IMG/VR virus record: IMGVR_UViG_3300023278_000924
Span: 1 to 24,855 of that record
Direction: 5' to 3' (one strand)
Source of the DNA: a virus
Length of the DNA stretch: 24,855 nt
In this document: piece after piece, positions 1 through 24,855 of the stretch
Position numbering within the stretch: position 1 is the stretch's first letter
Layout: each line of letters begins with the position of its first letter
Notes under the pieces: generated by a model
Database searches by the model: none
Seen by the model: the letters and a program-made list of their open reading frames with translations, nothing else
Told to the model about the DNA's origin: nothing
Position numbers and translations under genes: made by a program

Positions 1-66
1 GTGCTTCTTGAGCTGCCGGTACTTCTCCGCAGGGGTGAGCTTTGCTTTTTCAGGGGCTTTCGCCAT
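1..66 (-). CDS. Partial small hypothetical protein, 3' end cut by window
   Basis: Only the first 22 codons are inside the window, reading MAKAPEKAKLTPAEKYRQLK and continuing off the edge. The ATG at 66 is supported by a strong Shine-Dalgarno (GGAGG, about 9 nt upstream) lying in the 15-nt gap after the endolysin stop. The visible part is lysine- and alanine-rich and probably helical. It is the last visible gene of the lysis block, but the sequence seen is too short to assign a family. Confidence 0.6.
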   Translation of the reverse strand, partial: MAKAPEKAKLTPAEKYRQLKKH

Positions 67-81
67 CACACTTCCCCTCCG

Positions 82-534
82 TCAGGCAATCTCAAAATGG
101 GGGCCGTCAATGAACGGACGCTTGCCTTCGCTGCGGCGCAAGTCCACGTACGAGTTCATCGCGTCTTCCATCGATCCATCCCAGTCGCGGATGTCCGGCA
201 CATGCCACGCGGCACCCCAGCGCAACACGGCACCTGTCTCTGTGGCAGCTTGCTTCATCGCGTCAGCAAGGTCGTCGTACAGGTTCAGTTCCCACGAACC
301 ACGGCTACCAATGAAGGCCATCAGATCGACCGCTTTGCCGTCTAGGTGCTTGGAGCGCATGGTCTTGCTTGCGCCCTTTGCGACCAATGCTCGCTGCTCT
401 TCCATCGTGCGAATACCGCAGATCACACCGAAGTCAGTCTTCGTAAGCAGTATCGCCAGCTTTACAGTTGCGACGAGCTGCTCGTCTACGCCTTGCAGGT
501 TGCTCAAGCTGCGCTCTGAAAGTCTAAAGCTCAT
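82..534 (-). CDS. Endolysin, M15-family (VanY-like) peptidoglycan peptidase
   Basis: This 150-aa protein is likely the endolysin, cutting peptide bonds in host peptidoglycan. The sequence shows the M15 zinc signature: a SKHLDGKAVDL segment (SxHxxGxAxD, with His and Asp as zinc ligands) and a C-terminal GPHFE, which supplies the second His. The upstream CGIRTMEEQ segment (R/SxxEQ) is also typical of phage M15 enzymes. I chose the ATG at 534, giving MSFRLSERSL, because it overlaps the holin stop by 4 nt (ATGA). A longer reading from 606 adds 24 unrelated-looking residues inside the holin gene. There is no signal peptide, so export depends on the holin. The length is usual for single-domain M15 lysins. 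Confidence 0.88.
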   Translation of the reverse strand: MSFRLSERSLSNLQGVDEQLVATVKLAILLTKTDFGVICGIRTMEEQRALVAKGASKTMRSKHLDGKAVDLMAFIGSRGSWELNLYDDLADAMKQAATETGAVLRWGAAWHVPDIRDWDGSMEDAMNSYVDLRRSEGKRPFIDGPHFEIA

Positions 535-1013
535 GTGTTCTTCTCCGGGGTGTTGCTGGCGCCGAAGTAGAAACTGATGACAGCGGACGCGCTGCCACCC
601 AGCCAACCTACGGCGACGTTGATAAGGCCGAGATCGGCGCCGTGGTCGATGAACGTCACCGCCCCGACGTAGCCAAAGAACGCGAGTAGCGTACCGACGG
701 CAAGGACAGTGGGTGTCATATCTTTGACACTAGCGTGGCGGCGGCGCGCACTGTCCCGGTCGGAAGCAGCAATCTTCACCAAGTCCACGTCCAGCTTCTT
801 CATGCTGACCTTGAAGTCGGCCTCAACCTTTTTGATCTCAGCCAGCTGGTCAGGCGAGGCGTTTGTTACCGCGGCCTCTACAGCTTCCAAGGTTGACTCA
901 GGAAGCCCCAGCTTGTCAGCCACCAGCTTGAGCGCCATGCCGCCCAAAGGACCGCCTATCGCGGTTGCGATGGTCGGGGCTACTGCTCCGAGTATTGCTG
1001 TCAGGTTTGTCAT
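531..1013 (-). CDS. Holin, three-transmembrane (Holin_3TMs-like) family
   Basis: This 160-aa inner-membrane protein probably forms the lesion that releases the endolysin and times lysis. Features seen are a hydrophobic Gly/Ala-rich N-terminal stretch (about residues 5-30), a charged middle with the family-typical DRDSARRRHA motif and a following D-x-x-P, and two C-terminal hydrophobic segments (about 100-120 and 128-150). This layout matches the Holin_3TMs family (PF11351), recognised by pattern. The ATG start overlaps the preceding stop by 4 nt, and AAGGA lies about 10 nt upstream. It sits directly before the endolysin with another 4-nt overlap, a classic lysis pair. Confidence 0.85.
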   Translation of the reverse strand: MTNLTAILGAVAPTIATAIGGPLGGMALKLVADKLGLPESTLEAVEAAVTNASPDQLAEIKKVEADFKVSMKKLDVDLVKIAASDRDSARRRHASVKDMTPTVLAVGTLLAFFGYVGAVTFIDHGADLGLINVAVGWLGGSASAVISFYFGASNTPEKNT

Positions 1014-1495
1014 TGTTGCAGATCCTTCAGATACAGGGCAAAAAAGTACAGCAGCCCGCCGCCTATGCCGACAGTAGCGAAAAGCGTCGAGCCAAGAAAC
1101 ACTTTTGCGAAGAACGCTTGCTGCTGCTCAACCGCCGCCTGTCGCTGCTTTCGTAGCTGCCCCTCGGTCCGCAAAATTTCTTCCCATGTCCCTATGCCAT
1201 AGGTCATCGACACCCAAACCTTTAGCTCGTAGCGCTGCGCTTCTATCTGCTTGCGCGCCAACACCGCTTGCGTAGCCATCGCCTCGATGTTGCCGGAGCC
1301 AGTCAGAAGCCGCGTGACAATGCTGGGGTTCTTTGTGGACTTCTCGATCGCCGAGATCTGAGCGGACGCACCCATCCATTTCTGGATGTCACCGTGCATA
1401 GATTCAATATCGCGGCCGACCTCGAACCCGCGCTTGAGCATCGAGAACGCTTTGCTGGCTGCGCCTATGGCAAGGGTTACGGAAGCGGGGTCCAC
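1010..1495 (-). CDS. Conserved marine-phage-type membrane protein, function unknown
   Basis: This 161-aa protein starts with GTG, chosen because GAGGG sits about 6 nt upstream and no in-frame ATG follows closely. It begins MDPASVTLAIGAASKAFSML, followed by a KRGFEVGRDIESMHGDIQKW segment. It then has a long charged helical region rich in Q, R and E (about 85-130) and one C-terminal transmembrane helix near residues 132-153. The MDP...GFEVGRDIESM...I.KWMG pattern is one I recognise from many T7-like marine phages, where it is found near lysis or tail genes without a known role. An N-terminal cytoplasmic coil with a C-terminal anchor could suggest a lysis accessory or a membrane-docked virion factor. 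That is inference only. Confidence 0.75.
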   Translation of the reverse strand: MDPASVTLAIGAASKAFSMLKRGFEVGRDIESMHGDIQKWMGASAQISAIEKSTKNPSIVTRLLTGSGNIEAMATQAVLARKQIEAQRYELKVWVSMTYGIGTWEEILRTEGQLRKQRQAAVEQQQAFFAKVFLGSTLFATVGIGGGLLYFFALYLKDLQQ

Positions 1496-1524
1496 ATTAT
1501 TCCCTCAAGCTTTAATATGGCGGA

Positions 1525-1755
1525 TCATTTGCCGACCCGCGCAATCAGTGACTTTATATCGTCGCGGATTTCACCCAGCATCTTATTGGTTTCCTCGCGC
1601 GACTGCCGGGACAGCTCCATATCTTCACGGCGCTGGTTCCACAACCGCTTGATCTCTTTGCTGTTCTCAACGCTGCGCGATTCCAGCCTAATCAGCCAGA
1701 CAAAAAATGACACCAAGGCCAAGACAATTGGCCAATACGAAAGGACATTTTCCAT
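1525..1755 (-). CDS. Small membrane protein with coiled coil (possible spanin-like or lysis accessory)
   Basis: The 76-aa product has one N-terminal transmembrane helix (about residues 6-22, WPIVLALVSFFVWLI). It is followed by a highly charged region with heptad-like spacing (about 24-72) that should form a coiled coil. The start has AAAGGT about 6 nt upstream. An N-terminal anchor with a long charged helix is the shape of an inner-membrane spanin, but many small phage membrane proteins share it. I found no embedded lipoprotein partner. Its place between the tail chaperone and the holin supports a lysis role. Function is not established from the sequence. Confidence 0.7.
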   Translation of the reverse strand: MENVLSYWPIVLALVSFFVWLIRLESRSVENSKEIKRLWNQRREDMELSRQSREETNKMLGEIRDDIKSLIARVGK

Positions 1756-1764
1756 CGTATACCT

Positions 1765-2082
1765 TTACAATTTTGCGGGCCAATCGGCGTCTGTTAGATA
1801 AGGGAAGCTTACATGGCTCGTGATGTCGCGCAAAGCCTGACGGTAGATTTCCCATTCGAGCGGGATGTTGGTTCCCTTCTCGGTGTGGAAGACGACGACC
1901 CAGTCAGTTTCTGTTAGAAGGCTATCACGGCGCTGCCTTACATTCGCCGATGCCTTTTTGAATCTTTCTGCGCTGTCGTCAATTAGACGATAACTGCCGG
2001 GATAGCGCTGCTGAACAAAACTTTCATCCGCAACAATCCGGTTTATTACGTCGCCCGATTGATTGAGTATTTCGTATTTCAT
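1765..2082 (-). CDS. Tail fibre assembly chaperone (Phage_tail_APC-like)
   Basis: This protein of about 105 aa sits immediately after the tail fibre gene and probably helps fold or attach the fibre. The C-terminal half carries the pattern of the Phage_tail_APC family (PF16778): RRDSLLTETDW, then EWEIYRQALRDIT, and a final DADWPAKL. I prefer the ATG at 2082 (stop/start TGATG with the fibre gene), with GAGGG about 6 nt before it; a GTG one codon earlier (2085) is also possible. The N-terminal half (YEILNQSGDVINRIVAD) is more variable and may contact the cognate fibre. No signal peptide or membrane segment is seen. Confidence 0.8.
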   Translation of the reverse strand: MKYEILNQSGDVINRIVADESFVQQRYPGSYRLIDDSAERFKKASANVRQRRDSLLTETDWVVVFHTEKGTNIPLEWEIYRQALRDITSHVSFPYLTDADWPAKL

Positions 2083-4643
2083 CACAGCCCTCGCCGTTGA
2101 ATTATAACAATTCCCTGCCCGCCAGCGCCGGATTCTGTGGTACCACTGCCAGTATTAGAGGCGCCGCCGCCGCCTCCACCAAGTGTCCCACTTCCCCCTT
2201 TGATACTGTATGCGCCTTCCGATGCGATTGCACCACCGCCGCCCAAAGCTCCCGCATAGGACGCGGCTCTGGTAGTACTTGCTTGCCAAGCGCCGCTGCC
2301 GCCACCAGTTCCTGGATTTGAACCGGACACGCCACCACCGAATACCGCGCTAATTGGGGACAAGCTCCAAATTACATCAGTTGTAGTATCTTGCAGAAAA
2401 AATCCTGCACCTGCAGTATTCCCAGAACTAGGGCCAGCCGATCCTCCGCCCGCAGTTGCTTCGTCGTCGGCGTTATCAGACCCTCCTCCAACACCAGCCC
2501 CACCAGTGGCAGCTGAAGTTGACCCCCCTGTTGCGGTAGCTGTGCCGGATGAATACCCGACGCCATACCAGCCAACTGCACCACCACCTGTCGCGGTGTT
2601 GTTCCCAAAGGTCGCGCCGCTGCCACCGCCAGTAAAATTAAAATCACCGTCAGATGCGGAGCCGCCAGAAGCGCCCGATTGGTTTGTCGTGCCTGCTGTG
2701 CCGCCATCGCCGCCATTTGCAGTGAGGGTTGTAATACCGCTGCCGCTAAAGCTGGATGCTCCCCCATCATCTCCGTTTGTTGAAGTATTTGAAGTTGTGA
2801 CAACTACCTCATTTCCACCCGCCCCGACCGTAACCGTGTAAGTTTCAGATGAGCTAAGGGTCAGTTTTTTAAGGGTAAATCCGCCAGCTCCGCCACCCGT
2901 CGCCGTTCCGTCCCCCGATCCCCGATGAGCCGCGCCGCTGCCGCCACCACCTATAACATAGACAACATATTCGCCAGTCACGGGGGGTGTGAATGAGCCA
3001 CTTGTTTCAAAAGCACGGACACTAAGTGTAGGAAATGGGTCAGAAGGCTCAGGGGCGTCATCAAATACTAGAGAGCCAGCTCCATCCGTAGTCACGATTT
3101 GTCCGGCGGTGCCGTCGGTTGTAGGAAGGGTGAACGTACCCGTAAAGCTTTGCAGGTTTGAGTCATAGGCCAAGACATCTACGCCGATTTCAACGCCCAA
3201 GTTTTCGCGTGATACAGCTGCATCCGCCACATCCGACAGATTGTTAGACGCCGATAGAAAACCAGACCCCGGCGTAACGCCAGTTTCCCATGCCGAGCCG
3301 TTATAGACCTTCAGCAGATTTGACGTGGTGTTGTAGAACAAGTCACCTTCGTCAAGGCTGGTTGCCGGGTCGTCAGTGCCGACGCGATATATTTCGGCAA
3401 ACGACGTGACGCCTGCGACATTTGCAGCCACCGTCGTCACGTCAGCGCTGATCCCAGCAACCGTGTTCACGTTCGCAATGTCGGTCGCCACGGTCGAGAT
3501 GTTTGCCGAGCTGTCGGCGACAGTCACAACATCCGCGCTGATACCAGCCACGGTCGTGACGTTGGCCGAGATGCCAGACACCGTGTTGATGTTCGTTTGA
3601 TCTGTGCTGGTCGGCGTCGTGCGCAGCCAGGCGGTGGTGCCGAGGTCGTAGACCTTCAGCACATTGTTAGCTGTGTCAAAGTAAAGCGCGCCGTCGATCA
3701 GCGCGTCACCGTCGTTATCCAGCGTCGGGTCTGTTGCCTTGGCGCCGAGATAACGATCATCGAAGTTGTCGTAGACCAGCTCTGCTGCCGCCTGCGCAGC
3801 TTCGGCTGCAGTCTGCGCGGTTTCTGCATTCGTCTCTGCTGTTTCGGCGTTTGTCTCCGCCGTCTCAGCCGCAGCCTGTGCGGCTTCAGCCGCAGCTTGC
3901 GCAGCCTCTGCCGCCGTTTGCGCAGTCTCAGCATCGGTAGCAGAAGATGCAGCTGCTGAAGCCGAGGTCGTCGCAGACGCTGCATCCACGATCAACGCCC
4001 ACTTGGCTACGTCCGTGTTCGAGCTGATCGGCTGCGCTCCGCTCGACGTGTGCGCCGTCAGACAGATGTAGATGTTGTTGTTCGACGTATCCTTGACGAT
4101 GTCGCGCCCTGCAAACGCCGTCGATGTTGCCCAGTTTCCGCGATATGTTCCAAGCTCCTGTGCAATTGAAAGATCGCCTGCGCTGTCAAACGCGAACACC
4201 TTGTTCGCACGGTCGGCTGCCAGGATCGTAAACTCTGAGCCGGTGATTGTGTTGGTGCGCGATGCCTTAATTGTGCGGCCCAGGGTTTCTTCGTGCTGCT
4301 GCACTATGAAAGTCAGCTTGTCCAAAGCACCTTCCAGGCTGTCAGCCGGGAACGGGTCATTCGGCACGATATCCAGCTCCTGGATCAGACCCTGCTCACG
4401 CAAGACCACCAGCGTCTCGCCAGACGCCGGAGCTGTCAACATGGTGACGTTGCCGCCACCTGCGTCGCCAACGCCGCTGACCGTGTAATCCGACACGATC
4501 GTTTTAACTGTTTCGGTTCCGTTTGCCGCGCGCAAGATAACCGTCAGATCGTCCTCGTCGAAGATCTTGTAGGTGTACGGGAAGACGGTCGTCGAACCGT
4601 TTCCTGCGTAGCTTACGCGGTTTACGCTGCTGCTGACTGTCAT
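2082..4643 (-). CDS. Tail fibre with T7 gp17-type N-terminus and glycine-rich tip
   Basis: This 853-aa protein is probably the receptor-binding fibre. Residues 1-130 match the T7 tail-fibre N-terminal domain that docks to the tail (NRVSYAGNGSTTVFPYTYKI, then a DSLEGALDKLT helix). Residues about 165-218 resemble small carbohydrate-binding modules seen in tail proteins. Residues 222-290 are an Ala/Glu/Thr coiled coil built from AAEAAQ and AETAETN repeats. A short block (LYFDTANNVLKVY at about 320; LFYNTTSNLLKVY at about 435) is duplicated around TVAGISADVTTV repeats. A VSRENLGVEIGVDVLAYDSN segment (about 477-496) is common in fibres. From about 562 to the end the sequence is dominated by Gly-rich runs, likely a polyglycine-type tip. 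It overlaps the preceding gene by 4 nt. Confidence 0.92.
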   Translation of the reverse strand: MTVSSSVNRVSYAGNGSTTVFPYTYKIFDEDDLTVILRAANGTETVKTIVSDYTVSGVGDAGGGNVTMLTAPASGETLVVLREQGLIQELDIVPNDPFPADSLEGALDKLTFIVQQHEETLGRTIKASRTNTITGSEFTILAADRANKVFAFDSAGDLSIAQELGTYRGNWATSTAFAGRDIVKDTSNNNIYICLTAHTSSGAQPISSNTDVAKWALIVDAASATTSASAAASSATDAETAQTAAEAAQAAAEAAQAAAETAETNAETAETNAETAQTAAEAAQAAAELVYDNFDDRYLGAKATDPTLDNDGDALIDGALYFDTANNVLKVYDLGTTAWLRTTPTSTDQTNINTVSGISANVTTVAGISADVVTVADSSANISTVATDIANVNTVAGISADVTTVAANVAGVTSFAEIYRVGTDDPATSLDEGDLFYNTTSNLLKVYNGSAWETGVTPGSGFLSASNNLSDVADAAVSRENLGVEIGVDVLAYDSNLQSFTGTFTLPTTDGTAGQIVTTDGAGSLVFDDAPEPSDPFPTLSVRAFETSGSFTPPVTGEYVVYVIGGGGSGAAHRGSGDGTATGGGAGGFTLKKLTLSSSETYTVTVGAGGNEVVVTTSNTSTNGDDGGASSFSGSGITTLTANGGDGGTAGTTNQSGASGGSASDGDFNFTGGGSGATFGNNTATGGGAVGWYGVGYSSGTATATGGSTSAATGGAGVGGGSDNADDEATAGGGSAGPSSGNTAGAGFFLQDTTTDVIWSLSPISAVFGGGVSGSNPGTGGGSGAWQASTTRAASYAGALGGGGAIASEGAYSIKGGSGTLGGGGGGASNTGSGTTESGAGGQGIVIIQRRGL

Positions 4644-7600
4644 CTTACGCCCTGTTTTTGAAGCCGCTGCCGATCTTGGTACGCAGTGGCAAGGTTACCA
4701 TACTCCGGCATTTGTAGCAAAACTTGAAATGCACGCTTGTAGTACGCATCTTCGATGCGACGCAAAATCAGCGCCTTGTCTCGGTCTGGCATGCGAATGT
4801 ACGTCGGTCTAGAAATTTCACGAAGCAATGCGCTCTGGAAATCCATGTTGTTGTATTCCCGCAGCGTGACCTCGTTCTTAGCTAAATTAGTGAGATCCGA
4901 CTGGGCGCCGGCGGCAAGCTTCATGCCGTCCATGCTTTCTCGGTTGCGCAGCGGCCAGCCGCCGGCTTGCGCGGCAACTCGCATCAGTTCTTCCTGCAGC
5001 GGTGTCAGCTCTTTGCCAGGCACGATGCGGATGCCGCTGGTCGAGTTCCAGATTGCCAAGCCTGGGCGGTTGCTGATGCTGATGTCTTCTGCGCCGATCA
5101 CGTTGCCCAGCGTGTCGTACACTAAAGCATTCACATCCCGCTCATCGCGGAACATGCTGTCTTGGGCCATGTAAGCATCAATCGCTTCGTACAATTGCTT
5201 GGCAGTGGCGTCCCAATCGCCGCGCGGCATGCCGACCATCCGGAAATTTGTTTCCCCATTTGGTAACAAAAACGTGCTGTTGCCGGATGCTGCGCCCGCC
5301 TGCACCTCTTCCATCGTGTAGTATTCCAGATCGTCGCGCGGCGTAACGCGGGTCGGGTCTAGGATGCGGGCAACAGATCGCTGCAGCGAACTGATCGGGC
5401 TGGGTACGAGAGGGCCGAGCGGTGTGGCGGCCTGGGCAGGCCCGCGCAGCAGCTGCTCGACTGAACCGTCAAGGGCCGCAACAACATCGCTCATGCCCTG
5501 CAGCATCGGCAGCTCTTTGTAGTAATCAACCGTGGCCAACAGCGCGGCAGACGCCATGTTATTGCGCTGCTCTGGGTCGCGCGTCATGGTCATGCGTTGC
5601 TGCACATCAGCCGTGATGCCGATCACCGAAGTGACCGGGCCATAGCCTGCGTAGCTGACGTAGGTCAGCGGGCCATTGGGGCGACCGTAAATGTCGTACA
5701 GCGGCAGCTGATCCCCGTCTGCGTCAGTTGGAAAGCCGTCACCGCGAAACACCATACTGTACGGCTGCCAGCCAGGCGGCAGCGCATCGCGCAGCTTGGC
5801 GTCAGACGGCATGCCGCCCGTGATCTGTCCGTTGCTTGCGTACTCTGCAACAACAACCATTGTGGAGGCGCCGACAGTCAGGCGGCCCATCGCCAGCTGC
5901 TGCGCCCGTGGCCCGTTTTGGCCTGCCATGTCTGCCCAAGCTCCAGGGTTGATGCCCATAAACTCTGTCGTGCGCAAAACGTCATTGGTCGGCGCAGTGG
6001 CGAACGGCAAAATAAACCGACCGAGTGCCGTCTGTTGCAGCGCGCTCGCAGCCTTGCCGAACGCGCCCAGGTCGCTGGTCAGCGTGTTGTAACGAGCCGT
6101 TAAGTCCATATCCTCACGCGCAGCGCGCGGATCAAGCAAGACCATGCCTGCGTTGTTGATAGCCTCTTCGTTGGTCAAGCCTTGGCGCAAAGACATTTGA
6201 TATCGCCGGTTGGCCGCTGTGTACAGCTCGCCGCGCATTGATATCGTTTTGAAAAACTCGTCACCAGCCAGCAGCAAACGGAATGGAATGCGCGCGCGAT
6301 AGCCGAACTCGTTGATGGCGCGGCCGAATATGTCACCCCGGTTTGAGCTGATGCCCGGATCAAAGGTTTCAACATCCAGCTTTGTTGACATGCTGGATGG
6401 GCTTTCCGTGCGGAACGCAACAGATGCTGCGCGCATGGCGTCCTTAAAGCTGTCCGACCATCCTTTCATGCGCAGGAAAGCGTCTTGCATGTAGACCTGG
6501 TCTTCTGTCAGGTAACGCGGGCTTACGCGGCCAACCGTGCCGCGTATTGCAGCGCCGTAAGCACCAGCCATCATTTCAGCTGGGATTTGGTACAACATAA
6601 ACGAGGCATTGCCGAGTATGTTTTTCATCTGCGTAGCCGGGTTCGACAGTAGGCCGGTCAGGTAGGCCTCATGCACAGCACCTTTTGTTGACGCATACCA
6701 ACCGCGCTGAGACATTTTGTTAATCGCTGCCAAGCGCTCGTTTTCTGGAAGGTTGCTGGCGGCTAGCAAACGATCGGCTAAAGCCGTCGTGCTTTGCTCC
6801 AAGCCGCCTTCGTTAATTAAGCGCTGCGCTTCGGCGTTTAAGGCCGTCGCGTCCATTTCGCCAGACACCGGAATGCGAAACGATTGCAGCGCGCGGGCTG
6901 CTTCGGTTTGTGCGCCCTTGAGCTGCAACTGGATGCCGCTGTGGATGGCAAGCTGCCGGCGGAAGGCCAGCCGATCGGCTGCGGTCGCCTGGCCGCCTTT
7001 AATCATCTCTGCCAGATCTGTGAGCCGCGTGGCAGAGCGAACGAGCAGCTCGCGGCCCGCAACCATCTGCTCGGCGTTTAGAGATCCGTCGCCGATCTTT
7101 CGCGACAGCAGGATGCGCGTCATGCCGATTTCATCGGCGGCCAACCGAGCGGCTTCCTGTGTCGTGACCTCGTTGGTGCGGATGCCGCGTGTCACTGCTG
7201 CCTGCGGAGCGGCCAGCACCTCGCCGACAGCTGTGATCGTGGCCTTTACATCATCTGGCGTGCTGAGATAATCAAAGTTGAAATCGCCGCCGTCGGCCAG
7301 GCTCTTGATGTTCAAATCCTGCGCGCTGAGCTGCGCGAGAACTTCATCGGTGATGTCTTCCGGCGCCACGCCGCTCTGAGGCCCAAAGCCACGATTCTCT
7401 GCCGTCAGCGCGCGCTGAGCGCCAGTGCGCAGATCTTCGGCCTGCCGGATGGCTTCAGCTGACTGCGCGTCCAGCGCCTCGCTCGCTGACAACAGCACGT
7501 CATTGGGCGCGTTTGGCCCAACCTGCCCACCGGCAAGCTCTGCAGGCGTAGGCGCCCGGTACCGCAGGTCTTGAAATCTCTGCAAGCCTTCGTCGGACAA

Positions 7601-7888
7601 AACATCTGGAGCGGCTTCAGCGGCAGCGCCGCGCAGCGACAGAGCGCCAGGGTCTTCGACGATCCCAGTCTCCTGCGGGGTCGGAGGGCGCACAGGCTGG
7701 CCGCTGGGGCGGCTATCCTGCACGCTTCTAGACAACCTACTCAGCAGCTCGCGCATGCCTTCAGCGGCTGGCCCAGCGACCCGGACAGCCTGCTCTGGTC
7801 CTTGAGCAAACTCAGTCGGCGCGCCTTGGGCCGCCAAGGCTGCGCGCTGGGTCTGTTCATCCGCAAGTGCTGTCGGATCGATTGCCAT
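4640..7888 (-). CDS. Giant internal virion / ejection protein (T7 gp16-position)
   Basis: This 1082-aa protein occupies the position of the T7 gp16 ejection protein, between the gp14/gp15-like proteins and the tail fibre. The first 200 residues are Ala/Pro/Gln-rich and low in complexity. The core begins near GWYASTKGAVHEAYLTGLLS and NPATQMKNILGN (about 397-427). It continues with amphipathic and hydrophobic helices and a DEFFKTISMRGELY segment, a pattern I associate with large polyvalent-protein-associated domains in marine podoviruses. No transglycosylase motif is evident, so ejection-channel or DNA-delivery roles are inferred from position and size. AAAGGG lies about 8 nt before the ATG, just after the preceding stop. 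Base composition matches its neighbours. Confidence 0.82.
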   Translation of the reverse strand: MAIDPTALADEQTQRAALAAQGAPTEFAQGPEQAVRVAGPAAEGMRELLSRLSRSVQDSRPSGQPVRPPTPQETGIVEDPGALSLRGAAAEAAPDVLSDEGLQRFQDLRYRAPTPAELAGGQVGPNAPNDVLLSASEALDAQSAEAIRQAEDLRTGAQRALTAENRGFGPQSGVAPEDITDEVLAQLSAQDLNIKSLADGGDFNFDYLSTPDDVKATITAVGEVLAAPQAAVTRGIRTNEVTTQEAARLAADEIGMTRILLSRKIGDGSLNAEQMVAGRELLVRSATRLTDLAEMIKGGQATAADRLAFRRQLAIHSGIQLQLKGAQTEAARALQSFRIPVSGEMDATALNAEAQRLINEGGLEQSTTALADRLLAASNLPENERLAAINKMSQRGWYASTKGAVHEAYLTGLLSNPATQMKNILGNASFMLYQIPAEMMAGAYGAAIRGTVGRVSPRYLTEDQVYMQDAFLRMKGWSDSFKDAMRAASVAFRTESPSSMSTKLDVETFDPGISSNRGDIFGRAINEFGYRARIPFRLLLAGDEFFKTISMRGELYTAANRRYQMSLRQGLTNEEAINNAGMVLLDPRAAREDMDLTARYNTLTSDLGAFGKAASALQQTALGRFILPFATAPTNDVLRTTEFMGINPGAWADMAGQNGPRAQQLAMGRLTVGASTMVVVAEYASNGQITGGMPSDAKLRDALPPGWQPYSMVFRGDGFPTDADGDQLPLYDIYGRPNGPLTYVSYAGYGPVTSVIGITADVQQRMTMTRDPEQRNNMASAALLATVDYYKELPMLQGMSDVVAALDGSVEQLLRGPAQAATPLGPLVPSPISSLQRSVARILDPTRVTPRDDLEYYTMEEVQAGAASGNSTFLLPNGETNFRMVGMPRGDWDATAKQLYEAIDAYMAQDSMFRDERDVNALVYDTLGNVIGAEDISISNRPGLAIWNSTSGIRIVPGKELTPLQEELMRVAAQAGGWPLRNRESMDGMKLAAGAQSDLTNLAKNEVTLREYNNMDFQSALLREISRPTYIRMPDRDKALILRRIEDAYYKRAFQVLLQMPEYGNLATAYQDRQRLQKQGVR

Positions 7889-7890
7889 GC

Positions 7891-8082
7891 TTACTGCCCT
7901 TTGCGGAATTGCTTGGGCAGGGCTTCTTCAAGCTCTGCCCCGAAAATCTCAGGCTCTTCGCCAAAATATGCAAGTTCAACATACTGCTCACGAGTCATGG
8001 GCAGATTGAACTTTTTCATTAGCGCAATGACGCCGTCGTCACTGCTGCCAGGTTGGGGGGTTGATGCCACCGGCTGCTTCAT
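7891..8082 (-). CDS. Small acidic protein between the two giant virion genes
   Basis: This 63-aa product contains LPMTREQYVELAYFGEEPE, then GAELEEALPKQF. The start is well supported by GGAGG 7 nt before the ATG, although the gene overlaps the end of the 888-aa gene by 44 nt in another frame. I recall short proteins with the same T-R-(E/D)-x-Y-x-x-x-A-Y and ExxLP motifs beside internal virion genes in other marine phages, but no function is known to me. It may be a minor virion component or an assembly partner of a neighbour. Confidence 0.78.
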   Translation of the reverse strand: MKQPVASTPQPGSSDDGVIALMKKFNLPMTREQYVELAYFGEEPEIFGAELEEALPKQFRKGQ

Positions 8083-10705
8083 TGACCATCCTCCGTGCTT
8101 CGTCGATTTCTACCTCGCCGTTACGATAGCGGCTCCAGATAGCATCAATCATATTTCCGTTTGCTTCTGTCTTAAATGTGTCAGGGAAAAGGCCGCGAGC
8201 GGCTTCCCATGTAATTGATTGCATCTGCCGAGGTAGTATACCACGTTCTTCAGCCGCGCGTCGATAGGCCTCGGCGTAAAGCCCGTAGTTGCCGGACACG
8301 CCGCTGACCGCAGAACCCTTCGTGGTTCCGCGACCAGGGACGCTGGTGTTCTTAAAGTTGTGGTCAACCTCAAGCGAGTTGCCACTCAGTGGGCGCAGCA
8401 AGCCAGCAGCCACGGCGTGAGTGTCGATCGTCACATCGCCATACGGCGAGTTGGGGTCGTAGATGTTGTTGTAGAAATTGCGAACCTTGTGACGCTCACC
8501 CATCAAGCGAGAAATCGTGCTGACATTTCCGTTGGCTTCAATTGAGCCGACAGCTTTGCCGATTTCGTTCAACGACCCCCACCCGACACGCGACGGCGAC
8601 CCGTTTGCATTTGTCGCAACCTCAAGGAAATCGCCTTCTGGCCCGACAATGCGGTAATCTGGCGAAGTGTAGGTCTGGTCGTGCAAGCGGACAAACAAAG
8701 CGCGCAAAGCGTTCTGCACCGCCGGATCTGGGTCGGTGATTTCGTCGTATGATTTGCCGCGTATTGCGTCTAGGAGAGGTTCGTATTTTGGCTTGTTCAA
8801 GCTATCAATTCTGCGGAACGTCTCTTCAATTTCTGGAGTAAAGCGGGTTGGCGTTCCGCTTGTTGGGCGTACAACATCCAGTACACGCTGGGCCAAGCTG
8901 ACGTTTTGATACCAATCTTTTTGAGGCGACAGAGCTGCAAGCGCACCAGCCACGCCAGTGTCAGGCACACCGTATTGTTGCGACCAGCGATCAGTGATAG
9001 CGCGCGCGCCGTCATACCAGAGCTGGCTGCGCGTGCGCGTCGCCTCTGGAACCTGATCGTGCAAATACAGCAGATTGTCCTTTACATGGGCGATGAACTG
9101 CTCTGCGGTTTCTTCCGTCGTCGCATCGGGCTGCGGTCGCATGTTTGGATAGTCGCGAACGATATTGACGTTTGGCTCAAACACCTTGGGGTCAGCTTTT
9201 AGCTCGTCGTAACCAATGATCAGCTCACCCGTCATCGGATCTTCTGTTGCTTTTACCGCCGTGGGCAATCTGGTCGAGATGCGTCCAGCAAAGCCGCCAC
9301 GGCTAGGCGGCGCCTCAACGCCAATCTCGTTTAGATATTCTGGAGTGTTGCGCGTCAGAGCCGCATCATCCATCCCCGTACCAGCCGCCCCCAAGTTGCG
9401 CGGCTCATCAATCACCTGTGCAGTTGGCAAATCAGCAAGATCATTTCTTGAAACGTATGCCTCTATAAAATTATCGCCGCGAAGTCTAGCAGCCTCATAT
9501 CTGTGACTGCCATCTGCAATGAATGCGCGTCCAGGGCTTTCGTCACCAAGTGACATAATGTCTATTGGCGGCAATGGTGTTTCTCTGCTCGCATAGTTTT
9601 CAATCAAATTTCTAGCGCCTGGAAACGTCAATCTGCCACCCGGCAAAGCGCTTTCCCCATGTTCAACATTTTCTATTGGCATTCTAACCAAAACCTGATC
9701 TGGCCTTTTAATATTTGGCAGATCTTCATCAACACCAGCCGCCCCTAGACTGCGCGGTGTGCCGGCAGGCTGGAAAATCTCCATCAGCATTTCGCGGTCA
9801 CGCTGAGCAATTGCGCGGCTGGCCCCGATCGTGTCAGCCAATAGGTTTTTGGCCTCTGGTGACAAGTTGTCTGCCAACGCCCGGCGCGCTGGGCCTGTCA
9901 GGCTTTTGACCATTGGCACCAGCTCAAGCGCGCCCATACCAAATACCACGCCGCCGACCAGCATATCTACTGCATTGCCGGCTTGGTAACCCTGCTGCGC
10001 GATGCGTGCGCCATCATCAAGCGAGAGAGCGGCCCCCAAGCCAGGAGCAGTGATGTCCACGAAATCGGTGAGATAGTTCGACCAGAACCGCAGATCCGCT
10101 GGGTCAATCAACTCGGACCCGGTGATGCCTTGCAGCATGGATCTTACAGCCTGGCCCACTGGGCCTTGCGGCTCTTCAGTGGCTGACATGGCGTTGAAGA
10201 TACTGCTTTGCACGCGATCACGCAGGCTGGTGTCAGGCACTGTCAGCATCGGCGCGCCAGCATCAGCGCCCATCTGGATCTGCTCTGGCGTCAGATCAGC
10301 CGGAACCTGTATGCCAGGCTGGCTAAGAACTGCAGCACGATCTTGCGCTTGGTACTGAATTACTTCTGCTTCGGTAAATCCAGCGGCTTCGTAATCTTCC
10401 ATAGTCGGGCCGTAAGCGCCGCCCATCACCATGTTGATTGGTGTGCGGCCATCGTTTTGGACCGCGCCTTGAGCCGCAAGCACATCGGTTTCAGCAGCTT
10501 GGACAGGCGTCACAGCCCGGTCGCCGATCTTGACGTAGCCACCAGACGACAGCGGGAAGTAGGCGTTCTCGCGGTTGGTCACGGGATCGTGTTCGAACTT
10601 GAGAGCCGCGTTGTTTTCCATTGGAATGCGCGCACGGCGGATCATCCCCGCTTCGTTGTAGCGCTCCATTTCGTCATCGGTGTTCTTTGGGATCAGATCG
10701 CCCAT
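8039..10705 (-). CDS. Large internal virion protein with ParB/Srx-like and C-terminal DUF7178-like domains
   Basis: This 888-aa protein lies between the gp15-like and giant gp16-position genes, so it is probably packaged and ejected with DNA. Residues 1-310 are helical with a hydrophobic stretch near 245-266. Residues about 335-425 look like a ParB/sulfiredoxin-fold domain: PIENVE, LPPIDIMSLGD, then IADGSHRYEAARLRG. Residues about 535-845 resemble DUF7178-type domains: AGALAALSPQKDWYQN, KVRNFYNNI, DVTIDTHAVAAGL and YGLYAEAYRRAA. The K...N...DTH arrangement recalls helix-hairpin-helix DNA glycosylases; that link is inference. The linker PR(S/N)LGAAG occurs on both sides of the ParB-like part (317-324 and 435-442), which also has lower GC. 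The start is in TGATG with the previous stop. Confidence 0.8.
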   Translation of the reverse strand: MGDLIPKNTDDEMERYNEAGMIRRARIPMENNAALKFEHDPVTNRENAYFPLSSGGYVKIGDRAVTPVQAAETDVLAAQGAVQNDGRTPINMVMGGAYGPTMEDYEAAGFTEAEVIQYQAQDRAAVLSQPGIQVPADLTPEQIQMGADAGAPMLTVPDTSLRDRVQSSIFNAMSATEEPQGPVGQAVRSMLQGITGSELIDPADLRFWSNYLTDFVDITAPGLGAALSLDDGARIAQQGYQAGNAVDMLVGGVVFGMGALELVPMVKSLTGPARRALADNLSPEAKNLLADTIGASRAIAQRDREMLMEIFQPAGTPRSLGAAGVDEDLPNIKRPDQVLVRMPIENVEHGESALPGGRLTFPGARNLIENYASRETPLPPIDIMSLGDESPGRAFIADGSHRYEAARLRGDNFIEAYVSRNDLADLPTAQVIDEPRNLGAAGTGMDDAALTRNTPEYLNEIGVEAPPSRGGFAGRISTRLPTAVKATEDPMTGELIIGYDELKADPKVFEPNVNIVRDYPNMRPQPDATTEETAEQFIAHVKDNLLYLHDQVPEATRTRSQLWYDGARAITDRWSQQYGVPDTGVAGALAALSPQKDWYQNVSLAQRVLDVVRPTSGTPTRFTPEIEETFRRIDSLNKPKYEPLLDAIRGKSYDEITDPDPAVQNALRALFVRLHDQTYTSPDYRIVGPEGDFLEVATNANGSPSRVGWGSLNEIGKAVGSIEANGNVSTISRLMGERHKVRNFYNNIYDPNSPYGDVTIDTHAVAAGLLRPLSGNSLEVDHNFKNTSVPGRGTTKGSAVSGVSGNYGLYAEAYRRAAEERGILPRQMQSITWEAARGLFPDTFKTEANGNMIDAIWSRYRNGEVEIDEARRMVNEAAGGINPPTWQQ
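9381..9403 (-). repeat. Direct repeat copy 2 flanking ParB-like segment
   Basis: This 23-bp copy begins CCAGCCGCCCC and ends TGCGCGG on the plus strand. It encodes the PRNLGAAG linker of the 888-aa protein. It matches the copy at 9735-9757 at 19 of 23 positions, all mismatches falling in the middle five bases. Confidence 0.85.
9404..9734 (-). other. Low-GC segment encoding the ParB/Srx-like domain
   Basis: This 331-bp stretch lies between the two 23-bp direct repeats inside the 888-aa gene. My count over 9421-9720 gives 134 G+C in 300 (about 45%), against about 57-63% in the adjacent 60-base lines I counted on each side. It encodes the ParB-like fold with the IADGSHRYEAAR motif. The composition shift and flanking repeats suggest a domain cassette gained or swapped as a unit. 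That is inference. Confidence 0.7.
9735..9757 (-). repeat. Direct repeat copy 1 flanking ParB-like segment
   Basis: This 23-bp copy encodes the PRSLGAAG linker of the 888-aa protein. It shares the CCAGCCGCCCC start and TGCGCGG end with the copy at 9381-9403. Confidence 0.85.
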
Positions 10706-12465
10706 CAGCGGTTCATCCTCTGCTGGTACTCAGACAAGCTTAGCTTGTTTGTCCAGTAATCACTGTTGAAATTTTGCTGCTCAACCTCGCTAAGGGATGC
10801 CCACCAAGCATCCAAATCGGCCACTGGATTTTCCATACCAATCGGCGCCATGCTGGTGATGTTGGTCATTCGGAACTGAATGTACCTTTGCATTTCATCT
10901 CGGACTTGCGCGCGGAATACCTCCATCTGGGCGTTTGCCAAGCGTTGCGCTTCGTCGTTCAGTTCCGATCTTGTCATCGGGTTGCCTTCAGAGCGGCGTG
11001 CTGCTGCCATCTGTTTAAGCTGGGTGGAGATTGAAAAGTATGACGCCTGCGCCAGCCGCGCGGCGTCATTGTCCACCGCCATCTCTGCGTCATAGCCGAA
11101 CCGCAGTCGCACTACACTATCTGCATCGGCCAACGCATCATCAGATTCATCTCCGATCTTGCTAAGTAAACTGGTGTAGTTTTCAGACGTGATCGAAGCG
11201 CGCGCTGCATACAGACCAGTAACCGTTAAGTTGCCCTGCTCTGCCCGCGTAAACAAATCTGCGTATACATCTTGGTTGGTTCTATCAGAAAACGACGACA
11301 CAGCTGGCGTGTCAAACATGGTGTCTACCTGCCGGCGCTGCTCTGGGGTTAGGTAGTTGAAAGTGTCAAAATAGTTCATAAACGCTTGGCGCGCATCTTC
11401 TACAGCGAGTGGCGCGCTTGGATCAGACGTAAACCCAGCCATCGCCGCAACACCAGGCGCCATCGTAATCAGGTCAGAATTTGTGTAATTGGCACTTGGG
11501 TTGGTAAAAAAGAACATGCCTCGGTAGCTGTCAGACAATGTCGAGTCAAACGCATTTTCTACCTTTTCACGCTGCTTTTCTGCCGCTTCATACAAGCGAC
11601 TTGAGCGGCTCAGCGTGTCGTAGATAATCTCAAGTGCTTTCTCACGCGGCAGCACCTCTAGTGTGTAGAGCGTGTACGCTGCGTCGTCAGTAAGACCTGA
11701 CCGATCGTATGCCTCCGCCGCCGTGATCGTGCCGGCACGAACCTCATCTTGCAGGTCAAGCGCTTCAGCCAGAGCGACCGCGCGGGTTGGGTCGTCAAAA
11801 ACGTAGGCCGCTGTTGTTCTGTTCGCGATGTTAGTGGCAAGCTTAGCTCTGGCGGCGGCAGACGCGCCAGGGCTGGCCGTGCCGCTTCTGATTGATGCGT
11901 CCTCGCTGGTACGCACGCTGATGCCCATCATTTCATAATCATCAGGCGTGGCGCCAAAAGGATCGGAAAGGCTGTCTTCAATTGCCTGCATGCGCGCTGC
12001 AGCCGCAGCATTCGCACGCGCTTGGATGCGGCTGTCTATGGCGCCTTTTAGTTGAAAGCGCCTTGACAGCTCGGATTGGTTAAAGCGTGCGGTGAACTCG
12101 TTGCGGGCTGATCGGCTTTCGATGCCGTCAGCCAAACGCGCGCGCACCTCGCTCACAGTATCGGACCAAGTGCCACTGCCGTCCGGCTTGAACACGTTGT
12201 ATAGATCAGTGCTTTTCTGCAGCCGATCGGCCAGCGTCATCATTTCTTCTTCTGCAGCCAGCAAGCTTTCGCTCATCTGCACCTCAACGGCAGCCTTGTG
12301 CCGCATGACAGCATACTGCTGCACCTGGCCAAGAACTTCGCCCACAACCTCGCCCTTGCGCAGCTCTGCCTGCACAAACGGCTCAGCGCGCATCCGCGCC
12401 GTAATCGGGCGGCCTGGCGCATCTCCGGGTAGTTGCGCTTTGCTTGTGAATACAGGTATCCGCAT
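10705..12465 (-). CDS. Internal virion protein (T7 gp15-like position)
   Basis: This 586-aa protein is largely helical and charged, with long Ala/Glu/Gln/Arg-rich stretches (for example about 35-90 and 130-170). It begins MRIPVFTSKAQLPGDAPGRP, a PG-rich opening often seen in gp15-like internal proteins. Its place after the gp14-like gene, its size and lack of membrane segments support an inner-core or ejection protein that helps build the DNA-delivery channel. The start is in TAATG with the previous stop, and its Shine-Dalgarno is weak (GAG), suggesting translational coupling. Assignment rests on position and composition rather than a motif. Confidence 0.72.
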   Translation of the reverse strand: MRIPVFTSKAQLPGDAPGRPITARMRAEPFVQAELRKGEVVGEVLGQVQQYAVMRHKAAVEVQMSESLLAAEEEMMTLADRLQKSTDLYNVFKPDGSGTWSDTVSEVRARLADGIESRSARNEFTARFNQSELSRRFQLKGAIDSRIQARANAAAAARMQAIEDSLSDPFGATPDDYEMMGISVRTSEDASIRSGTASPGASAAARAKLATNIANRTTAAYVFDDPTRAVALAEALDLQDEVRAGTITAAEAYDRSGLTDDAAYTLYTLEVLPREKALEIIYDTLSRSSRLYEAAEKQREKVENAFDSTLSDSYRGMFFFTNPSANYTNSDLITMAPGVAAMAGFTSDPSAPLAVEDARQAFMNYFDTFNYLTPEQRRQVDTMFDTPAVSSFSDRTNQDVYADLFTRAEQGNLTVTGLYAARASITSENYTSLLSKIGDESDDALADADSVVRLRFGYDAEMAVDNDAARLAQASYFSISTQLKQMAAARRSEGNPMTRSELNDEAQRLANAQMEVFRAQVRDEMQRYIQFRMTNITSMAPIGMENPVADLDAWWASLSEVEQQNFNSDYWTNKLSLSEYQQRMNR

Positions 12466-12980
12466 TAGCTGAACTCATATGCTTGCTGGGCTGCCGACCC
12501 AAAGGATCTTATCAGGCTGGTGGTGCCTTGTGACCGAAGACCTGAAGCCTGCGCGCCGCCTTCCATCCGAGACAGCTCCGCATTCAGCCGCGCGGTTTCC
12601 TGCTCATCAGAAATCTGCATGTTGGTGATCTCGTTGTTCATCTCCGAAACAATCCGTTCATATTCAAACTCGCGCGCGTTTTCGCGGATAACCTCAACCG
12701 GCGTGCCTTGACCCATGTCAATGCCAGCGTAGCCAAAGCCGGCTCGAACACCACCCTGAACATCTCTTTCAAAAAACTTGGAAGCGCGGATGCCTTCGAC
12801 CAAAAAGTTGCGATTGATGATTTCACGTTGCTTTTCAAGCAGGCCAATGTCCCGCTCAATCAAGCCAGCGTTAAACTCACCGACACGCTTTGCAGCGTCA
12901 GCCGCACGGTCAGCCGAACGCTTTTGGGAGAGACCCCCAAGCAGTGTCGCGCCTATCGTGAATATTTCAAACAGAGCCAT
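12465..12980 (-). CDS. Internal virion protein (T7 gp14-like position)
   Basis: The 171-aa protein begins with a hydrophobic Gly/Leu-rich segment (ALFEIFTIGATLLGGLSQ). A long helical charged region follows, with FNAGLIERDIGLLEKQREII, then GYAGIDMGQGTPVEVIRENA, and a Ser/Gly-rich tail. This order (a small internal virion protein with a membrane-active N-terminus and a GxxGI..GTP-type segment) is common in podovirus gp14-like proteins, which help form the envelope-spanning ejection channel. AAGGTGA sits about 7 nt before the ATG. It is followed in TAATG overlap by the gp15-like gene. Confidence 0.75.
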   Translation of the reverse strand: MALFEIFTIGATLLGGLSQKRSADRAADAAKRVGEFNAGLIERDIGLLEKQREIINRNFLVEGIRASKFFERDVQGGVRAGFGYAGIDMGQGTPVEVIRENAREFEYERIVSEMNNEITNMQISDEQETARLNAELSRMEGGAQASGLRSQGTTSLIRSFGSAAQQAYEFS

Positions 12981-12994
12981 GCAATCACCTTACA

Positions 12995-15001
12995 TCATTT
13001 GTCAAACGTATTCATCCTTGGGAAAAGGGCAAGCACGCTCATAGGCAAAGGTTGCGTTTGACGGATGAACAGCCGGTCGTCGTCATTGTAGCCGCCGGGG
13101 AACTCAATATCTTTGTCGCCCGTAAATAACGGCACGGCTTGGTCCATCGGCATCGAGCTGTTGCGAAAAAACACACGATCGTTTTCGTTCGAAGAATTAC
13201 CAACCTCGATGCCGACAGTTTCAAGCAGACGCAGCGTCACTGCGTGTATGCGCTTGGGCTTGCCCTGGCTGGTGCCGTCAGCAGATCCCGACTCGATGCG
13301 CATGGTCTGCATGCTGCTGGTGTAGTTGTAGCCAATGGCTGCGGTGGTCGAGTTAAACGCCAGTGCCACGCCGCCGTCAGCAACCCCACGATCAGGGTGC
13401 GTAGCGCCATTTGCCAAAATGGTAACCGTCTCACCCTCAAGGTGGTAAAGACCTTTTAGGCTGCCAACAGCTGCACCAGAGTAACGCAAGCCACCATCAA
13501 CAAAAAACGCGCCAGAGGTGACGCCGCCGAAATTAAACGGCGTCATCAGCTCAACGTATCGCTTAGTCGCACCGTTGATTGTGCGCTTCACAATCATGTA
13601 CAGCTCGTCCTCACCCGTGTCGCTGGGCAGCGCCGCGATGCTTTCGACGATGGCCTGGCCTCCGTCGAACTCGCCGCCAATGACGTGCTTGTGCCAAGCA
13701 ACTACCTCTTCTTCTCTGCGATACGTTACGCCGATCAGTGTGCCGTCCGCACGAATTGCCCAGATTACGCCGTCAGGTTCTTGCTGGTAAGCAAAGGCAG
13801 TTAGACCGCCGACAGTTATATGCTCTGCCACAATTGTAATATCTGGGGCTTGGTAGGCCGAAACATTGATGTCGCCAACGTATCTGAACTCGCGCACCTT
13901 TCGGCCACCGCGCTGCACAAACAGTGTCAGGTCGGCAACCTGCACAGGCTCGACAGCAGCCGCCCCGTAATTTGAATACTTGCGAATGAGAGTGGTTGTC
14001 GGCGTTATAGGTCCGTCGCTGGTGGCCGTCAGCACATACTCGCCGCCGCTGGTGCCGATCGTCAACACCCGCGTGGCCGACAGGTAGCGGATGGCGTTTA
14101 CCTGGTTTGACGCGATCGTGTAGATCAGCGCGTCGTCGGCGCCGGTGCCTGCTGTAAAATTGTTGTAGTCGCCGTTCTTTGAGAACCACAAAGTCTGCGG
14201 GTTGTTGTTGGTCCCGCCGTACACAAGGCGTTGCTCAAAGAAGGTGACAACGCTGGGGTAGTCATCGGCGCCACTGTTGAGCGCCGGATCCGGCGTACCC
14301 GTGATCGTCGGCGTTGCGAATGTCCAGTTGTTGTCTGCAGACCTGGTCAGCGTGCGGATCGCATATGATGGATGGACGATAAACATCGTGTCGGCAGACT
14401 GCACAAAGCGCAGCCCAGGCAAGTCCGCCACGGCGTAGGGCGTTGCGACGTTGTAGACCTCGGTGGCCGTGCCGCCCGAAGTGTACGCGGTGAAAGCTGT
14501 GGCATCGATTGCGTCGCCAAACAAATTGGTCAGCGTAAAGGTATTGGTTGTCGCGCCAGCCACCCGGTAGTTGCGACCGTTTAGCTCAATCATCCCGCCA
14601 ACTTCATCAATGTAGATTTCGTCGCCGTTGGAAAACCCGTGAGAGTTGGACGTAATAACGCCGGGGCTTGCCTGTGTGATGGCGGTGATGTTCTTGTCGG
14701 TCGCATCGATGACCTGCAAACCGCTGCGGAAAACCCGCATGGTTTGGTCACCAAACTCCAGAATGTAAGTGTCGGTGGTTTTGAACTGGAACGGGATAAG
14801 CCGCGCGGCTTGGGCGCTGTTCTTAATTTCGCCGAGGTATTCAGTGCCAGGTCGCCGCGTGACACCGCCCTGGGGCAGCACCAAAAGGTTTGTCATCTCG
14901 GACAAGCCTTCGCGGTAGGTGTCCAGCGTGATCCGCCCCTCCATGCGTGGAGAGACTTCGCCTGCCGTAAATGAACTAAATGCCGGTGCTGATCGAGCCA
15001 T
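12995..15001 (-). CDS. Tail tube / nozzle protein (T7 gp12-like, tail tubular protein B)
   Basis: The 668-aa protein likely forms the tail nozzle to which fibres attach. The N-terminus has the family opening FSSFTAGEVSPRMEGRITLD, followed by YREGLSEMTNLLVLPQGGVT and RRPGTEYLG, strongly typical of podovirus nozzle proteins. The rest is beta-rich (many Thr, Gly and Val), with segments such as VTFFEQRLVYGGTNNNPQTL consistent with a propeller-type fold. It follows the gp11-like gene in TGATG overlap, with GAGGT just upstream. The size is within the range known for this family. Confidence 0.9.
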   Translation of the reverse strand: MARSAPAFSSFTAGEVSPRMEGRITLDTYREGLSEMTNLLVLPQGGVTRRPGTEYLGEIKNSAQAARLIPFQFKTTDTYILEFGDQTMRVFRSGLQVIDATDKNITAITQASPGVITSNSHGFSNGDEIYIDEVGGMIELNGRNYRVAGATTNTFTLTNLFGDAIDATAFTAYTSGGTATEVYNVATPYAVADLPGLRFVQSADTMFIVHPSYAIRTLTRSADNNWTFATPTITGTPDPALNSGADDYPSVVTFFEQRLVYGGTNNNPQTLWFSKNGDYNNFTAGTGADDALIYTIASNQVNAIRYLSATRVLTIGTSGGEYVLTATSDGPITPTTTLIRKYSNYGAAAVEPVQVADLTLFVQRGGRKVREFRYVGDINVSAYQAPDITIVAEHITVGGLTAFAYQQEPDGVIWAIRADGTLIGVTYRREEEVVAWHKHVIGGEFDGGQAIVESIAALPSDTGEDELYMIVKRTINGATKRYVELMTPFNFGGVTSGAFFVDGGLRYSGAAVGSLKGLYHLEGETVTILANGATHPDRGVADGGVALAFNSTTAAIGYNYTSSMQTMRIESGSADGTSQGKPKRIHAVTLRLLETVGIEVGNSSNENDRVFFRNSSMPMDQAVPLFTGDKDIEFPGGYNDDDRLFIRQTQPLPMSVLALFPRMNTFDK

Positions 15002-15606
15002 CAGAACCTCGCTTCAATAAAGTCACTTGCTTCAAGCTTCATCGTGCCGCCTTCAGTCGCGTCAGAGAACCTGGCCTCGCGCAGCTTGCGCTCATACAGC
15101 GCGTCAGCAATTTGAATGACAGAAGTTGACCCAGTGATAGCATAGGCCGCCTCGGACGCAAGCCGAGCGGCCAAGACCGAGATTAAGCCGGCGTCGTACT
15201 GCGTCGGGTCTGTAATGCGCGCAACGTATTTAATGCGCACAATGCCGCTGTCAGTTAGCAGGTTGCGTCCCTCAATCACGAAGAATGGCTTGTTGCCCTG
15301 GCCAACTAAGTTCTCATACGGGAACGTCATTGACCCGTTCTGAAACTCCAAGACGCGCAGGCAGTAGGGGTTGGTCGGCAGGGCATACTGATGCGCGTAG
15401 TCGAACTCAGGCGCCGTCACGCTCTGCGCCAAAGTTGCGCGACGAATGAGACAATTCCAAGGGTGCGCGCGGAAAACATCGTCGCGGACGTTTTCGAACA
15501 TTTGGTTCATTACGCGAGCCGTCTTTGAGTTCTCGCCAAGGTCGGTAATATTTGATGCGCCGATAATGTTGAGCGCGTTGTTTATGATAGCGACTACGCT
15601 GGACAC
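15001..15606 (-). CDS. Head-tail adaptor (T7 gp11-like, tail tubular protein A)
   Basis: The 201-aa protein probably binds the portal and links it to the tail nozzle. Typical features are the N-terminal IINNALNIIGASNITDLGEN helix pair, NQMFENVRDDVFRAHPWNC (the R-D-x-x-L/F-R-x-HPWN signature of this family), and YALPTNPYCLRVLE. The start is GTG at 15606, supported by GGAGG 7 nt upstream. An ATG within that ribosome site is in another frame. It follows a strong hairpin after the capsid gene, so its expression may differ from that of the capsid. Confidence 0.9.
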   Translation of the reverse strand: MSSVVAIINNALNIIGASNITDLGENSKTARVMNQMFENVRDDVFRAHPWNCLIRRATLAQSVTAPEFDYAHQYALPTNPYCLRVLEFQNGSMTFPYENLVGQGNKPFFVIEGRNLLTDSGIVRIKYVARITDPTQYDAGLISVLAARLASEAAYAITGSTSVIQIADALYERKLREARFSDATEGGTMKLEASDFIEARF

Positions 15607-15630
15607 GCTTCATCCTCCGCACATGGTGAA

Positions 15631-15660
15631 GCAGGGCAGCCGTGGCTGCCCTGCCTTTTT
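15631..15660. terminator. Strong hairpin between capsid and gp11-like genes
   Basis: An 11-bp perfect inverted repeat (GCAGGGCAGCC and GGCTGCCCTGC) is separated by 2 nt. On the plus strand it is followed by CTTTTT, a canonical intrinsic terminator shape. In the direction of the genes (minus), the stem is preceded by five A and followed only by TTC. There it may work as a weak terminator or a stabiliser of capsid mRNA. As a plus-strand terminator it would block antisense transcription. Confidence 0.75.
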
Positions 15661-15668
15661 ATCAAGCT

Positions 15669-16529
15669 TTACTCGTCACAGATAATCTCAACGACCTTGC
15701 CCTCTTCCATGCGGGTCGCGCCGACCGACATGCAGTAGTAGACTTGGGTCGCATAGGACTTATCTGCGCGCTCATCAATGCGTGCGCTTGGCTCTTTGCC
15801 AATCGCCAGCTTGATGCCGTCCATCGCCCAAGCAAACACGCGACGATCGTCGCTGCCGTCGAGGGGCAGGCGATTGGTCGTGATGAACTTGAAGCCGACG
15901 TAGGTATCCAGCTCGCCCTTAACCAGCGCGCGAACAGTGTTGTAGTCAGCCGAAGTAACTTCGGGGTCGTCCAACAGGTTCGTGATCTGCTTGGGGGAAA
16001 CTGCAATGTAACGCGGGATCGAGGGATCAACGTCATTGCTGTCGAGGATCTCTTTCGCCTGCAGCAGTTTGGCCAGCGTCAAGCCAGCGCCGCCGACGGC
16101 AATGCTGTTGTTGCTGTCGAACGCCGTCGAGGTTGTGCCGTCCTTGCCAGTCAGCGAGGTGCCGAAAGCGGCAGAGATGATCACGTCATCCATTGCCCGG
16201 CTCATTGCCGAGGCAGCCGCGCGAGCATAGGTCGAGGTGGGATCAACAAGCAGACGGACTTTGTCCTGATCGTCGATCAGATCCGCATACTCATAGTCCG
16301 CCATAGTGACCATGCGGCGCGAGTGGGGTGTGTCAATCAGCGGGGTATCCGCATGACGAGTGGTGCGCAGGACAGCAGCAGCGCTACCAACCTGGTCAAA
16401 AAAGGCCTTTTCGCCATTTACAGTTTCCACGTCCACCGCATTGCGCAGCAGCGAACCCATCTGCTGAGACAGCATCTGGATGTTCGAGGAAAACTGGTTG
16501 ACGAATGCCGTTGTGATTTCAACAGACAT
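15669..16529 (-). CDS. Major capsid protein
   Basis: The 286-aa protein follows the scaffold gene and has the look of an HK97-fold podovirus capsid. It has an N-terminal helical part (FVNQFSSNIQMLSQQMGSLL), an E-loop-like region around HADTPLIDTPHSRRMVTMAD, a spine-like YARAAASAMSRAMDDVIISA, and a late WAMDGIKLAIGKEPSARIDE. I associate this with the Phage_capsid_2-type family by pattern, and the length fits. The ATG has the strongest ribosome site in the block (AAGGAGA, 5-6 nt upstream). A 131-nt leader precedes it and a strong hairpin follows, consistent with high expression. Confidence 0.9.
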   Translation of the reverse strand: MSVEITTAFVNQFSSNIQMLSQQMGSLLRNAVDVETVNGEKAFFDQVGSAAAVLRTTRHADTPLIDTPHSRRMVTMADYEYADLIDDQDKVRLLVDPTSTYARAAASAMSRAMDDVIISAAFGTSLTGKDGTTSTAFDSNNSIAVGGAGLTLAKLLQAKEILDSNDVDPSIPRYIAVSPKQITNLLDDPEVTSADYNTVRALVKGELDTYVGFKFITTNRLPLDGSDDRRVFAWAMDGIKLAIGKEPSARIDERADKSYATQVYYCMSVGATRMEEGKVVEIICDE

Positions 16530-16660
16530 GTGTCTCTCCTTGGGTTTGGTTTACAGTTTTCGTCGCCTTGGTTGTCCTAGCGGGCCGTGGCTGCTGCTTA
16601 CGGCAGCTAATCGACCGATCTGATCGGTGTGACCTGCGGGTCCGAAGATTGTCCGCTACA
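16530..16660 (-). promoter_or_regulatory. Capsid gene leader with two inverted repeats
   Basis: This 131-nt gap is the largest break in the late operon downstream of the terminase gap. It holds a 7-bp inverted repeat with one central base (ACCGATC T GATCGGT, 16614-16628) and a 5-bp stem (GCTGC / GCAGC, 16593-16607). The capsid Shine-Dalgarno follows. No T-run follows either stem on the minus strand, so a terminator is unlikely. I see no convincing sigma70 promoter. RNA folding that stabilises or tunes capsid mRNA is plausible. Confidence 0.5.
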
Positions 16661-17476
16661 CTACGCATAGTCGCGAAGCCTTAAAACTTCACCGACATAT
16701 GTGTCATGCTCAGGGTGAAGCTTATCCCAATATGGGCTGTCACGTCTAGTCATCTCTGCAATGCGCTGATTTGCTTCGTGAGGTGTCATAATTAGCTCAC
16801 TGGTTTCGCCCAGCAGCTTGTCCTCACCAATCTGCTCAGCCAGCTTGGCAAACATGCGCACGACCTGCGGGTGGTCGCCCAGCATGCGGCCATCAGACAG
16901 TTGTATTTCGTCCAGCAAGTTCGCATCGCCAAGCAACTGCGTCGCTGCGTTGTACGCCAGCGCCATGCGCTGCTCAAATGCCTGGCCAAATTCTTGGCGC
17001 AGATCTTGCTCCGACTCATACACCGCTTTTTCAGTTGCCTCTGATCGCGAAGAGCTTGCGCCTGTGACCGTTTCCTCAAGGAATTTGGCCATCCGCTCGA
17101 CCTGGCGATTGTTCAAGCCGGCCTCAAACGCAGATTGCTTGAACCCTTCAAGTTCATTGTCAGAAAAAACTTGGTTCTCAAACTTAACTTCATAACCCGA
17201 AGAGGCCTGCGGGCGGCCCAGCTTGGCCCACACGTCCGCCCAGTCGTCGTCAGTTGCCGTCTTCCCCGGCAAAGGGATCTTGTCAGCACCAATCATCCGC
17301 TGCGCATGCACATAGCTTTTAGCCAAGGACGCAGGGTCGGTGAAATTGCGCAAGGATGGTTCCATGCGCAGATCTTCCGGCAGGCTGTCAAGAAACCCTA
17401 CCGGGGCAGCAGCTGGGGCTGCAGATGCAGTCGCGACATCTTGAGATCCAGTGTCCTGGGTTGTCTCTTCGCTCAT
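16661..17476 (-). CDS. Capsid scaffolding protein
   Basis: This 271-aa, acidic, helical protein sits just before the major capsid gene, the standard place for the scaffold that shapes the procapsid. It has an Ala/Thr/Gln-rich disordered N-terminus. Then comes FLDSLPEDLRMEPSLRNFTD and PASLAKSYVHAQRMIG, a pattern strongly typical of podovirus scaffolds, followed by KIPLPG and DDDWADVWAKLGRP. The rest is coiled and charged, ending in a basic/aromatic segment. AAGGA lies about 6 nt before the ATG, which overlaps the preceding stop by 4 nt. Confidence 0.9.
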   Translation of the reverse strand: MSEETTQDTGSQDVATASAAPAAAPVGFLDSLPEDLRMEPSLRNFTDPASLAKSYVHAQRMIGADKIPLPGKTATDDDWADVWAKLGRPQASSGYEVKFENQVFSDNELEGFKQSAFEAGLNNRQVERMAKFLEETVTGASSSRSEATEKAVYESEQDLRQEFGQAFEQRMALAYNAATQLLGDANLLDEIQLSDGRMLGDHPQVVRMFAKLAEQIGEDKLLGETSELIMTPHEANQRIAEMTRRDSPYWDKLHPEHDTYVGEVLRLRDYA

Positions 17477-17691
17477 TGTCTTTCCTTCTCTTCGGACAGC
17501 ATTCGGACGATCAGCAGCACTGCTGCGCGCTGTCCTTCATTAAAAGCTGATGTGTGTGGATCGCCCGAAACAAATGTTGTTGCGTTAAACGAAAAGCGCT
17601 TCATCAAATCGTCCAGCACCTGCTGGCCGTCGTCAGTGTTAAACGTGCGGCGGTACGCCAGCTTCAGCTCTTCAACCTGCTTCATGTTCAC
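17473..17691 (-). CDS. Bbp19-like small phage protein
   Basis: The 72-aa product reads YRRTFNTDDGQQVLDDLMKR, then FNATTFVSGDPHTSAFNEGQ and a final helix. This matches the Bbp19-like family named after Bordetella phage BPP-1, found between portal and scaffold or capsid genes. Its function is unknown to me. I chose the GTG at 17691 because GGAGG lies 7 nt upstream and it overlaps the portal stop (GTGA). The ATG two codons later would have a long 13-nt spacing. Confidence 0.85.
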   Translation of the reverse strand: MNMKQVEELKLAYRRTFNTDDGQQVLDDLMKRFSFNATTFVSGDPHTSAFNEGQRAAVLLIVRMLSEEKERQ

Positions 17692-19295
17692 AGCAAAGCC
17701 TCCGCGCCGCCGAGCGCCTTGACCATCGGCGCAGCATTGCCCAGCGCTTCAGCCTGCATCATCTGCGTGGCAGTCTCAGATTCCGCTTGTTGCGCTTGCG
17801 CCTGCTGGCGACGCAAACGCGCCACCTCTTCGTCAGACCTGATCACCGTGGCCGGAATACCAGTCGTATCAACCAGGTACTTCACCAGCTTGTCGCTGTC
17901 CAAGTAATCCATGACAGGCGCCACCTCGGCGATCTGCATCATCACCTCAAAGCCGCGCAGCATCGACTGCAGATCCGTCAGCTTCTGCGCCTTGGCCAGC
18001 GGCGATACATACTCAATCTCAATGTCTTGGCCCTGCAAATCTTCCGGCGCCGGCGGCAATACACCATTGCGCAGCAAAATGCTAAACACGCGCGAAATCA
18101 AAGGCTGCAACATTTCAGACTGCAAACGCCCAAGAACCGGCCCAAGCAACCGCATCTTTTCTTCATTGCGCTGCAGCACTTCGGTCGCCGTCATTGCCTG
18201 CCCTTGGGCCAACAACAGCTGGTCTACATAAAACGCTTGGCGAATTGCGCCACGGCGCTGCTCTTCCATGTTCAAACCCAGCGGGTTGTTGGCGCCAATG
18301 TTTAGCGGCTCCAACCGATCGCGCGTGCCGGCCCGGTAGAAGTTCAACGAGCCAGGCGTCGTGCGGATCGGCATCATGAAGCCGTCATCCGGCACCATCA
18401 GCGGCGGGTCGATCTGCTTCTGCGCCGCGCGGATGGTCACCTCACACATCTTGTTAAGCATCTTCACATCAGGCAGCGCCGTCATCGCCGGCGATCGGCC
18501 ATAGGTTGACACGCTGTCTTTCACAAAGCGCGGCACCATGAACGGAAAATCGTCAAAGCCGCCCTCAGACAACAAAGCTTTGCTGTCCATGTGGTAATAC
18601 ACAGACGCAATCGCCTTGTTTTTCGCAGCGCGCCCAGGCTTGCCGCCGCGCGGGTACACCGCGTGCAGAATTGTATGCTCGGTGTACGGGCTGTTTTCGA
18701 CATCCTTCTTCACAACAAGCGGCAACGCCTCAATGCCAAACTGTTGTTCCAGCGCACGCGCCGTCATCTTGAACTTACGGTAAACCGTGTCAACCACGCC
18801 GCTCGCGTTTTCGGAAATCATGATCTCAGCAATGTGGCGCGTGCCAAACCGAACGCCGTCATCGGCGCCCTCAACGTAAATCGCGCCAGTGCCAAACACT
18901 ACCAAGTCAAAATACAGCTCATGCACTTCCTGCTGGAAGTTCGAGCGATGAAAAGCCTGGTACATTTGATCAATGCAGCTCTCAAGCCACTCGTTGGCTG
19001 CATCGTTGCCCTGCAGATCACGCTCCCTAAACCGCATCGAAAACCACGGCGTGGACGGCGATGTCAGCATGCCGTGCAGCGACGACGCCAGCAGCTCAAC
19101 CGCGTGGATAGCCGTGCCGTCAAAAATCATTTCAGTGCGCTTGTCGCCCTGCGCGCGCTTTTTAACAATGTCCGCCTTGCGCGGCAGCATGTAATCAGCC
19201 AGCTGCTGCCAGTGATGCTCCCAATTCGAACGCGCGTTGGCCAAATCATTGTACCGACGATCTAGCCGCGAAACCAGCGGATCTACACTTGCCAT
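17688..19295 (-). CDS. Portal protein (T7-like head-tail connector)
   Basis: The 535-aa protein forms the dodecameric ring at one vertex through which DNA is packaged and ejected. The N-terminus has NWEHHWQQLADYMLPRKADI, then TEMIFDGTAIHAVELLASSL, HGMLTSPSTPWFSM and EVHELYFDLVVFGTGAIYVE. These are the hallmark segments of the podovirus head-to-tail connector family (PF12236). The C-terminal part includes AMTATEVLQRNEEKMRLLGP (family-typical) and an Ala/Gln-rich tail. It starts in TAATG overlap with the preceding gene, with a G-rich Shine-Dalgarno. The length is usual for the family. Confidence 0.95.
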   Translation of the reverse strand: MASVDPLVSRLDRRYNDLANARSNWEHHWQQLADYMLPRKADIVKKRAQGDKRTEMIFDGTAIHAVELLASSLHGMLTSPSTPWFSMRFRERDLQGNDAANEWLESCIDQMYQAFHRSNFQQEVHELYFDLVVFGTGAIYVEGADDGVRFGTRHIAEIMISENASGVVDTVYRKFKMTARALEQQFGIEALPLVVKKDVENSPYTEHTILHAVYPRGGKPGRAAKNKAIASVYYHMDSKALLSEGGFDDFPFMVPRFVKDSVSTYGRSPAMTALPDVKMLNKMCEVTIRAAQKQIDPPLMVPDDGFMMPIRTTPGSLNFYRAGTRDRLEPLNIGANNPLGLNMEEQRRGAIRQAFYVDQLLLAQGQAMTATEVLQRNEEKMRLLGPVLGRLQSEMLQPLISRVFSILLRNGVLPPAPEDLQGQDIEIEYVSPLAKAQKLTDLQSMLRGFEVMMQIAEVAPVMDYLDSDKLVKYLVDTTGIPATVIRSDEEVARLRRQQAQAQQAESETATQMMQAEALGNAAPMVKALGGAEALL

Positions 19296-19507
19296 TACAT
19301 GCCCCCGTAATTAGCCATCAGGCTCTGCCGAACCGGACCAGCCTTCTTTTTCTTCCGCATATCTCCGCCCTCCATACGACCAGCCATGCGCTGGTTCAAC
19401 CGCTCAATCGGATCAACCGTCATGGCCGACGACACGCCCTGCGTTGGCTGCGACGCCGCAGCCCCCATCAAGCCAGACTGCCGCTTATATTCATTCTTGC
19501 GCATCAT
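19295..19507 (-). CDS. Small basic hypothetical protein before portal
   Basis: This 70-aa protein starts MMRKNEYKRQSGLMGAAASQ and ends VRQSLMANYGGM. It is rich in Arg, Lys, Met and Gln with a KKKK run. It overlaps the genes on both sides (ATGA with the upstream gene, TAATG into the portal), which supports it being real. Both it and the preceding protein end in a basic residue followed by SLM, suggesting a short shared peptide. I do not recognise a family; a small virion or packaging accessory is possible from position. Confidence 0.68.
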   Translation of the reverse strand: MMRKNEYKRQSGLMGAAASQPTQGVSSAMTVDPIERLNQRMAGRMEGGDMRKKKKAGPVRQSLMANYGGM

Positions 19508-20142
19508 ACGATCAGGCCTCCGCCCATCAGACTACGCCGGCGCCGCGTCGTGCCTTCGCCGCCAGACAGCAAGCCGCGCGACGAAGTCGCAATCGTTTGC
19601 GCCAAGCCCAGCTTGCGCTGCTTCTCAGCCGCCGTCTCGCCAGCTTTTTTAATTCGATCTTCCTGCTTGACCGTCATGCCAGAGTCACCAACAGGCTCAG
19701 GAGGTGGTGCTTTCGGCGCAGTTGCTTTCGGCGCAGTTGCTTTCGGCGCAGTTGCTTTCGGCGCAGGATCTCTGTCCCTGTCTTTATCGGTGGGCGGTGG
19801 CGGGGCCATAGCATTCATACGATCCGCGTTTTGAATGCGCCGCATCACGTTCGCATCGTCCTGGCCAAACATACCGCTAAAGCTATACACGCTTGACTCA
19901 GGGTCAGTAGTTCTGTCACCAGCCGAAATGTTTCGATTGGGTATGTCAACCGTAGCAAAGCGCTCAACCGTGCCGGAAGGCGTTTGCACGCTCCCAATCC
20001 TCGGCTTCACAATCGGACGATAAGACGTAGTCGGCGCGTATTGGCTGCCGCTGTCCTTGCTGTCGCTGCCGCCGCTAAAAGCCTCCTTGACGTTTTTAAC
20101 CGCCTTGTCAAAAGCCTCCTTAACTCTGCTCATTATCGACAT
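19504..20142 (-). CDS. Hypothetical protein with KATAP repeats, between terminase and portal
   Basis: The 212-aa product has a short amphipathic N-terminus (VKEAFDKAVKNVKEAF), a Ser/Thr-rich middle, and a proline-rich linker of KATAP repeats (about residues 126-143). The C-terminal end, LGLAQTIATSSRGLLSGG, is followed by a run of four Arg and SLMGGG. I recall similar (T)I.TS.RGLL and basic SLMGG endings in small proteins beside portal genes of other podoviruses, but no function is known to me. The ATG has GAGGT about 5 nt upstream, formed partly by the terminase stop TGA. It appears to be a real but fast-evolving, partly disordered protein. Confidence 0.75.
   Translation of the reverse strand: MSIMSRVKEAFDKAVKNVKEAFSGGSDSKDSGSQYAPTTSYRPIVKPRIGSVQTPSGTVERFATVDIPNRNISAGDRTTDPESSVYSFSGMFGQDDANVMRRIQNADRMNAMAPPPPTDKDRDRDPAPKATAPKATAPKATAPKAPPPEPVGDSGMTVKQEDRIKKAGETAAEKQRKLGLAQTIATSSRGLLSGGEGTTRRRRSLMGGGLIV
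19711..19765 (-). repeat. 15-bp tandem repeat, 3.7 copies
   Basis: The plus-strand unit TTTCGGCGCAGTTGC occurs three times in full and once in part, without mismatch. On the minus strand it encodes repeated K-A-T-A-P. Identical copies imply recent slippage; copy number may vary between related phages. Confidence 0.92.
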
Positions 20143-20150
20143 ATCTTACC

Positions 20151-21425
20151 TCACGCCGTGAACGGGTCATAATCCATGACCGCCTGCTTCTGGGGTGGCC
20201 TCGACCGATCCCCCGTTTCCCTAATCCCAACCGCCAAGTACCGAAACGCATCGGCAGCGTGGCTGGTCCAGTCATGAACAGGCGACGCGCGGAAAGACCG
20301 CGTGCGCTCGTTGTAAGCGCGATGATACTGCCTTAACGCCTCCAAGCCAACCTTTGTCTTCTCCCGGTCAAACCAAAGCCTCGGTATCAACATTTGTGCC
20401 GCATGTATCCCGTCCTCAACAGGCAGCTTTGGCACAATCCGGAAGTTCAAACCCAAATCCCAAGCAACCTCCCGCCGGCTCTTCCCGCTGCCCAGCTCCC
20501 GAACCTGGATGTCGTGCGGCGCGTAATGATCCCCGTACAAATAACGACGCTCCGACAAAACCTTGCAGTAATGGGGCAAGCCCTCATTGCGGGCCTCGTA
20601 ATAATCAATCACATGGATCGCACGCCCAACCGTCTGCGTAAACCAAATTGCCGTGCTGTCGCCAACACCAAGATCCCAAAACGTATCCACTCGGTGCGCA
20701 GGGTCATACGGCACGTTGCAAACCCTGCCAGCATCTTGGGCATCCTCCAAATCCTTGCCGTAAATCGCGCCAGGCACATTCGCGTTCCACGAACACTCAA
20801 ACTCCTGCTGGTACTGGTCATGCGACATCGTCTGACGCGCAGCAGCCAATTCCTCATCATCCAAAATCCCAGTCTGACCAGCCTTGTAAACCGCACAAAG
20901 CCAATCATCATTCCCACTCGCCTCCTCGTACAAATCAAAAAACGCATTGTGACCCTTTGGGGTGCCGACAAACACAGCCCACCCCTTCCGATCCGACAGC
21001 GCAGGGCGGATGACTTCGGGGAAAACATTCTCTGGCATCTGCGCAACCTCGTCCATCACGCAGCCGTCCAAGTAAATCCCGCGCAAACTGTCAGGGTTCT
21101 CAGCTCCCAACAAACTAATCCGCGCACCAGTCGGCAAATCACACCGCAATTCCGTTTCGTGGAACTTGGCGCCAGGTATCCCGCCAGCAAATTGCTTTAG
21201 GTAATCCCAAGCCACGTTCTTCGCCTGACGATAGGTGGGCGCCATGTAGGCATACCGGGGGTTCGTCTTCCCGCACATAATCGCGTCACGCAAAATGTGA
21301 TTGATCGCCCACACAGTCTTGCCAAAGCGCCGGTGGCACACAACCACCCCCCACCGCTTGGCCTGCATCTCGGCATGCAGCGTCAGCTGCAACGGTCGCG
21401 GCGCGTAAGGTATAACAATTTCCAT
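20151..21425 (-). CDS. terL: Terminase large subunit (packaging ATPase/nuclease)
   Basis: This 424-aa motor protein pumps DNA into the procapsid and cuts it. A Walker A-like CHRRFGKT lies near residue 30, with a hydrophobic strand and acidic DE (GCVMDEVAQM) as Walker B near 122. VGTPKGHN near 153 looks like motif III. The RNase H-like nuclease is visible as DTFWDLGVGDSTA (first Asp near 251), APHD (about 305) and HDWTSHAADAFRYL near the C-terminus. The ATG at 21425 forms TGATG with the preceding stop; a TTG one codon earlier is less likely. The length is slightly short but complete. Confidence 0.95.
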   Translation of the reverse strand: MEIVIPYAPRPLQLTLHAEMQAKRWGVVVCHRRFGKTVWAINHILRDAIMCGKTNPRYAYMAPTYRQAKNVAWDYLKQFAGGIPGAKFHETELRCDLPTGARISLLGAENPDSLRGIYLDGCVMDEVAQMPENVFPEVIRPALSDRKGWAVFVGTPKGHNAFFDLYEEASGNDDWLCAVYKAGQTGILDDEELAAARQTMSHDQYQQEFECSWNANVPGAIYGKDLEDAQDAGRVCNVPYDPAHRVDTFWDLGVGDSTAIWFTQTVGRAIHVIDYYEARNEGLPHYCKVLSERRYLYGDHYAPHDIQVRELGSGKSRREVAWDLGLNFRIVPKLPVEDGIHAAQMLIPRLWFDREKTKVGLEALRQYHRAYNERTRSFRASPVHDWTSHAADAFRYLAVGIRETGDRSRPPQKQAVMDYDPFTA

Positions 21426-21619
21426 CAATGCACCTGCTCTGTTTTTTCGAACTCGATGATGCCGAACTGCTGCAAGATCTCTTCGTACAGGTCAAGCAGC
21501 AGCATCGTCAGCTCGACCAGCTCAACGTACTCGTAGTCGTCCGGATTATCCATCATGTCGGCTAGGTCGTCCTGCATGGCTTGGATGTGGGCTATTATGG
21601 CTGGGTGGAGTTCTGGCAT
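21425..21619 (-). CDS. Very acidic 64-aa hypothetical protein before terL
   Basis: The protein begins MPELHPAIIAHIQAMQDDLA. It has 16 Asp/Glu and a single Lys in 64 residues and is probably helical throughout. I chose the ATG at 21619, with GAGG 8 nt upstream. The open frame runs on to 21937, but the extra part crosses the non-coding dif-like region and looks random. It is the first gene of the late operon and overlaps terL by 1 nt. Acidic helical proteins can mimic DNA or bind packaging factors. No family is recognised. Confidence 0.72.
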   Translation of the reverse strand: MPELHPAIIAHIQAMQDDLADMMDNPDDYEYVELVELTMLLLDLYEEILQQFGIIEFEKTEQVH

Positions 21620-21730
21620 TGCGGCAGCCTCGCAGAGAGAGTGTGTACTTTCAGCACCCGTCATATCGCTATAGGAAGTGGCGGGCGGTTTGGGGGAGGG
21701 TGGGGGTCGGCGTCTCGGAAAACGGGTCGA

Positions 21731-21758
21731 AAGGCGCATAATACGCATTATGTTAAGT
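21731..21758 (+). other. dif: dif-like XerC/XerD recombination site
   Basis: The 28-bp site has a left arm AAGGCGCATAA, a 6-bp centre TACGCA and a right arm TTATGTTAAGT. Compared from memory with the E. coli dif arms (GGTGCGCATAA and TTATGTTAAAT), the XerC-side arm matches at 8 of 11 and the XerD-side arm at 10 of 11, in the same order and with the standard 6-bp spacing. XerC/XerD are host tyrosine recombinases that resolve chromosome dimers; some phages and plasmids use them for integration or multimer resolution. That it lies in a long non-coding gap supports function. Use by this phage is inferred. Confidence 0.75.
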
Positions 21759-21778
21759 AGCGGTTTCAATGTTATCAA
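21750..21778 (-). promoter_or_regulatory. Candidate sigma70-type promoter for late operon
   Basis: On the minus strand, TTGATA (21773-21778) is followed after 17 nt by TAACAT (21750-21755), matching the -35 hexamer at 5 of 6 and the -10 at 4 of 6. It points toward the 64-aa gene and terL, about 130 nt downstream. The -10 overlaps the XerD-side arm of the dif-like site, so recombinase binding and transcription could interfere. Prediction by eye only. Confidence 0.4.
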
Positions 21779-21816
21779 TGACTTAGCATTTTGGCCCCCA
21801 GAAACCGGACCCAAAA

Positions 21817-21830
21817 CACAACATGTTGTG
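21817..21830. promoter_or_regulatory. 14-bp perfect palindrome (possible operator or part of terminator)
   Basis: CACAACATGTTGTG is a perfect palindrome located downstream of the small terminase gene. On the minus strand it is followed by TTTT, so it could be a weak intrinsic terminator for the early block, together with the nearby GC-rich inverted repeat. A perfect palindrome could equally be a binding site for a dimeric regulator acting on the late promoter about 40 nt away. Confidence 0.5.
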
Positions 21831-21914
21831 CCGGGGGCATGGCACCCCAGCATCCAGCCGGCCCCCGCGCGTAGATGGCAACTCAGCGCGTGTGATATAC
21901 AGGACGACACGGCC

Positions 21915-22373
21915 TTATTGCTTATCGACCGAGGCAACGTCGCCGCTGGCCCAGCTGATGGTTATGGCTGACTGCTGCTGCGGTGCGTCCTCTTTCTTGT
22001 CTCTGATGCCGTATGGCTGTGTGCGTGCCAGCGTCCACTTGAGGCTTTCGACTTCGAGCTTTCTGCGCTGGATCTCTGCGCCGAGCCATCGGCTGTCGCA
22101 CGGTGATCCGTCTGGATGCTGTGTTGGCAGTGGATCGCTGGCCAATGTGTTGATGCGGTCTGCGTAGTACTCTGCCTGCCTCACCCGTCCATCGCGGTAG
22201 ATCTCATGGAGTTCTGGATCTCGGATGACTGCCTTGGTGATTGCGTAGTATGCCGGCATGCCTTTGTCTTCGACGATGCGCAGCAGGCTTTCGCCTTGCG
22301 CAAGTCTTTCGGCGATTGATGTCATGAGTGCTTTTGTGACTCTGACGTACTTTTGTTTAGGCTGGTCTGTCAT
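21915..22373 (-). CDS. terS: Terminase small subunit (Sf6-type)
   Basis: The 152-aa protein likely recognises phage DNA and delivers it to the large terminase. It has an N-terminal helix-turn-helix-like part (ALMTSIAERLAQGESLLRIV then EDKGMPAYYAITKAVIRDPE). A central RQAEYYADRINTLAS follows, then RKLEVESLKWTLARTQPYG. This order (repeated-use S-L-R-I with GMP, A-D-x-I, then W-x-L-A-x...P..YG-like) is typical of Sf6-like small terminases. AGGAGA lies about 7 nt before the ATG. It closes the early block, not directly joined to terL as is usual, because 295 nt and a small gene intervene. Confidence 0.87.
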   Translation of the reverse strand: MTDQPKQKYVRVTKALMTSIAERLAQGESLLRIVEDKGMPAYYAITKAVIRDPELHEIYRDGRVRQAEYYADRINTLASDPLPTQHPDGSPCDSRWLGAEIQRRKLEVESLKWTLARTQPYGIRDKKEDAPQQQSAITISWASGDVASVDKQ

Positions 22374-22374
22374 T

Positions 22375-22644
22375 TTAATCTCCTATTGCTATCTCGCCAC
22401 CGCAGGCTGCGTATCCTGCCATGTCGATCCAATTGTCTGCGTGCGTTGGGTTTGACCTGATGCGCGCCACCTTCAACAACGCCAGCATCACGGCCACATC
22501 GATCGACGTGATGTCGTCAGTGCCGAGGTATGCGCTCCACAGCTCTGCGATGCGGTGGAAATTGCTTTCGGCGTCACCGTGTGTGGCGGCTCGGTCTTTG
22601 GTCACATATTTGGCTGCTGTTGCTAGTATCTCTGATCTTGTCAT
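22375..22644 (-). CDS. DUF6378-like phage protein
   Basis: This protein of about 89 aa reads TRSEILATAAKYVTKDRAAT, then HGDAESNFHRIAELWSAYLG, DVAVMLALLKVARIRSNPTH and ADNWIDMAGYAACGGEIA. This is the pattern of the DUF6378 family, common in phages; the NW.D.AGYAA ending and HGD..NF..IA recall all-alpha nucleotide-pyrophosphatase-like folds, though I cannot confirm activity. I give the ATG at 22644 (TGATG overlap). A GTG at 22647 or TTG at 22650 also remain possible, since a GAGA ribosome site fits the GTG slightly better. Confidence 0.82.
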   Translation of the reverse strand: MTRSEILATAAKYVTKDRAATHGDAESNFHRIAELWSAYLGTDDITSIDVAVMLALLKVARIRSNPTHADNWIDMAGYAACGGEIAIGD

Positions 22645-23231
22645 CACCAAGGTATCTCATCCTCTAAACTCTTGTTGGTAATTTTTATCACGTCGGCCTT
22701 TGGAAAACTACTCCTGACAGCTGCGATGGTTTTTCCTGTGACTGACTGTTGGTACATTGCGATAGCAAGCACCATTTCGCGCTCTGACACCAGCACGACA
22801 TCTGGGTGCTTATCCTGTACCCTCTGCCAGGCCCTAGCGTCGCGCAGGAGGCCGTACTCCATGCCGTCGGCTTGCAGGAGCCACAAATCATCCGAGGCGG
22901 GCTGTGCGCCGCTCTGAGTGGCCGCTTCATCCATCGCCTGCATGCCTCTCATGCAGACCCCTGCTCTGAGTGTCACTTGTTCTGGATCTTGGTCATCGAT
23001 TGCTGCATTGAGCTTTGCCATCGCTGCGCCGTATCGCTGCGCCATTTCCGGCGACACCAGCTCGACGAGCCGATCGACGCCCCACTTGTGATCCATCGCG
23101 ACGGCCATGCGGTCGAACGGGCCGAGAGCATAGTCACATTTGATTTCTTCCTGCGTCACGCCTGCGTGCAGGATCCGATCGGCTTTACGCTGCCTCTTTG
23201 GTTTAGCTGGTCTGTGGCTGGTCATATCCAT
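22644..23231 (-). CDS. Hypothetical protein beside the repeat array
   Basis: This 195-aa protein is not recognised. The N-terminus is basic (HRPAKPKRQRKADR). The middle is helical (MDHKWGVDRLVELVSPEMAQ, RYGAAMAKLNAAIDD), with two Cys/Met-containing helices, and the C-terminus ends FPKADVIKITNKSLEDEIPW. No signal peptide or membrane helix is seen. The start could be the ATG at 23231 or 23225; the second has AGAG 6-7 nt upstream. It is the first gene after the TGTA[T/G]GA array, so its product may be controlled by, or act with, that region. A basic N-terminus fits nucleic acid binding, but this is a guess. Confidence 0.75.
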   Translation of the reverse strand: MDMTSHRPAKPKRQRKADRILHAGVTQEEIKCDYALGPFDRMAVAMDHKWGVDRLVELVSPEMAQRYGAAMAKLNAAIDDQDPEQVTLRAGVCMRGMQAMDEAATQSGAQPASDDLWLLQADGMEYGLLRDARAWQRVQDKHPDVVLVSEREMVLAIAMYQQSVTGKTIAAVRSSFPKADVIKITNKSLEDEIPW

Positions 23232-23470
23232 CTCTGTTTTTCTGGGGCTTGTAGGAATTAGGAAACCCTAAAGGGCTTTCCTATTCCTCCTACAAAACTG
23301 CCCGTGCGTATGATTTATGTATGATTTTGTATGAATTGTATGAAACGCCCTCATAACCCTTTGTTTTCGTTACATCCACTTTTCCTACACGTTTCATACA
23401 CAGCCCTGTTTCTGGGTGTCTGCGGAAAGCCCCGTTTTTGGCCGTTTCATACACCTTTTCATACAAATTT
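23232..23470. promoter_or_regulatory. Non-coding region with TGTA[T/G]GA repeat array (possible origin or operator)
   Basis: This 239-nt gap contains nine exact TGTA[T/G]GA copies. Plus-strand starts are 23250, 23318, 23328 and 23337; minus-strand copies lie at 23288-23294, 23383-23389, 23394-23400, 23447-23453 and 23459-23465. A CGTATGA at 23307 is a near copy. The plus cluster is spaced 9-11 nt, close to one helical turn. A longer form CGTTTCATACAC occurs at 23390-23401 and 23443-23454, and its complement TGTATGAAACG at 23337-23347. The AT content is high. Such arrays are typical of iteron origins or multi-site operators. The helicase gene ends at its right edge. Confidence 0.75.
23250..23294. 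repeat. Imperfect inverted repeat at left end of the array
   Basis: The inner stem AGGAAACCC / GGGCTTTCCT around TAAA (one bulged C) spans about 23260-23282. It extends to outer arms TGTAGGA (23250) and TCCTACA (23288), which are two of the array motifs. There is no T-run on the minus strand, so this is more likely a cruciform, protein site or mRNA leader stem of the 195-aa gene than a terminator. Confidence 0.6.
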
Positions 23471-24855
23471 TCACACCCTTCCCTCCTTCGCCGACACCCA
23501 CAAATAGCCCTCGTTCTGGGTCATGTAGCCGCTCAGCAGCAGTCCTTCGAGCGCCTGTTTGTACCCCGCTCGTGGGTTTGCGCCGGCCAGTTTGCCTTGT
23601 GCGAACTTGGCGAAATCTGTCTCATCGATGATCCAGTATGTGCTTGGCTCTGGCCATCCGACGCCGCCTGGGTTGCCCATGCCTGCACCTTCGTCGCGCA
23701 TCTGCTTGAACGCTTGCACCAGTGCGATCTGGTTTCTGCCGGTCGGCTTCTTCTTCTTGGCGTCTGCCACGTCTTGTTCGTCGGCTTGCTCGATCGTGCA
23801 GGTCGTGACTTGGTCGCCGTCTATGTCGAGGCCCAGCTCGTGAACTTTGAGCTGGAAGGTGATTGGCTTTTTGGGTTCCAGATCCCGCTGCTTTGTCGCC
23901 GTTGCGGTTCTGATGTTGCCGTTGACCTCCAGCTCGATCTCTGTGTCTGTCGCGGCTCTGAGGCTGCTGTGGCCCCTGGCGCCTTGCGCTGCGTCTTTGC
24001 CTGTGTGGTGTACGATCAGGACGTGCGCGCCTGTGAAGTCTCTGAGTGCGTCGAGGTTATTGATGAACGCCGTCATATCAGTCGGCCCGTTTTCGTCGCC
24101 GCCTGACATTGCTCTGCTGAGTGTGTCCACGACGATCATAGCCAGCTTGCCGTATTGCTGTTCGATCTGCTTGCACAGTGCGCCCAGCTCCGGCATGTCG
24201 GCTTCTGGGTGCAGCAGATCGACAGGGCTGGCTCTGACGGCAAGCGGCACGTTTGGATTGTCGTGCTTTTGTGTGAGTGCGTAGACGCGGTTCTTGAATG
24301 CGTGTCCGCCTTCTGTTGCCAGGTACAGCACTGGTCCTCCGTTGATCTTGCTGCCCTGCCACTCCATGCCTGCTGCGATGTGGTACGCAAGGTCCAGCGT
24401 GACGAATGATTTGCCGACGTTGGATGGTCCATAGACGACTGACATCTGCCCTGCGCCCAACCACCCTTTGACCAGGTAACTCTGTGTCAGGACTGGCTGG
24501 GCGTCTGCCGCCCAGAAGATTGTGGGCGCCGGCTTTGCGGGCTTTGGATCCGCATCAAAGGTTTGCGTTTCGATTTTGTTTTGCAGCGCCTCATGCGGCG
24601 TGACTTCGACCTGCGGCGTCCAGCCCTTTGCCCTGGCGCCGTCGATGGCTTGCTGCACCTCTCTTTGCGTGTCGTCGGCGGTGTAGCCCGACATGGTGAA
24701 GCGATCGGTCAGTGCGTGGATCTCTTGATCTGTCAGGCCGCGTGAAACGTATGATGCAACTAGCCGCACGACGTTGTGGTGCCAGTTGTTGCCGGCCATG
24801 ATGTCGGCTTCGGCCATCGCTCGGTCCATTGCTTGCTGGCCCAGGTCGATCTGCA
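23471..24855 (-). CDS. RepA-like hexameric helicase / AAA ATPase, 5' end cut by window
   Basis: At least 461 codons are open and run off the right edge. An internal ATG at 24829 exists, but the frame continues upstream (IDLGQQA before that Met), so the true start and perhaps a primase-type N-terminal domain are outside. From the ATG, residues 10-75 form a helical linker of the kind found after phage prim-pol domains. Walker A is GPSNVGKS (134-141), Walker B MIVVDT (231-236), followed by LIVHHTGKD and ARGHSSLRAATD. This fits the RepA/AAA_25 family, replicative helicases of plasmids and phages. The C-terminal part includes a winged-helix-like region ending in VSAKEG. It borders the repeat array. 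Confidence 0.88.
   Translation of the reverse strand, partial: QIDLGQQAMDRAMAEADIMAGNNWHHNVVRLVASYVSRGLTDQEIHALTDRFTMSGYTADDTQREVQQAIDGARAKGWTPQVEVTPHEALQNKIETQTFDADPKPAKPAPTIFWAADAQPVLTQSYLVKGWLGAGQMSVVYGPSNVGKSFVTLDLAYHIAAGMEWQGSKINGGPVLYLATEGGHAFKNRVYALTQKHDNPNVPLAVRASPVDLLHPEADMPELGALCKQIEQQYGKLAMIVVDTLSRAMSGGDENGPTDMTAFINNLDALRDFTGAHVLIVHHTGKDAAQGARGHSSLRAATDTEIELEVNGNIRTATATKQRDLEPKKPITFQLKVHELGLDIDGDQVTTCTIEQADEQDVADAKKKKPTGRNQIALVQAFKQMRDEGAGMGNPGGVGWPEPSTYWIIDETDFAKFAQGKLAGANPRAGYKQALEGLLLSGYMTQNEGYLWVSAKEGRV

Follow-up and report, generated by a model that had tools for sequence, protein, structure and literature searches.

A candidate dif-type site for host XerC/XerD in the packaging region of a podovirus, with counterparts in other tailed phages

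The chromosomal dif site of Escherichia coli and other Proteobacteria is a 28-mer recombined by XerC and XerD, and in E. coli this reaction normally needs FtsK. The site consists of two 11-bp arms separated by a 6-bp centre, in E. coli GGTGCGCATAA-TGTATA-TTATGTTAAAT, and the XerD arm is more conserved than the XerC arm among chromosomal sites (Carnoy & Roten 2009). The phage site described here has the same length, arms and spacing, and its XerD arm is likewise the more conserved. It differs from chromosomal dif in lying beside terminase genes or in terminal repeats, with no chromosome terminus context, and in having a variable centre other than TGTATA and an accessory IHF-type motif.

Three further systems invite comparison. 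The lox site of phage P1, recombined by Cre, lies near the packaging start and has been proposed to act in the circularisation of terminally redundant DNA and in dimer resolution. Both the position and the proposed role resemble those of the phage dif site, but P1 encodes its recombinase, whereas the site described here has arms of the type bound by host enzymes and the Phage_integrase domain (PF00589) was detected in none of 39 dif-bearing records, many of them fragments. In integrative mobile elements that exploit Xer (CTXphi, VGJphi, TLCphi and GGI; filamentous and tailless phages) a dif-like site and host XerCD replace an integrase, as we propose here; however, those elements recombine with chromosomal dif and are found integrated, while no integrated copies of the phage dif described here were found and its centre departs from the one common in hosts. 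The plasmid sites cer and psi are XerCD sites on their own replicon that adjoin DNA for accessory proteins (ArgR/PepA or ArcA/PepA), of which ArgR is one at cer. The phage site, with its 6-bp centre and IHF-type motif on virion DNA, differs from cer, whose centre spans 8 bp and whose recombination depends on accessory proteins, PepA among them (PMC5357621).

The window, by which we mean the whole stretch of DNA that was analysed, is a 24,855-base linear IMG/VR contig of a podovirus and represents a fragment of its genome. It encodes a T7-type portal (phrog_332), tail tubular proteins A and B, and the large and small terminase subunits TerL and TerS. A BLAST search of the whole window against phages gave no match, and the nearest cultured relatives, judged by TerL, are the HTVC010P-type pelagiphages. 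The features of the packaging region are as follows.

20151-21428, minus strand: terminase large subunit gene terL (phrog_2), product 55-57% identical to that of most HTVC010P-type pelagiphages
about 21425-21620, minus strand: open reading frame of about 65 amino acids preceding terL
21692-21706, plus strand: G-tract GGGGGAGGGTGGGGG (a C-tract on the TerL strand), candidate packaging or terminus signal
21731-21741, plus strand: XerC-type arm AAGGCGCATAA, 8/11 against E. coli dif
21742-21747, plus strand: private 6-bp centre TACGCA, differing from the TAGGCA of a relative with 99% TerL identity (L002)
21748-21758, plus strand: XerD-type arm TTATGTTAAGT, 10/11 against E. coli dif
21771-21787, minus strand: accessory motif GCTAAGTCATTGATAAC, beginning 12 nt past the XerD arm and recurring beside dif in other lineages
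21773-21785, plus strand: perfect match to the IHF consensus WATCAANNNNTTR, present as TATCAATGACTTA, inside the accessory motif
21817-21830: palindrome CACAACATGTTGTG, which by inspection of the gaps has a comparable position in several lineages
21915-22373, minus strand: terminase small subunit gene terS (phrog_1482), E 1.3e-20

Judged by its sequence, the 28-mer at 21731-21758 is a real XerC/XerD-type site. It has two 11-bp arms with inner CATAA / TTATG symmetry and 6-bp spacing, and the arm matches claimed by the first-pass annotation were exact. The same annotation had placed the site in a gap before the late operon; the non-coding gap lies instead within the packaging genes, with terS on one side and the open reading frame that precedes terL on the other. 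Over a 17-position core the site has one mismatch, while just 6 of 100 shuffles came as close as three mismatches, and the analytic expectation for a site with at most one mismatch in the window is about 1.5e-4. Only the shortness of the motif speaks for a chance resemblance to dif. Against it stand the shuffles, the fixed place upstream of TerL and the information content of the arms, and the conservation of the site across the phage family refutes it, so that we give chance practically no weight.

This conservation was examined in 176 loci obtained from three TerL searches of viral contigs, in which some contigs are counted twice. About 155 of the 176 carry a dif-like 28-mer, nearly all of them 145-340 bp upstream of TerL, and family members with enough upstream sequence nearly all have one in the same place. 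Under a strict match, 13 of 14 family or dif-bearing records examined held exactly one site and the fourteenth held none. In one member with a long branch in the TerL tree (L304) the site lies about 870 bp upstream of TerL. No convincing dif was found in 82 HTVC010P-type sequences, where the best score was 14 of 17. Syntenic, non-integrating relatives without the site had been named in advance as evidence against it, and this proved partly true: HTVC010P-type phages do lack dif, but the closest dif-lacking relatives have a tyrosine recombinase.

To see how far the site extends among other viruses, we scanned viral contigs for GCGCATAA-N6-TTATGTTAA and obtained at least 120 matches. Among the matches listed we examined 50 mostly environmental records, of which 40 carried TerL; the canonical dif lay 0.1-2.5 kb upstream of TerL in 36 of these 40, where about 10 would be expected (naive P 1e-20, with rows that are not independent). 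The TerL proteins of the examined records, together with those of the window and of phage C72C1, form five clusters at 40% identity. Phage C72C1 also carries a dif-like site, and the literature on it held nothing relevant. Fetched stretches of MEP301, Hodr, BcepC6B, Ss1, phiM5, HTVC010P and Greip contained no convincing dif.

The arms and the centre of the site have changed at very different rates. Over 109 unique family sites the mean information per position is 1.65 bits for the XerD arm, 1.50 for the inner seven positions of the XerC arm and 0.67 for the centre, against 0.2-0.4 for the flanks. Sites were found via their arms, so the conservation of the arms is partly built in, whereas the centre played no part in the search. 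Within the centre the two middle positions hold 0.05 bits and the nearly invariant final A 1.92. There are 44 distinct centres among the 109 sites, and the centre of the window site is private, which bears out the earlier description of it as phage-specific. The common host centre TGTATA is none of the 44, although the window phage's own host may have another. Among close relatives, compared as 45 disjoint pairs, the mismatch rate was 0.227 at the centre (counted over positions 1-5), 0.097 in the flanks, 0.101 at TerL third codon positions and 0.026 in the XerD arm. The difference between centre and flank has a bootstrap confidence interval of 0.063-0.200, and the centre evolves about twice as fast as either the flanks or the TerL third codon positions.

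The arms themselves vary between clades. One clade has TTATCCGATAA...TTATGTAATAT, in the likeness of the dif of Rhodobacter sphaeroides chromosome 2, TTATCTGATAA...TTATGTAATCA (Carnoy & Roten 2009), while the arms of other clades resemble gamma- or beta-proteobacterial dif. Such clade-specific types would be expected if the sites had adapted to the XerCD of different hosts.

When two copies of a site recombine with each other their centres need to match one another and not that of the host, so a fast-changing centre points to recombination of the phage site with itself and argues against a constant partner like chromosomal dif. This bears on the reading of the site as an attP for Xer-dependent lysogeny, in which the phage, like CTXphi and VGJphi, would use host XerCD to integrate into the chromosome at dif. 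Xer-type arms without a phage integrase fit that reading, and none is detectable in the window, as first noticed, though the window is a fragment. Part of the centre of the VGJphi attP likewise departs from that of dif (PMC5357621), which we count in favour. The same holds for a near-complete relative of 33,048 bp (G002, L018), one contig end of which is the last base of its 28-bp dif, like a junction; the opposite end of the contig is about 175 bp beyond this, in the direction of TerL, and the arrangement could be a recombinant junction or an assembly break. Against lysogeny are the hypervariable centres, among which TGTATA is absent, and a scan of GTDB contigs with two peptide patterns, one genome per species, which gave no family prophage and one distant match; the hosts may be unsampled in it. 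Integration at the chromosomal dif, one of the two uses suggested by the first-pass annotation, is disfavoured by these results and by those on rV5-type phages below, and we regard it as unlikely.

A BLAST search with the dif module led to the Vequintavirinae. The virulent coliphage rV5 carries GGTGCGCATAA-TAGGTA-TTATGTTAAAT, with arms identical to those of E. coli dif at 22 of 22 positions and a centre of TAGGTA in place of TGTATA. The region is conserved in 119 records, and dif-like matches also occur in related genera. A comparison with 5,426 complete E. coli genomes gave no match to the rV5 region, which makes lysogeny at dif unlikely for rV5-type phages. As a side observation, 18 INPHARED records labelled 'Campylobacter phage' (MG065646-MG065690) match the rV5 dif region at about 92-93%; from their sequence they look like E. 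coli Vequintavirus sequences with a different host label.

In two of these phages the site can be placed relative to the ends of the virion DNA. Gotham has its dif at 170-197, within annotated identical terminal repeats of 459 bp at both genome ends. For KPP-1 a 514-bp DTR at 116316-116829 has been determined from doubled coverage and PhageTerm (PMC9862379); we predicted a dif within this published repeat and then found AGTGCGTATAA-CGTGTT-TTATGTTAAAT at 116529-116556, with a score equalled by 0 of 300 shuffles of a 2-kb stretch. Direct copies near both ends of the virion DNA, the arrangement that would make the site lox-like in the sense of P1, are present in Gotham and, by way of the read-based DTR, in KPP-1. 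The original paper on rV5 reports a circularly permuted genome, and a 2026 Vequintavirus paper inferred headful packaging for an rV5 relative; these reports are at odds with the fixed DTR of KPP-1 and Gotham and are a point against the reading favoured below. In the two dif-bearing phages checked whose ends are known the site lies within the terminal repeats, which counts further against an attP and favours a terminal or multimer function, the second use that had been suggested.

We therefore favour, with a probability of roughly 0.6, a phage-owned Xer site in the packaging or terminus region at which host XerC/XerD recombine phage DNA with phage DNA, for cyclisation or for multimer resolution. 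By analogy with phiM5 (below) and the Vequintavirinae, the site of the window phage is probably inside a direct terminal repeat of the virion DNA. Such a repeat would place one copy near each linear end in direct orientation. Host XerC and XerD are predicted to bind the XerC-type and the XerD-type arm, respectively, and strand exchange between the two terminal copies would close the incoming genome into a circle. The same reaction could turn dimers or concatemers into monomers, and either outcome may be the one that matters. The private, fast-evolving centre would direct recombination to the phage's own copies and away from host dif, and the adjoining IHF-type site may shape the synapse in a way that removes the dependence on host FtsK. 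The usual need of E. coli XerCD for FtsK at dif counts against our reading, as an FtsK-gamma domain was found in none of 13 phage records. A gene adjoining the rV5-type site (pangalan_62, MN850627 33019-33282; rV5 ORF 165), annotated in pangalan as 'DNA translocase FtsK', was considered as an FtsK-gamma activator and rejected for want of Pfam or PDB support; pangalan_62 has 87 amino acids and its FtsK annotation appears wrong.

The DNA around the site holds several further signals. An exact IHF consensus lies within 70 bp of dif at 40 of 121 family sites, compared with 0.3% of shuffles. The accessory motif, allowing up to four mismatches, occurs near 47 of 96 sites with centres other than TGTATA, 0 of 25 with TGTATA and 1 of 121 shuffles, and we take it as a candidate point of IHF action at the phage dif. 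In the Rhodobacter phages RcGingersnap (about 510 from the record start) and RcSpartan (38348-38378), TAAGTCATTGA lies in non-coding DNA with no recognisable dif; its presence there, near the genome start in RcGingersnap, suggests that the motif may act independently of dif. The palindrome ACAACATSTTGTG and the C-tract recur in several lineages at similar relative places. The G-tract includes a KOPS-like GGGGAGGG (GGGNAGGG) at 21693-21700 and is shared by relatives that lack dif. In Sinorhizobium phage phiM5, a terminal repeat annotated at 357 bp holds the C-tract and a copy of the accessory motif with three mismatches. The C-tract in dif-lacking relatives and in the phiM5 repeat indicates that this is probably a packaging or terminus region, in which the tract itself would be a putative signal. 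Contig ends near TerL, taken as a sign of physical ends, gave no clear peak. In L125, L090, L098 and L155 a DnaA-box-like TGTGGATAA lies between dif and TerL and suggests that an origin may share the region in that lineage.

The IHF-type motif, palindrome and C-tract around the site, and the DnaA-box-like element seen in one lineage, mark a type of region that serves packaging or replication, and it could be argued that a host protein, XerCD or another, binds the site without recombining it, as a decoy that titrates XerCD, as a roadblock or as part of a packaging or replication-origin structure. Binding of this kind gives no reason for a centre that outpaces its surroundings while the arms and the exact 6-bp spacing are kept, and we think it improbable.

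The orientation of the site has switched at least eight times on the TerL tree with the site retained, which we also count in favour of our main reading. Two nearly identical contigs from different samples, L058 and L060, differ by a 144-bp inversion that contains dif and the IHF-type site and lies in the zone about 120-310 bp upstream of TerL. Such events might mean that the site serves recombination between co-infecting phages, by exchange or inversion of the terminal region, with cyclisation as a secondary effect. The fast divergence of the centres would be an obstacle to exchange from one phage to another, however, and the L058 inversion could be an assembly error; of the functional readings this seems to us the most doubtful.

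Three of six dif-lacking family members (L301, L303 and L307) carry a PF00589 tyrosine recombinase, the proteins being integrase-like (phrog_1), and on the TerL tree the recombinase-bearing lineages split off close to the base of the dif-bearing family. A swap between dif and recombinase is only suggestive, as many records are fragments. If the enzyme of these relatives is a true integrase, integration stays a live rival, and its presence there is a point in favour of the attP reading. Where dif would be, the dif-lacking L301-L303 and L306-L308 have a conserved stretch of the type CGGGG...CCCGAT. We considered it as the recombinase-bearing relatives' own site; it was judged conserved by eye and its inverted repeat was not significant against shuffles, so that we set it aside as suggestive only. 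The place of dif may be a tyrosine-recombinase site in both types of lineage, with the enzyme taken from the host in one and from the phage in the other.

A broader proposal, on which we are evenly divided, is that these sites reflect a widespread and unrecognised strategy of tailed phages, in which a private, diversifying dif in the terminal repeats lets host XerCD cyclise or resolve virulent genomes while keeping them recombinationally apart from related phages and the host chromosome, and takes the place of a phage tyrosine recombinase in close lineages. No description of such a strategy was found in the open-licence literature searched. Xer hijacking is known mainly from small integrating phages and plasmids, and here its signature appears in virulent tailed phages, including more than 100 rV5-type records. 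If true, the proposal would explain the content of some large non-coding terminal repeats, would tie host chromosome-dimer resolution to the circularisation of phage genomes and would make the centre sequences a natural record of recombination-compatibility groups. For rV5-type phages the signature lends itself to tests with common xer mutants of E. coli. Finding a dif-like site on a viral contig should not be taken to prove lysogeny.

One further motif was seen in the same gap of the window. On the plus strand, opposite to that of the genes, CTATAGGAAG at 21669-21678 looks like the core of a T7-type promoter, a single match that is not above chance. A related stretch, TATAG..GATATGACGGGT as read on the TerL strand, is found again ahead of TerL in some relatives (L060 and L010).

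Follow-up and report, generated by a model that had tools for sequence, protein, structure and literature searches.

A concertedly rewritten iteron array beside a RepA-like primase-helicase gene: a probable replication origin in a phage and its relatives

The window, by which we mean the whole 24,855-bp stretch of viral DNA that was analysed, an IMG/VR contig, consists largely of a head, portal and terminase module, and towards its end a gap of 239 bp (23232-23470) lies between the stop codon of a primase-helicase gene and the start of a gene for a 195-aa protein. The following features were located in and around this gap.

23471-24853, minus strand: primase-helicase, C-terminal 460 aa, AAA_25, RSF1010 RepA-like, its gene cut by the window end (domain and structure-family matches)
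23477-23743, minus strand: winged-helix domain at the helicase C-terminus, proposed to read the array (AlphaFold2 model; covariation with the word in relatives)
23531-23575, minus strand: predicted recognition helix PRAGYKQALEGLLLS, whose Arg takes the place of Ser, Asp or Thr in relatives with a ..CTA.. word (model and locus comparison)
23250-23465, both strands: putative iteron array of nine exact sites (six TGTATGA, three TGTAGGA) and the near copy CGTATGA at 23307-23313 (exact site count; array positions kept in relatives)
23447-23465, minus strand: site pair closest to the helicase stop codon (23459-23465 and 23447-23453; exact site count)
23383-23400, minus strand: second site pair, TGTATGA at 23394-23400 and TGTAGGA at 23383-23389 (exact sites; aligns with word pairs in relatives)
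23353-23375, minus strand: word-independent block ATGTAACGAAAACAAAGGGTTAT (alignment of 13 loci)
23307-23343, plus strand: middle block, the near copy CGTATGA followed by three tandem TGTATGA (exact sites and near copy; a block of 3-4 sites in relatives with other words)
23249-23296, both strands: hairpin or palindrome of inverted words (23250 plus, 23288 minus) around AGGAAACCCTAAAGGGCTTTCCT (DNA fold)
22644-23231, minus strand: 195-aa protein, a conserved downstream neighbour of the array and not a likely reader of the word (homologue, column and identity comparisons)

Relatives of the helicase include five cultured Roseobacter phages (CRP-811, -821, -822, -823 and -831), and comparison of window positions 15669-19295 with the CRP genomes showed one replication cassette accompanied by different head and tail modules, the window having a Head-tail_con portal and the CRP phages genes for a tape measure and a major tail protein. 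At 22375-22650 the window encodes a DUF6378 protein; its PHROGs name, "phosphofructokinase", looks like a misannotation, and the matching place in CRP-823 is occupied by a dATP/dGTP diphosphohydrolase domain protein.

The earlier note had described nine exact copies of TGTA[T/G]GA next to the helicase gene, and its coordinates proved correct, with nine of the 14 exact copies found on both strands of the window falling inside the gap, at 23250-23465. Shuffled versions of the window carried a mean of 2.55 copies (sd 1.59), from which about 0.02 sites would be expected by chance in 216 bp, a figure that taken alone overstates the case for the array because the motif was picked post hoc; independent confirmation comes from the relatives described below. 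Exact sites start at 23250, 23318, 23328 and 23337 on the plus strand and at 23288, 23383, 23394, 23447 and 23459 on the minus strand. The claimed spacing of about one helical turn was also borne out, the four plus-oriented middle sites (counting CGTATGA at 23307) starting 11, 10 and 9 bp apart. The sites described in the note are all present; they do not form a single block, falling instead into two pairs, the four plus-oriented sites and the inverted pair 23288/23250.

This inverted pair, made up of the outermost sites on the downstream side, forms the arms of a hairpin with AACCCTAAAGGG at its centre, for which the computed DNA fold of the minus strand has -13.2 kcal/mol (z -4.5). Palindromes built from other words in relatives also fold, with z of -7.8 in L006 and -6.2 in L057. 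Between the helicase and the 195-aa gene of L036, L044 and L013, the palindrome centre carries a longer GC-rich stem (e.g. GCACGGGGGGGCCTTCGGCCCGCTGGCGCTCCCCCCGTGC in L036), and parts of the array are set apart by additional sequence. An intrinsic terminator was considered and rejected, as our scan returned no pattern of a stem plus a T run, and Rfam gave nothing at gathering score in 22900-23700.

Using the 195-aa family and the helicase C-terminus as queries, we collected approximately 300 loci, with some overlap. An array was kept in the same gap in twelve relatives of the window, and across 137 non-redundant gaps the commonest 7-mer typically occurred in 6-12 copies, versus 2-6 in shuffles; in the few exceptions, a gene insertion had shifted the array outside the examined stretch. 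The word itself differs between relatives, which carry TGTAGGA, TGTATGA, ACTACAAA, TGTATAAA, GGTGAGG, GGTGTGG, GGTGCGG, GGTGGGG and others, with ACTGTGG, AGTGTAAA, TGTCTGG and TGGCGCA among the further words in the gathered loci, and each change between relatives affects most sites of an array together. One clade has mostly TGTAGGA, another has TGTATGA at 10-11 sites, CRP-811 and CRP-823 share ACTACAAA, and CRP-821 and CRP-831 share TGTATAAA. In complete genomes the sites are confined almost entirely to the one gap (11 of 13 in CRP-823, 10 of 11 in CRP-831).

When 13 gaps of the window type were aligned, their site blocks shared places and orientations despite different words, in the order site pair, word-independent ATGTAACGAAATCAATGGGTTA, a block of 3-4 sites, and a palindrome whose inverted words enclose CCCTTTAGGG or CCTATAGG. 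The consensus of the word-independent block in these relatives is approximately ATGTAACGAAATCAATGGGTTA; this block, conserved within the array (23353-23375 in the window), is a candidate opening or priming site. Conservation concerns the arrangement, a central palindrome with some ten sites around it in the same gap, and not the sequence. The earlier note had proposed that a motif not conserved in relatives would refute its reading, which is misleading at this locus, where the word is not conserved and the array is. BLASTN of the gap against phage records gave no useful match, as expected if the word changes.

The surroundings of the array vary. Extra genes, some HNH-like by eye, lie between helicase and array in L022, L064, L081, L084 and others, and inserted genes are found on the other side, between the array and the 195-aa gene, in L027, L053 and L067; in loci with such insertions the word still matches the helicase. 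Four members of the 195-aa clade nearest the window (L015, L025, L014 and L023) encode, between helicase and array, a protein of 150-190 aa with a helix-turn-helix-like C-terminus (GKVPANDN...). A TGTAACC array upstream of the 195-aa gene in L056 (5376-5700) accompanies a helicase of DUF5906/VapE type, not AAA_25; the helicase family may have been replaced there while an array remained, and the locus counts against the reading favoured below. The 195-aa protein, for which no family was found in Pfam or PHROGs, or a distant homologue of it, comes after the array in almost every viral locus. At L307, L310 and L311, which are Rhodobacter/Rhodobacterales genome contigs, arrays follow AAA_25-type helicases and no 195-aa homologue was detected beside them, which indicates that the array belongs with the helicase.

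Focusing on the helicase, the window protein matches RSF1010 RepA (1g8y, E=1.4e-8), a relationship at the level of sequence. Its relatives are about 700 aa long, and a weak match to the PrimPol AEP family at the N-terminus of the full-length relative L078 (E=0.008) suggests that these helicases may carry a PrimPol-like N-terminal part; domain searches of the window-type helicases and of a second helicase group found only AAA_25 (and weak AAA_24). AlphaFold2 modelled the C-terminal domain of the window protein with pLDDT mostly 84-94. The window model is a winged helix of CAP type (Z 7-8 over some 72 residues), the model of the second group one of RecQ type. These assignments rest on a second-look structural aligner and on secondary structure, as Foldseek returned no E below 0.001 for either domain, and the P4 origin-binding domain was absent among the structure matches listed. 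These models make the C-terminal domain a candidate for binding double-stranded DNA.

Covariation between this domain and the word was strong in the second helicase group, whose arrays are built on [AG][CG]TG-N-GG. Here the residue at the wing tip predicts N, taken as the majority base, in 100 of 100 loci (L048 having one countable site): Gln goes with A (32 loci), Asn or Asp with C (3 loci), His in the context HSR with G (3 loci), and Ser, Ala, Thr, Leu, Lys, or His in the context HGR, with T (62 loci). As His pairs with G in HSR but with T in HGR, the pairing does not amount to a one-residue code. The bases of L027 and L067 were predicted before their arrays were located, and the prediction held. 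By mutual information with the base, the wing column, with 1.31 of 1.41 bits, ranked first among 740 helicase columns. With the C-terminal domain left out of the tree, the variable base needed at least 13 changes, and all eight phylogenetically independent pairs on starred branches agreed (p 0.008). Two pairs of close relatives represent natural cassette swaps. L081 and L123 are 95% identical in the helicase body and 94% in the 195-aa protein, with only 45% identity in the C-terminal domain, and their words are GGTGAGG and GGTGTGG; L014 and L015 likewise differ in C-terminal domain and word, with changes concentrated in the wing region.

Since the C-terminal domain lies next to the array, both can travel in a single recombination tract, and linkage makes up part of the correlation. 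Linkage can account for co-exchange; to explain why a given residue recurs with a given base on separate branches, however, it would require transfer of the complete cassette on every occasion. From the strong covariation and the natural swaps, allowing for this linked part, we infer that word specificity is probably set by the C-terminal domain.

For the window's own group the association is suggestive. In window-type helicases, whose predicted recognition helix starts N-P-x, Arg at helix residue 3 accompanies a ..GTA.. word in 18 clean loci, and Ser, Asp or Thr accompanies ..CTA.. in 11 loci, where G is never the majority base; as exceptions, many Ser loci are mixed and the Arg locus L246 has its word in another register. 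An underpowered tree-controlled test found agreement in 3.4 of 6 pairs and opposition in none, the rest being undecided. By simple sequence matching we take this Arg to correspond to Arg180 of CAP, which contacts G in TGTGA. The recognition helix of the window is the same as in the relatives with mostly TGTAGGA, and the choice between T and G at position 5 is thus unexplained by the helix; the window's mixture of TGTATGA and TGTAGGA possibly reflects a tolerant position or an array in transition.

Three other readings of the array were weighed. That it is an operator, through which the helicase C-terminal domain or another phage regulator controls transcription of the 195-aa gene and the downstream packaging genes rather than the start of replication, we consider unlikely. 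It would suit the location of the array between the replication genes and the 195-aa and terminase genes, all on one strand, and the one-turn spacing would fit cooperative binding. Nevertheless, arrays persist where the 195-aa homologue was not detected (L307, L310, L311) and where genes are inserted before the 195-aa gene (L027, L053, L067), the word tracks the helicase, which would be an odd choice of repressor, and we found no sigma-70 promoter or terminator pattern, a weak test as phage promoters may differ. Binding at the array could also have a regulatory effect. Quite unlikely, in our estimate, is a word read by the 195-aa protein, which the earlier note had suggested for footprinting along with the helicase, or by an unlinked phage DNA-binding protein, with the helicase correlation arising from hitchhiking of neighbouring DNA. 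The near-constant presence of the 195-aa gene or a distant homologue after viral arrays would favour such a reader, and adjacent sequences do recombine together; yet the best 195-aa column carries only 0.79 bits versus 1.31 for the helicase wing, the 195-aa protein keeps 94-95% identity across some changes of word and was not detected at the three Rhodobacterales arrays, and the pairing of wing residue and base recurs on separate branches. The suggestion of the 195-aa protein as binder is accordingly not upheld. That the array is a pac/cos site for packaging, recognised by the small terminase encoded about 0.9 kb downstream in the window, is very improbable: packaging sites can contain repeats and the terminase genes of the window are near the array, but in the CRP phages several genes, spanning a few kb, separate the array from the terminase genes, yet it keeps its place beside the helicase and its word follows the helicase C-terminus.

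We therefore favour, with a probability of roughly 80%, the reading that the 239-bp gap is the phage's iteron replication origin, bound by the C-terminal winged helix of its own primase-helicase. Where the earlier note had left the choice between an iteron origin and a cooperative operator beside a RepA-like helicase, the origin side gains from the RepA match and from the tracking of the helicase C-terminal domain by the array, and a plain operator loses from the missing sigma-70 promoter pattern. The GC-skew check that the note had put forward was run on the complete relatives CRP-823 and CRP-831, where the extremes lie elsewhere and give no origin signal, and we count this uninformative result neither way. 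Conserved architecture with different words, the winged-helix fold, covariation and cassette swaps are all computational observations, and it is physical binding, origin function and helicase loading that we infer.

Under the origin reading, the primase-helicase, encoded just upstream, would bind about ten short words via its C-terminal winged helix, setting several helicase copies on the origin beside the central palindrome. The duplex would open at the palindrome or a neighbouring block, the RepA-type helicase would load itself, its N-terminal part would prime, and replication would proceed with a DNA polymerase from host or phage. Word and winged helix would form a matched cassette, subject to diversification and to exchange among phages, a change in the domain being accompanied by change at most or all sites of the array. 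The driver of diversification, on which we can only speculate, might be incompatibility between co-infecting phages, satellites, or origin-targeting nucleases. More tentatively, and at a little under even odds, we propose a large marine phage family in which "replication identity" resides in an exchangeable cassette, made up of a winged helix that reads the origin and a matching array of about ten sites. Its word would have undergone concerted rewriting often enough for metagenomes to reveal a residue-to-base recognition code, and escape from cross-replication or from parasites that target origins would be the probable driver.

Initiator helicases encoded beside an iteron origin are a known kind of system. 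What is new, as far as the open-access literature searched shows, is to find this kind with a RepA-type helicase in the present phages, and the extent to which words have been rewritten in concert, although an earlier description is possible; the main text of the CRP phage paper mentions neither repeats nor a replication origin. If the origin reading is true, an origin and an initiator would be mapped for the phages of this group, the cultured Roseobacter phages CRP-811 to CRP-831 among them. The joint rewriting of one DNA-binding domain and some ten sites would amount to a natural mutagenesis data set on winged-helix specificity, a record across hundreds of relatives of a protein and its DNA target changing in step, in which near-isogenic pairs make the code between residue and base testable. 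It could also help to sort phage contigs into replication-compatibility types, and it raises the question of why phage replication identity diversifies so fast, for which origin-directed nucleases, reported in the ICP1/PLE system to select for origin change (PMC8263062), are one known selective force.

Among known systems, the C-terminal domains of SaPI Rep and SCCmec Cch2 recognise iterons directly downstream of their own genes, as summarised in PMC7581432 with reference to Ubeda 2007. As in those elements, a replicative helicase gene here lies directly upstream of multiple short repeats. In contrast to their DUF927 and Primase_Cterm/D5-type proteins, the helicase here is RepA-like AAA_25 and belongs to tailed phages, the words are rewritten in concert across relatives, and inverted words make up a central palindrome; with no DUF927 or Primase_Cterm/D5 found, the window system would work by analogy with SaPI Rep and Cch2 and is not a homologous member. 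The window helicase domain is a sequence relative of RSF1010 RepA (1g8y), yet RSF1010 employs three separate proteins, RepA, RepB' and RepC, of which RepC binds the iterons (PMC4234260), whereas here helicase, a possible PrimPol part and the DNA-binding domain share one chain. In place of a separate iteron-binding RepC, the word-tracking domain is fused to the helicase, and the words are 7-8 bp long.

The helicase of the phage P4 alpha protein belongs to SF3. P4 alpha unites helicase, primase and winged-helix binding to origin repeats in one protein (Yeo 2002, as cited in PMC4234260), and its primase is of Toprim type (PMC4234260). The window system is similar in having one chain with a helicase, a possible primase part and a predicted winged helix, but unlike the Toprim and SF3 combination of P4 it has an AAA_25 helicase, with the weak PrimPol AEP match in one relative, and the P4 domain was not among the listed structure matches. 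In plasmid pRN1 (ORF904) and phage BIP-1 a structural origin lies immediately 3′ of the replication gene, whose product has a C-terminal winged helix, and across the pRN family the stem-loop structure is kept while the origin sequence is not conserved (PMC4234260); they differ from the window in having an SF3 helicase and a large stem-loop without iterons. In geminiviruses, the iteron arrangement is conserved, the iteron sequence is virus-specific, and residues of the Rep iteron-related domain covary with it (PMC10653810); these are unrelated single-stranded DNA viruses with a rolling-circle Rep, and the likeness is one of principle.
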